From positions 124,001-188,000 of the forward strand of contig NBIV01000072.1 in assembly GCA_003194525.1 (NCBI GenBank): DNA of 64,000 nucleotides, written 5' to 3'. Position 1 is the first letter of the stretch, and every line of letters starts with the position of its first letter. A program made the position numbers and the translations under genes. The notes below the pieces were generated by a model. The model was not told the DNA's origin. It worked only from the letters and a program-made list of their open reading frames with translations, and did not search any database. Shown piece by piece: positions 1 to 64,000 of this stretch. The DNA comes from Gracilariopsis chorda (taxonomy: Eukaryota > Rhodophyta > Florideophyceae > Gracilariales > Gracilariaceae).

Positions 1-24
1 GGGTATTGGAGTTGACTGGAAATC

Positions 25-3000
25 ATGCCAACTGCGACAAGACAAGCAGGGTCTGGTGCGCGAACGCGCGATGACAACGCTACCGTCAAGCAGACCATCG
101 TTGAGACAGTCGAGGCACCTCGGCTAGAAGACATCGCGACCGCGAACTTCGTCCAGTTCAAGGAAGCGAGGGAGATCTATGAGCGTCGTGTCGCCGAGAA
201 GAACGAAGAGCAATCTGTTCAGATTCCGCTCACAAGCTACCGCAACTCGATCGACAAGTCAATCTTGGAGCTGCTGGTGTTAGCCAACTGGGTGTCGGCC
301 GACACAGTGGAGGATATCACCGAGGAGGACCTGCGGCAGTGCGTCGAAGAGCGCGCACGCGTGGATCCCGCCGACTACGATCTGGCCCGTATCGAGAGAG
401 AGCTGCAAGATGTGAAGCTGGCGAACGCCGACAAGACCGCTAACCTCCAGCGGCAGGTGTGGCGCCTTTGCTTACAGTACAATGAGAAGCTCCGTCACTG
501 TGGCTACGACGATTTTGTCAAGCGGCAACCGAAGTTGGCCGTTCGGCATATCATGAAACGCATCACTCATGCCGATCTGCGGACCCGCATGATGCTAACG
601 CTCCGACTGCGCAAGGACGAGTTGGAGAAGGACTTCGGCAAGTTCATGCGAGAACTCGCGGAGGAAGCCAAGGTCATCGATCGACACGAGTCGGCCAAGG
701 GCTACAGGGCTGAGCAGTCCGACTCCGATCGAGATGATGTGTACGGTGGGGGGTCTGGCAGTGCCAGCACCCACCGCAAGAAGCGCCGGGGGCGGAATCG
801 CACGCCCGGGCGCGAAAAAGAGGACAAATCGAGATCAGGACAGAGTGACGGTGAGAAAGCGGCTACCGGTGGGTCCCAGCAGGGCAGCCGGAAGCGCCCG
901 GCAGAACTGCCGTTGTGTCTGCTGCCGCGCTGTGGTAAGCGGCACTACATCCGTAACTGCAACCTGGCCTCGGATGAAGAGAAGACGAAGTATCTCGCAG
1001 AGTACTTCGACAAGCGCCGCAAGAGTGAAGGTGGGAGTTCGTCGGGTAAGAAGATCGGTGCGATCTCGGGCGCCGATGACCGGGACGACAATTCATCGCT
1101 GTTCAGCGCTTCGTTTTGCAACGGCGCTGTGGAGAGCACCTTGCTCGCCGATCAAGGCTCGGACACGAACGTGATCTCATCTGCCTTGCTCAAGGCTATC
1201 ATGAAGGCGGATCCGAATGTAAGGGTTGAGAAGCTCAAGGAAGTCATGCTGTTTGGCAACGCGGCGACGTCCGTCCCCCCGATTCGCTGTAGTCGATCGA
1301 CACAATCGGATATCGAGTTGAGGATAAGGCATGGAGAGAAGCTCCTGCTGCGTCGGGTGCGTTGGCTAGTCAGTGATGATGAGCTGGCTCATGCTTACAT
1401 CGGCCGACATTTGTTGGCTGCTTTGGGGTTGGACAACCGTGTCATGCTGGCAGCTGCCCGTGACCGCCTGGGTGGTAGCGTCGATGTACCTGGCCTGTTG
1501 CAGGCCAGGGGACAGAACGACGACCCCAGTGCGGGTGGTGCCACCTCAATAGGGAGCATGCTCCGCGAACGAGGGTTCGATTGGGGCAGTGCTTTTCATC
1601 GAGAGGGCGGAGAAGGAGGAGGCGACCGCCTGGAAGATAGCGACGTGTACGTCGATCTCGGCGATGATCCCCCTGAGGCTCTCGACGCAGCGCTCGACAA
1701 GATGCTCGAACGAGCGCAATCAAATGGCCTGAGCCCCACAGGAGTGGGGAGGCTCTCCACGATGATGAAGGAGTACCGTTCGGTTTTTCGGCTCCGGCTG
1801 GGAAAATCCCCACCAGCTGACGTCGAGCCGATGAGGGTACGCCTGGAACCAGGCAAGCGGTCGGTTAGAGTGAAGGCACGACGCTACTCGCCGGACCAGC
1901 GCCTGTTCTTGGACAAGTACGTGGACGCGCTGCGAGAGATGGGCTTCGTGGAAGACATGCCCTCAGCTGCGTGGCAAGCGGCACCGCTGCTGGTCCCCAA
2001 GCATGGGTCGAAAGCGCGGTACCGCATGGCTGTTGACTTGCGGCCGGTGAACGCCGCAACAATCAAGGAGGCGTGGCCTATGCCTCACCTGGACTCGGAG
2101 GTCTCCGACTTTGCTGGAAGCACATGTTTCGCAAGTTTGGACTTCGTATCGGGCTATTGGCAGTTGCCTTTGCACCCCGATTCGTACTCGGCATGTGGCA
2201 TCGTCACACCGCGTGGAGTCGTGGTGTCGAAGAGGGTGTTGCCAGGACTGGCCAATGCGACGTCGTACTTTCAGAGTTCAGTGGAGCCACTGTTCGCTTC
2301 GTTGCGTGATTCGGTCAAGGCGTGGTTGGACGACTTCAGTATTCATGCGAAAGACGAGTCAACGTTGCTGAGCAAGCTCCAGGAGTTTTTGGCAATCTGC
2401 AGGGAGCGGAACCTCTTCCTTCACGCTCGGAAGTGCAAGCTGTTCGAGCGTGAGCTCAAGTGGTGCGGTCGCATCGTATCAAAGGATGGATATCGAATGG
2501 ACCCGGCGCGTCTCGACGGTCTCAAAGACATGGACGCACCGCAAACCGCGGAAGAATTGGCGCAGTTTATTTATTGTTGCCGGTGGATGGCTAATGCTAT
2601 CCCTAACTTTGCCGCTCGCATAGCCCCCCTCGTGGAAGTTTTGGAACGAGCGTACGCTCAATCGGGTCGCCGAACGAATAGATCTATTCGCCGTATCTCT
2701 CTGCGAAGCCTTTCTTGGGGCCCTACACACGACCAAGCGTTTGCAGATATGCAAGAAAGCCTCCGCAATGCTGTTACTCTCTCACATCCGGACCCGGAGA
2801 AAGTGCTTTGCGTCTTTACAGATGCTTCTGAAATGTACTGGTCTGGCGTGGTCACGCAAACGGATGCTGTGCAGCTCCGACTGCCCTTCGAGGAGCAACG
2901 GCACGAGCCCCTCGGATTTCTGGGTTCCTCGTTCAAGGGAGCTGAGATAGGTTGGACAACCTTCGAGAAGGAGGGATTTGCCATTTTCCAGACGTTAGAG

Positions 3001-4836
3001 AAGATGGATTATTTGTTCCAGAGTCATGTGCGTACGCACGTGTTCACGGACCATCGCAATTTGCTGTTTGTCTTTGCGCCGTTGGCGCTGGAACCAGCTC
3101 TTGGTCGCCACGTGGTATCGAAAGTGCAACGGTGGGCACTGTTCTTGTCCCGCTTTGCTTACGTGATCGAGCATATCGATGGGAAGGACAACGTCTGCGC
3201 AGACATGCTCACGCGGTGGACGCGCGGGTATCGCAGAGATAGGAGCGAACGCTCCGCCGTCAGCAGTATGCTGTTGCAAGACTCGGAGCAGCTCATCCCA
3301 TCTCCGGATGATTTCGTCTGGCCAGACATGGACTCGATCAAGAAATCGCAAGAAGCCGCAACTCGGCCGGACGGCCTGAAGCTCGATGAGCAAGAAGGAG
3401 TCTGGAAGAAGCGCGGTCGCGTTTGGGTGCCGCAGGAGGACAAGGAGCTACAGCTCAAGATCCTCGTGGTCTCCCACTGCGGGACCTTAGGTCATCGCGG
3501 GCGCGACGCTACGAGGAGTGTGCTGGCTGAGGAATGGTGGTGGCCGACGATGGGTGCTGACGTCGAGACCCTCGTTCGAGGCTGCCTCCATTGCATCGTC
3601 ACCCGTAGTGGCGATTTGATTCCCCGTCCGCTCGGATCGGCTCTCCATGGGTCGAGGCCGAATGAAGTTGTGCACATGGACTATCTGTTCATGGGGCCCG
3701 GACGGGATGACAAGAAGTACTTGCTGCTCATTCGAGACGACCTTTCGTCGTTTGTGTGGCTCTGGCCTACAACAGCTTGTACAAGCGAGGCTGCAGCCGA
3801 CGCCCTGGGTACATGGTTCGGGACGTTTGGAAGTATGACTTGGCTCGTCAGCGATCAGGGTTCTCATTTCAAGAACCAGCTGATTGCCGAGTTGACGGCC
3901 GAAGTGCGTGTGCACCATCACTTTACCACGGCCTACTCGCCCTGGGCCAACGGTACCGTTGAAAGGGTGTGCAGCGAAGTGCTTCGTGCGTGCAAAGCCT
4001 TGTTGAGTGAATGGAAGTTGGCGCCCCAGGACTGGCCGGCGGTAACGGAGTGCGTGCAGAGTGTGCTCAATCACGCTCCGCTCAAGCGGCTCGGGTTACG
4101 CGACCCGGAGAACTCCGAAGTCTATCGAACACCCCTGGAGGTCTTCACGGGCCATCTCCCCGTTCGCCCGCTTCTTCGTGCGCTGCCGGTCCCGGCATAC
4201 AGCAGTGCTCGGACGGAGGACGAAGTGCGGGCCAGGCAACTTGTGGACATCGGAAAGTTGCAAGGTGCCCTGTGCGATGTTCATCGCGACGTGGAAGGAC
4301 TGACGTCGGCTTCGCGTGCGCGGAAGGTACAGAAGCACAACCGCCGGACGAACATCAAGGAGGCCGACTTTAGCGTCGGGGACTTCGTGCTCGTCCGAAC
4401 GGTGACAAAGGGTGGGCACAAGTTGCAGTTCACCTGGAGGGGTCCTCGCAGAGTTACAGCAGTAAGATCTGACTGGGTGTATGAGGTACAGGACCTGGTC
4501 AAAGACAAGCGTGAAGTTGTGCACGCTAGACGCCTCCACTCCTATCGTGCAGATATGGATGGTAGGGTGTTCACCCCAAAGCTGCTGGAGGCTGCTCGAG
4601 CTTCGGAGACGAAGTACGAGACAGCTGAACAGCTTCGTGGCATTCGTGAGAAAGATCGTCAGCTGGAAGTGCTCGTGGAGTGGGCAGGTCTGCCCGATGA
4701 GATAGACTTTACTTGGGAACCGTTGGGTCAAGTGTTTGAGGACTTGCCAGGATTGCTGGAAGACTACCTCCACACCGCTGGACAGCGGGGTCTCAAGCGT
4801 CGTGCTCTTCGTGAGTGCTCGCTGGGATCTGAATGA
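25..4836 (+). CDS. Gypsy A gag-pol polyprotein with C-terminal chromodomain (1603 aa)
   Basis: One ORF encodes the whole element. Residues 1 to about 340 are gag-like, with a charged Ser/Gly/Arg-rich stretch and a zinc-knuckle-like CX4CX3HX4C near residue 298. The aspartic protease core ADQGSD lies near 375. RT carries YRMAVDLRPVN near 666 and the catalytic WLDD near 768. RNase H begins with CVFTDASEMYW near 928 and has FTDHRN near 1008. Integrase has a zinc-binding H-H-C-C region from about 1150, then the first D in VHMDYL (about 1217), the second in VSDQGSHFKN (about 1275), and the E in WANGTVERV (about 1308). A chromodomain occupies about 1531-1585 (VLVEWAGL, FTWEPL). The ATG at 25 is used because it is the first in frame and sits just inside the visible leader. 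Gag and pol are fused in one frame, so no frameshift is needed. Confidence 0.93.
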   Translation: MPTATRQAGSGARTRDDNATVKQTIVETVEAPRLEDIATANFVQFKEAREIYERRVAEKNEEQSVQIPLTSYRNSIDKSILELLVLANWVSADTVEDITEEDLRQCVEERARVDPADYDLARIERELQDVKLANADKTANLQRQVWRLCLQYNEKLRHCGYDDFVKRQPKLAVRHIMKRITHADLRTRMMLTLRLRKDELEKDFGKFMRELAEEAKVIDRHESAKGYRAEQSDSDRDDVYGGGSGSASTHRKKRRGRNRTPGREKEDKSRSGQSDGEKAATGGSQQGSRKRPAELPLCLLPRCGKRHYIRNCNLASDEEKTKYLAEYFDKRRKSEGGSSSGKKIGAISGADDRDDNSSLFSASFCNGAVESTLLADQGSDTNVISSALLKAIMKADPNVRVEKLKEVMLFGNAATSVPPIRCSRSTQSDIELRIRHGEKLLLRRVRWLVSDDELAHAYIGRHLLAALGLDNRVMLAAARDRLGGSVDVPGLLQARGQNDDPSAGGATSIGSMLRERGFDWGSAFHREGGEGGGDRLEDSDVYVDLGDDPPEALDAALDKMLERAQSNGLSPTGVGRLSTMMKEYRSVFRLRLGKSPPADVEPMRVRLEPGKRSVRVKARRYSPDQRLFLDKYVDALREMGFVEDMPSAAWQAAPLLVPKHGSKARYRMAVDLRPVNAATIKEAWPMPHLDSEVSDFAGSTCFASLDFVSGYWQLPLHPDSYSACGIVTPRGVVVSKRVLPGLANATSYFQSSVEPLFASLRDSVKAWLDDFSIHAKDESTLLSKLQEFLAICRERNLFLHARKCKLFERELKWCGRIVSKDGYRMDPARLDGLKDMDAPQTAEELAQFIYCCRWMANAIPNFAARIAPLVEVLERAYAQSGRRTNRSIRRISLRSLSWGPTHDQAFADMQESLRNAVTLSHPDPEKVLCVFTDASEMYWSGVVTQTDAVQLRLPFEEQRHEPLGFLGSSFKGAEIGWTTFEKEGFAIFQTLEKMDYLFQSHVRTHVFTDHRNLLFVFAPLALEPALGRHVVSKVQRWALFLSRFAYVIEHIDGKDNVCADMLTRWTRGYRRDRSERSAVSSMLLQDSEQLIPSPDDFVWPDMDSIKKSQEAATRPDGLKLDEQEGVWKKRGRVWVPQEDKELQLKILVVSHCGTLGHRGRDATRSVLAEEWWWPTMGADVETLVRGCLHCIVTRSGDLIPRPLGSALHGSRPNEVVHMDYLFMGPGRDDKKYLLLIRDDLSSFVWLWPTTACTSEAAADALGTWFGTFGSMTWLVSDQGSHFKNQLIAELTAEVRVHHHFTTAYSPWANGTVERVCSEVLRACKALLSEWKLAPQDWPAVTECVQSVLNHAPLKRLGLRDPENSEVYRTPLEVFTGHLPVRPLLRALPVPAYSSARTEDEVRARQLVDIGKLQGALCDVHRDVEGLTSASRARKVQKHNRRTNIKEADFSVGDFVLVRTVTKGGHKLQFTWRGPRRVTAVRSDWVYEVQDLVKDKREVVHARRLHSYRADMDGRVFTPKLLEAARASETKYETAEQLRGIREKDRQLEVLVEWAGLPDEIDFTWEPLGQVFEDLPGLLEDYLHTAGQRGLKRRALRECSLGSE

Positions 4837-4874
4837 TGCCTTAACGCGCGCGGGGCGGCCAAGGCATGGGGCCC

Positions 4875-5230
4875 TGTGACGCTGAGTAGTTCTACTCGCC
4901 TGCGTCCGTCGCTGTGGTCTGTCGAGGGAGCTTGGCAGACACGGGACGACGAGAGCGGGATGGCGCGGTAGGTTTCTCCGGTAGTGGAAGCCCGCCCATC
5001 TGTAAGCCGTTCGGCCAACTTGGACCAATGGCGTCCAGTGATTGGAGGACATGGTACCGCCGGGCGGCCGGCGGCGGTAGTGAGTAGGTCTAATAAAGGT
5101 GAGCCCGGTCAGGCCAGAGAGGGAACAACAGAACTGACCTCAAGTCCCCGCGGCCGGTGCAGCACCAACTCTGTGTTTGCCTGCCCCTTGGTCGTTCGAC
5201 CTGATTCCCTTTCAGCCCCGCAACGTCACA
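4875..5230 (+). repeat. 3' LTR of Gypsy A
   Basis: The LTR is placed by its ends: it starts TGTGACG and finishes CGTCACA, a perfect 7-bp inverted terminal repeat beginning TG and ending CA. It is preceded by a purine-rich tract (AAGGCATGGGGCCC, 4861-4874), the expected plus-strand primer site. AATAAA near 5092 can serve as polyadenylation signal. No partner LTR is in the window, so the 356-bp boundaries rest on structure alone. The five bases after it are ACAGG. Confidence 0.6.
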
Positions 5231-5298
5231 ACAGGCAGCGCGGCGAGCGCCGGATTGTGTGGAGTGGCGTCCGCAGTGCGGCCATGCCAGGAGGGGGC

Positions 5299-5605
5299 TA
5301 TTGTGTGGTGGTGTGTGTGAGCGGCAGGGGGTTCCGTAGCATGCAATACATAGTGGTTGCGCACAAGCGCGCGGCAGATCAGATATCCAGATTGGTAAGT
5401 ACCGTGGAGCTAAAGCCAAAGCGGCCGTTGACTTTGTCGGGTGGGGGGCGCAATTGGGCACTGACGGGCGCAGAGCCCTGATAAATGGGCCGTTGGCTGT
5501 AATAGTGGTGTGCAAGGGCATAGTCGAAGCAAACCGGGGGAGTCCCAGTAAAGGTGAGATCGTATCTCATATAGAATCACATCACATTCTTTCCACTTAC
5601 GTTAC
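5299..5605 (+). repeat. possible older LTR related to Gypsy A
   Basis: A purine-rich tract (AGGAGGGGGCTAT) precedes TGTGTGG near 5300. Further on, AGTAAAGGTGAG near 5548 and ACGTTACAAC near 5600 resemble the AATAAAGGTGAG and ACGTCACAAC of the neighbouring A LTR. The similarity is patchy and seen only by eye; the limits are guesses. Confidence 0.25.
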
Positions 5606-6620
5606 AACGGGATGGGCCCTTGTACAGTGCATGAGAGCATAAAGAAAAGATGTAGCAGGGTCATACAGTGAGATTTGACAACTTTAGCCACGCAACGTGT
5701 ACTGTATATTTCGTTAAACGTGCCACGTGGGTTAGAGTGGTTAACTAGGGAGAGTACTAGTTTAATTCATTATATTAGGTAGCTAGTGACACTCCGCTAC
5801 GTTAGCGTAACGCCATACCATCCATACAACCTGCAGCGTATGCTATGTAGCACAGTACACCGGTTGAGTATCAGTAACCTTTATGGTGAGTGCAATGCTC
5901 ACTCAACAAGCATGGTATCTAACGGTAACCACATATTGGCTAAGCGTGATATCATTTGGATTCTATAATCAAACGTCTAGCTTAGACAAAACTATTCAGG
6001 CTCTACTAGCCCAAGTGCAACGTACGGCCAACACGACCATTTTGTTCCGGTCAGCTTACCTTTCTCTCTTGCAGCCCTCACAAATTGGTGCTGCTATTCT
6101 CAATCGGGTACCAACCTTTACCTTTCAGGATGAGCCCCCGCCGAGCTCTTACTAAATTTTATCCAACATGGACTACCCGGTAGGTACCTAACATTAAATT
6201 GGTTGTACCACAAGCAACAACTTAAATCTAAAGCCACAGCCATATTAAAAATGCAGATCGTATCGATTAATCCCATTCTATTCTGTTCTGATTTGCAGAA
6301 AGAATAGAACTTCATAGGATTAGCAACCTTGAGTAAACTTTTGACCAAAACAATACCAAAAAGGCCTGGTCAAGAGAACACCAAGCAATAGTTCATCTCA
6401 ACACCACCACACACTTGAAAGCCTTTGAAAGACAAAACATGTTAACCGAGTTGTGAGTTTAGTTGTCCTAGTAATCCATATTAATCAGTACACAGTTCTT
6501 CTTACTTCTAATCAACTTACTAACTTAGAGATTTTTAATTAGCAAGACGTTAGAAGTTATCATCTAGTATTGAATCCTATTCAATTTTGATATACAAAAA
6601 TTCACTTATTAAGAAAAACA
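5606..6620. other. AT-rich spacer with no recognisable gene
   Basis: About 1 kb of moderately AT-rich sequence. Only short, unconvincing ORFs are present (for example 5883-6155) and none shows a motif I recognise. No RNA gene was seen. Confidence 0.5.
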
Positions 6621-6780
6621 TAATGTATACTGTAGTGGAAATATGTATATAAGGACCCTGCCGCAGTTGCAGGCACCCCACCTCTGTTGTTCTTTCATCA
6701 GCCTACATCGAAGAACAGCGCCTTCGTGCCTCCCTGATTATTGTAAAACAATAAACACTGATTTACATTTATCTTTCAGT
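6621..6780 (+). promoter_or_regulatory. LTR-like promoter and polyadenylation module
   Basis: A TATA-like TATATAAGG near 6645 is followed about 100 bp later by CAATAAACAC near 6750. The block starts TGTATACTG and ends CATTTATCTTTCA, just before CAGTATGC. Such TATA-to-AATAAA spacing is typical of the R region of an LTR. It may be a short solo LTR, or part of the 5' LTR of the old Gypsy D element that follows. No second copy was found in the window. Confidence 0.3.
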
Positions 6781-6887
6781 ATGCTTTTTTCATAATTAAG
6801 CAATTTGGTTTATTACAAAACAACGTCAAAGAAATCAACAAATATAGTGCAAGCATACCAACATTTGGATTTACAGTGCTATTGGAG

Positions 6888-7051
6888 CTGCGCTACGTGG
6901 CCCCTTTTTATTGGTGTCCATGGCACGCTAGTTCTTTCTAAGTTTCTAGTTCGCTCTCTGGCAGTCTCGCTGGACGTCTGGACTCACTAAAAGCCGGCCC
7001 CTCGCCCTACTACGCCCAAAAGCGGTAAAAACCAGCCGCTGTTGCTTTTAT
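6888..7051 (+). repeat. left member of a diverged direct repeat (candidate 5' LTR end of Gypsy D)
   Basis: The stretch from TACGTGGCC through CATGGCACGC to GCCAGCCGCTGTTG is shared, with many differences, with 24592-24753. The pair brackets the two halves of Gypsy D and the nested B1, so it may be what is left of D's LTRs. The left copy lies directly before gag-like sequence, as a 5' LTR end should. The outer LTR limits could not be found. Confidence 0.4.
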
Positions 7052-7084
7052 GGTACTTTTGAGCAGGAACCTTTCAGAACGATG

Positions 7085-9873
7085 TCATTGTTTTCAGCAA
7101 TTGTGTGTAGTGGTAAAATTAACTCAGATCTAGCCAAGTTCTTCTTCTTCTTTGACAACTTTGTAGCCAAAATTACTGATGACTCGGAAAAGCATCGCAG
7201 CTCTTGTGCTGTTTTTTACAAGAGAATCATTTGACTTTTACTACGAGAAATACGTATACGAGGGAAAGGTTATCGAAAAAGAGTATTATTACGCTTCCAG
7301 TAAGCATGTCATGGAAGGCAGTTCTCCGAAGCCGTCAATCAGGAGAATTAAATTCGAAGAGCAATTTCTTGCAAGTCCCGTCCGTGGCCAGTTCTTTGAC
7401 AGACATGAATGTCGCTTTTAAGAGGTCAAATGTCAATGAGGCCAAGTTTAGACTGCTGAGAAATGCAGTTGTGGAACATATGGACCAGGCGCAGTATGTG
7501 TTTCTGAAAGTTGGAACCGACTATGAGTCGCTCAAGCGTACGATTGGAAACTATATTTCATGCTGAGAAACTCTCAGTCAAGCCTATAAGCCTTTATGGG
7601 AAGAGGAAAGGAGATGGTAAGTGACATCACGCTAGATTGACTCTCCTTCGTTCTTAGCAAACCGTGGAGTCACTACAAAACCAGGTACAAGTAGAAGGGA
7701 GAGAATCCATGTTAGATCTCTAGTATGATTCACGCATTCCTGGTATAGAAGGATCCAAGAATGCTAGTTAGAATTGCACCTCATACTCAGAAATATACCC
7801 AGCGCCTTCTAGTTTGGGACTTGATGAGGATAAGGAGGTTGTTGCACGTTTTTTGTACATATATTCTGATGCTTTGTGTGTCAATGATTCCGAGAAAGTA
7901 ATTAAATTGCAACCGCCTCAAATTCCTTGAGTTTTTGGATTTCTCTGGACATCAAGTGTCAAAATGGATGTATATGTAATAATCTATTGATGGACGTTTA
8001 GTATCACGTTGGATAGTACGCGTGATGTCTTACCTGCGGAATCATTCAGTCGTGTGCACGCCCATCGAACGCGCATCTACGTACTTCTCTGGGTAAGGAG
8101 GAATTATGAGAGTGATGGGGAAGAACCCATCCCCCAGATCTTAGAAGAAGATGAAGAAAGTGATTTTGAGGGAGAGAAGCTACGGATGCTGAAGCTGATC
8201 AAAAAAGAAGAATACCTAAAATTGACATCACTTGCGACAAAGACCAATCGTCTCTTGAGAAGGGCACAAATGCAGCTCTCCGCAACACTCATAGACTCGA
8301 AAGCCGTTGCTTTGTCCTTGGAAAACCGTAGACCTGCTCATGTCCCAGTGCGGCATTCTTCCGAACTAAAGGAACCAGAGCCTTTAACGATTTTGGAAAG
8401 ACATCTTCCACCACGACATAATGATTTGACAAAAGAAAAAATTGATAAAATGCTTCGTGCAGGAATCAGCACACCAGCAAACTCTGCCTGGTATTTCCAC
8501 ATTGTAATAGCAACAGATAAATATGGAAGCTCGCAATTTTTCGTGGAATACCGTGCATTGAATGCCAAAATGAAGTCCAATCGTTGGCCATCATCACGCA
8601 TACAGGACTTGTTTGATGACCTTCGTTGATCTTCACTACTCACAACTCTAGATTCGTTTCCAGAATATTTGCAAATGAAGATGGCAGAGAAGTGCGAAGA
8701 GAGGACCACTTCTATCTGCAAATTTGGTACATTCAAGTTTTGAGTCATGCCATTTGGATTGATGAATGCCCCTTCCACATTTCAAAGAATGATTGACGTC
8801 CTACTGGAAGACCTATCCTTCGTTCGTGTCCATTTGGATGAATCTTTCATGTACTCCGACGATATAGAGCATCATCTGATTCGTTGCAAGAAAGTAATTA
8901 GCAGAATTGTTTCGCATGGGTTGAAGATTAAACTGGCTGATTGTAGTTTTGTGCAGCCTCTGTTGAAGCTCTCAGGATACATCATCGATAAGATGGCAGT
9001 TGCGATGGACAGAGAACATTAGAGCTATACTGGAAGCCCCACGTCTAACCTCCAAGATAGAGCTAAGGAGCTTTATAAGACTGGGCAGTTACTATGGACG
9101 GTTCATAAATAGATTTGCTGAAGCATCAGCAGCTTTGCATGAGACGACTTCACCAAAAAAGGTACTCTGGACGCCAGAAATGGAAGACCCTTTCCTGACT
9201 ATCAACTAAACATTTGTAAAATACCCTTTTCTGGTACTTACAGACTTTGATGAGGGTTTTGTAGGTGAAACTGATGCAACCAGTGTTTGTTGCGGGGCAG
9301 TCCTTTCTCAAAAGATGGAAAGCAAACTACATACTACACAGTTTACTAGCCGTACGATGACAACCGCTGAGAGATGTTGTTCGGACTGTGAACGCGAAGC
9401 ATTAGCAGTCATCGTTGCACTTAAAAAGATTCGTGTTTACCTGCGGTACTCTCTTCCATTCACACTCATCACGGATCGTTAGTTCCTGCAGTATTCGTTT
9501 AGATAGCGGCATATCCATGAAATGCTTGCAAGACGGATGAATTTTCTTTCGGAATATGAGTTGGACATAAAGTAAAGGCCGGGGACAAGTAAACTTGTTG
9601 CAGACTACTTGGCGCATATAGAATTATTTGCAGAACAAGTAACGGATAAGCCTTTACTAGAAGTTTAATTGGAAGGGCAGCAGTTCGAAGACTTAGAACA
9701 GTTTCTTAATGATATAGGGAAATATATTTTGAGATTGATATTGAGGATTAAGGATCCCCGAACCTGGCAAGGCTAAGCTGAATGCTAATAAATATATCTT
9801 TTGGAATGAAAGACTCTTCATAAGCATCAAGAAAGAGCATTTAGTGATACCAGTGGTGGGAAATTGACTGCAG
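7085..9873 (+). mobile_element. Gypsy D fossil, left half (gag-like, RT, RNase H, start of integrase)
   Basis: Old Ty3/Gypsy remnant on the plus strand, broken in many places (more than ten over both halves). From 7085 to 7566 there is gag-like, charged sequence with aromatic-rich segments. From about 8100 the pol reading appears: an RT amino-terminal region (ILERHLPPRHND, FFVEYRALNAKM, 8380-8570), RT with MPFGLMNAPSTFQRM near 8750, an RNase H stretch from about 9230 (ETDATSVCCGAVLSQK), and the start of integrase near 9780-9870. It ends at the B1 target duplication. The other half resumes at 21587. Confidence 0.75.
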
Positions 9874-9878
9874 ATTTT

Positions 9879-10815
9879 TGTAGTGCAACGCGAAATGCGT
9901 GGAAATCACGATGATGCTACTCATAGGAGTGGGACATGATTACCGTGACGGTTCTACCATATATGAGTTGGAACCGTACGAGATGATGCCAATGGGATGG
10001 TTTACTGTGTAAAGCTTCACCTAGGAAGGTAGGAATCTATAATGGATTGCAGGATGAGTCGACGCATGTGCACGTGCGCGACAGCACCATGCTTTAGTGT
10101 TATGTTTTACTTGGGTTGACTGCTAAGGATGCCTGAAACTGGCCTGGCCACGTGTGTGGACCTGAAAAGCTGTGCACTATTGTAGATAACTGTCATAATT
10201 TATTATGGTAGTGTACCTACTTAGCTGAGCGCGACTTCGTGGTCGCGGGCACTAAGTAAAGTTAACCCGAGACTTCGGACATTCATATATGTTCTGTTTG
10301 GCCTGAGATATCCAGCTCAGGATTGTGACGTCGTTGCGCCGTGTACTACTCCTAGCAACGGGTCAGTGCATTCGGTTCGCTCAATTCAACCGCTCGGTAA
10401 ACATACAGGTACTCTGTGTTATAATTGTCGTGTGATATTTACATACCGTGGGCTACCCGTATCGCCCCTGTATTGGGTAATTTGTCCGCTACATCCTGTG
10501 CATGTGCACCCTCTGTCGGGTCTGTTTCTGCTTTCCGCACGACCAGCCGGGTGGTTTTTTCCCGTCCTTGGAAGGCACCCTTCACCGGGTATATTCTAAA
10601 CTGCCGCATCGCGTGGCATACCTGTTTCTGGTTTTACCGTCTTACTGCGTCCTTCTCACCTTTCTTTATGTACCTCTGTGATCAATCCGAAGTACCTACG
10701 GAGTTACGCCCGTATCACAGGTATACAGTGGGCTTTGTCACTGGACCTGCCTCCACAGGGAGCAAGGCCCCGGACACCTTGAGTTTGATACCCATCTTTC
10801 GGTTTTTGCACTACA
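9879..10815 (+). repeat. 5' LTR of B1
   Basis: Begins TGTAGTGCAACGC and ends TTTTGCACTACA, so the outer ten bases form an inverted repeat around the usual TG...CA. It aligns end to end with 20646-21581. The following bases (TGGTCTCCCGACC, starting two bases after the LTR) sit where a tRNA primer-binding site belongs; I could not assign the tRNA. Confidence 0.92.
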
Positions 10816-11123
10816 AGTGGTCTCCCGACCTAGAACGTTTGAACCGTGCGTGGTTACTTCAACGGAATAACCATAATTGGTTGACGTCGAAGAAGGAAGA
10901 CTCACGTGGAAGTCGAAGAACTGGTGATCAGTTGGACCATCGTGTAGTGTTCGAGTGGTCTCGGTGAAGTTTCGTTTTGTGTTTTGTGCTCCGTTCTTTG
11001 GATATCTTGTAATTGCGCTCTTCAGTACTCTGAGTGGATTGGCTCACCAATTGAGAAATGCGAACACCCTCTAAAGGTTCTTCTGCAGGATCGTCAGGGT
11101 TTTTTTAGTCTGCTTCACCGTGT

Positions 11124-13115
11124 TTGCGTGGTTCTACTGTCGAGAATTCGCCTACTGATGAGGTAGTTCCGGAGGTTCGGAGAGCACCCTCTCTTGTTTC
11201 AGGTCCACGAGAAGGCACAATGGTTAATCAACCTGTGGTTGAGACACCTTCAGCGGTTATTCCTGGTCGCAATGTTGCCACGGATTTGTCTCGGCTCGAT
11301 TCTCGCATGGACATCGCTGCTGCGACACATGTGGAATTCTGGCAGAGTGTAACCGAGCTTAGGCGTAAGGTTGAAGACGTCCAGGTTTGGTATGTGTATA
11401 ACAATCAACGTCATTTGAGACAGGAGGTGAATTTCAAGTTGGAACATCTTGGTACACCCGAGTCTTTTGTGAAGGGTTATCAGATAATTAATGATGAAGT
11501 TCGTGAAGGAACAGTTCGAGTTCACTCGCTTCTGGATATTCTTGAAGAAAAAATGCGTATGGGTGAAGCCGTGGACGCCCGTGCTCAAGAAGAAGAAGCA
11601 TTGGTTGGTTCGATTCACTGCTCATGCAAACAAAGTCAGTTTATATCCAAAAATGGAGTTCGCATCCATTAGGATTCATCAGGTTCAGACTCTAACACTC
11701 AGTGGAGTGAATCCTTTTCGTATTCATCGATTTCCGATATCGATCATGGGGGATCTTGCGCGACACGTCCTAAGGACACGTACCACAATCAGGGAGTTAT
11801 CCGCTCTCGCAAGAAGGGGCGGCGCTACCTTACGCTTAAAGAGCTGAAGCTGACGAATCCTCTTTTCAGGAAACTGTTATCGTATCGATATTATCGCCCT
11901 AACGATTCATCGAATGATCGATCGTCACGAGGAACTGGAAAAATCAGGGACTACATCAAAAGAATGAGTCTCACTTTACGGAATCGCTTTAGTAGTGAAG
12001 TCCCAATCTTGGTTCTTGACGTCCTTGCGAAGTTCGTTCCGGAGGCTGATATACTCGACATGAGTGAAGCACAAGCGTATGTTGCTCTACCGTACTTTCT
12101 GGCCGGTATGGCTGACGATCAGTTCAATTCCGTTCGCGGATCTTCCCGTGCATTGGAGGGTGGGGTAACCTGTTTGCCAGAAGCGGTTCAATAATTTATC
12201 AGGTCCTACGCAATTGATAACGATATACACGATGCGATAGTGGCTTCGCACGATACAAGACATAAGCCTGGAGAGACCGAAACGGTTTATTCGACGCGTT
12301 TGAATAAGGCGATTCACCGTTGCGGTCATGTGCATTCCGCCCAGAAACGCTGCAACATGTTTTTTGATGGTCTTGATGCTGCTACCAGAGCTTTGGTTGC
12401 TCGCCTTCGCAAAGAGAAACAGAGAGTTACCTACCTCAAATTGGTTCAATTTGCCCAAGCCTAGAAAGATACTGATCTTGCTCGACATGCGTACAGAACT
12501 CGACTGTCGAGAGCTCTTCAGATGAAAGAATCATCCTCGTTATCGCTATTGCGTGATAGAACCGCAACCTGTGATAAAGACAATATCCATTTTGCTGGAA
12601 ATAACCCAGAATCGTTGGGAACTACGGATTTCCCGTCAACATCGACTCCGAACGCGGATGGGGACCCTGCGTGTTATGGAGGCGTTCGAGTTCTGGCAGC
12701 TCTGGTCGCCTATGCGAACAACGGTACTCGTCACACCTGTCCGGGCTTGAGGGACACAACACAACTTTGGGTGGGCAATCGACCATCCGATGCTTTAGAC
12801 CAGCTGATATGTTTTATCTGCTACGTATATGGTCATGTTGCACCCAAATGCACATTCCCCATGCGTGACGGGTTGAAGATCATCGCACAGAACGAAGCCC
12901 TCACGCCTGAGGATCAGATTCGTGTTAGGAGTGCGTCATACGAACAGCGGAAGTTTCTGCAAGCTTATCTGCATCAGGTGTCAGCAGACGATGCCGTTCG
13001 ACCACCTAGCCTTGGTAACCATGTTAAAGACGGAGTACCTGCGTATGGGGTTCAATCGGGACCCTCCGAAGTGGTCCATCTTCCGAATCCGGTGCAACCT
13101 GCTTCTAAAAACTAA
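11124..13115 (+). pseudogene. B1 gag region
   Basis: Fossil gag of B1. The amino-terminal part (about 11150-11600) is rich in heptad-like charged residues (LSRLDSRMDIAAATHVEF, ELRRKVEDVQ) and looks coiled-coil. The middle part (about 11960-12460) holds the capsid-like segment with ETVYSTRLNKAIHRC and FFDGLDAATRALVARLRKE, typical of a Gypsy retrotrans_gag domain. A zinc knuckle CFICYVYGHVAPKC (CX2CX4HX4C) lies near 12810. The region is broken in several places and is not expected to be functional. Confidence 0.75.
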
Positions 13116-13369
13116 TCTCTGGAGTTTCTCATTCGAGAGGCGGGTCTTCTGAGCCAAAGTTGAGGACGCTCGAGGCAGAACAGCTCCGCTCCCCAGCTTT
13201 TAAAATCCTTACACGTATGATGGCTGAAACAGACGTTGATTCAAAGCAGTTAATGGTTCTACGTCAACCGTGGCTACTTTCCCGTAATATCAGTATCCCG
13301 GATAGAGTCTTTGTGATGGCCAAGAGAAACTAAAACGTTTATGCGGACCCCGGCCTCTCCAACCAGTTC

Positions 13370-15590
13370 ATGGTTCGACAGTTGTCTGTTTTTGATACTG
13401 GAGCAGCACCGAACGTAGTTCACGCAGATTTGGTACCACCGACACTTCGCGGTAACATTCACTTTGGACCCACGATGGATATCGCAAACGCAAATAACAC
13501 CCTGCTGAACACCTGTTGGTATATATTACTTCTGGTGAGATTAGGAACCTGTCTGGTACAACTGAACGTCGTTGTATGCGAAAAGCTCGCAGCACCGGTG
13601 ATAATCAATTGTGATTTCTGTGATCGCTTTTGTTGAAGCTATTCGCCCTCTTGCAAAAACAGTGGAGATGGAGAACGGATCCACCGTGCCGATTGTACGG
13701 AATCCGTTGAAAAGCGGTACGCGTAAGCGCGTTCTGATACCCACCGCACAGGAGCTTACTGATATGAATCCAGTTTCCATGAACCTTCGTATTTGCAAGT
13801 CCGTTGCAATTCCACTGGAGTCACAGACCTGGGTGTCAGTTGTTACCAAACAGCATGATGTGAACGTCATTCAAACATTAACTTTACTTTACGACAATCG
13901 TCAACTTGCACTTGCGAATTGTGTTGTCTCGGTTGAACCCGAGAAACCTTTTCAGGTCTTGTTTGCTAGCTTTGGCCAAACCACCCAGTGTTTAGTCAAA
14001 AACCAAGTACTTGTTTCCGTTCTTCCGCACCCAGCATCAATCGTTCCGAGGAAGTTACCTGTTGCTGAGTTTCTCGACATCACAGAACGTAAGGAGGTGG
14101 AGAGTGGTGGTGAAGCCGAAATCGCGCAAGCGAACACCGAATACTCGGATTCAGTACCAATGGAACCCCGAAAGGGTATTGTACCGCCCAGTTGAGAACA
14201 GAAGGGCCCTTTACAAGAGTTGGAAAACTTGGATGTAAGTCATGTCCCTGGGACACATCGCAAAAGATTGCGAGATGCTCTGCGTGGGTTTACCTCCATG
14301 TGGGATGGCTCCCTCGAAAAAACAGGAATAATGGAACACCGTATTGATCTCCTTTCAGATAAAAGACCAATCGCATAATACCCATATCGGGCAGGGCCAA
14401 AAGCTCAGGAAGAAGAGAAATCTCAAGTCGAGAAGATGCTACGAGCTGGCTTGATAGAGCCCGCTCATATCGTCATGGGCCTCATCAGTCGTGTTGGTTC
14501 AGAAACTCGATGGATCTTGGCAGTTCTGTACTGATTAATGACGTCTTAATGCAGGTACCGTCAAAGAAGTTTATCCAATTCCTCGGATGGACGAATATCT
14601 CGACTCACTTGGGAGTGATACGCTGTTCACCGCCTTAGACTCCAACTGGGGTTATTGGCGGGTTCCAATCCGAGAGGATGATCGCGATAAAACCACATTT
14701 GTGTGTCACCAAGGATTGTCTCGGTTCAAACGGATGCCCTTCGCGCTTACTAATACACCCACTACGTTCCAACGTGCTATCGATATACTGTTAGGTGGAT
14801 TCAATTGGAAAACCTGCTTGGTATACCTGGACGATATCATCGTGTTTTCCGATAACGTGGATGACCACTTAACCCATGTAAGCTACGTCATGCTTGTACT
14901 GTGCGATGCAGAAATAACTCTTAAGTTGAAGAAATGCGAGTTCTTTACAGATTCTATGAAATATCTTGGACATATCATTCTTCCTGGTCAACTCTCTGTT
15001 GATGAAGTTCGAGGTAAATTGCTTAAGAATGCGAAGCATCCGGTAACCCAGACGGAACTAAGATCCTTCTTTGGAATGTGTAGCGTATACCGACGTTTCG
15101 TACCCAGTTTTGCAGACATCGCAGCTACCTTTAAAGGCTCCTAACCAAGGGACAACCAGTGAGCCTGGTACCTTTTGGTGACGCAGAATCTACTGCTTTC
15201 TCCAAGCTTGTGGATGCTGGTACCTCACAACCAATCCTGGCTCTTCCCAAGATTGGGCTTCCCTATGTAATGGAAACTGATGCCAGTGATAACCAGGTTG
15301 GTTTTGCACTATTTCCGATCACAGAAGACGGTGTGAGAACTCTCATCGGATACTGGTCGAGAAGTTTAAACGTGCAGGAATGTAATTACTCTGTTTCTGA
15401 GAAAGAGGGTCTTACCGTTGTATGGGCATTGACAACGCTCCGACCCTACCTTATTGGTACTCAATTTAAGGTAAATAGGGATCACGCGTGTATCTGTTGG
15501 CTTCTGGAGATCAAAAAACCTTCCGGTCGCTTGATGCGTTGGCGCTTACGCCTATTGGATTCCGATTTCGATATCTTATACAAGAAATGA
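13370..15590 (+). pseudogene. B1 protease, reverse transcriptase and RNase H region
   Basis: The protease shows VFDTGAAPNVVHADLV near 13390 (DTGA active-site motif). RT lies at about 14390-15130, with the palm motifs LFTALDSNWGYWRVPI, FKRMPFALTNTPTTFQ and the catalytic VYLDDIIVF near 14820, then the thumb motif TELRSFFGMCSVYRRFV. RNase H follows at 15159-15590 (VMETDASDNQVGFALF, NYSVSEKEGLTVVWAL). The order and motifs are those of Ty3/Gypsy. The reading is broken in several places. Confidence 0.85.
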
Positions 15591-15899
15591 TCCTCTAATG
15601 CTCACGCGATTGCGTTATCCCTACTGGGAAGTAATGCGGAAGCAGAACTGACAGCGGACCTGGATAAACCATGCTTCATGGTTGGAGACCTACATTGAGG
15701 TGCTGAAATCCTTTCGGATGATGTACGTGACAACCTACTGTCTACCGAAATCTCGGAACCGCTGGCTGGTTCATTTGTACCTATTGCTCTGGAGGAGATG
15801 ATTTGTGAACAACATTTGGATTCGTTCTGCACGCATATTTGAGCACGCCTAAACGGAAGAGATCGAATACCGTTCGTGGTGAATGATTAAAAATATCTG

Positions 15900-17173
15900 G
15901 TTAGATTGGTCGAATCTACTCCACAAATTGTGGTACGGCACTCATTGCAACAGCGAGTGTTACATATATCTCACTATATGAAGTTAGGAGCTCACTCTGG
16001 AGGCGAAAGTTATAAAAACCCCTCAGAAAAAACGTCTACTGGCCCGATATGGCATTTGACTGCTATGAAGTTAGCCGTTCTTGTAGGGAGTGTGCTAAGA
16101 ATAACTTGAAGTTACGTAAGTACTCTAAGAAGTTAACGTCATTCCCAGCTCGGGCACCACTGGAATTCGACGCCTTCGATACAATTGGAGATCTTATCCG
16201 AAAAACTCGGGGACACAAGTTCTTAGTTCTCATAACGGATCGATTTTCTAAACTGGTACGGACAGTGCCGTTGAAACGGATTTCCGCTAGTGCAGTGGCG
16301 CAAGTTTTTGTCACTCACTGGGTCTTCGTATACGGTCCACCCGTGAATCTGCTCTCAGATAACGAAGGCCAGTTCACTTCTAAGTTTTTCCAGGATGTCT
16401 TTCGAACCTTTACGATCAAAAACTTGTTCACAACGACCTACCACCCCAAAAGAAATGGCCAGGTAGCACAATTTTATCGCACAATGCTTAATGCATTAAT
16501 ATCCTATGTGGTGGATCACCCCAAGAAATGGGACTGATACACCGATGCTATCACGTATGCCTACAATACCCACGTTCATCGGGTTACTTTGCTTTCACTT
16601 TTTGAGCTGGTCGTGTCCCGTATCCCACCACTCGTGGCTATCGAGGCACAACTGACTCTCTCGATGTACCCTTGGCCAGGTTTATACTGTGAATCGTGGA
16701 AGCTATGGCTAACAAAGATAGTAAGGATTGCTTGGAAAGCTATGACGAAAGTTCAGGACACGTACAAGCGTAATTTTGATAGCAAAGTTCGTACACCTCT
16801 TCCAAAGGTTTCTACAAAGGACTTTATATTCGTACGCAAAGAGTACTATAATCATGAGAAGGAAAGCCATCAAAAACTTTCCTCAATTGTAAATGGACCC
16901 TCTCGAGTGGTGTCTACTGATGCAAACACCGTTGTGTTGGATATTAACAATCAACACGAACGGATATCACGCAATCGCGTCACCCACGCTTCTAATCCTA
17001 ACATGGAAGTGTTTATCGCTCCTGCGACGCTTCCAGGGGTATCCCAATCGGATGAACCGCAGCGTACGGATTGTACGTCCGTGCGCCCTGCAATTCTTCC
17101 CACACCGGATCGCGGTTTAGCCGATCTTCCATTGCAATCAGATTCTCATTCCGTTGAGTCTCGTGGTACATAA
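15900..17173 (+). pseudogene. B1 integrase region
   Basis: The zinc-binding part lies near 15940-16100 (SCRECAKNN). The catalytic core follows with the first acidic residue near FDAFDTIGDL (16175), the second in LLSDNEGQFTSKFF (16350-16390), and the NGQ motif in YHPKRNGQVAQF (16440-16475). A GPY/F-like segment with VRTPLPKVSTKDFIFVRKE (16785-16840) and NGPSRVVSTDANTVVLDI (16890-16945) follows. Broken in a few places. The 17.2-18.2 kb interval after it is decayed and shows no recognisable domain. Confidence 0.8.
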
Positions 17174-18244
17174 CGGAAAACTCCGCAAGTACTCACTCGA
17201 GTGACACCCCCACTTGAGGTTCTTTCCGCTCTTCCAGCTCTGGCAAGGATGGGGAGGGTGCTAGAGAAATCACTGTAGATGTATCGCCGTCACTGGGAAA
17301 TCTGCTCGCTGGATCTCGTCGCAACGCTGCGTAAGCTCCAGAGGCAGAAACTTCTACTAAGGAACTGTACCTTCGAGTTTTAAAAGATGCTACGCCTCAA
17401 TTCAAAGAGAGTAATGCCAGTAAGGAGCAGACTACTCCATTACGGGAAGACCTACTGGTAACACCAATGCTGTTTTTGAACCGTCATCTTCAACGGAGAA
17501 GTACAATTGCACTCGCGAATTTGTGAAACCTACCGAGAAAACGGTCTCCGCAGAACTATAGGCGGTTTCTTAAGTGGATTGCAACCTAAGTTGGTCGATC
17601 TCGTGGTGTACAGAAGAACGAAGCTCCATAGAATTACTGAAGTCAATTCTTAGTAATTTTGGGCACAAGTCATACTGTCATTGGTGAAATTGGACGCAAT
17701 GCCCTACGCCAGGACAGCCTTTCTGTTGGCAAATACGGAGAACCTGATTACAGTGCCAGAGAACGCCGACGCGTGTTAACACGCTCCGTGGCGACCGATC
17801 GAAAACGCAACACTATTTAGTGACGCACAGTAACCTTGTGGCTCTCATGGACTTGATCCAAACCGATCAGATGGTGGCAAAAGTACTGTGTTCGGTGACC
17901 CGCCCCCTTGGTGCGGTGAGTGCAGTGTGTGAGTGTCACCGTTGCAACGGTACATCCGCGTGGATAAGGAGAACTCCTTGAATCTCTGAGGCCACCGTTC
18001 CCCAGTTATTCGCTCATGACGAACGTTCTTTAGCTCGTTGTACTCGTGAGGGTTAATAATTTAAAAGTAACTTCCCGGATTGCCGTTTTAACGTCTATGA
18101 AGTAAGTTTTCATATCTTCGCCGCGACGATATACGAAGAAGTCAAGAAGCTGTTACCGCTCCGAAAAAAGGTTATTATTGCCCCTGGCGGTGCCCTGCGC
18201 CTTAATTTGGGTTCCAGAAGAGACATCAGCCAACGGTACGCGTC

Positions 18245-18475
18245 ATGGTGATGGAGATCACAGAAGCGTATTCACAGGAGTTCGTCATGGAACATATCGT
18301 ACGTCATGAAACTCGTGATGGAGAACTGCAGTACCTCATCCTCTGGTATGGTTATACACCAGAGGAGAATACATGGGAACCCATAGAGCACCTCCCAAAG
18401 TCCAAAATGATATCTTATCACCGTAGAACTTGGTCGGCTCTCCCATCCACCTTGGATAATGCGCAAGTTGGATAA
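18245..18475 (+). pseudogene. B1 chromodomain
   Basis: A 76-codon reading with a classic chromodomain: EFVMEHIVRHETRDGELQ, YLILWYGYTPEENTWEP and IEHLPKSKMISYHRRTW. It ends in ...DNAQVG, matching the ...VNAQVG end of the B2 chromodomain at 33527-33859. Chromodomains at the end of Gypsy pol steer integration by binding modified histones. Here it is the last sense-strand part of B1; the gene downstream faces it on the other strand. Confidence 0.88.
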
Positions 18476-18975
18476 CCACACTTGGTGATATAGCGCAGGA
18501 CCATGATACTACTGCGACGCAGTATGTGTAGGGACTCAAGAAGAGTGATGAGTTGAGAACTCTGACAGGAGTGGAGGTTCCAGGATTATTCACCTATACT
18601 CACCGAGTTAACGGTTTCACCGAGTTAACGGGTTATGAAGATATGCATCATGGTTATGAAGTACACGAAGCAGAACTGTGAAGCGAGAAGTAAGAAGAAG
18701 AAGAAGTATGAAGGCACAAGTTTGTTTACTCTGTGTTCTGAAGATCTATCACTAGGTGATTAAGAACCAATAGGTTTCTACAATCCCGATGAGGGACTGG
18801 TACCACCTTGGTTTGACGCTCCTGGCGTATGCTGCGCTGCGAACGCTAGCAAATGGCCCACGCCATTCATACCAGGTGGAACTGGGATGCCCAGATTCAA
18901 CAGGTTAGCTGGCAATAACGCGACTTCTGCAGGTACCACACTTGGCGGTGGAGCACTCTGCTCAGTTCCCAGATT

Positions 18976-20454
18976 CTAATCGGATGGAGCTACAGCTCCT
19001 GTAGCAGATGCTTCTGCAACATCGCCACCCGAAGGGTGCACACCCGCCATGGGGGCGGCGCCACCGAACGCGTTCGCTTCATCATCCAACATCGGATCTT
19101 CGACGCCAACCGGAGCATTGTAATCATCACTGAAGAAGAACCTATTGGGGTGATCCTCAGTAATCACGTGTGGGGCGTTGCTTAACAGTAATGCTTGAGC
19201 ACGTGACGTCTCGCATCCTTCGTACTGGTCGAAATAGATGAAATCCCCAGCTTTGGTTGCCAATGAACTGGAGACCGGTCATAGGGAGAACGGTTACCCA
19301 TCCCGCCATTACCGTACGCCATGGTGATCCACTTCACGTGCTCAACCACATCTAGAATGTAATACAGTTCATCCACTTTCTCTTTGGAACCGAGAGCAGT
19401 GTGGAGATTGAGTGTTCGCATTACTTGTCAGAGGGGCGGAGGTAGGCATCAAACCCTACACTGGTCATATGGTTCCCTAAGGGTGAAAGAAGCAACGCCG
19501 GCAGCCCACTCGGCGAGTAATAACGACCAGTATCCAGAATTAGTATTGATGAGCATGCGCGACGCCACGTATGTAAGACAAGGAGGGAGTTCCGGGTAAC
19601 ACCCTTTAGGTACTTTAACACGAGACCTTCAATTTGGTAGGGGCACGAACCGCCCGTCGAAAGCCTGTGGCTGATATCGTTCTGCTTCGGTGTTTACGTA
19701 TGGGATCAAGTATCCGTGACAGGATCACGATTTCCGCTCAAAATGGACATAATCCGCAAACCTGTCGAGTGTATCTGAACTCCGCTCGAAGGAGGGGCCG
19801 TGCCCAGCAGAGAATATCGGTTTCGATACGAACGATACTCCTGTTAGACACCGAGGAGTCGAATGAAGCCAGTCGGTCTCCGTACGAGATTTCACAGAAG
19901 GTTCGGTATCTCGATACGTCAAATCTATACCCGTAAGGTACTCGGCTCGCATTCCACGCACGGCTTAGCCATTTGTACGCAGGCTTGTTCATCTCTTCAC
20001 TGGCCTTATCTAAGGTTTCAACTTTGTAGTCATGGATCCTCAACAGATGTGGGTCGATCGCTATGCGACCTATTCAATCGGGGGATTCGACTATGTCAAC
20101 AGGTAATCCACCGGGTAATAGACCATTGGTAAGGTACGAAGACATCAGCACGTGCTTTTCAACCGCTTCGGGGTGAAACCGTGGTGCTTTGGAGAAGCGA
20201 TAACTATCCCGCAGGGGATTGCGTACGAGGAGCATATTTTTTGACACACAACCAGAAGCATTGGTCGACACCGGCGTTGGTTCTTCTGAGTTCCAGGCCA
20301 CGGCCAATGGATCCAATATAGGACCTGTCGATTGTTGCTGCAATGGAGCCGAAGGAAAACAAATCATCTGGTGCACGCTCTTCGGCGGAGGTTGAGAAGG
20401 ACCAGCAAAGGTGGAGGCACCCGGGAGAGGGTCGGACGGAAAGTTCTTTGGCAT
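18976..20454 (-). pseudogene. B1 antisense accessory gene (homologue of the 595-aa B2 ORF)
   Basis: On the minus strand, between the chromodomain and the 3' LTR, a decayed gene can be followed in several open stretches. Its pieces match the intact ORF at 31548-33335 in order. KAPRFHPEAV corresponds to LAPWFHPVAV; FDVSRYRTFCEISYGDRL to FDVSYFRTRGEIRYGESL; CWARPLLRAEFRY to CWERQIIRAEFRY; LNLHTALG to LDLRTLLG; AGDFIYFD occurs in both; SDDYNAPVGVEDPMLDDE corresponds to SDDYYRAYGGDDPMVDNE. The likely start is near 20454, about 190 bp inside the 3' LTR. The gene has several breaks, like the rest of B1. The product is not one I recognise. Confidence 0.85.
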
Positions 20455-20645
20455 CCTCAGAGGAGTTGGTATTCCAAAGTATAACTCAAGTTCGAGTTTG
20501 ACGCTTCGGATATCTGGCGTGCATCGCCTGATAGACGACGAACCGGAATGCCGGAGGAAAACATCGTGAGTTTTTTACCTAAGCACTTCGCTGCTCGCGA
20601 GTTCCGCCCGAAGAACGCGGAACCCCTCGGCTAAGGAGGGGGAGA

Positions 20646-21581
20646 TGTGGTGCCACGCTAAACGTGTGGGAATCGTGAGGATGTTACTCATAAAAGTGCG
20701 ACGCGATTACCGTGACGGCTCTACCATATATGAGTTGGAACCGTACGAGATGATGCCAATGGGATGGTTTACTATGTGAAGTTTCACCTAGGAAGGTAGG
20801 AATCTATAATGGATTGCAGGATGAGTCGACCCGTGTGCACGTGCGTGACAGCACCTTGCTGTACTGTTATGGTATACTCGGGTTGACCACTAAGGGTGCC
20901 TGACACTGGCCTGGCCACGTGTGTGGACCTGAGAAGGTGTGCACTATTGTAGATAACTATCATAATATATTATGGTAGTGTACCTACGTAGCTGAGCGCG
21001 ACTTCGTTGTCGCGGGCACTAAGTAAAGCTAACCCGAGACTTCGTTCATTCATATCTGTTGAGTTTGGCCTGAGATATCCGGCTTGGGATTGTGACGTCG
21101 TTGAGCGGTGTACTACTCCTCGCGAAAGGTCAACGCATTCGGTTCACTCAATTCAACCGCTTGGTAATCATACAGATACTCTGTGTTATAATTGTCGTGT
21201 GATATTTACATACCGCGGGCTACTGGTATCGCCCCTGTATTGGGTATTTTTCTGCTACATCCTGTGCATGTGCACCCTCTTTCGGGTCTGTTTCTGCTTT
21301 CCGCACGACCAGCCGGGTGGTTTTTTCCCGTCCTTGGAAGGCACCCTTCACCGGGTACATTCTAAACTGCCACATCGCGTGGCATACCTGTCTTTGGTTT
21401 TACCGTCTTACTGCGTCCTGTTCACCTTTCTTTATGTACCTCTGTGATCAATCAGAAACACGTACAGAGTTCCGCCCGCATTACAGGTATACGGAGGGCT
21501 CTGTCACTGGGTCTGCGTCCACAGGAAGCAAGACCCCGGACACCTTGAGTGTGATACCCAACCTTCGGGTTTTGCACTACA
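20646..21581 (+). repeat. 3' LTR of B1
   Basis: Begins TGTGGTGCCACGC directly after the polypurine tract AAGGAGGGGGAGA and ends TTTTGCACTACA, followed by the ATTTT duplication. It is collinear with 9879-10815 with mostly single-base differences. Confidence 0.92.
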
Positions 21582-21586
21582 ATTTT

Positions 21587-22950
21587 AAGGAGTTTTTATA
21601 ATGAAATTGAACACCGGGGTGTTGATAATACCACGCATTTTTTGTGAGAACGCTGTTGGTCGCCGAGAACATACAAGCATGATGCAGAATATGTGTGCAG
21701 TTGTGATGGGAGCCAGTCGGCAAAGAAAATCCAGACGTATTGAACTATGCTCTGATAGCTTTTGGCAGGCTTTCTTCATTAGTTTTCTGTTGATTTTGCA
21801 AGACATCTATCCACAGCAGTTCGGAAGAATCGATTCATGTTGTTAGCATTATAGCATGTAACAGGTTGGCCTATTGCGAAAGCCTAACCGCCATCAACCG
21901 CCCAGGAAGTGATTAAATTTCTAGAAGAAGAGATCTCGGCCCTGTTCGCCCCACCTCGCATCATGATCTCTGATAATGTTACTAGTTTTACTGGAAAAGC
22001 TCTGTCAGAATTCAGCAAACGTAACGGCATCACCTGGAAGACGGTGATGGTATATGCACCAATTTCGAATGGCAGGGCCAACGAATGATCGCCTTTCTAA
22101 TGATGTCTATGACGATAGCATCATAGAATGCCCAGAGCCTTGGGACGAATGTTTACGTAAGGTACTGTATGGATGTTGATACCGTAATCTGAGGAATAAA
22201 CCGTATCTATTAGAAATACTGTATGTTGTTCCTCCAAGCATATCTCAAGATTATCCGCCTGCTTTCTTTGTAGGCAGTGGTGACTTACATCGTTGGGAGG
22301 AACCAGAGTGTGCTTCGCGTCAAAGAGCCACATGAGCCCTGATGCACTCATAACATCAACGAGCTACTAAAAATAAGGAGTCTCAGGTAGTAAATAAAGC
22401 GTTAGTAGCTCGAGAAGCAAGTGTAAACAAAGCCAAGAACGAGGCCCCGTTTACGTCTACGTTCTATGGTCCTTATACAGACATTGGAGCTAAGCATCCT
22501 GCATATTTTCTAACTTCAAGTCATGAACGAGTAAACAGGAGTCCTCTTCAGACCCAACCCCTCGTGCTCTACAAACCAAGACCATATATATTGGATTCAA
22601 TGTTAGAGTAGAGAAGCATTGTGTGTGCATCGAGAAGCAGAAAAATACAGATAGGCTGTATATTCAAGATTTTGCATAATGAGAGAAAAGCCAAACCTAA
22701 TGCTGAAAGGCCTAGTCCATAACGATGATATCTGTCTCATCCGCCTTACCACGACGCTTACGATGCTCAGTGTGATTACTACTACGATTTATTGGACGTT
22801 TAGAAGAACAATGGGGCTTCAGGACCATGTTTTGGATTTCCATGACCTTAAGAAAACCAGAACCACTGTGAACACATTTCTGCTGCGAAATTGGGCAACG
22901 TACCAACCTTTATGGCTCAAAGATATGATCATGATCAGTACCTAGTGCCA
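21587..22950 (+). mobile_element. Gypsy D fossil, right half (integrase and pol C-terminus)
   Basis: Continuation of D after the B1 insertion. Around 21680-21760 the remains of the integrase zinc-binding region can be seen. The catalytic core is recognisable near 21905-22085, with FAPPRIMISDNVTSFTGK and YAPISNGRAN. Later sequence to about 22950 reads as charged pol C-terminal protein in broken frames. No chromodomain was identified. Confidence 0.7.
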
Positions 22951-24591
22951 AGGTATGGTAGAAGCCTCTAGTTCCATCCAGATTGAGAAGGTAGAAGCCA
23001 CAAGGAAGTGAAACAATGTCTGTAAGATGGGTCTTGTGACCATGCTCTTGAGCACGTAGCAAGTTTGCATCGCGCTGTGAAAGATGTCTCTATTAATAAC
23101 GAAAAGCTCGTATTCAAAATGCAGAGATACAACAGTGCCTTATGGCATTCACCCCCGGAACTATTCCCAGTAGTCATGACAAATGGAAGCATACTATGCG
23201 TGCAGCTTACCATACAAAGCTGCGTCTAGCCATAAGCCATTCGCGTCCCCGAAGCACATGCGCTGGTTTTGACGTAGCTCGTAGTCCGTAACGCTGTGAT
23301 TGGGCTCTCGAGAACGACTTGTAGACATTCATAAAAAACGTCGTGGCTTCTTGAAACACTACTCATGCAACTCCGAAATTGCCATGCTCCGATTAGCCGT
23401 ACCAAACCTGTACTTCACAGACTCGGTGACCGAATAGAACATAGACTAGCTCGAATGAGTACTGAATATGCGAAGGTTTCAAAGATCAACGGCGTTTTCG
23501 CGCTGATTAGCTTCGTCCACATGATCGTAGTATCTGTTTTTGAATAATAATTTTTCAATACCCAAGAGTACAACTCCAGCATTTCGTAAATCACAATGTA
23601 TTTCACATAGAGAGTTAGCCCCATACAGTAGAGGTCGCTGAGGGAATAATCTTCTCATGAAGCATCTTCTAAAAACATCAAAATGTGCGGACGAAGAACA
23701 TACCAAAACTCCTCTCTTACGAAATAGTCTCCGTTAACAAAACCTATAACGAATCGACGCAAACCCACTCGGCTATCAACAAAGTTAAATTTCTGCACAT
23801 CATCGCATCGAAAGACGTTTAAGACAAGATTCTCTCTGGGATGGAAAGGAATTGCCTTCATTCCTTTGTAAAGATGTGGTGAGGGGGAGAGGCTTCACAT
23901 ACTTTCCTCTTAGCAATGGGCTTCATGCAAGCCACCTTCGCTTTTTGGTTACCATGGTACTATAAGTCAAGTTGTAATAAAAATATTCTAGAGGACAAGA
24001 ACTCCACTTTAGTACGTCCCAATTAATACGAATTTGGCTTACCGTAAGCTTACGGTACCCTAAAGTTAAAAAGATGAGTCAATTACTAAGTACAGTAGCA
24101 GCTTACGAGGTTACCACGAAGAAAGAAGTGATTATGCCCAGGGAGCAAAGTGCTTAGCTGCATGGAGTTGGTAGTCAGCGCCGGGAAGACGCAAAAATTC
24201 AAGTAGTAGACCTGGAGCCAAGAGGCAAAAAGATGCAAGGTGTCGTGGCGACTATAAACAGCGCCACGAAGCAGACAAAGGGCGTAAGTTGAGTGGCTGT
24301 AGGATGAGCGAACAAGAGGAACCAGGAACTCTGTTGATTTCCTGTAGGAGGGGCAAGAAGGCAAACGCAGGAACGGTGTTGAGTTGCTGTAGAAGGGCCG
24401 AGCAAGCGAAGGCAGGACTGGCGTTTTGCGACTAGAGGATGGACAAATAGCGAACGAGAATAGAAAAACAGCGAGAGTAGACAAGTTGAAGGGCTAGCGC
24501 TGGCGCAGGGGTAAGAAAGGAAGCGGAAAGAAAACTCGACATGTATAGCCGCCCGTGGTGGCAGCTTAACTAGCGGATGTCGGCACTGCCC
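22951..24591. other. unassigned sequence between Gypsy D and its right-hand repeat
   Basis: No gene or domain is recognised. The 24.1-24.5 kb part is purine-rich on the plus strand and gives low-complexity Ser/Arg-rich readings on the minus strand (24086-24624) that I regard as chance ORFs. It may hold the decayed 3' untranslated part and LTR of D. Confidence 0.4.
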
Positions 24592-24753
24592 CACGTGGCC
24601 ACTGTTTACTGGCCTCCATGGCACGCCAGTTCTTTCTAATCGTCTAATTTGCTCTTTGCTAAACTCGACGGAGAGCTGAAATCAAGAAGAGACAGGGCCT
24701 TGCACTCTTCAAGCCTGAAGGGCGGAGAGGCCAGCCGCTGTTGGTTTCAAGTG
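24592..24753 (+). repeat. right member of the diverged direct repeat (candidate 3' LTR end of Gypsy D)
   Basis: Shares CACGTGGCC, CATGGCACGCCAGTTCTTTC and GCCAGCCGCTGTTG in the same order and spacing with 6888-7051. The pair lies outside both Gypsy D halves and in the same orientation, as decayed LTR ends would. The similarity is confined to about 160 bp. Confidence 0.4.
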
Positions 24754-25774
24754 CCATATGAAACAACCGTACAAATATCTGACGATGCCAATAACTCTCA
24801 CAAACAGGGCAAATTGGCTTACGTTCATTACTTCCAACAGAAGAACATCAGTGAGAACTGTCACCATGTCTGGCACACGGCAAGGTTTCCACGTTTGAGG
24901 ATTCCGAGCCAATCCTAAGTGTCTCAATAACTCCTAAAGAGACTGCTAACACTACAAGCAAAGTTTTAAAGCAATTGCAATACTCCTAGGTATCAGAACA
25001 TTGAAAAAACTACTGCATTTCTATTTTTTACCTTTTAATCTAAAAGGGTCAGTTAAAGCATCCTTTCCTTCGAGCAAGCCTTGCAAGCCATATAATAGCG
25101 GAGGCAACAAGTAACTATTTTGCAACAGTGATTGCATAATGTTAACGAGGCATTCCTTAATGAAAGTAACAATTGAAAACCCGTTAGTCAACTAAAGATT
25201 GGTAAACCTGGTAAGGTCAACGGTAAAAGATTACAGAGTGTGAGATAGTAGGCTTAGGCTTCCACACCAAAAAAGCTCCAAAGCACGATCCGGTCGACTA
25301 CTAGTCAACGGGGCATGCCTTCTGTGCAATCCATTCGGAAGAGTACGCGACGCGTGAGGACGAGCTCTAGCACCGGGCGGGCGTAGGTAGGCTGAGCAGA
25401 AGCATCCGATATGCTCGCTCGGGCACCCAGAATAAAGACGTACGGCTTGGAAACCGAGTAATAATCTGGGTTAGTCACTCTAGCTGGTCAGGATTAGCTG
25501 GTGCTACTTTTCGGAAGGTAGTGCTTCTGGTGTACTTTCGGAGGTTGGTGCGGAACGAGGTTAACTAAGTATTGCACCTCCATCTACACCCGTAATACAA
25601 CTTCCACCCTTCTACTCAGTAAGGAAAAAATTAATGAAATATCTAGCTCATATTTCACGAATGCCACCAGCCACGTGGCCACCTTCGGGAGCGCGGGCAA
25701 TCGCACACATTCCATTTTGGGATGTATACACCCGTGAACGAAGCCATCCGTGTAGCCATTCTGGACAGTAAGCA
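24754..25774. other. about 1 kb with no recognisable gene
   Basis: No convincing ORF, RNA gene or repeat was seen. The right end probably includes part of the outer LTR of Gypsy C, whose exact end could not be placed. Confidence 0.4.
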
Positions 25775-26106
25775 CTTACTGTTGAAGCAAAACACAGAAA
25801 ATAAAAACGTCTTTTATTTAATCTTTGGTGAGGAGGTACTTCTAGACACTCGAACCACTCTAATTTGATTGAGGAAGAAAGAGAGAGAGACGCGGTCGGC
25901 CGCGGCAACTTTCTTCCTCTTATATAGAGTTTATAATAGTGCATAGACCTCAATAAAGCAATAATTTCATGTTCATACTATCTATCTGTTATTACTTTCA
26001 TACATTAAAGCAATGCAGTTTAGGAATTTTGGATTGAATTCGGGTTTTATCCCAAATTCCTATAATTTGCATGCTTATCTTGCCATCAAGGCGAGAATTC
26101 ATAACA
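25775..26106 (-). repeat. 3' LTR of Gypsy C (outer end approximate)
   Basis: On the minus strand the LTR begins TGTTATGAATTC directly after a polypurine tract (TTAAGAGGGGAGTAAT, complement of 26107-26122). Inside, reading the minus strand, CTATATAAGAGG near 25925 is a TATA box and ATTAAATAAAAG near 25815 a polyadenylation signal. I place the other end at TTGCTTCAACA (25775), but it could lie further left. There is no second copy to compare. Confidence 0.55.
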
Positions 26107-26140
26107 ATTACTCCCCTCTTAAATTATTATTCGTCCTCGA

Positions 26141-26653
26141 TTAATCCGTTCTTTCCGTTCCCATGGTGTACGAATATTTGTATGGATACGGAACGATAAG
26201 GCGATCTATATTCGGAATGAAATCAATGACTAATGGTTGATTGTTTTCCAATTTTGTCAATGCAGTTGCAACTTCTGATTTGAATGTATTCTTCTCTTCT
26301 AAATGTCCGAATTTCGCAACGGTGAAGCAGTAGTAAAATACTAGGAATTCTAGGAATTCATCGTTAACTGTAACTGATAATGCTGGTTGAATTCGTTTGA
26401 CAATCTTCACCAGTATTTCGAACTGTTCCGTAGTTTCAATAAATGGTCCGACGATGTAATAATATCCCAAATAAACGTGCATCAAGTTCCACATATAACC
26501 TGGATGATCGTGGGATTGAACTAATTTTACTCCCCAACTTTCAATAGATTTCCCGGCGATAACCAATGAAAGGAATTCATTATTTGGATTTGGAGTGAAG
26601 AAATCAATGTCAAGACTCATGAATGATAAAGTGTTTGGATGTGTAGTTGTCAA
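26141..26653 (-). CDS. Gypsy C accessory ORF, 170 aa, unknown function
   Basis: An uninterrupted ORF downstream of the chromodomain and just ahead of the polypurine tract and 3' LTR. It is on the same strand as pol and overlaps the end of the chromodomain reading by about 44 bases. The protein is rich in aromatic and branched residues, with LGYYYIVGPFIETTEQ, FLEFLVFYYCFTVAKFG and IDFIPNIDRLIVPYPYKYSY. It has no signal peptide, Cys/His cluster or catalytic motif that I recognise. Its place corresponds to that of env or other accessory genes in some Gypsy elements, but it shows no clear membrane anchor. It could equally be a captured host fragment. It is open while the neighbouring pol is broken. 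Confidence 0.6.
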   Translation of the reverse strand: MTTTHPNTLSFMSLDIDFFTPNPNNEFLSLVIAGKSIESWGVKLVQSHDHPGYMWNLMHVYLGYYYIVGPFIETTEQFEILVKIVKRIQPALSVTVNDEFLEFLVFYYCFTVAKFGHLEEKNTFKSEVATALTKLENNQPLVIDFIPNIDRLIVPYPYKYSYTMGTERTD

Positions 26654-29600
26654 TAATCTCCGGCTTGACGGTGGTGATGATGGTGTGACTATCCACCCAA
26701 CGATTCTCGGTATCGTCCCGGTTTTTATAGTGCACGAGGTATTCGAGCTTGCTCTTTTGAATGCGGTGGTTTAGTATCTGATCAATACTGAGGTCCTTCT
26801 TCTGGATGATTCGTTCTCTTTGCACCTGCTTCCTACTGTCTTCTGAATTGACGTTCTCATGATATGGTTTCAACAATGATACATGAAAGGTACGATGAAT
26901 TTGTTCCAACTCCTTTGGTAATTCTACTTCACAGACTCTGGATTCTGCGAATACTTTTTTAACTAAGGTCCTAAAAACTTGGGAGATAGTTTTTTTACCT
27001 GACCAGACTTTAAGTTTAAATTTCGCGTATCCAGGAGTACTTTATCTCCTTCTTTGAAGACTTGTTCTTTTGGTTTTTTGTCTGCGTCGTCTATCATTCT
27101 TAGATTACTTTCTCTTATAGCTTAATTTGCAATTTCAGTGGCGTACTTGATTCTTTCTAAGAATTTGTCCGTAGCTTCGACTGTTGTTGGAACTTCCTCA
27201 TGGTGTAAGATGTCTGTAATATGCACAGGATGTTGCCCATATTGCAGGAAGAATGGGGTCATCTTTGTTGCTTCATTTGTGTGATTATTGTATGCAAATT
27301 CAAGACCAGGGAGATATGTATCCCAATCTCTTTGAGTGTAACTAATGGAACATCGAAGCATTTCTTCTAACGTTCTGAAAGATCGTTCTGATTGACCATC
27401 AGTTTGCAGATGAAATGCTGTTGATAAGTTCAGTTTCACTTTCAAGGTTCGCATTAGTTCTTTCCAGAAACTTCCTGTAAATCTTGATTCTCGGTCTGAT
27501 ATTATTTTTCGCGGTAGTCCATGGTGTTTATACACCTCTTTATAAAATACTTCTGCTGTATCTTTCGCATTTAAATTGGATTTCATTGGTATAAAATGCG
27601 TTCTCTTTGATAGTTTGTCCACAACTACTAATATGGAACACATTTCGTTTTTGGTTTTTGGTAAATCGAATATGAAATCCATTGATATGACTTCCCACTT
27701 TTTGCTGGGAGGTGGAAATGGTCGTACTAAACCTTGTGATCGTTGATTACTACTTTTAGAAGTTTGACATTCATAGCAGTGTTTAACGTATTCCTTAATA
27801 TCGTTATTCATCTTTGGCCAGAAATAAGATCTTCTGATCAAAGCTATAGTTTTTTGAGAACCTCTATGAGCGCCCAGTATAGATGTATGACAATCATATA
27901 GAATTTGGTCTCTTAATTCCCCTTTTGGAATACATAGACGATTCTGAAGGTATAGTCTATTATTTTTTCTCTCAAATGGTTCTTTAGGGTCATTCATTAT
28001 ATTTCTAAAGAACTCATCTTGCATATAATCTGATATTAGTCTTTTTAATATTTTTTCTTGTACTTGAACTGTTGTTATATTCATCAATTTCTTTATAAAA
28101 TCAACTGATACTTCGTGTATTTCTTTGTGTTTTCTTGATAATGCATCGGCAACCTTGTTTAGTTTGCCTTTGATATATTTGATCTCGTAATCAAATTCTT
28201 GCATAAACTCAACCCATCTTGCTTGTTTTCTTGACAAACTCTTTTGCTTTTCTAAGTATTTTAAGGGATGATGATCAATATATACTATGAATTTGGCTCC
28301 ATGTAAATACGATCTCCATGTTTCTAATGCATACACAATAGCGAGTAACTCTCTCTCATGCGTAGAGTAGCCTTGCTCAGTTGCAGATAATTTCTTGAAG
28401 CAAAAGCAATGGGTCTACTTAGTTCATTTTCTGCTTGTGATAATACTGTACCAATTCCTGTTTGAGATGCGTCTGCAGCTAACTCATACGGTAGTGAGGG
28501 ATCTGCACATCTTAGAACTGGCGTATGACTTAATGCATCTTTCAGTTCTTCAAACGAATCATTTTCTTTTGAGTTCCATATAAAAGGATTCGTTTTCTTA
28601 GTTAGGTCTGTGAGGGGTGAAGCAATTTTTGAAAAATCCTTCACAAACCTTCTGTAATAATTACACAATCCTAAGAAGCTTTGAAGCTCTGTCATACTCG
28701 TGGGAATTTCCCAATTCATTATGGCTTCTGTTTTTTGTGGATTGACTTTAATTCCTTCTGTTGTAATAATATGTCCTAAATATTCGATGGATTTGTCCAT
28801 AAACTTACATTTTGATAATTTGACATACAATTTATGCTTTCTTAGATCTCAAATACTTGTTTGAGATGTCTGAGATGCTCTTCTGTGGTTTTACTATATA
28901 TTAGTATATCATCTAGATATACTAATACGAACTCGTCAAGATGTTTCCTGAATAGAATATTCATGTATGTTTGGAAGCATCCGGGAGCTCCAGTAAGACC
29001 AAACGGTGTAACTAGATATTCAAACTGACCATATCTAGTTCGGAAGGCTGTTTTCTCTATATCACCTTCTCTCATTCTTATTTGATTATATCCAGATCTG
29101 AGATCAAGGGCTGAGAATACTTTTGCTCCTCCCACTTGGTCCCAAAATTTCATCAATTCTTGGTAATGGTACTTGATTTTTTATCGTCTGCTTATTGAGA
29201 GCACGATAATCAATACACATTCTTAGTCCTCCATCTTTCTTTTTAATAAAAAGAACGGGGCTTCCCCAAGGACTTATACTTGGTCTTATGAAACCACAAG
29301 CTAATAGATCTGCAAGCTGCTTTTTCATTTCTTGTAGTTCCACCTTTGACAACTTATAAATTGTTCCCATTTTAGGTTTTGCTCCTTCTTCGAGATCTAT
29401 CCTCATTTCAACTTCTCTATGAGGAGGTAATTCTCTTGGTAGCTTCTCTGGGAAAAAATCTTCATAATTTTTTAACAGCTGTTTTAACTCAATGTTGCTT
29501 GTACTCTTAATCAAATTTGATTCACTCTTTGACTTTAACATAAAACTTTGTCTAGACTTTAACTTCACTTTAGGCTCAGACTTAGACTTGTCTGGGCTTG

Positions 29601-30252
29601 CCTTCACAACAACATGATATATCATGGATTTACTTTTCCTTACAAGCCTCGCGAATTGCTTACTGGTAAGTAGGAATGTCGGTCGGGATGTGGCCTCATA
29701 CCTACCAGATTCTGCGTCCAGAATAACTTGCTTACCTTCTAAGTTAATGAGCATGCGATTTGACTTCCAATTTATAAGTGGATTTATCTCTGATAACCAT
29801 GACTTGCCTAGGATTATGTCATACAGTATCAAATCTACCACATACGGTTTAATGTCAAAGCAAACGTCATTAATTTTTAGAGTTAGCACACTTGAACTCC
29901 TGTTCATAGAAACTAGAGTTCCATCCCACAATTCTGCTTGTAAGTTTGACTTATTAACTTGCAGATTTAACTTCTCTGCAAACTCTTTTGAGACTATAAT
30001 CTCCTCACAGCTACTGTCTACTAAGACTTTAAACTTATGTGGCTTTAAACTTTTTACTTCTCCATTGAAGATTAGTAACTTATTTTTTCTCGAGACTTTT
30101 CTTTCTTTAACTGGAGAAAATGCGCATATCTTTATAGTTTTATTTTCTTTATGGTGGATAGAAATCCTATCCTTACTTCTCTTTCTGTGCTTTTGACGAT
30201 TTAGGTAATCTTTATGAGTTGATTTATTGGGCTGCGCTAATATAGAAGGCAT
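26610..30252 (-). pseudogene. Gypsy C pol (protease, RT, RNase H, integrase, chromodomain)
   Basis: Reading the minus strand: a protease-like domain near 29800-30050 ([34 protein letters not shown]), then RT ([18 protein letters not shown] near 29200; catalytic [10 protein letters not shown] near 28920; FLGLCNYYRRFVKDFSKI near 28650). RNase H follows (LAADASQTGIGTVLSQ near 28470; YIDHHPLKYLEKQKSL near 28270). Integrase has a zinc-binding H-H-C-C (28230-27770), SMDFIFDLPKTKNEM near 27670, ISDRESRFTGSFWKEL near 27490 and TDGQSERSFRTLEEM near 27400. A GPY/F-like and chromodomain segment ends it (FHVSLLKPYHENV, LEYLVHYKNRDDTENRWV, 26690-26900). Broken in about four places. Confidence 0.9.
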
Positions 30253-30287
30253 TAGCGCTTTCTTTAGTTTTTTGGCTGGTTACCTTC

Positions 30288-30664
30288 TTAATTTCTCTTA
30301 TAATGATTTCTTGCTATGCAATCTTTTTTCTTGCATATGAAACAAAGTTTATCTTCTAAACATCGTTTCTTTTCTTCTTTTGATACGAAGGGTATCCTTC
30401 TCATATTAAGATTTCCAATTTGCATTGACGTTGGCACATTGCTTCCAGAACTACTACTTCCCGAACGATTTCCTCCCCAGGTATCGTTACGGAATATGTG
30501 ATCTATTTTATCTGCAATCTTCATTGCTTTTTGAATACCAGTAGGTTCAGACCTTATTGCTTCAATTTTGGTTCTTGTTTTTAGTCCTTGACTATAATGA
30601 AATAATTGTTCTGATATACTCATGGTTGGTATCTGTAATAACCATTTTGTGAATTCTTCGTTAT
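30288..30664 (-). pseudogene. Gypsy C gag, C-terminal part with zinc knuckle
   Basis: Reads NNEEFTKWLLQIPTMSISEQ at the cut edge, then LFHYSQGLKTRTKIEAIRSE and a Ser/Gly-rich linker, ending in a cysteine-rich knuckle (near 30300-30345). This is the usual end of a retrotrans_gag domain. The B2 LTR replaces the upstream part. Confidence 0.8.
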
Positions 30665-31491
30665 TGTGGTGCAATGCCCCAAAGGGGAAAAACACCGAAA
30701 GACGTTCGGCATCTTCCTCTCACGAGGTGAACCCAGTTGGGTAGAGCCCTCCCAGAGGTGTCACGGCGAAGCCGGTTTGTAAGACCAGGGACACCTGTCG
30801 CGACTTGCGCAGGGAGGTGAAGGCGAAGAATCGGTATCCGCGTGAGCGGGATGTGGTCCTCGGTAGAGGTATGTTTCCACGTAAGTGGGGGTGTGTGAGC
30901 GGATGCGCACACGAGGGCCGCGGATAGCGGGAGGTGCTACCCTAAAAAGGGGGAAAAGGAAGGGCGAAGAGGAGGAAGAGAGGACGATGTGAGTCGCGAG
31001 AGCGACGAGCAGATACGGCAATGCCGGTGGACAGGACTCCCTATACAGGGCGAAACACCAATATGATTGGAACAATTATACTCCCGGTGATGGGTTTCTT
31101 TAGATGTGCAAGGGGGTTAGATGTCCCGTGGTTTACGGGGTTTCCCTCCAAGGAGGAGTAGAGTACGCGCGCAAGCGGCAACAACTAGAGCCAATTCCCC
31201 AGGTTGGGGTCCCTTCTTGGGGAAGGTTTACTGGTGCGACGGCAGTGCGCCGTCGCACTAAGTACTAGCTTCCCAGAAATGGGTGTGAAAATAATAAATA
31301 TTATTAACTAAAATACTCCACATTTCGTGGCAACATCCACTACTGTGGCCAACCGCCAATTGACCCAAAACCGTGTCCCACGTGTCCATATCCACCATAG
31401 TGGGGCGTAATTCATATACACACTACACAACCGATAATATCGGGAAAGCGTTCAAGTACCCAGAATCCCTGCCGGAGGGCGTTGCACTTCA
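30665..31491 (-). repeat. 3' LTR of Gypsy B2 (827 bp)
   Basis: In the element's sense (minus strand) the LTR begins TGAAGTGCAACGCCC, right after the polypurine tract AGGGGGGGGATA (complement of 31492-31503). It ends GGGGCATTGCACCACA at 30665. Similar LTRs occur at 49717-50512, 55191-55974, 56065-56862 and about 59400-60137. The only AT-rich block (AATAATAAATATTATTAA, near 31288-31308) is the best candidate for promoter or polyadenylation signals on either strand. Confidence 0.88.
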
Positions 31492-31547
31492 TATCCCCCC
31501 CCTAAGACGGGAAAACGACCGCGGACGCGGAGGATTCCCAGACGAAA

Positions 31548-33335
31548 ATGGGTGATAAAAGCGCGTGCTCTGTCTCCGGTTCTCCGGTAAATCCCTCTGC
31601 ACCAGAGTCATCAAGCACACAAACGACAACAACAGCCACCCTCCAAAAGGGAAAAATGAACGACGACAACAACATCAACAACCACAGCCAACCTCCGAGA
31701 CTTCTCGGGCGATACACCACCGGTTTCCGGTCAGTTCCCCTGCCTCGGGGCGATCGAAATCCGGTACAACCGGGGAATATGGCTGCCGCAGCCGACCATC
31801 CCTTCGCATTACCACCTTCGGTGGTGTCCTCCGGAACCACTCCGGTGTCCAACTGGCCAACCTACAACACCCTGGTGGGGCTCAACCCGATGAATCGGAA
31901 TCACGCGTCGCGCCTGCGCCTTGCCCCGTGGTTTCACCCGGTCGCTGTCCTCCATGAGGGATTGGTCACCGCGTATGCGGATGGCTCAGACACCCTTCCG
32001 GGGGATCTGCCCAGGGCAGTCACCACGTTATGGGATTGGCGTCACCGGATTGCGATTCCGCGTCACCATCTCCGAAGAAATTCGGGCGAGACCGTCGCTG
32101 CAGCACAGACCGCGTTGACGCGCATGGCGTACCAACGGCAGAGCCGGGCTCCATTCGATGTACCGGTCCCACCGGAGTTTGGCTTCGACGTTAGCTACTT
32201 CCGCACTCGCGGGGAGATTAGGTACGGCGAGAGCCTGTTCCGCCTCGAGACCCTCGCTTGGAGGAATTTTCCCGCAGCGCGGCAAGAAGCCCTTTGCTGG
32301 GAGCGACAGATTATTCGGGCGGAGTTCAGGTACCTTCCCCGGCAATACCGGTCCAACTTTCTCCAAAACTTCATCCGCTACGAGCGGCGTTGGCAATCCC
32401 GATTCGGGTATTTTATCCCGTATCAGAACGTGGAGATAGAGCGGATTGCGCCGCCTCACCGACTAGGTCGGTATGTAGCACTCCCCGAGTGGTGGCGCTT
32501 CCATGAAGCCTGCTGGGGGTGCTACATAGAACTCCCGCCGGTACTTACGTACCTCGGTTCGCTGCTCATGCAGGATCCCCGGTCGGGGTTGTGGTCCGTA
32601 GTGGTTACGGAGTGGGCGGCCCGCACTGCGGCTTATATCCTCAACGAGGCGTACGACCAGTATCGTCTCTGGTTCCTTCAACCGCGTGTGCGGGCAGCGA
32701 TCCGAAACCTGGATCTTCGCACCCTCCTTGGGGGCCAGGCCAACAATGAAGAGGTCCTCCAATTACTTGGGTACATCGACAGCGTTAGCTGGAGTGAGGT
32801 CCTGCTGGAGCAAAGCGGTCATCTGGAGGGCGGTAGCAGTAACACCGGTGGTCCGGGACTCGGTAGAAACACCGCCCTTGCGGGGGATTTTATCTACTTC
32901 GACCCCTGGGAGTTCCGGGAAATTTCCTCCGAGGAGGCGCGCGAGCTTCGCGATACGCCCCGGCATGTGCCGGAAGACCAGACGGTGGAATACGTCGATT
33001 CTGACGACTACTACCGCGCATACGGCGGGGATGACCCAATGGTCGATAACGAACCGGAAGAACCCGGGGAGATGGACGTAGAGGAGACCGGCACTAGCGC
33101 GGAAGCTTTCCCAGAGGGGGTATCTCTGGCCGAGCCGGCTGCTGACCCTTCGGCGGCAAGTGCCCGACCTTCTATCCCCAGCGGGGTGACTGCGAATGAA
33201 AACGAGATCATCGCACGTTTCCTCCGGGGTGCCGGTCTTAGCGCTGCCGAGGTATTGGGGGATATCACCACCATGGCGGACGCGTTGGCCTACCGCCTTG
33301 CTGGGGGTTACGCCGCGGACGATGGGGGTGAGTGA
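31548..33335 (+). CDS. B2 antisense accessory protein, 595 aa, intact, unknown family
   Basis: Uninterrupted ORF on the strand opposite to B2 pol, starting 57 bp inside the 3' LTR (ATG at 31548, context GAAAATGGG). Residues 1 to about 90 are Ser/Thr/Asn-rich. The body (about 110-440) is rich in aromatic and Arg residues, with GFDVSYFRTRGEIRYGES and CWERQIIRAEFRYLPRQY. About 445-530 is strongly acidic (YVDSDDYYRAYGGDDPMVDN, EEPGEMDVEE). The last 50 residues form a predicted small helical unit (ENEIIARFLRGAGLSAAEVL). It has no zinc cluster, catalytic motif or membrane segment that I recognise. A decayed homologue occupies the same place in B1 (18976-20454), so it is a conserved gene of this lineage. 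The acidic region allows a role as transcription regulator, which is only a guess. It cannot be gag, because B1 has its own gag. Confidence 0.85.
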   Translation: MGDKSACSVSGSPVNPSAPESSSTQTTTTATLQKGKMNDDNNINNHSQPPRLLGRYTTGFRSVPLPRGDRNPVQPGNMAAAADHPFALPPSVVSSGTTPVSNWPTYNTLVGLNPMNRNHASRLRLAPWFHPVAVLHEGLVTAYADGSDTLPGDLPRAVTTLWDWRHRIAIPRHHLRRNSGETVAAAQTALTRMAYQRQSRAPFDVPVPPEFGFDVSYFRTRGEIRYGESLFRLETLAWRNFPAARQEALCWERQIIRAEFRYLPRQYRSNFLQNFIRYERRWQSRFGYFIPYQNVEIERIAPPHRLGRYVALPEWWRFHEACWGCYIELPPVLTYLGSLLMQDPRSGLWSVVVTEWAARTAAYILNEAYDQYRLWFLQPRVRAAIRNLDLRTLLGGQANNEEVLQLLGYIDSVSWSEVLLEQSGHLEGGSSNTGGPGLGRNTALAGDFIYFDPWEFREISSEEARELRDTPRHVPEDQTVEYVDSDDYYRAYGGDDPMVDNEPEEPGEMDVEETGTSAEAFPEGVSLAEPAADPSAASARPSIPSGVTANENEIIARFLRGAGLSAAEVLGDITTMADALAYRLAGGYAADDGGE

Positions 33336-33422
33336 ACCCTCTAGTCCAGTTTCCTGGTTCTTCTTTCCCTGGCTATGCCAGTTAGTGTAGTGTAGTATTG
33401 TGGGGAGCTGGCTGCTCCCTTG

Positions 33423-33428
33423 AATAAA
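33423..33428 (+). terminator. polyadenylation signal AATAAA for the antisense ORF
   Basis: AATAAA lies 88 bp after the stop of the 595-aa ORF and about 100 bp before the stop of the oppositely directed chromodomain reading. Its position fits 3'-end formation of the antisense transcript before it runs into the pol coding region. Confidence 0.55.
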
Positions 33429-33526
33429 CTTTCCCGTTTAGAACGGTGTTTCTCGGTTGAGTTCCCCGTCTTCGACGGACTTTGCCTTGTTATCCTTTCC
33501 TTTCGCTCTCCGCTCGCGCGGCAACG

Positions 33527-34080
33527 TTATCCAACTTGGGCATTAACCAGCGTGGCTGGGGCTGCAGTTCCCGTTTGACGGTGGTATCGCAGGACCTGCG
33601 ACCGTGGGAGGTTTTCGATTGGCTCCCACGTATCCCCACTGGGGTCATACCCGTACCAGCGGACGCGGTATTGTAGAATACCATCCTGGTCCCAGGTGTG
33701 TCCGACAAGTCGGTCTACTACGAACTCTCGTTCGTAGACCTGCCGGCCGTGCCGGGTGGTGGTTGTACTTCCCTGCGGAGGCTGCCCGCTGTGCGGTATA
33801 ATGTCCCTTAGCAGGGTGTTCGGCGATAACTCCGGCGTTGCCGTGCGCTGTGATCGCAAGAACGTCCAATACGAACGTTTCTGCTGTTTTGGCGAAGTGC
33901 CTTGGTAACAGGACGTAATTGACCTTGAAAATCGCTTCTTCGACGTGGTTATTCAAATTTTGCAATCTATGAGCCAGTCTCTGGCTTTGCACCAATTGTT
34001 AACGGCTTCGTCTCTTGCTTTTTCAGCATTGGCAGTCCCGTTGATACTACTGAAAATGCACAAACTATGCAAACGATTAG
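33527..34080 (-). pseudogene. B2 chromodomain and integrase tail
   Basis: The minus strand at 33527-33859 reads a chromodomain: EREFVVDRLVGHTWDQDGIL, YRVRWYGYDPSGDTWEP, IENLPRSQVLRYHRQTG, ending VNAQVG. Upstream (33860 to about 34080) is an integrase C-terminal segment with KARDEAVNNWCKARD and KVNYVLLPRHFAKTAETF. Closely similar in arrangement and wording to B1. The reading has a few breaks. Confidence 0.85.
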
Positions 34081-37000
34081 AGCAGATGCCAGGCCCTATG
34101 TATGACTGACTGACTACCCCCTAAATTACGGCGAGAAATGACTGACTGACTACACATCCCGCGAGAAAGTCAATTAGTAGTCACATTAAACGTATACTTG
34201 TGCAGGTTGCTCACGCTGCACAATTAGATCCATCGATGAAGCCCGCCGCCGTTGCCAGTCTGGGTACGCTTGTCTGTTTGTGAGAAAGGTACGCTCAGTG
34301 ATTTCGGTCGTTTGGAAGGGAAGCATTCCCGGTCCTTACTGTCGAGTACTCTGGAAATGACCGAGCTTATACGCGTGTACTTGTCCAAAGAGCTCAAGGA
34401 CGATATAATGCCGCAGACGGGCTTTTGCATCCTGCAGCGGATGGATTTAGACGTTTAGTACGTACCGTAGAACGAGTGATTCGAAACAAGTAAAGATGAC
34501 TATAATGTGACTTCATCTGACTGACTGCCGTCAAAAAAGGCATGACTACTGACTTCGAAGGCTTCTAAAAACGTAGTCACAAATACGCCCCTGGCGGATG
34601 CACTGTCAGTTGAAGGCGGCTTTAATTATCTGATTCGCTGATGGGCTGGCGTTGATATCCTCGACTCGCCTTACATATGCTGCGTAATTGGTTTCAACCT
34701 TGATGAGATCCGTTTGTGGAGTTTTTGCCAAGAATGCTGTATTATAGTGACATCTCAAAGGCCTACGACAATAAGTCGTGGTTACATCGCAACTATTTAA
34801 TCAGTATAAGTACTGAGGTCATTCTGAGAAGGACCCTTATCGTAGTTCTAGTCATCGGCAGTCGCACTGCAGCTCTGAGCTGTCGATCATCAGGTAAACA
34901 TGTGGTACCAACTCGCTCGCTTGCACTCTCTTACAAATTGTGCCTGAATGGTATTGACCAGCCCGTACATCGACATGGTTCTACGCTTGACGATATTGAA
35001 CGATTTGAGGTCTCAATGCGCTTTGCTCACCACAAACGCAAGCGGTAAAAGCAGATGACCGCGGGAGGCAAAACAGCAAGCACCAAACATCAGAAGTCCT
35101 ACTGAGGCTCTGTGGTGCTGTCAGCTGCAGATGGAAGTCACAGAGAGTCACGATAACATCTTCGGCGGTGTGGCTTGGGGTCACCACACCGTGAGCGGCC
35201 ATAGCTCAATCGGTAACCAGTTCGTGTGCTTTTTGTGTGGACCTGGGGTTCAGGGTTCGAACCCCGATATGCCACTCTTCCACCCGGTTCACTACATCAC
35301 CGTAGATACAATCTTGTCCACGATTTTGTTCATGTTCGGTGTAGAAACGGCCTAGGTAGACACTCTCTATACCACAGGCTCAGATTCTAACACTGGATTG
35401 GTCAAGCACGGAGCAGATTGTGCTTTGAATGGTCAGTTGATGGTCGAAGTGTGCTCACGGGAAGCCCAGTCGAGTCAATGTGGGAGGATGTGCTCGCAAT
35501 GGCATCATGGTCCGTTAAGAGAAAGGCTAGCCTTCCTTATTAACTCCCGAAAGCTCACTGAAAGAGCTATTCCGCTTAATTCTCGTTTCACGGTAGCGTC
35601 TTATCTTGTTCGCGACCTCCGTAATGAACAGTTCTTGTTTTGTTTTTCCCTTTTGCCTTTCTTTCTGCAGCAAGCGCCTTTCAGAGAGATAGTTTCCGTA
35701 TCCATGGCCACGTTTCATGCGAACTGAATACCACTTTCAACGCCTCTTGTTGATCTGTCAAATGCTTGGAGTGTTTTCGACTCTGTACACAGGATCTATG
35801 AGATTGGCTTACTGCACGAAAATGGAAACAACTCTTCGATCATAAATGACGAGACTCTTTTGTACTCAAGGCTGCCCAAGATTGACGCATACGCTTAACA
35901 AACCTCATTTGTGTTTCCGAAAGGAATCGGTCCATTCAACGTTCCAATAGCCACTGCTCCAACTTTGATATTTCCATCGACGAACGCGAACGATCGAGCT
36001 CCCTCATCTATGTTGGAGGAGTCTCCGGATATTTTGTGATTGGCGGACCGTACCGTTTCCAGTTCAGCAGATGACAACATGAAATTCGCAGAATGGAACA
36101 GAATCTCGACCAGAATAACTAGAAGATGCATGGACTATGAGGCAGTCGTTGTAGTGCAAGTAAAGAAAATAATCCCGAATGGTTTGTACACCATGTGGTA
36201 TGTCCGGGCTACAGATATGCTCACACCAAATAAAACTTTGTAGGCCGGGCCATTTGAGGGCTTACCAAAAGTGAAAAATACCAACGAATATGAAAACGGA
36301 TTTATCAAGCGTCGTTTCAGATACTGCCCGTTCGATAAAAGCCTATGACAAAACGATGCACGATGTACGTGAGTTAGACCTACCATTTCGATCATGTAGT
36401 ATATGGCGCATCTCCAGCGTTGGAATTTGGAGGCCAAGCTGTTGGTCACCCTACTTTCAATCACGTTTAGTTCTTCTTGAACGGAAAGAACTTGATCTCG
36501 CCGCAGAACCCATTTCAGAGGTCGCTCTGGTGAGTGGAACAGGCATTCGCGCAAGGGATCTGGGTTTATCTACCACAAAGGCAACAGCGTTTGTCTTCCC
36601 GTTTCACTGACCTGGGCTTAAAACGAGTCACTGCAGTTGACGGTAAAGCATATGTCGCAGTGCAACAGTGGTAACCGAATCCTAAATAAAGCATATGTCG
36701 TTGTTGGGCGTACGCTGCTAATTCCGAAAGCGTGGCAGGAGCCCTATCAAGGACTTCTCACTCTGTATGTATTCCAACTTCCTAGCCGGCCAGTTTTTAA
36801 ATAAAGCTGTTTCACCAAATCCTTAACGTCCTTTTTTGACCGTAGAATCTCTCCTCTCGCCTTGGAGGGCTTTGTCGTGATACGATTATTTTAACGTTAT
36901 CCCGGTACTCCAACTGGTATGCTAGTATGCTACTCTTCTTCCTGCAAACAGGACGACACGTGCAGTATGTATACGTTCTCACCAGTCTGCGAGGACAATT

Positions 37001-37099
37001 ACACTGCCACTCGGGTTGTATAATTCCCCTCGCTGCCAGGTGATAACGTGTACACTCTACTAGCCCCATGGCGTGACTTGCGGAAACATATGAAGGAGT
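34081..37099. other. 3 kb of unassigned sequence
   Basis: Only short ORFs are seen and none has a motif I trust. The block 34100-34160 and 34515-34560 carry repeated TGACTGACTGACTA-type words. Short readings such as DISKAYDNKSWLHRNY (34750) or VDGNIKVGAVAIGTLNG (minus, about 35950) could be ghosts of reverse-transcribing elements but are too short to call. One tRNA-like unit is listed separately. Confidence 0.4.
35193..35275 (+). tRNA. tRNA-like sequence (tRNA pseudogene or SINE head)
   Basis: TAGCTCAATCGGTAACCAG matches the A box of an RNA polymerase III promoter and, about 45 bases on, GGTTCGAACCCC matches the B box and T-loop. The spacing is that of a tRNA with a short variable region. 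The acceptor ends pair poorly and the anticodon stem around CTTTTTG does not close cleanly, so no isotype can be given. A degenerate tRNA or a tRNA-derived SINE head is more likely than a working tRNA gene. Confidence 0.45.
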
Positions 37100-37104
37100 G
37101 TTGT

Positions 37105-37318
37105 TGTGAGGACACGCAATTTGTACGGCTGCACTATCGGCTGTTGTAATTTAGTGTCAGTTGCATTTGTAATCTTGTCCAACTCTCTTGATTACAAATG
37201 CAGACCTCTCCTAATTACGTACATTTTAATTAGAATTGTAGGACTATAAAGAGCGGCCGGCGGCGCTGACCCGAGCACCACCGGCCGGAGGAATCAACAC
37301 CCTCCACAACCTTTCACA
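37105..37318 (+). repeat. 5' LTR of Copia 1
   Basis: Starts TGTGAGGACACGC, ends CCTTTCACA. Contains a 13-bp perfect inverted repeat (TGCATTTGTAATC at 37162-37174 with GATTACAAATGCA at 37190-37202, 15-base loop), a TATA-like ACTATAAAG near 37243, and a GC-rich CGGCCGGCGGCG block. Same sequence as 42315-42528. Confidence 0.95.
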
Positions 37319-37987
37319 TGGTAGCACTCGCTCAACCCTCCCCGCCGCCTCTCCCCTCGACAACCGCTGACCAACCTTCAACCGGCGCTCCGCAACGCTC
37401 TGTACCGAACCATTCCTTGGACCCACGGAAGCATCAACATACAACCTTTCTCTTCTCGCTGATAAACGGCTTTCTTTTTTCATCTTGTATCTTTGTGGTA
37501 TTTGTTTTTCTTCTTTTTTTCATCTCTTTTCGTCGAACGGATAAAGGCGTGGTAGCTTGCAAGCTGAGCACCGGTACGGGAATCGATTGGGCACTTGAAG
37601 TAATCTGCTAGATTTGACATTCCTTCCGGATAACCGGCTCTGCTGGGGGAGGCTCTGTCTGCTAGTGGTGACACGGTGTGTCGTCGTTTGGCCCAAGCTA
37701 CCGCATACGCCGGTGGAGTTTTGTACTATCTCCTTCAACCTATCGCTCCGCAGAACGCCGCGCAGCATTCCTGCAAGAGGCCAGAAGGGGTCAACTGGTG
37801 AAAACTTATCTTCAGTTAGTAACCTCCCTTGGAAGCTTCGTAAGGATTCAAGGCACTTTGCTTCTTTTCGCGAGAAGCTTAGCAGGCAGATCAAAGCGAC
37901 TCACCGGGAGAGTGTGACCCGGTTCCAGGGGTTGAACCCTTAGGGTAGCGGAGGTAGTTTCTCCTGTCAGTGCGCCCGCTCGAAGGA

Positions 37988-38062
37988 AGACTAATAAAAG
38001 GTACCTCGCTAGCCAGAGGTCAAGCAGACTAACAAAAGGTACCTCGATAACCAGAGGTCAAT
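37988..38062 (+). repeat. two-copy tandem repeat in the Copia 1 leader
   Basis: A unit of about 38 bp (AGACTAAYAAAAGGTACCTC then CAGAGGTCA) occurs twice in a row, 31 bp before the start codon of the polyprotein. It lies in the 775-bp leader between the 5' LTR and the ORF, where packaging and translation signals usually sit. Confidence 0.85.
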
Positions 38063-38092
38063 TCACTCTTTCTCTACTCACAAGGCATCAAC

Positions 38093-41000
38093 ATGAGTGA
38101 GAACAGAGAAGAAGGCAAGCGCACTATTCCCCGCCTTAAAGGATCCTCGGACTATTACACATGGAGGATCTACATAAGGGACTTGATGAATGTTGACCAA
38201 GTTCTCTTCGTCTTAACCGAACCCAGACCATTGGAAGGCGAGAGCTCAGCCCAAGCCCGCCGCCGATGGGATGATGCGGATCGAAAAGCTCGTTCGATTA
38301 TTGTTCAAAACCTTGGAACACAACCAGTAGTTGCCGTTTCTGAATTACTGGAACGCGAACAATGTTCTGCGTTGGACGTCTGGAGGAAACTGGAGGGTAC
38401 GTACAAGAAGGATAACATCCAAACCAAGATGAACCTTCGACAGCGCCTGAACAATCTCGTTTTCAAGGACGATGGAAATATCCTTGAACATCTCCACGAA
38501 ATGGAAACAATCTTTCTAGAACTGGCACGCCTAGGAGATGCTCTCAACGATAAGGAGAGAACTGCTTGCTTACTCAGAACTCTACCAGACTCTCTTATGG
38601 CTATCACACTACTTGCAGACGCCAACGATATGGAACATGACCAAGTTGCTTCTTTGATAAGATCAGAAATGGACAGACGCAAACACAGGGACTCGAGAAA
38701 CCAAACAAGCCCCGCACCTCCACCACCAAATACACAGCACCCCTACATGGCTACGAGAAAGACATCCTTAATTTCCTCCGTGAAGAAAAGGAAGTCTAAA
38801 TCCATTAGATGTTGGCATTGTGGAAAACTAGGTCACATTCGTTCCGAATGCCGGTTGAGAAAAGAAAACAACCCCAACCAAAACCATCGCAGGGGTCCCC
38901 AAGCCAACAAACACAAACACCAACCATCTAGTACTGGAAACAGGAACTGGGACTCCAACGGAGGATCAAACAAACCCTCAAGTCACTACAACCGCAACCC
39001 CCAGCCCCGAGGTTTCGTAGCTATTGCCGAAGCTAAATATTGTTCAGTGAACAATGGAACTACAACCTGGCTGGATTGTGGAGCGACTCATGTGTTTGTA
39101 AACGACAGAAACCTCTTCTGGGATTATGAGCCTGTGGAAAATGAGTCCGTCCGAACATGCGACAGACAATCGGAAATAGTTGGAGCAGGGACAATTATGC
39201 TGCCAGTAGGAGACGGAATAAGGTTACCTGCGAAGCACACACCTTCGTTTGACTCAAACCTTATTTCATTATACGTCTTATCACAGCACACAAACGTTTC
39301 CTTTTCCAACGAAGACTCCTTTCATGGATTTGTCCTAAGTGACGTCAAAAACGGGAAAGAACTTCATCGCTGCAAAGCTAAAAACGGTTTGTACCCACTA
39401 CCAAAGCCGATCGCTCCATCGACAGCCCAAACCGCACAAGTCATGCCCGGAAACACAGCAATTGACTGGCATGAAAAACTCGGACACCCCGGCAAGGACA
39501 GGTTGCTTCGCACAATCCCGCAATCTTCAGGAATTCCTAACCTGCCACCGACGGAAATCGAAAACATACATTGCAGTCCATGCATTGAGGCAAAATCGAG
39601 GCGATCTCCAACCCAACGCTTGCATTCAGTGGCAAACCACCCCTTAGCTTTGACACACACAGACCTCACAGGCCCAATATCCCCACCTTCGTTACAAGGA
39701 TCAAAGTACATGCAGGTACTACTTGACGACAATACAAGGGCATCATCAATATACTTCCTGACTAAGAAAGACCAATTCACGCAATCAATACGTTGGTACA
39801 AGGCTCTCGCAGAAAACGAACAACCCCAAAACCGTTTGTACCGCGTTCGCCTCGACGGAGCTGGTGAGAATAGGTCTAATGAGTTCATCCATTACGCATT
39901 AGATAACGGGATCCTCTTGGAGTACACTCCTCCGCATGCACATGAGTCTAACGGCGCAGCGGAGAAAATTATCCAAGACTTATGGAAAACGGCCAGAACT
40001 CTGCTCTTTGCATCAAAATTACCACTCGAATTATGGGAAGAAGCGATATCGCATGCAAACTGGCTGCGAAACCGCCTTCCAAACTCACGACTCGACATGA
40101 GAATCCCCTACAAAGAGTGGTTTGGACAAAATCCATCGTTCGATACATTACTGAAGTTTGGACAAGATGGCCACGCCTTTATATACAGGTCGGAAACCAT
40201 TCCCAACAAGAAAATACTCCCACGCGCCATCTACGGCCACTTCGTTGGAATGGAGAGCTTCCAAACACTGTATCGGATATACATACCTTCCCAAAAGAAA
40301 GTAATCATGGTGAGGCAAAGGGACTTTAAGATGGCCAAGAAAATACTGCCTTCCATCAACGAGCTTCTCGACTTCTCGTCCTTGGGCAGGACAGAAGCAG
40401 AAGAACGTAATGACGAAGTGGATGAAGAACACTTGGACTCAGCTTTGGAACATTGTCTAGTGGCACACACTCGTTCAACAAATAACAGTGAGCTGGACAA
40501 AGTACCAAAGACATTTTCCCAAGCAAGGACAATACCAGAATGGGCAGACGCAATCGACCGAGAGTATGACGCTCTCATCGAACGCAAAACATGGAAGCTC
40601 ATTGACCGAAAACCAGGAATGAATCCAATCCCATTCCTTTGGACATTTACGGCAAAACAACTCAGCGCAAAACCTTTGGATATCCTTCCTAAGGCACGTT
40701 GTGTAGCGCGAGGGGACATGCAGAAACCGTACATCGATTACGACCCTGAAAACCTTTATGCCCCAGTCGCAAGACTTGAGACAATAAGGTTGGCATTGGC
40801 AAAGGCTGCTGCGCAAGACCTTTTGCTGGAAACAATGGATATCAGCAACGCCTACCTGTACGGCGACCTCGATGAACCATTGATCATGGAACAACCCCAG
40901 AACTCGTCTGGAACTTCATACGTTCCGGGAAAAGTATGTCTACTGCTGAAATCATTATACGGGGCAAAGCAGGCTGGACAGATCTGGGGATCGTTTCTAC

Positions 41001-42073
41001 ACACGACGTTGATCACACTGCAATTCCGTCAATCGAAAACGGACTACCGTCTCTATATATATCGATCAAGCAGTGGGATACTGATCCTCGTCATCGTTGT
41101 GGACGACATATTGATGTCGTCTGACTCGAGGTCTCTTCTGGACGACTTTAAAGCCGAAATGAAGAGACGTTTTCAAGTGAAACTATTGGGAGAAGCCAAA
41201 TCATTCGTCGGACTTCATCTCAGTCGGGACAGACATGGCATCAAGGTTAGTCAGGAAACGTATGTGGATAAGCTGCTACGAGAATATAACCTCGGAAACG
41301 CAAACCCTGTGCAAACACCGTTGCACCATGGCTACTCTATCATGGGTACAAGCGAACAGGAACAGAAGCTGCCTCCTCCACTCCACCGGAAATATCGGAA
41401 ACTGGTAGGACAACTGATGTATCTAGCCGTGGCTTCTAGACCAGACGTCATGTTTGCAGCTTCAATGCTGGCGAGACAGGTTCATAAACCTTGTTTAAGG
41501 CACTTAGCTTTGGCAAAGCGAGTGCTTAGATATTTAAAGGGAACAAAGAACCTTTGTATGCACTTTCCCGCAACCAGTGTATCACCTTTGGAAGGTTTTT
41601 GCGATGCGGACTGGGCAGGATGCCGAGAAACAAGGAAGTCAACGACGGGAGTACTGATCAAAGTCAACGATGCTCCAATCCTATGGACTAGCAAGAAACA
41701 GACAATCGTGGCTTTGTCTTCGGGAGAAGCTGAATACGTTGCTTTATCGTATTGCGCTAAGTTAGTGACTTGGATCCGAAGACTATTTTGGGAGCTTCAT
41801 CATTGCCAAATTCTGCAAGAAGAGCCTATCGGAATGTATCCCGTCTGTATCTATACAGACAGTTCTACGGCAAACTCTATTGCGAAGACTTCGAAAACGT
41901 CTGAGAGAAACAAACATATTTCTCTGAAATACCATCATGTCAAAGACCTTGTGAAGTCTGGAATGCTGAAAATACTTGAGATCAGAACTGATTCCCAGCC
42001 GGCTGACATAATGACAAAAGCTGCTAACCGAGAAAGCTTATACCAACTTTCTGTTTTGTGCGGACTACAATAA
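38093..42073 (+). CDS. Copia 1 gag-pol polyprotein (1326 aa)
   Basis: Single ORF with the Copia order gag, protease, integrase, RT, RNase H. Residues 1-210 form a UBN2-type gag (LKGSSDYYTWRIYIRDL, VWRKLEGTYKKDN). A zinc knuckle CWHCGKLGHIRSEC lies near 241. The protease segment is near 325 (TTWLDCGATHVF). The gag-pre-integrase region is near 458 (WHEKLGHPGKDRLL with a Cys pair). Integrase has HTDLTGP (about 522), VRLDGAGENRSNEF (about 586) and SNGAAEKI (about 618). RT has KARCVARGDMQ (about 868), NLYAPVARLETIRLAL (about 887) and catalytic VVDDILMSS (about 1001). RNase H has GFCDADWAGCRETRKST (about 1168), LSSGEAEYVALS (about 1208), IYTDSSTANSIAK (about 1253) and PADIMTKA near the end. The ATG at 38093 (AACATGAGT) is the first in frame after the leader. 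Confidence 0.96.
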   Translation: MSENREEGKRTIPRLKGSSDYYTWRIYIRDLMNVDQVLFVLTEPRPLEGESSAQARRRWDDADRKARSIIVQNLGTQPVVAVSELLEREQCSALDVWRKLEGTYKKDNIQTKMNLRQRLNNLVFKDDGNILEHLHEMETIFLELARLGDALNDKERTACLLRTLPDSLMAITLLADANDMEHDQVASLIRSEMDRRKHRDSRNQTSPAPPPPNTQHPYMATRKTSLISSVKKRKSKSIRCWHCGKLGHIRSECRLRKENNPNQNHRRGPQANKHKHQPSSTGNRNWDSNGGSNKPSSHYNRNPQPRGFVAIAEAKYCSVNNGTTTWLDCGATHVFVNDRNLFWDYEPVENESVRTCDRQSEIVGAGTIMLPVGDGIRLPAKHTPSFDSNLISLYVLSQHTNVSFSNEDSFHGFVLSDVKNGKELHRCKAKNGLYPLPKPIAPSTAQTAQVMPGNTAIDWHEKLGHPGKDRLLRTIPQSSGIPNLPPTEIENIHCSPCIEAKSRRSPTQRLHSVANHPLALTHTDLTGPISPPSLQGSKYMQVLLDDNTRASSIYFLTKKDQFTQSIRWYKALAENEQPQNRLYRVRLDGAGENRSNEFIHYALDNGILLEYTPPHAHESNGAAEKIIQDLWKTARTLLFASKLPLELWEEAISHANWLRNRLPNSRLDMRIPYKEWFGQNPSFDTLLKFGQDGHAFIYRSETIPNKKILPRAIYGHFVGMESFQTLYRIYIPSQKKVIMVRQRDFKMAKKILPSINELLDFSSLGRTEAEERNDEVDEEHLDSALEHCLVAHTRSTNNSELDKVPKTFSQARTIPEWADAIDREYDALIERKTWKLIDRKPGMNPIPFLWTFTAKQLSAKPLDILPKARCVARGDMQKPYIDYDPENLYAPVARLETIRLALAKAAAQDLLLETMDISNAYLYGDLDEPLIMEQPQNSSGTSYVPGKVCLLLKSLYGAKQAGQIWGSFLHTTLITLQFRQSKTDYRLYIYRSSSGILILVIVVDDILMSSDSRSLLDDFKAEMKRRFQVKLLGEAKSFVGLHLSRDRHGIKVSQETYVDKLLREYNLGNANPVQTPLHHGYSIMGTSEQEQKLPPPLHRKYRKLVGQLMYLAVASRPDVMFAASMLARQVHKPCLRHLALAKRVLRYLKGTKNLCMHFPATSVSPLEGFCDADWAGCRETRKSTTGVLIKVNDAPILWTSKKQTIVALSSGEAEYVALSYCAKLVTWIRRLFWELHHCQILQEEPIGMYPVCIYTDSSTANSIAKTSKTSERNKHISLKYHHVKDLVKSGMLKILEIRTDSQPADIMTKAANRESLYQLSVLCGLQ

Positions 42074-42314
42074 CTGTTGAACATTTATTGACCAATCTTT
42101 TTTTGTTTGTTTCTTGTTTTGTTTTTGTTTCTATGCGTTTTATCCAGATTATCTGTTCTTGAAAACACTATTTTGGACTTAGATAAGTATTACATTGCTA
42201 TACCTTTTCCTAACTATGCAGCTTTTTATCCTATATGGTTTTTGCTGATATTTAGGTTTTTAACGGTGGCATTAATGATGCGCAAATAGCTTTAGAGTTG
42301 TTTGCGAGGGACAG

Positions 42315-42528
42315 TGTGAGGACACGCAATTTGTACGGCTGCACTATCGGCTGTTGTAATTTAGTGTCAGTTGCATTTGTAATCTTGTCCAACTCTCTTG
42401 ATTACAAATGCAGACCTCTCCTAATTACGTACATTTTAATTAGAATTGTAGGACTATAAAGAGCGGCCGGCGGCGCTGACCCGAGCACCACCGGCCGGAG
42501 GAATCAACACCCTCCACAACCTTTCACA
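42315..42528 (+). repeat. 3' LTR of Copia 1
   Basis: 214 bp, TGTGAGG...TTTCACA, no difference from the 5' LTR found by eye. It is followed by the GTTGT target duplication. Confidence 0.95.
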
Positions 42529-42533
42529 GTTGT

Positions 42534-43430
42534 GAGCTCTGCACCCCTGATTTGGTTTGGCGGTGATCAAAGAGCTTACGTTAGGTAATCAAAAATACTT
42601 GGCTGTCGCGGTTTTTCGCGCTAGAGTGCTTCCGAAAAGTATCACCTTGTTCGTGTAACTCAGTTTGAACAAACCCCAGCAAAAATAGCACGTCTTTGCA
42701 TGTTCTCAGAGTTGGTAAGATATGCAGAATTACAGAAGGTGCCCTTCTCTTTCTTGTTTGCCAATAAGAATGCATAGTAAGAACAGCTACAAAGTTTCTG
42801 AGGTCTGGATTGGATAGCCGACCGTTTTGGTCTCTTACAGCTGACCTTCCACGGACACCAACATTCTCGTATCATGTTTGCTGGCGCTTTTTCTATCAAA
42901 ACTATCGTTCTCATGAACGCCTTGCAATTTTCGAAAAGGTGGTGTGGTAAAACGGAAAACGTTGTGTATTCTTTGTTGAAGAACAAGAGCTTTGGGAAAG
43001 ACAGCGCTACCACGAACTGCAAAGGTTTCATGAACAAGTAGATGGTGCTTTGATGATATTCTACCTGCTCGGTGTTTCTGTGAGGGATTCGAGAACGTTG
43101 GTCGACGGCGAGGAAAACAGTGGGAATTACTACTCCAAAGATGGCGAACAGGTCTTAGTTTCAGTGACAAAGTTGTCAAAGTTACAGTGAACAATTATGC
43201 GTAAACGAAGGTCGAGTACTACTTTGCGCACCTTTCTGATTCTACATACAGCATCTGCTGAATCTGTACGTGTAGACGACAATGCTTGGGGTCGCAGCTT
43301 CAACACGCCATTACAGCAATGCGGGCGTTTCTCGACACCCCATTCGCCCGATGTTTGTTTGAAGTGTTCAAAGTGCTAATTTTGGGAAGCACTCAGGGCC
43401 TTTCTAACTTATCTTGTATGAGACAGCGTC
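42534..43430. other. 0.9 kb with no recognised gene
   Basis: Holds overlapping short ORFs on both strands (for example minus 42660-43037 and 42835-43194) without any motif I recognise. It probably contains upstream sequence of the zinc-finger gene, split from its former neighbourhood by the Copia 1 insertion. Confidence 0.4.
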
Positions 43431-43431
43431 G

Positions 43432-43449
43432 GAGAGAGAGAGAGAGAGC
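43432..43449 (+). repeat. (GA)9 microsatellite upstream of zinc-finger gene
   Basis: Nine GA units about 290 bp before the chosen start codon, followed by a long pyrimidine-rich stretch (43480-43735). GA tracts can act as promoter elements, but nothing here proves it. Confidence 0.85.
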
Positions 43450-43736
43450 ACCGCGCATATCTCACCCACGCCGAAAGCAACTCCACAACTCACAGCGCCC
43501 TCTCGCGCAGTGCGGTGCCGCCCCACCCCCTCCACTCCTTGTGCCCACCGCTGCGCTCCCAATCTTATATCAACCAACCCCTTCCATCCCACACACCCTC
43601 CCCTCCCCGTCCCCTCAACACGCACTCAGCTCCTCACTGCTCTCGCACTCATCTTCTCTCAACCCTCACACCTTCATCCTCATACCCCACCTTCACTCAC
43701 TTCACCTCCTCCCCACCCAGCACTACCTCCCCGACC

Positions 43737-44462
43737 ATGTCTGCCAGTTCTCTGCCGCCCATCAATCTGCCGCCGTTCCCATCTCTCATCAACCAGGTTC
43801 GATCGACGCTGCCGCCCGTGCAACACTCAACACGTCTCCCCTCCGTGCACTCGCTCAACTCTGATGTGCAGAGACCCAGGTCGTACCATCCCACAAACAA
43901 GAGCGACGACCCCCTAATCTCGCACATCCGTATCCTCGCCTCTCAACCGCCCGCCATTCGCGCCTGCACCGAGCTAGTCGCGCAGGCAAGCGATTTGTCC
44001 CGTCCGCACGCTTGCAAGATGTGTCTGTCCACATTCCGCAGACGCGACAATCTAATGGCGCACATTCGCGCCCAGCACAAGGGCCAACGCCCCTTTGAAT
44101 GCAGTGTGTGTGGATACCGATTCATCAAGAAGGACCACGCCCTCAAGCACCTTCGCGCCGTTCATCTCAAGGCAAGGCCGCACATTTGCACACACTGCAA
44201 CAGTCGGTTTGGACAGCGTTCGGATCTTAATAAGCACGTTCGTGCGGTGCATCTGCGCATCCAGCCGTTTGCTTGTGAGCATTGTGGCAGGAGGTTTTCG
44301 CACCGTGGCAACCAGATTCGTCACCAACAGGTGGTGCATGAGAAGAAGAAGCCCTTTGCATGTGCTGCATGTGATGTCAGCTTTGGTGAAAAGTCTAACC
44401 TGGTCAAGCACTACCACGCCGTGCACAGGACATCGCCACCGTCGACACCGCCCACGTCATAA
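43737..44462 (+). CDS. host C2H2 zinc-finger protein, five fingers (241 aa)
   Basis: Probable nuclear DNA-binding protein. The first 100 residues are Pro/Ser-rich and look disordered. Five consecutive C2H2 fingers follow, all CX2CX12HX4H: CKMCLSTFRRRDNLMAH, CSVCGYRFIKKDHALKH, CTHCNSRFGQRSDLNKH, CEHCGRRFSHRGNQIRH and CAACDVSFGEKSNLVKH. Linkers such as KGQRPFEC and EKKKPFAC are variants of the TGEKPF linker, so the fingers probably bind DNA as a row. I chose the ATG at 43737 (GACCATGTC, good context) over an in-frame ATG at 43515, because the 74 extra codons translate a pyrimidine tract that looks like 5' untranslated sequence. No intron is needed. No AATAAA is evident just downstream. It is a transcription-factor type, but its target is unknown. 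Confidence 0.85.
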   Translation: MSASSLPPINLPPFPSLINQVRSTLPPVQHSTRLPSVHSLNSDVQRPRSYHPTNKSDDPLISHIRILASQPPAIRACTELVAQASDLSRPHACKMCLSTFRRRDNLMAHIRAQHKGQRPFECSVCGYRFIKKDHALKHLRAVHLKARPHICTHCNSRFGQRSDLNKHVRAVHLRIQPFACEHCGRRFSHRGNQIRHQQVVHEKKKPFACAACDVSFGEKSNLVKHYHAVHRTSPPSTPPTS

Positions 44463-44657
44463 GACGACACTGAAACGCAGTGCAGAAAGACATGTTGTTG
44501 TTGTACATAGCATAATATAACAACACCTACGTTTAGCCTTACACAAACCAAGCCCAATCCGCGTGAAGCAGTTAGATAAAAGAGAAGGGCGTCAAGCCCT
44601 TTGAAGCCAACAAGTCAGATCACAGCGCCGTCCCGTACATAATCTTGCCACAAGGTC

Positions 44658-44843
44658 ATGGACATGGACATGGGTTTTTGGCACTGTCCCGGGAAAAGAA
44701 TTAAAAATAATTCATGTTTACTAAGCGAACATTTAAAAACAAATCTGGTAGAAAGATTCCGAAGTGTCTCTTCCGTGGGATCGCTCAAAGAGCGACCCCA
44801 AAATCGTGGACAATGGACAAGATATATTTCTGTCCATGTCCAT
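44658..44843. repeat. possible small inverted-repeat element (186 bp)
   Basis: ATGGACATGGACA at 44658-44670 is perfectly inverted as TGTCCATGTCCAT at 44831-44843. The size suits a miniature inverted-repeat element, but no flanking duplication is clear and the repeat is partly a simple tandem (GGACAT), so chance is possible. Confidence 0.3.
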
Positions 44844-44849
44844 ACGTAG

Positions 44850-45876
44850 AAAGCTAATACTCAACCAGTAAAGGGTAAACTTAACTCAACCGTGGTGTCC
44901 ACTGCGCATGGGCGGTTTGGCCACGTTGCTTCAGAGCCGCGCTGCTCCAGAGCAGGGCGGCTCCGCAGTGCATGATTATAGAAACAAAACCGCCATACAG
45001 AGTCTGTATTACAGACTGCTACCTGAGTGCATGCGAGCGGCAGCACCGCATGGTACAGCAGCGCTCCAGTTCAAAACATTGGGCGCGAACGTGCGCCTCT
45101 GCCGCTGTGCCTGTCGCCCTCGTCTCGTTGGCCACAAGTCTTCCCCCTCGACACCGCACAAGCGCGCCGCCATGTTGCCGCCGCCGCAGTATTTGCTGCT
45201 GCGTCCCACACGGGAAGCGCTCCGGTGAACGCCTCTGAAAGGGTTGAGAACGGACGCCGCCTCTTCTCCTAAGCCCCTCCCGCTCGCAAACAGCCGCTCC
45301 GAAAGGCGTGTCTTCCGACGCCCTTCCACGCCCCCCGAAAAAAAGGTACGCCGCGACGCCCGATGCGCGGCGCCGCGCCCATGGTGTGTTTCGGGGCGCC
45401 GAGGGGGAGAGCGCTTGCGCAACGTCAGGACCAGCGGGTTTCGTCAGCGTGACGCAGTGCGGTGCACGTGTGCCAAGTGGCATGAAGCGCGGTCTCATCA
45501 ACAATTCACATGCGTGTGGCGCCCGCTTGACGGCAATTGCATAAAGGTTCCAGCCTGAGTGCGCGTTTACTCGTGATCGATCTCTTCAAGCGCGTGGCCT
45601 GCGTTGTCGCCACGACCCGCTGAGGATGGCGCCCGGCGTTATTGATTGACCCTTTTTCCAACCTCAACGCACTTCCCCCTCAACAACCGGTTTGTCCAGG
45701 TGGCACAGGGTGCGTGGAAACGACCGCTATTGACACCCAGAGGGGGGAACCCGATCTCCTGTTCTCGGTCGTTTTGTATCTACGTTTGCTCTTTCGTTCC
45801 GTGTGCTGACCAGTGTTTTTCTTGTGATGGCGTGTTATTGCGTGTGTGTGTAGGCGTTTGCGTATTGTGACATGTG
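44850..45876. other. GC-rich interval with no supported gene
   Basis: CpG-rich sequence with long overlapping ORFs in several frames on both strands (for example minus 45019-45504). None has domain motifs, and the Arg/Ala/Gly-rich translations are what GC-rich DNA gives by chance. It could hold a promoter, but no clear TATA box or start was found. Confidence 0.4.
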
Positions 45877-46065
45877 GTACCTGTGAGGAGTTGCACGGGA
45901 GAGGTGCATTGTTATTATTACAAATGCACGAAAGCTCCGAATTGGAACTACATATACGCTCTCCCAAAATTAGTGCATGCCGTAATTAGAAGAAAGACTG
46001 TGTTAACGAGGCGGCCGGCGGAGCTCACTGCGTTTTCTCCCGGCCAGACACCTTCACACAGTACC
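45877..46065 (+). mobile_element. solo LTR of an older Copia 1 relative, with target duplication
   Basis: The 179-bp unit 45882-46060 starts TGTGAGGAGTTGCACG and ends ACCTTCACACA. It is flanked by GTACC at 45877-45881 and 46061-46065. It shares the start, the CGGCCGGCGG block, the TACAAATGCA word and the end with the Copia 1 LTR (214 bp), with many differences in between. A solo LTR arises by recombination between the two LTRs of a former full element. Confidence 0.8.
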
Positions 46066-46078
46066 AAGGGTATCCCTA

Positions 46079-46096
46079 TATCCCTAGCTAGGGATA
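46079..46096. repeat. 18-bp perfect palindrome
   Basis: TATCCCTAGCTAGGGATA reads the same on both strands. It is embedded in a longer imperfect hairpin GGTATCCCTA...TAGGGATACC just right of the solo LTR. Function unknown. Confidence 0.7.
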
Positions 46097-46187
46097 CCAT
46101 TATTGTGCATCACACTGCGTGGTTCCCGGTTGTGTCGTTTGTGAAGTGTTTTATCCTTTTTGATTTTTCACGAAGAGGTAGACATAG

Positions 46188-47421
46188 TCACGCCTTGCGC
46201 TGTAATCCGAGCATATTACGGAAAATTTCGCACGAGCACATCGCGATAGCGCACGCAGGCGCCACCTCAGACACTCGAGGTCCCGCTGGGGTGTATTCTG
46301 ACATCTCGTGAGAGTTGAGCGGGAGCGCAACGCGTTGTTTAGGAGTATGCAAGGAAGAAGTGCAAGCTTCGTTGCGTTCTTCGGTAGCGATCGGATCGGG
46401 GACTTCCGGAAGACCAGACTTCTCCCTCTGGCTTCTTCCCCCGGACTTGGCCACGAGGCCTATAGTCCTTTTAGTTTATTGCGCGATTTTTGGCGCGCAT
46501 CTCGGGAGATACGCGCACTTCCGAGGTGCGTGCGGGGTTAAAGTGCACGATAGAACGAAAACACTAAAGTCAACGGAGTGCTTACAGTCTACCGTTGCCA
46601 CACCTGCACCACGAAACAGTCCTTGCAAGCCCTCCGTCTCCACAATCTGTCTCGTAATCACAATCGAACTCATATTGGAAGCACGCCCGTGTTCGCGCGC
46701 TGCAGCAGGCGCCATCAGTGCCTGTCGTCTCGTTTTCACCACGTCTGCAGGCAACGCATTGTAACGCTGCGAGTCCACCCGCCCCAATTGTAGCGCCGAG
46801 ATACAGTGTTCAAGCTCACTGCGCGATGCGAACAGGCTGTGTGGCAGAATGGAGCGCTTCAGGTCTTTCAGACTTTCGTACGCTCTCCTGTAAATGGCTG
46901 AGAACGGTGCGTCGCTCAGTAGTGTTGGTGCTAGTCCACGCCACCATACGCTGATACCGCTGCTGCGTGCTATCTGTCGCAGAACCGACGGTTACTGTCG
47001 CGTTTGAACCTCCTGCCCGGGCTTGCAAACTGGTTCTCGTCAGTTCGGGCGGGCTTGCCGTGGTGGCTGTGGCTGTTCGTGCTGTAGCGCCTGCGAGAAG
47101 CGCGGAAGACGTTTCTGACATATCCGGGTACCACAATTGAATCTGTTGTCTAAACGCGCCGTACAGCGTGAACTACATGCCCGTGATAGGGATAGCTAAC
47201 AACAAAGTGACGTTTATTCCGCCCCACAGACCGCGAATTCCATCTTGACGAACGACCTTTGGGGCGTCGTCGAAAGATACTTCCACGTGAAGCGGATATC
47301 CACACGGACTTGAACCGACGATAGAACAGACATGCACCTGAAGTCGCACGTTGACCACGTCTAAAGACGTCACTACTGTGGTGCCCATTGTTGATGAAAT
47401 CGGCTTGCGGAAAACCGGCAT
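46188..47421 (-). pseudogene. mitochondrial carrier pseudogene, SLC25A39/SLC25A40/Mtm1 type
   Basis: Carriers of this group act in the mitochondrial inner membrane and are linked to glutathione and manganese/iron handling. On the minus strand all three carrier repeats can be followed. First, TSLDVVNVRLQ (47340-47380) and GIRGLWGGINVTLLLAIPIT. Second, SSALLAGATARTATATTASP with ELTRTSLQAR (47040-47110), then WWRGLAPTLLSDAPFSAIYR (about 46890-46950). Third, NALPADVVKTRRQ (46730) and IVETEGLQGLFRGAGVAT (46610-46660), ending VAPACAIAMCSCEIFR (46210-46265). Damage seen: one in-frame TAG after AIPITGM, one frame change near 46960, loss of the Pro and Lys of the first PX[DE]XX[KR] signature, and about 320 bp of extra sequence between GVAT and the last helix. 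That extra stretch could be an insertion or an unspliced intron. The C-terminal stop is at 46188. Confidence 0.85.
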
Positions 47422-48348
47422 GGCTCTACTGCCAGCTGTGTCAGAGTTGTGGTCGGGCGCCTCAACCGTTCCGTCGCTGGAGGGGCTAGACTACATTCTT
47501 GCACTTGAAGCAAGTGGTTAGCGATTGCAGAGGGCACACCGCCGCTGTGGTTCAAGTCAGCAGAGAATGAAGGCTAAATTGCTAGCGTTCAAGGCGGCGG
47601 TAGGCCCGGTCATGCAATCAACGCCGATTAGGCGGTGCGACCTTTTCAATTGTTACAAAGATGCGCCTAACCTTTCGCTTCGGCGTTCAGATGTGTCACG
47701 CACCCTGCGATTCAACAGAAGCACCCGGTAACGAACTGATAATGTTCCTTTTCACCTGGGTATCTATATAGAAAGGGAAGGCAATTTGCTTCCTCAGAGT
47801 TACGAAGATCATATCGCTAATCCTCATGCCTCGCCCACATTCAAGAAAGACTATGTTCCTTCTTCGTATATGAAAAGGGATGCTTGCTAAGGCCAGACTA
47901 CTAAACCTCATCCCTTTATCCCTTTATTGTATGCCACTCTTTCGTACCATTCCCCGATAAATCTTGTTCGGAGTCTGACAAAGAGATTTTTCAAATTGTT
48001 AAGATGCATGGTGCGGCATCCGAATCTATTGCGCAATCACCGCAAGCATGCATTTGTCGTGGTCTACGTGTTAGCCAGCACATGCTACCATGTCAAATAG
48101 CTTTTAATAGTCTCTCTCTCCCTCTCTTTATAGGTGCCTATGTATAATTCCTACATAGCGCAATTCGTTTCCGTTCAAAGAAACGTTCTCTCACCAGGTA
48201 GACAAACACTTTCACAGGCCATCGTTTAATAATCTCCGCAATTGATAAATCACCATGTTCACGCAAAGAAGGGAAGCACACCCGCCTAGATACGTTCCTC
48301 AATGGGCATCAGAGCAAGAAATGCTCTACGACGTTCAGCACTCAAGGC
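47422..48348. other. 0.9 kb without a recognised gene
   Basis: Short ORFs only; a CT-rich microsatellite-like run occurs near 48110-48130. It may contain the lost promoter and amino-terminal coding part of the carrier pseudogene at its left end. Confidence 0.4.
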
Positions 48349-48680
48349 CTACACGTGCAAACTAGTCTTCGTTTCTATAGGTGCGACCCTAATGTGTGTG
48401 GACAAGGAGTGTGTCCTACAGCCAGCTGAAATAAAGTAACCTCTGCCACCCTCCGAGAATCTCGTTTTTCTAGTTCTTGTGGCATACATTGAAGCAATGG
48501 CCGAGTAGGTTCTTGATTTTAACTCTTCTTCCGACACCACCATAATCAATGGGTACAGCAAGCTCAGCCTCAATCGGAATATCAAGAGCCTTCTTGGCCA
48601 GAAAGTCTACGAACTCATTTCTCCTCAGTCCACAATGAATAGGGACCCAAACTATGTCCATCGGGAAAAACCGAAACAAG
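48349..48680 (-). pseudogene. LINE-type RNase H remnant
   Basis: The minus strand reads IVWVPIHCGLRRNEFVDFLA followed by KKALDIPIEAELAVPIDY (48530-48655). This matches the end of the RNase H domain found after the RT in some LINEs, whose signature is WxPxHxGxxxNExxDxxAKxA. After about 48480 the reading changes frame and fades. The preceding sequence to about 49070 (an 82-codon ORF, 48822-49070) may be more of the same element but has no motif I recognise. No RT motif or poly(A) tail was found, so this is a short old fragment. Confidence 0.6.
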
Positions 48681-49268
48681 TTCGTTATTTAGTCGTTTAA
48701 AGCTCAAAAAGAGTCCTTTCCTTATCTCAGTCCAAGTGCGTGAATGCGCACGAGAAGATCATTATTGTATATTGTTCTTGTTATTCTCTTAATATGTTCG
48801 GCGCACGTTTCTGACAGAACGCTATGAGATTTGCGTGGACAACCAATCTTTGAGAGCGGGCGCATACTTTTTCGAGTAAAATGCAATACTCTTGACGTCC
48901 TCTATTCTCGAGCTCCTGTTTTCAAGGTGTAAGTCAAATGACGCCCCTCTAAAGATATCCCGTGTGTCCGGGAATAATTTCTGAGAACCCTCTTTCTTTG
49001 CTTTCATTTCTGATGCGGATACATTTCCAGTCCACCGTTCTTGCAACTGAATATCTTTGGCCATGTTCACCGTTCAGCCGCGTGTCTTCGTTTTCACGAA
49101 AAGAATTCAGTACGCCCGGTATTTAGTTCGAAACGTTTTCCTGCTCAGCAGCTTGCTGGGATCCGTGCTTGTATTTGTTTCTCTTTTTTCTGCTCATTAG
49201 GGCGTATGCGCAAATAAACCCTTCAAGCGCAGCAGTTTTTATTCTATGCATCCCATGGCAGATACAGT

Positions 49269-49544
49269 TGTTTTGTATGCGTCCGACATCTGACTGATGT
49301 TCATTGTCGTTGGTGCAGTGGGAGGACGCTCGGTATAACAACAACAAATACGGCACAAGTCTGGCAGGAGCTTCTCGTTGCTCCGAAAGATTTGGGGCGG
49401 TTTAAGTAGGGATACTACGCGACCACTCGGTTACCAGAGAGACTATCGTTGTAAGTTTGTGCACGTACATGTTGGCTAGCTTGGTATCAAGTTGTACGTG
49501 TTCCTCACCCCGCCGTGACCTTCTCGTACGTCACCCAATCTACA
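49269..49544 (-). repeat. 3' LTR of Copia 2
   Basis: On the minus strand it starts TGTAGATTGGGTG after the purine-rich GGCGGGGTA and ends GCATACAAAACA. It aligns without gaps to 54844-55119. The last codons of pol (GYVDWVTYEKVTAG, stop at 49505) lie inside it. Confidence 0.92.
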
Positions 49545-49716
49545 TACCCCGCCGTCGCGTTAGTATCTTTCTTTGAAAATCGATACTGACAAGGTGCAAA
49601 AAGGCAAAATAATGTTGCGTTATCGGCTTCCTGCCATTCGTTGGCGATGTGTGTCACAGCTTTCGCAGTTTCAATGTTCCAGTAGCCTTGCGCAAACATT
49701 TTGTTCAGATTAACTG

Positions 49717-50512
49717 TGAAGTGCAATGCTCTCAGAGAGGGATTCTGGGTACTTGGTTGATTTCCCGAATGCTTCGGTAATGTAGTCATTGCATGAACTA
49801 CGAACACTAACGGTAGATTTGACACGTGGGATACGGAAAAGTCAATTGACGGTTGGCCACAGTAGTGGGCATGAACCACCAAAGTGGAGTAATTTAGTTC
49901 ATTTTATTTATTATTTTTGTACCCATTTTTAGGATGGTTAGTACTTACGGCGCCGGAAGGTTGCCTTCGCACCACTAAACCTTCCTGAATAAGGGAACCA
50001 AACCTGGGGAATTGGGTCTACACCTCACCGCCTTTGCGTGTTCTCTACTCCTCTTTGGAGGGAAGCACCGTCACATACGGGAAGTCTAACTCCCTTGCCT
50101 ACCTAAAGGACCCGAGTATTCGGATTTTTATTTCAGCATTCTTGGTTTTCGCCTTATATAAGGTTTATTTACCGCCACTGCCGTTAGTCTTCGTCACGAC
50201 ACTCGTGACTCAGCTCCCTCTCTCGTTTCCTTTCACAGTGTGGCTTTCCCGTTACCTACGGAACGTGCTCGCGCGTTTTACTTACGTGGAAACCTCACCT
50301 CTCTAGAGGACGACCAACCCCATACATCGCTTTTGCGGATACGCGATTCTTGCCTCAGCCTCCCTGCGCAGGTCGCAACAGGTGGTCTCGGCCTTACAGC
50401 CAGACATAATCGTGCCACTCCTGGGAGGGCTCCACCCCACTGGGCTCACATCTAACGAGAAAATATCCCGAACGTCTTTCGGTGCGCTCCCGCTTCCGGG
50501 CATTGCACTACA
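49717..50512 (+). repeat. B2-family solo LTR nested in Copia 2
   Basis: Starts TGAAGTGCAATGC and ends GGGCATTGCACTACA, 796 bp. Flanks are AACTG (49712-49716) and AGCTG (50513-50517), a 5-bp target duplication with one mismatch. The Copia 2 RNase H reading stops at its right edge and resumes at its left edge, so this LTR came after Copia 2. Confidence 0.88.
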
Positions 50513-53500
50513 AGCTGCCTGTCTCCGATTTCGCTTTGTTAATGCGTCCGCACGATTGAAGGTTCCAGGGATCCAAGTGATCTGGTCAACATCTCCTGAT
50601 TCGAACGCATCTCTTATCATTATTACCTTTTTTTTCAGTCCGTATTCCTTGTTCTCTTGCAACGTCGTGATCATGTCGAATTGTGATTTTGAGTCTACAA
50701 ATATGCGATGCGGTATCGTTGTGCTCAGAAATATGCTCTGTAGTGAAAGTTACATGTCGAAGCCGCGATCTTCCGCCTCTGAACAGGCTAACATCTCCGC
50801 ACCGAACGAAGAGTATGTTATTGTTTGGTTTTTAATGCTATTCTAGTATAGCGGGTGGATTATGGGTTCATCGTCGAACATAGTTCTTATTTTGAGCATG
50901 CTTATGATACCTGTTTGGCCGCAAAGATTCTCATCTCTGCTGTATGAGGCATATCAGAGACTAATCAGTGATGCATGTTGTATTCTGACGGGTCTGATGT
51001 ATCGGATCTCCGGCTCCAACGACTGTATCTTTAACAGCATCGCATTTGCGTCTCTGAGGTGCTTCAATCTAAGATTCCCTAACTTTTGTTGCATGAAGGA
51101 GGTGACTAACGAGGCTTGAAGTAAGACAACTGATCCCATGTACATCAGTGTTCCTGCCATGGGTTGATATTGCTGAATTGCCTCTTCTGTTGGTTTCTCG
51201 ATCCTTACGCGTTTGCGTGCTCTAGAGAGAGGGTTTGGGTGTATTCTTGTCATGGTTGGGTATATGGAGAGTGTAAGATTCGCGTCATCGTCTTGTAGAA
51301 TATCGGACCCTGCAAATGATATTTTTTCTCTTATACGAATATTTCCTACCTTGAATTCTTTCCGCAAATCCACCATACACTTCTCGATTCGTGTGATGGA
51401 TCTAGCTACCAGTAGATCATCTACGATCTTGGCAATAATTAGTATAATTCTTCCTATGGTGTCTTTTTTCAAGAATAACTGGTTCAAGCCGAAGACGCGC
51501 TCTAATCCTGCTTGACCAAGCATCCATGTCTCAATGTGCTTCGCCCACTGTCGGCCGGCTTCTACTATTCTGTACGGGTGTTTGGTGAGTTTTCACAATA
51601 TACCTTTCCTCTTGCAGAATTCTGGTGGCGGTCTCACAAATGTTTCTCGTGTAATGGGTCCGCTTTCCAGATACGCACCTTTGAGATCTGCCACACCGAA
51701 TACGAAGCCAAGACATAGTGCAATACTCAGAAGCATTCGAACCACCAACGTGTCAGCGTTCGAGCAATTTCCCTGGATCTCGTCTTTCATCTCGTCCCTA
51801 TTACCATTTGTAACCAGCCTGGCTTTCAATTTGAGTTGGTGTTCTTCGTCTTGTTTGACCTTTTACAATGTGTGAGAGGATATAATGTTTGCGGTTTTCG
51901 GTACGTCTCGTTCCTCGACTTCCGTGTATCCGTGTACCCAGTTGTCATCATGCTCCTTCTTGATAGCTTTCTTCAGAATCCATAGCGGTGCAAATTGCAT
52001 CTCCCGTTTGGTGACTTGTCTCGATCCAATGCCCCCTTGTATGTGTTTGAGAACGTTCTGCTCGTCGGATTCTAAAGAGCATTGCATGTCTATATTCGGG
52101 TTGCTTTGTAGTGGTAATGCATAGCTCCCTATTTCCTTCTGTGCTCGCTCTGCTCCTAGAACTCTTGCCCTTTCTTGGGAAATCATTATGGCACCACCAA
52201 CTGAATCTTTGCTAGAATCGAGAGGGTCGCGTGAAGAGAGTGTAAGATCCATATATTCTTCCATGAGGACCTCGGATAACTCTTGCGCTAGTTCGAAATT
52301 AGGTCGTAGTCTGAAATCTTCGTAGGCAATCTTAGATATCGGTGCTTTGTCACTCGTCCGTACTTTCACCAGGTGTTGATGGGTTTGTACGACCTTACCT
52401 TGTTTCCAGACGTCGGGCTGGTTCTGTGCGGTTGTGCGGAAGAAGAAAAAGATGTCGTCACCTGGTTTTATAGCCGATTGCGGGATTTTGAAATGGTCGT
52501 TTGATTTCAATAACCGATGAATCGCTCTGGTTGCTGATTGCTCTCTGTAAGCAGTCAACAGCTCTTCTTTCACGACCTTTCCTGGTGCCCCTAAGATGGC
52601 GGGGGCGTACCCTTTCGCCAGCTCAAAGGTGCTCATGACCTCTGACCCGCTGAAGCAATTAAAAAGGAATATGGCTTTAGACAACAGAAGGCGGTCACTT
52701 CCACTGCTGCTTTCGAATTGGAGTTTCTCTAATATCCGCTTCACGACGCCGTTCTTCCTTTCGACGATCCCTGTTTTATTATGTCTCCTAACGTTTCAAG
52801 CCTTGTAAGATATTACCTGGTTGTGCAGAAATGTTCTACAGCTTTAGAGTTCATTTGGCCATCAGCCGACAAGGCATCTGGTCTGCCATGTCGGTGCAAC
52901 CATTTACTCTCGTGGACGGATATTATAGTCTCCGCTTCTATGCCATGCGTGATCATGGCTTCTGAGTAGCCTGTACCTTCTTCTAACATGTGGAGTACAA
53001 TATATTTAGTATTCTGGATGGAACAGAACATGAAGTCAATTTATATCTCCACGTTGAATGCTTCGTTGACGTGTGTGATGGATATTTTCCTTGATGGAAC
53101 TGGCATTCCTGATCTTGCACATACTGAGCAGTTCTCCGATATGCGCTCGAATTTATTCTGTAGTTCTGCGGAATCATATCCTGCCCTTGGACATAATTCC
53201 ACAATCTCGTCCGGGTGCCCGTGAATTTATCGATGTAAACGTTTAGCTAACGTCTTCAGCCTACCTTTCCCTACTATTGTGTTCAAGAGGGCCTTCACCG
53301 ACGGCACAATCGCGATTCTGGACAGCTGATTAAGCGTTTCTTCTTCGGTGATATAAATTTCAAACTCACATGGTTCGGTGTCTGTGGGTCTCTTGACACT
53401 CAGGACGGGTGTTTGTTGGTGATAGTTGGTTACGCTACATTTCTTCACATCCAGTCCAATTGTCAAAGGCAAGTCGTCGTCTACAACGTAGAACGTGAGA

Positions 53501-54830
53501 TCTACGGTCTTATCGTTCATGTCTTGAATCGATAGCGTCCATGAGTATATGACAGATTCGGAGTCCATGCCCTCGTGTTCCCAACCTCGATTATAGACCT
53601 TCCGAGGCTGTACTGGCTCAATTGGAATCTGTAGCAATTCACATAGCAACAATGCGGCTTCTATACCTCCAGATGACACTGGATTGCTTTCATCCATTAT
53701 GAGGTTCGAATCTTTAGTCGAGCCCAGATCCCTTACTGAAAAAAAAGGTTTAGCATCTCCTTTCCTGTCCTTCTGTTCGTTCGAGCATCTTGGTTTCTTA
53801 GACTGTTGAAATCTCGTTTTCTTTGAGTTTTCTTCATTGCTATTTCCTTCGTTAGGGTATGTTCCGGGCGTCTCTCTTCCCATTTCTAGCTGATTCTTAT
53901 TGCGTTCTTCTGTAGCGTTGCTTTTGAACCGAAGGGGTTTCTTGGGATTGCGGATTGTGTTCATCATAGCCTTAGCACATTCCACACGTTGATCGGACAC
54001 TTTTTCTTCGTCAAGATCCTTTCCTTCGAGTTCATCTTCGCCAAGCACGTTGACAACGTCTTCAATTCCTATCCATACAAAGTTTCCATCTTCCTCATGG
54101 TTACGATGGAAGTGCTGGATCGCGCTTTCTAGTACTTCTAGACAACATTCGACGTCGTGGTGGGAAGATTGTTCTGGGTAATTCGCGTGTAGTTCTTTGA
54201 GGGATCCTACGATCTTTTTGAGACGATGTAGTTTTACGGAAAATACAACTTAGATCTCCCATTTTTTGGTCTTGCAGACGTTCAAGACACTGTTAATCAT
54301 GTTTGAGAAAGTCTGAGAGGCCAATCCGGCATTTGAGAGACATGCTTTGGCTAGGTTTTGGCTCTCGCTTGAGTCTTGATCGGATTTTGTGAGGTCGAGA
54401 TAGGAAATGGCAGGTCCCGTAAAACAGTCCAAATAGTCTGCTATGGACTCTGAACTTTGGCGTTCGCAGGATTGCTCCTTCTTGTGTAGCCTTGTTATTC
54501 TGCGCAGACGATCCGTTGTAGATTCTTTTGCAACATGGTTTACAATCTCCTTGATTATCAAAAGTTGGCAGACATTGTCTTCCTTCTTAATGCTTAGTCT
54601 GAGCTTACCCTTGCGTACTGCTTTCATCAAAATTTCCTTCTTTCCAAATTCTAAAGGCCGGTAAGGAGTCATCGAAAGCGTTCCAGCCTCAGACTTAGCC
54701 CGATTGTTGCCGTAGCTCGCACGAGCTTTTAGGTTCTCTGCCCATTCGAATACGGCTTTGTGCCATATCGATTTGTGTGTCCCATGTCTAAGCTTGGGTT
54801 GCTTCATTATGTTAGTACCGAAGTCGTCCT

Positions 54831-54843
54831 CTGGGCCCATAAC
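54831..54843 (-). other. Copia 2 primer-binding site matching the initiator tRNA anticodon arm
   Basis: Directly after the 5' LTR the minus strand reads GTTATGGGCCCAG. This is the exact complement of CTGGGCCCATAAC, the 5' side of the anticodon stem and loop of eukaryotic initiator tRNA-Met. The site therefore suits priming by a cleaved 5' half of that tRNA, as is known for Drosophila copia, rather than by the tRNA 3' end. Confidence 0.8.
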
Positions 54844-55119
54844 TGTTTTGTATGCGTCCGACATCTTACTGATGTTCATTATCACTGGTGCAGTGGGAGG
54901 ACGCTCGGTATAACAAGAACAAGTACGGCACAAGTCTGCCGGGAGCTTCTGGTTGCTCCGAGAGCTTTGGGGCGGTTTAGGTAGGGATACTATTCGACCA
55001 GTCGGTTATAAGAGAGACTATCGTTGTACGTGTGTGTACGTTCATGTTGGCTAGCTTGGAATCACGTTGTATATGTTTTTCACCTCGCCGTGAGCTTTTC
55101 GTACGGCACCCAGTCCACA
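54844..55119 (-). repeat. 5' LTR of Copia 2
   Basis: 276 bp; starts TGTGGACTGGGTG and ends GCATACAAAACA on the minus strand; partner of 49269-49544 at about 88% identity. Flanked on the right by ACAGT. Confidence 0.92.
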
Positions 55120-55190
55120 ACAGTATGTGCACGTACAGCAAACATACCGTAGCCACATATTTTGGTAGTACCTACTTTCGAACTGCATCT

Positions 55191-55974
55191 TTTAGTGTAA
55201 TGACGGGAAGCAGAAGTGCACCGAAAGACGTGCAGGATCTTTCCTGGTTAGAAGTGAGCCCAGTTGGGTAGAGCCCTTCCAGGAGTGGCACGATTATGTC
55301 GGGTTGTAAGGCCAGGCCCACCCGTCGCAACTTGCCCAGGGAGGTCGAGGCAAGAATCAGGTATCCGCAGGAGTGGTGTATAAGTGTGGTCTTCCTCTAG
55401 AGAGGTGAGGTTTCCGCGTTAGTGGCACGCGCAAACACGAGCCGTGGGTAGCGGGAAAGCCACCCTGTGAAGGGAAACGAAAGGGGAAGCTGAGGTATGA
55501 GTGTCTTGAAGAAGACTAACGGCAGTGCCAGTAAATAAACATTATACAAGGCGAACACCAAGACAGTTGGAATATCAATCCAAATACTCGGGTCCTTTAG
55601 ATAGGCAAGGGGGTTAGACTTTCCGAATGCTATGGTGCTTCCCTCCAAGGAGGAGTAGAGAAGACACAAAGAGGGTCAGGTCTAGAGCCAATTCCCCAGG
55701 TTGGGGTCCCTTGTTGGGAAAGGTTTTCTGGTGCCACGGCAACTCGCTGGCACAATAAGTACTAGCCATCTCCGAAATGGGTGTGAAAATAATAAATAAA
55801 ATTAACTACATTACTCCACTTTCGTGGTTCATGCCCACTACTGTGGCCAATCGCCAATTGATTCTTTCTGTCCCCTGTGTCAAATGTACTATTAGTGGTG
55901 GTAGTTCACATTACCGAAACATTCGGGAAATCAACGAAGTACCTGGAATTGCTCCCTGAGGGCATTGCACTTCT
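55191..55974 (-). repeat. B2-family LTR, left arm of a large inverted repeat
   Basis: Lies in the same orientation as the B2 LTR at 30665-31491. Its inner end has GAGGGCATTGCACTT (to 55974); its outer end is slightly decayed (TTTAGTGTAATGACGGG). It is about 93% identical by eye to the reverse complement of 56065-56862. Confidence 0.88.
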
Positions 55975-56064
55975 GGTTTTGTTTATTTGCATAGATCTAC
56001 TCCGGTTTATCTTTGGATTAGTGCCCTCATTATGTTTCTACGAGTTGACTGGACATCTCAGATG

Positions 56065-56862
56065 TGAAGGTCAATGCCCTCAAGGAGGGATACTCTTCGC
56101 ACTTGGTTGATTTCCCTAATATTTCGGTAATGTAGTCATTGCATGAACTACCACCACTAATAGTACATTGGACACAGGGGACAGACAAGAGTCAATTGGC
56201 GGTTGGCCACAGTAGTGGGCATGAACTACGAAAGTGGAGTAGTGTAGTTAATTTTATTTATTATTTTCACACCCATTTCGGAGATGGCTAGTACTTATTG
56301 CGCCAGCGAGTTGCCGTGGCACCAGAAAACCTTTCCCAACAAGGGACCCCACCCTGGGGAATTGGCTCTAGACCTGACCCTCTTTGTGTCTTCTCTACTC
56401 CTCCTTGGAGGGAAGCACCATAGCATTTGGAAAGTCTAACCCCCTTGCCTATCTAAAGGACCCGAGTATTCGGATTGATATTCCAACTGTCTTGGTGTTC
56501 GCCTTGCATAAGGTTTATTTACTGGCACTGCCGTTAGTCTTCTTCACGACACTCATACCTCAGCTTCCCCTTTCGTTTCCCTTTACAGGGTGGCTTTTCC
56601 GCTACCGACGGCTCGTGTTCGCGCGTGCCACTAACGTGGAAACCTCACCTCTCTAGAGGACCACCACCCTCATACACCGCTCCTACGGATACCCCATTCT
56701 TGCCTCGACCTCCCTGCGCAAGTGGCGAAGGGTGGCCTCGGCCTTACAACCCCACATAATCGTGCCACTCCCGGGAGGGCGCTACCCAACTGGGCTCATC
56801 TCTAACGAGGAAAGATCCGGCACGTCTTTCGGTGCACCCCTGCTTCCGGGCCTTGCACTACA
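56065..56862 (+). repeat. B2-family LTR, right arm of a large inverted repeat
   Basis: Starts TGAAGGTCAATGCCC and ends GGGCCTTGCACTACA. It faces the LTR at 55191-55974 across a 90-bp spacer that shows no gene. No plain target duplication surrounds it. Confidence 0.88.
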
Positions 56863-57803
56863 AAAACTAAATCTGCGGCATCGTATACAAACTTTATCAG
56901 TTCATCAACACACTATGTCAACCATTTACCAATCACACGCTGCTCAAACGCTACACATGCCGTCAATTTCTAAGCTTCAGCAGCCTTTCTTCGTCAGGAA
57001 AGAATCAACTCCTGTCCAACTAACCCGGCAAACTACATATTGACGATAGTTTGAGGTCCATGAGTCCAATTTATGACATATTTTACCAGTAGCAGACTTT
57101 CAAAACCCTTATACACATGATAAAATTTAAGGCTATAAAATTTTAGCAACTGTAGTATTCTATAGTGTCTCTTATGAGAGAAAAGTGGGACACAAGCCAG
57201 GGAAGAACATTTTTTATGTGCGGAAGAGATGTTCTAGTCATCCATAACCGTAGATGAACATAGCGGAAAAAATGGGATTTCATGGCAACTACTTTCAAAA
57301 AATAGTTGCAACATCACTTGAGCGTCTCATAAAACCATTTATAGGCATTCGTTTTGACGACGCACATGGAGAGATAGCTGAATGGAGGCCGCAGAGCCAT
57401 CCCTTGTTTGCAGCCTGCACCACACGTTCCAACGTTATCTATTAAAAAAGAACCTCGCTATACTCGCGCCTCATTGGCCAGGTAAAACAGCGCAGCAGGT
57501 GACTGCATAGGATCCGATAGATACATTATAGCCGTTCAAACAATAATGTAGCATGGAGCCACATTATCGGGAACGAAGATCAATAAAATGGTCATATCTC
57601 GACAACGCAGGACCCAAATGCAACGGCGCCAAGTCCACAAACCCGGCTCCCAATTGCTTTCTATCACGAGAGCGCAACTTTGCTGTAGCAAGTCGCAAAG
57701 TCATCTACGCGGCTTCTGTTTAACCCCTTTCAACAACCCAAATACGTACATTTCATAATGTGAACAAGATCTTTACAGCATCTGGCGTCTATTTTTCAAA
57801 TAT
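56863..57803. other. 0.9 kb without a recognised gene
   Basis: Short ORFs only (57254-57445 and others) with no motif I recognise. No RNA gene or repeat was identified. Confidence 0.4.
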
Positions 57804-58375
57804 CTACTTCGTTGCTCCGTCACCACTTCCACTTGCAATCCTCTCATTATCCACCGTCAGCTGTGTCTGCATAAGTGCTGCCAACTTTTGCGCTCGCGAG
57901 TGCCCTTCATCACGACGAAGCCGGCGGTTTTCATTTAAGCGCTTGCGCAGAATTGCGCACTGTCGTGTAAGCTGGAAAAGACGGGTAATATCCGCCTTTG
58001 GTTCCTTGTGGTCCGCTGTCTCTTTCGTGGCAGCTTTAGAGGCAGTAGTATCTCTCTTATGGGTCTATCGTTCATTCAAAGCCTCCATCACCGTGTCATT
58101 TGTGATGGCACCAAGAGTATTACTTCTGACGTATCTTCTTCCCTCCACAACCACGTCTCGTAATCGGGTACTGCCGCTCTGGATAATCCTCCCAACAAAA
58201 ACTGTTACTGTGACATTACTAACATTACCTCCATTTCTATCGGACATGTACTTTCTTAACGGCTCAAGGTTTGGAGAGAGAAGTTTGGGGTCCCAAATGC
58301 CAGTCTTCTGAACGGATATTATGATCGGTGCAGTATATTAACTTTCGTAGGCGTTTTCTTTACACTGCCTGACAT
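57804..58375 (-). CDS. hypothetical charged protein gene, possibly with one short intron; one internal stop
   Basis: On the minus strand a protein-like reading runs from about 58307 to a TAG at 57804: KTGIWDPKLLSPNLEPLRKY, MSDRNGGNVSNVTVTVFVGR, VVVEGRRYVRSNTLGAITND, then after an in-frame TAG at 58062-58064, THKRDTTASKAATKETADH, ITRLFQLTRQCAILRKRLNE and AQKLAALMQTQLTVDNERIA. The second part is strongly charged and looks coiled-coil. The frame is open upstream of the ATG at 58247. A possible 35-base GT...AG intron (58308-58342) would join it to MSGSVKKTPTK starting at 58375, keeping phase. I do not recognise the protein. The internal TAG makes a pseudogene likely, unless it lies in another unseen intron. 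It could be a host gene or a gag-like fossil. Confidence 0.45.
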
Positions 58376-58399
58376 CAAATGCGTCGAGTTTGCCTTTCT

Positions 58400-59399
58400 G
58401 TTGGGCTTCACAATACATTTTCTGCTGCAAAAAGGATTTATACGAGAAGATGACCGTAACGTCGAGCAGCTGCGTTACATGCGAGGTATGAGATGGAAGG
58501 GCAAAAGAAACTACAGAATTGCCCTGAAACAGGTTCAGGGTCTTTTACTGCACATGCGCCCTGTACAGCAATGCGTGCACGCATATCTTATGGCGAGGTG
58601 GATCATAAATGATTCATTACCGACATGGCATCGGTTCAGCTCACGTATAAGTGGAACCTCGGAAATACTGGGTCCAATTTGATATGATTTTTAATTGGTA
58701 TTTTTAGAACCTTCGGGGATAATTTGTGTGGTATCTGGAACAGATGGACGCGTGGCAAGCGTAGGGATATTGTTCATGGTTGGTATGATTCACACGTGTC
58801 GTACTGTGCCGTGGCTGGCAGTGCCGCCAAGTGACAGAGTTGTGTGGACCACAAGTGTTACAAACTACAGTAGTAGTATTCTTAGTTTATTGTGGCCCAA
58901 TAGTACCTAAGAGGGGACGCCCTAACCGTTTCACCCTGAAGACAAGACAAGTTGTGACTTGGCTCTGAGTTTATCGCCTGCGCGAAATTACCAACTTCTG
59001 CTGGAGTATCACCGTGTTCGGTCTCGTTACACTCACTCGTACAGTATTACCAAGGACCGCAGATCTGTCTGACCCCGTGGATTCACCCATTGTTCACTGT
59101 TTTTAGCGTTTTGGCTACTTCCCATTGTAAAAACAGATAGCCGTTCGAGTCAGTATTGATTTTTGCCGTGCTGGCTGAACAAGCAATAAACGACACCGCT
59201 GGGTCTTTTTTGGCTTTCTGCACGACCCGCCCGGTTGTACTTTGCCTTTAAATATCTCCCCTTTTTCCGTTTTCCTTTTCTGGACTCTCCGTGGACCAGA
59301 ACAACGCACACACGGACCTATGTACTACCTAGACCAGTTCGTAATTCGATTCTCGGTATCAACTCTGTCAGTATCGAGGGCACGCTCTCTGGGGATGGA
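58400..59399. other. unassigned sequence, possibly with an old B1-type LTR remnant
   Basis: Around 59190-59240 the words GGCTTTCTGCACGACCCGCCCGGTTGT and flanking bases resemble the GCTTTCCGCACGACCAGCC region of the B1 LTR (about 10525 and 21295), in the same orientation. The rest is too diverged to align by eye. No gene is supported here. Confidence 0.25.
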
Positions 59400-60137
59400 T
59401 GTTGAGCACTTATTAATTTTCCAATTGTTTGGCTCATCTTCATTACTGTGTCACGGCTTGGCCAGATGCCCGGTAGCAACAGACTCTGCCCGTGTTATAC
59501 GGAATTTCCACTGTAGTGGATAGGATTATGCTATATATTTATTTATTTACCTAATTTTTAAAGTATGATACAGCTTGTACTTAGTGCGCCGGCGAGTGGC
59601 CGTCACACCAGTACACCTTCCCCAACAAGCGTCTCCAACCTGGGTAATTGGCTTCAGACCCCACCGCTGTTGTATCTGCTCTACTCTTATTTGGAGAGAC
59701 GCACGGTAGCATAAAAATTCAAACCTCTTGCCTATCTAAAAAATCCGGGTATTCGGTTTGTTTTTCGAACGGTCATGGTGGTCGGCTTGTATAAGATTCC
59801 TGTACCGGAAGTGCTCTTAGTCTTCATGACGACACTCATGACGCAGCTCCTTTTTATTGTTCCTTTACAAGGTGGCTTCACCGCTACCCACGGCTCGGTG
59901 TCTCGCGTGCCACTAACTAGGAAGCCTTACTTTTCTGGAGGACACCCACACACAGCTTCTACAAATACGTCATTCCTTTCTCGACCTCCCTGCGCATGTT
60001 GCAACACATGGTCTCGTCCTAACAGACCGATATAGTCCTGCCGATCCTAGGCGGGCTCTACCCATCTGGGCTCACTCCTAGCGAGGAAAGACCCCGATCG
60101 TCTTTCAGTGCACTCCCGCTTCGGAGCATGGCAATAA
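59400..60137 (+). repeat. old B2-family LTR
   Basis: Clearly related to 49717-50512 and 56065-56862 from about 59580 (TACTTAGTGCGCCGGCGAG) to TCTTTCAGTGCACTCCCGCT near 60100, in the same orientation. It is more diverged, and its left third is hard to align. It ends near 60137 in a decayed version of the TTGCACTACA end. It lies just beyond the transposase reading that comes from the right, and so may have been inserted in that transposon. Confidence 0.7.
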
Positions 60138-60244
60138 CGTTTGTATCGGTAAGCCACCTTGTTTCTACACCCAAACACCGTTTTTGTACAAAGGAACTTG
60201 TCGCTGCGCCTATTTCACAAGAGAGCAAAGCTGCAAACACTTTG

Positions 60245-61083
60245 TGAGGATTTTTCGCCTAGTGAAAATGCTCCACACGCTCAATAACTGTCAAGAAGAA
60301 TAAGCATACGATTTTTCTTGCGCAGATGTTTTGTCTCATGTACAAAACATTATGCCCATTCAAACACTATTTCCGTGTCAGCCCGAGGAGTGTTTAGTTG
60401 TAAAAGGTAAGATTTCGGCAACACTGCATGCAAGAATTGCAGCTGGCTATGAACCTTGCCGTAATGTGGTAATGGTCATGGAAATACAACAACAGGTTTA
60501 TACGTCTTGCGGCTTTTTGACACCACCGACATGGTTGTCACGCCATCCAAGTGCTCTTTTGCGGTCAACGATTTTTGCACAAGTTGTGATCCTTTCCTTC
60601 CGATTTCTTTCCGAAGAATGCAGCCTTACATGTTTGCAAAAGAAGCGCCGGACACGTGGGTGTTAAATATGTGTTCCGGGTGGTTGATTTTATGGCTCTT
60701 TGAAGCTGCCTTCACACGAGCTATATGGTCGATCAGTTTTTCTGGTGCGATAGCCTCGACTTCTCTGTCCTCTACTATTTGCACATAATGTGTTTGTAGT
60801 TTGTTTCTCTTTAGAAAGTGATGGACCTATCCGGAAGACGGGGGATTATCAATAAAACAAATTTGCTCTAAGCGGTATGGAGCAAGAAGTGATACATACT
60901 GTTTCAAAAGATCTTGCATCCCCTCTCTGCTAAGGGGTATGTTATTTTCTGCAAACCCAAGAAGAGTGTGGGAGATAATTGTTTTCTCTTGTAAACAGAG
61001 TTTGGTAAGATGTTCACATTTCAGAATAGTTAGTAGAATTTCGGATGGCTTTCGAGGTTGTGGTGCCGGTACTTTGCTATTTC
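60245..61083 (-). pseudogene. pogo/Tigger-type (CENP-B/jerky-like) transposase pseudogene
   Basis: The minus strand reads, in one frame, a CENP-B-like HTH region (ISHTLLGFAENNIPLSREGM near 60960; GWVHHFLKRN-like segment near 60830, where the Trp position is a TAG). It continues with VEDREVEAIAPEKLIDHIAR and NHPEHIFNTHVSGASF, at the place of the first catalytic Asp motif (IFNxDExG), which is not conserved. After a TAA it goes on with GRKGSQLVQKSLTAKEHLDG, VTTMSVVSKSRKTYKPVVVF (the KGS...vTvl...G...P..vf core). Then, after another stop, come TEIVFEWA, FVHETKHLRKKNRMLILLDS, where the second Asp is retained. At least four in-frame stops make it dead. Terminal inverted repeats were not found, and the left end runs into an old LTR. 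Confidence 0.7.
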
Positions 61084-62640
61084 AAGCTTCAAAGACGCGT
61101 CTGAGAAAACTGACAGACACGTTGTGTCTTCTGGAGACGGGTTCTCATGAAACGTGAGATCTATAAGCTACTTGAAAGCTCACAGTGTAGATGAAAAACC
61201 GTTGCCACTAGCTTGCGGTCTGGACCAATCTCTTGAAGCTTTTAGGTTCGACAACCCGCAGTACCTGCACACTCCGCATTACCGCCATGAACTACCTAGT
61301 CGGCTGTCACTAACCCACTAGCACCATTGACTGTAAGACAAGATACTATACACAAGTCCTTATGAGGGCCTCCGTTCTATAAATTTGAAAAGGAAGCTAA
61401 CAATTGGCCGAGCTATATTGCACAAAACATAACAGTTCTCAAATGCATTTCAACACACTAAAAGTTAGCGGAAGTATTCACCAAACCCCTTTTACGCAAG
61501 CAATTCACCGATTTTCGCGAAAAAGTCCAAGTCGAACTTCAATTCGCATGAAAAGCGATGCAGCAAAAACGGGACTTGTCAAAAACCACCACGATCCCTG
61601 CTGCGTCACTTTTCCGAAATATCAAACATTTGAGTAGAAAAACAAAGCCCTGAAGAAAGATCTCGACGAGAAAGACGAAGGCTGAGCTTTCTTTTTACAT
61701 TCAGCTCCCTTACTTTTGGTAATTTAATCTTGTTGAATCTTCACTGCCGCTTCTGCTTGAATTTATAGTAATGAATCTCGTTCCGTTAACGAGCGACGCC
61801 GGGTATATTTACGGCCAACAATGCTATACCTGTTTCTTTAATATGCCAATTTTTCGCTATTAGGTTATTCATGCTGTTCAAGGTTTTAACCATAGTTCCT
61901 ACGCTCGTGTAGTTCTTGAGATAGTTGTCATTTAAGTTTGACGCGGACCTCCGCCACCGCGCGGTTTCCCAACCCCGGCCAGTCTTCAGAGCTGAAGTCT
62001 AAACGTTTCTATGTTGATGCCAAATCGTTGCCATCAAAACAATAAAGAGCGCCCGTTGGCGGGAGACCGCCTCGTGGGAGAGACCGTACATCCTTCTTTT
62101 CACTGACTGCAGTCAATGGCTGGCACATTAGCGAGAGTGCAAGAAGGCAATGAGAAACTGTTCTTCACATTGACCCATGAGGAATAACACACAGTACAAT
62201 TACGACCGCGATCAGGGGAGGAGTGGGGGGGTACGTATGTATTCTCTGTGGCCAATCTTGTTGCCCAGGTATAGAGCAGATGCAACCACCCACACCACTT
62301 ATCCGCACCGTATATCAACACTCCTGGTATGAAATTGCATTACATCAGTAAAATGTAGTACTATAGTGTATTTCAAGAATACCACTGGAAATGTTACGGT
62401 CGTCCGTTATTCAGACTTTATCCAAACGTTGCATCGAAATGGGAGCTCGCTCCTTTTACATACCCTTACACGTTGCTCAGAAGATCTGTATTCATAATTC
62501 AGTTTTAAGTGGATGGTACGGTAACGTATAAGAAAAGAACTCTTCACCCTCAACCCAACACCGGGGGGGCATTAGAGAGCATGCCCGGATTGAAATTTGT
62601 ATTTCCATAAGATCTCTTTATCTAAAACAGGTTAACGCCT
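61084..62640. other. 1.5 kb without a recognised gene
   Basis: Short ORFs such as 61404-61637 show no motif. It may include the amino-terminal coding part and right end of the pogo-type transposon. AATAAA occurs near 62040, but no gene could be tied to it. Confidence 0.4.
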
Positions 62641-62642
62641 TC

Positions 62643-62650
62643 TATAAATA
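62643..62650 (+). promoter_or_regulatory. TATA box of zinc-finger gene 2
   Basis: TATAAATA lies 136-143 bp before the start codon of the gene at 62786, a plausible distance for a leader of about 110 bases. A small upstream ORF (62653-62838) would overlap the main start codon in another frame and could damp translation if it is in the transcript. Confidence 0.55.
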
Positions 62651-62785
62651 CAATGAGCACAACAGCGAATATAACTCTTATCCACGAACAACGTCAAACA
62701 GTAGTGCCAAGACAATCACTAGCAGCAGCTATCATCAACATAACCATACCTACTACACGTCAGAACAAAACAAAGGACCTCTGTA

Positions 62786-63421
62786 ATGTCCTCAGGAAAC
62801 AATTCACAACAAATAAATCCTTCCCCACTGTCTACTGACATGTATCACCTATTAAGCGGCATGTACGGCGATATATCGGGAATTTATCCGACTTCAGGAT
62901 CAGCGGAAGTTTTAGACATGATTGACCCTTCTCTGCTGCGCTTCTCAGATGAAGAATCCGAAGCATCTGCGTGCTCAGAATCCCACCAGGTCCGAAAACG
63001 TAGGAGAACGGAGTGCAAAAGTTGCTTGAGCCCATTTAGAAGCCGTACCGAAGCTGCGGAACATCAGAAGAACTGTCCAGTAGCATATACCTGCGAGAAG
63101 TGTCACTTCTCGACAACGTCTGCCGCAAAAATGCAACGTCATCAAGCGAAGCATACCGCAAAGCAGTGTTCTGTATGTAACAAGACGTATTATTCGAGAG
63201 GTTCTCTGGACAGTCACATCCGTCGGAATCATAGACAAACGCAATGCATTTGCGAATATTGTGGAAAGGTGTATTCAAACGAAAGCAGTTTGGGAAGGCA
63301 TATTCGGCAAAAGCACCCAGACATGATTCAGGGGCAATTTGAGTGTTCACACTGTCACCGTAGCTTTTTCTCAGAAATCGGCTTGAGAAGTCATGTTTCC
63401 CAAATACACCCTAGGATGTAG
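62786..63421 (+). CDS. host C2H2 zinc-finger protein 2 (211 aa)
   Basis: Probable nuclear DNA-binding protein. Residues 1-70 are acidic and Ser-rich (IDPSLLRFSDEESEASACSE), followed by a basic stretch VRKRRR that could act as nuclear localisation signal. Zinc-binding units follow: CKSCLSPFRSRTEAAEHQKN ending in Cys (C2HC type), then CEKCHFSTTSAAKMQRHQAKH, CSVCNKTYYSRGSLDSHIRR, CEYCGKVYSNESSLGRHIRQ and CSHCHRSFFSEIGLRSHVSQ, each completed by a final His. The start at 62786 (TGTAATGTC) is the first in frame and lies downstream of a TATA box. The ORF ends right after the fifth unit, yet more finger sequence follows in other frames, so the stop may be a late mutation, an intron boundary or a sequencing error. 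Not closely similar to the gene at 43737. Confidence 0.8.
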   Translation: MSSGNNSQQINPSPLSTDMYHLLSGMYGDISGIYPTSGSAEVLDMIDPSLLRFSDEESEASACSESHQVRKRRRTECKSCLSPFRSRTEAAEHQKNCPVAYTCEKCHFSTTSAAKMQRHQAKHTAKQCSVCNKTYYSRGSLDSHIRRNHRQTQCICEYCGKVYSNESSLGRHIRQKHPDMIQGQFECSHCHRSFFSEIGLRSHVSQIHPRM

Positions 63422-63537
63422 TAAGAAGAGGACGTAACTGTAAAATTTGTGAATGTGCATTCAATAGCGACACTCGTGACGACTTCACGAGGCATATTCG
63501 CGGTGCGCACGGAATTCAGTACGCATCGTACGCGTAG
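63421..63537 (+). pseudogene. further zinc finger in another frame after gene 2
   Basis: Directly after the stop of gene 2 a different frame reads VVRRGRNCKICECAFNSDTR and DDFTRHIRGAHGIQYASYA, a complete C2H2 finger (CX2CX12HX4H), then stops at 63537. This suggests the gene once had at least one more finger, and a shift of frame cut it off. Confidence 0.65.
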
Positions 63538-63670
63538 GAAGCAATGCTTGCACAACGAGAAAACACACTGCAAAGCTAAGGTTTGCAGCGACAGAAGAAA
63601 ACGAGTAGACGTCCGCCGACGAGCACAAACGATAAGACTTTTTGGTCCAAACTCATTTGGACTCCATTGA

Positions 63671-64000
63671 GTATTCTCCTCATCGGTTGCGCTCACAGTG
63701 CCGAATGATGTGGCAAGCCAACTAAGATTCGAATTTCAAGCGGTTGCACCAAAAAGTGCAGAAATGCTTTGCGACCAACGCACAACCTCTGCCACGTCAT
63801 GCTCCCAAACTAGGCTCCAAGAAAAGACCATCCCGATTTGTTCAATATGTAAATGTGCTTTCCTAGAAGACTTGCTAGGTGCAAAGAGCAGAAAGGTACC
63901 ATATGCGCGATTACCATATAAGCATGAACTGGCTCAGAACAGTTCGCAGCTCTGCTTTTCACTCCAAACACTTTTCGATGACCCAGATGGTACGCATCGA
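63671..64000 (+). pseudogene. open frame to window end with a zinc-finger-like CX2C unit
   Basis: A frame without stop for 110 codons runs off the right edge. Near 63830 it reads KTIPICSICKCAFLEDLLGA, similar to the NCKICECAF start of the finger at 63439, but the His pair is not evident. The first ATG in frame is at 63764. It may be a later exon or decayed part of zinc-finger gene 2, or a separate gene continuing to the right. Confidence 0.4.

What the first reader, a model, noticed from the sequence alone, without database searches (positions are those of the whole stretch)
31548..33335. Antisense gene shared by two members of one Gypsy lineage
Between chromodomain and 3' LTR, B2 holds an intact 595-codon ORF on the opposite strand. 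B1 (18976-20454) holds a decayed homologue in the same place and direction. Matching words in order (FHPEAV/FHPVAV, RAEFRY, AGDFIYFD, DDPM) show one gene that has persisted through the lineage's divergence, not a chance ORF. I recognise no known family. Antisense genes at this place are known in a few plant Gypsy elements and, in retroviruses, as HBZ of HTLV-1. This one may be a new accessory system of the lineage.
Basis: partly seen in the sequence, partly recalled or inferred. Interest (0 to 1): 0.9.

Follow-up and report, generated by a model that had tools for sequence, protein, structure and literature searches.

The report
Antisense gene of seaweed jumping elements
A family of jumping DNA elements in a red seaweed carries a real, long-conserved extra gene on the opposite strand, which makes a protein of unknown kind with almost no lysine, and a sister form of the element that has lost just this gene has also multiplied.

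Summary
Confirmed, and larger than reported. The host is the red alga Gracilariopsis chorda. The 595-codon frame is an antisense gene (aORF) of an 11.5 kb Ty3/Gypsy chromodomain element: 807-bp LTRs, 5-bp target duplications, ATG 56 bp inside the 3' LTR, convergent with pol. An aORF 30-mer occurs at 317 places; 57 of the 74 best-scored copies have no stop. Six subfamilies carry it in the same place and direction. Replacement/silent ratio among B2 copies is 0.22 (pol 0.40). No known family reached a cut-off; no fold could be predicted.

Two points go beyond the finding. (1) A derivative that lost almost exactly this gene has its junction at 126 places; one such copy keeps gag and pol open. The gene is selected yet dispensable in cis, suggesting trans action or escape from self-control. 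(2) Family proteins are nearly lysine-free (0-5 K; longest K-free run 187-610 aa), unlike the same element's gag and pol, and the lysine/asparagine codon ratio is lowest in the coding frame.

[quoted passage not shown] this is a new variant. Expression and function are untested.

The parts
31548..33335 (+). Antisense accessory gene (aORF), 595 codons; three lysines, all in the first 36 residues
   Evidence: an internal 30-mer occurs at 317 places in the genome
30665..31491 (-). 3' LTR of the B2 element (element sense is the minus strand); should hold or adjoin the antisense promoter, because the ATG lies 56 bp from the LTR edge in the full copy measured
   Evidence: all 807 LTR positions matched, 92% identity. 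The promoter is inference
33530..33850 (-). End of pol with the chromodomain, convergent with the aORF; the element is broken off beyond it
   Evidence: 92.5% identity over 107 aa; Pfam Chromo PF00385 E 2e-10 in the full copy
33423..33428 (+). AATAAA 88 bp after the aORF stop: possible poly(A) signal of an antisense transcript
   Evidence: in 19 of 20 fetched B2 copies and at +92 in the one D copy; not in the A2, C or B1 stretches read, and in A only at +890 in one of two copies
19078..20397 (-). Decayed homologue of the aORF in element B1 (pieces 20397-19771, 19760-19329, 19251-19078)
   Evidence: E 3e-50; five stops in the pieces
18263..18472 (+). Chromodomain end of B1 pol, convergent with the B1 aORF relic
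   Evidence: 53.5% identity to the B2 pol C-terminus, E 2e-19
9879..10816 (+). 5' LTR of B1
   Evidence: 90.2% identical to 20646-21582
20646..21582 (+). 3' LTR of B1

Best explanation
The frame is a true protein-coding accessory gene of a chromodomain Gypsy lineage of gracilarioid red algae. It is read from an antisense promoter in or beside the 3' LTR toward pol, and makes a soluble, arginine-rich, nearly lysine-free protein of about 66 kDa. The protein most likely works in trans as a regulatory or host-facing accessory factor for the element family (a regulatory role is what the aORF papers suggest for the plant cases). Full elements keep it under purifying selection. A deletion derivative that still has gag and pol spreads without it, drawing on protein made by full siblings. 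The lysine-poor make-up suggests a protein shaped to escape ubiquitin tagging. Shown: the gene, its place, its age within the family, selection on the protein, the lysine depletion, the multiplied deletion form. Inferred: antisense promoter, expression, solubility, trans action, the reason for the lysine depletion.
For: Complete elements with target duplications and LTRs 99.6% and 99.75% identical. All 74 scored matches cover at least 586 of 595 residues in one frame, 57 of 74 without a stop (74 of 1882 candidates were scored, best first). With a distant query, 86 of 98 scored matches have no stop. Replacement/silent ratio 0.22 in the aORF and 0.40 in pol; four of five wrong aORF frames give 1.1-2.2, the mirror frame 0.35. 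B2 versus A: 0.26-0.30 in 16 of 16 pairs. Same convergent place in A, A2, B1, B2, C and D. G. domingensis protein grouped with A+B2, 100/100. Deletion junction at 126 places, 0 in the reversed control; three junction copies with an 1875-codon pol frame, one of them also with a 728-codon gag frame. Lysine 0-0.9% in 17 of 17 family proteins (8 of them B2 copies) versus 3.4-9.9% in six other ORFs; the AAR/AAY codon ratio is lowest in the coding frame in 4 of 4 subfamilies. No long hydrophobic stretch.
Against: No RNA data; no promoter shown. The spread of the aORF-less form shows that the gene is not needed in cis, and could equally mean that it is a brake or is dispensable for long periods. The A-A pair (ratio 0.94) and the C-C pair (0.58) show little or no excess of silent changes; recent decay may explain it but it is not support. 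Trans action is not tested. Lysine depletion is strong in B2 and D (P about 2e-4 each) but weak when A and C are taken alone (P 0.04 each), and it may have other causes. The AATAAA near the stop is shared by B2 and D only.
Confidence: 0.6

Rival explanations
1. The gene is a brake: its protein or antisense transcript limits the copy number of the element (as HBZ, by a listing's abstract, antagonises Tax activities in HTLV-1), and the deletion derivative is an escape mutant that multiplied because it lost the brake.
For: The derivative lost almost exactly the aORF while copies with open pol, one also with open gag, exist, and its junction is at 126 places. An antisense transcript from the aORF would run toward pol.
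Against: Purifying selection on the protein through subfamily divergence is hard to explain for a gene whose loss pays; places with the aORF 30-mer outnumber junction places (317 against 126), though the former include fragments.
Confidence: 0.2
2. The protein is a structural or movement-type protein of the particle (a second capsid-like or Env-like product) rather than a regulator.
For: Long conserved core with many invariant residues; such a protein could also be supplied in trans to the deletion form.
Against: No strongly hydrophobic segment (maximum 19-residue mean 1.06); no profile match to the element's gag (the gag side is one sequence, so a weak test); no Pfam match above cut-off and no PDB sequence match with the larger alignment. 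No fold could be predicted.
Confidence: 0.12
3. Only the antisense RNA matters (dsRNA/siRNA or transcription interference); the open frame is incidental.
For: Antisense transcripts with such roles are discussed for other elements (PMC7264820, passages read).
Against: Frame-specific excess of silent changes and lysine avoidance strongest in the coding frame show selection on the protein.
Confidence: 0.03
4. The frame is a host gene or another mobile element that was inserted by chance near the LTR.
For: No known family; origin unknown.
Against: Same place and direction in six subfamilies, hundreds of copies; the six relatives in the protein collection are from gracilarioid algae or unnamed records (only the 8000 best candidates were scored).
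Confidence: 0.03

Closest known systems
Antisense ORFs (aORF-3R) of plant Ty3/Gypsy elements: maize Grande gene23, RIRE2, Silene Retand, PvRetro13
   Same: Between pol and 3' LTR, antisense, in many copies and several species, function unknown (PMC7264820: passages and one section read; PMC11963269: passages read).
   Different: Retand elements are non-chromovirus and nearly all encode a TRP28 domain antisense; here a red-algal chromodomain element, no TRP28 match, lysine-poor, and a multiplied natural deletion of just the gene.
Boty/BcGypsy1 antisense gene brtn of Botrytis cinerea
   Same: Antisense additional gene in a fungal Gypsy element, listed among aORF-3Rs (PMC7264820); one BcGypsy1 consensus lacks its beginning (PMC8365987, passages read).
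   Different: Homology to brtn was not tested directly (its sequence was not fetched); no named fungal protein is among the six relatives.
HBZ of HTLV-1
   Same: Antisense gene; an antisense promoter lies in the HTLV 3' LTR (PMC7264820 passage). HBZ papers themselves were seen only in the listing.
   Different: HBZ is a basic leucine zipper protein of a retrovirus; no Pfam bZIP match here. A title says HBZ stability is regulated by the E3 ligase UBR5.
Lysine-desert proteins (mycobacteriophage proteins, VHL, SOCS1)
   Same: Meets the published sequence definition, lysine-free for at least 150 aa or 50% of length (PMC10665810, abstract and passages read): 17 of 17 by the 150-aa rule, 13 of 17 by the 50% rule.
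   Different: No sequence relation shown; no ubiquitin-system motif was tested.

Membership tests
[quoted passage not shown]
   B2 in full copies; chromodomain end convergent in A, A2, B1, C, D, one copy each
Antisense ORF between pol and 3' LTR (aORF-3R) | Kept in many copies with sequence conservation like that of other element proteins | tested here: met
   ratio 0.22 versus 0.40 for pol. Not in all: 126 places have the deletion junction, and 202 of 645 RT places are accounted for by neither count
Antisense ORF between pol and 3' LTR (aORF-3R) | Antisense transcription / nuclear protein | not testable with these tools
   No RNA data or cell assay
Retand antisense protein (TRP28) | Pfam PF04195 (Transposase 28) domain | tested here: not met
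   not among the three families matched by any of 11 members at E up to 10 (HMMER filters apply)
Chromovirus (Ty3/Gypsy with chromodomain) | RT, RNase H, integrase, then C-terminal chromodomain in pol | tested here: met
   overlapping pieces of one copy: RVT_1 4e-37, RT_RNaseH 1e-36, Integrase_H2C2 2e-13, rve 1e-11, Chromo 2e-10, in that order
HBZ-type bZIP antisense protein | Basic leucine zipper domain | tested here: not met
   no Pfam bZIP match in 11 members
Env-like additional protein | Sense orientation and transmembrane segments | tested here: not met
   Antisense; maximum 19-residue hydropathy 1.06
Lysine-desert protein | Lysine-free run of at least 150 aa or 50% of the sequence | tested here: met
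   17 of 17 by the 150-aa rule, 13 of 17 by the 50% rule
Lysine-desert protein | Escape from ubiquitin tagging | not testable with these tools
   Needs a turnover assay

The most novel reading that the evidence does not exclude
The antisense gene makes a trans-acting counter-defence protein that has been purged of lysines so that the host ubiquitin system cannot remove it, perhaps because it works inside that system like an accessory substrate receptor. Full elements pay for it; a form with gag and pol that deleted the gene is a 'cheater' that lives on it. This would be a natural helper/cheater pair within one retrotransposon family, the public good being an antisense-coded, lysine-free accessory protein.
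Probability: 0.2. Interest if true: 0.88.

Novelty: new variant of a known kind. Interest (0 to 1): 0.66.

Why it matters
What antisense genes do for Gypsy elements is an open question in the aORF papers seen here (PMC7264820, PMC11963269). This lineage offers a natural test: sister forms in one genome that differ by one deletion of the gene, both multiplied and, in the few copies dated, both recent. It adds red algae to the hosts of such genes, and the lysine depletion gives a physical clue to function. No paper on such a gene in red algae was seen in the searches (of only the first 20 of 154 titles were seen; the library lacks most subscription journals).

Tried and rejected
Rejected: chance ORF; antisense RNA alone; Env-like protein; relation to the element's own gag (weak test); relatives in viral contigs (9 stretches matched a pattern, none confirmed). 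Families: Pfam gave only DUF6220 below cut-off (E 0.025, 3 of 11 members) and two single chance-level matches; PHROGs, tried with 4 proteins, gave two matches at E 0.22 and 0.26; PDB sequences none with one protein, CNOT2 at E 0.84 with the 5-row alignment, none with the 11-row alignment. The deletion junction was looked at for a spliced-out intron: by my reading it shows a four-base microhomology, not GT-AG. Whether subfamily A lacks pol was considered because no chromodomain lies within about 1 kb of its aORF; a further 2 kb showed one, convergent. Poly(A) signal: near the stop in B2 and D only, so weak support.

Full report
Identity of the genome. The window is part of contig C72 of a 91.3 Mb assembly. 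A Gracilariopsis chorda protein (BWQ96_03215, P0003) matches contig C30 at 100% over its first 491 residues, and the contig length given for P0003 (445,473) equals that of C30. The host is therefore taken to be the red alga G. chorda.

The element. A full copy in C110 spans 161397-172903, 11,507 bp, with 807-bp LTRs 99.6% identical and the five-base duplication CTTGT on both sides; a second copy in C28 has LTRs 99.75% identical and the duplication ACAGA. In the C110 copy pol is one open frame of 1875 codons holding reverse transcriptase, RNase H, integrase and a C-terminal chromodomain. The gag frame is 728 codons in most of the 90 scored matches and 471 in the C110 copy. The aORF lies on the other strand: its ATG is 56 bp inside the LTR edge and its stop is about 190 bp from the pol stop, tail to tail. 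In A and C copies the ATG lies some 45-50 bp from the likely LTR end (my reading of bases printed). A promoter of an antisense transcript should therefore lie in or beside the LTR; this is inference. The window copy is a fragment of such an element.

How common it is. A search with the window protein scored 74 of 1882 candidates: all 74 cover at least 586 of 595 residues in one frame at 92-100% identity, and 57 of 74 have no stop (best-scored first, so biased to intact copies). An aORF-internal 30-mer occurs at 317 places with up to 3 mismatches and an RT 30-mer of the same element at 645, with 0 in the reversed controls. A query with the more distant P0005 scored 98 of 1475 candidates at 45-54% identity, 86 of 98 without a stop; of the four of these that were fetched, two are subfamily C, one D and one a diverged B2 copy. 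A query with P0003 gave 82 matches, among them six A copies at 93-100%, a seventh partial one, relatives at 61-71% that mostly hold stops, and the B2 copies.

Same place in six subfamilies. The chromodomain end of pol is convergent with the aORF in B2, B1, C (L043), D (L045), A2 (L036) and A (L049). For A, A2, C and D this rests on one copy each.

Relatives elsewhere. Two searches of 5.8 billion proteins found six relatives: two annotated in G. chorda, one in Gracilaria domingensis, and three from records without a name (only the 8000 candidates sharing most words were scored). In a tree of 15 rows the G. domingensis protein groups with A and B2 to the exclusion of D (100/100; its place inside that group is unresolved), and one unnamed protein groups with C and B1 (99/98). 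So at least the split of D and of C/B1 from A+B2 probably predates the split of Gracilaria and Gracilariopsis, if the elements are inherited vertically. B1, P0005, P0004, D and A2 have long branches, and B1 an odd composition, so their places are unsure.

Selection. Against one copy (L009), 11 of the other 24 B2 copies in hand, those covering pol, give replacement/silent ratios (pN/pS) of 0.22 for the aORF (141 silent, 94 replacement) and 0.40 for pol; the other frames of the aORF give 1.10, 1.40, 1.28, 2.23, and 0.35 for the mirror frame that shares third positions. Among 13 sequences (8 of 25 B2 copies, two A, two C, one D), the 28 B2-B2 pairs range from 0.18 to 0.58 and the 16 B2-A pairs from 0.26 to 0.30; pairs with C or D are often saturated; the A-A pair is 0.94 and the C-C pair 0.58.

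A natural deletion of the gene. Next to a D element in C725 lies a B2-type element in which about 1.77 kb is missing: from about 17 bp beyond the aORF stop to about 12 codons after its ATG, joined at a short microhomology. The 30-base junction, with up to 3 mismatches, occurs at 126 places (59 exact), with 0 in the reversed control, so one deletion was most likely copied many times; some places may be duplicated assembly segments. Three junction copies (C23, C64, C32) have an 1875-codon pol frame (150 of 1806 candidates were scored), and the C32 copy also has a 728-codon gag frame at the expected distance. Seven places with pol frames of 1875 codons or more adjoin stop-free aORFs. In the one deletion copy dated (C23) the two LTR stretches are 99.1% identical, and the 3' one is 98.4% identical to that of L009; internal sequence lies before its 5' LTR, so it may be part of a tandem and the dating is rough. 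202 of 645 RT places are explained by neither count (fragments, diverged copies or other deletions).

Lysine depletion. Seventeen family proteins (8 B2, 2 A, 2 C, 1 D, 4 from the protein collection) have 0-5 lysines in 419-638 residues (0-0.9%); the longest lysine-free run is 187-610 residues; in 25 of 25 B2 copies it is 365-591. Pol, gag and four other ORFs of the window have 3.4-9.9% lysine and runs of at most 128. Given base composition by codon position, four subfamily representatives hold 11 lysines where 42.3 are expected (Poisson P 1e-8, overstated because they are related); alone, B2 and D give P about 2e-4, A and C about 0.04; gag and pol have more than expected. The ratio of AAA/AAG to AAC/AAT is 0-0.19 in the coding frame and 0.44-1.8 in the other five frames, in 4 of 4; in absolute number AAA/AAG is equally low in one other frame of A and of C. 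So the avoidance acts on the protein. Published deserts of this kind are found in the ubiquitin system and in mycobacteriophages (PMC10665810, abstract and passages).

Interpretation. The gene is real, old in the lineage and selected for its protein, but not needed in cis. I favour a trans-acting accessory protein with the deletion form as its user; a self-limiting brake is the main rival. Fold, expression and partners are unknown.

Noticed in passing
window 37105-42528: A Copia element with one 1326-codon frame and 214-bp direct repeats 100% identical (37105-37318 and 42315-42528): probably a very recent insertion.
   Followed up: no
window 55190-56863: Two LTR-like arms of 677 bp in inverted orientation, 93% alike, 320 bp apart, related to the B2 LTR (about 74%), plus related pieces near 49.7-50.5 kb.
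   Followed up: no
L046 and L041 (C725:3200-6700); C189 near 148095-150385: An aORF-less B2 element sits just upstream of the ATG of a D-type aORF; the same spacing occurs in C189, so this looks like a duplicated segment or an assembly duplicate.
   Followed up: partly
L034/L049 (C231, about 107730-109160): In subfamily A about 1.4 kb lies between the aORF and the pol end, against 0.2 kb in B2; its first kilobase has no similarity to the B2 element or the window.
   Followed up: partly
L047 (C23:40-920): Internal 3' sequence precedes the 5' LTR of an aORF-less element, as if two elements shared an LTR in tandem.
   Followed up: no
window 27122-30695 (-): A second, distant Gypsy element (27-42% to B2 pol) lies directly beside the B2 fragment on the same strand, which makes the boundary easy to misread.
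   Followed up: no
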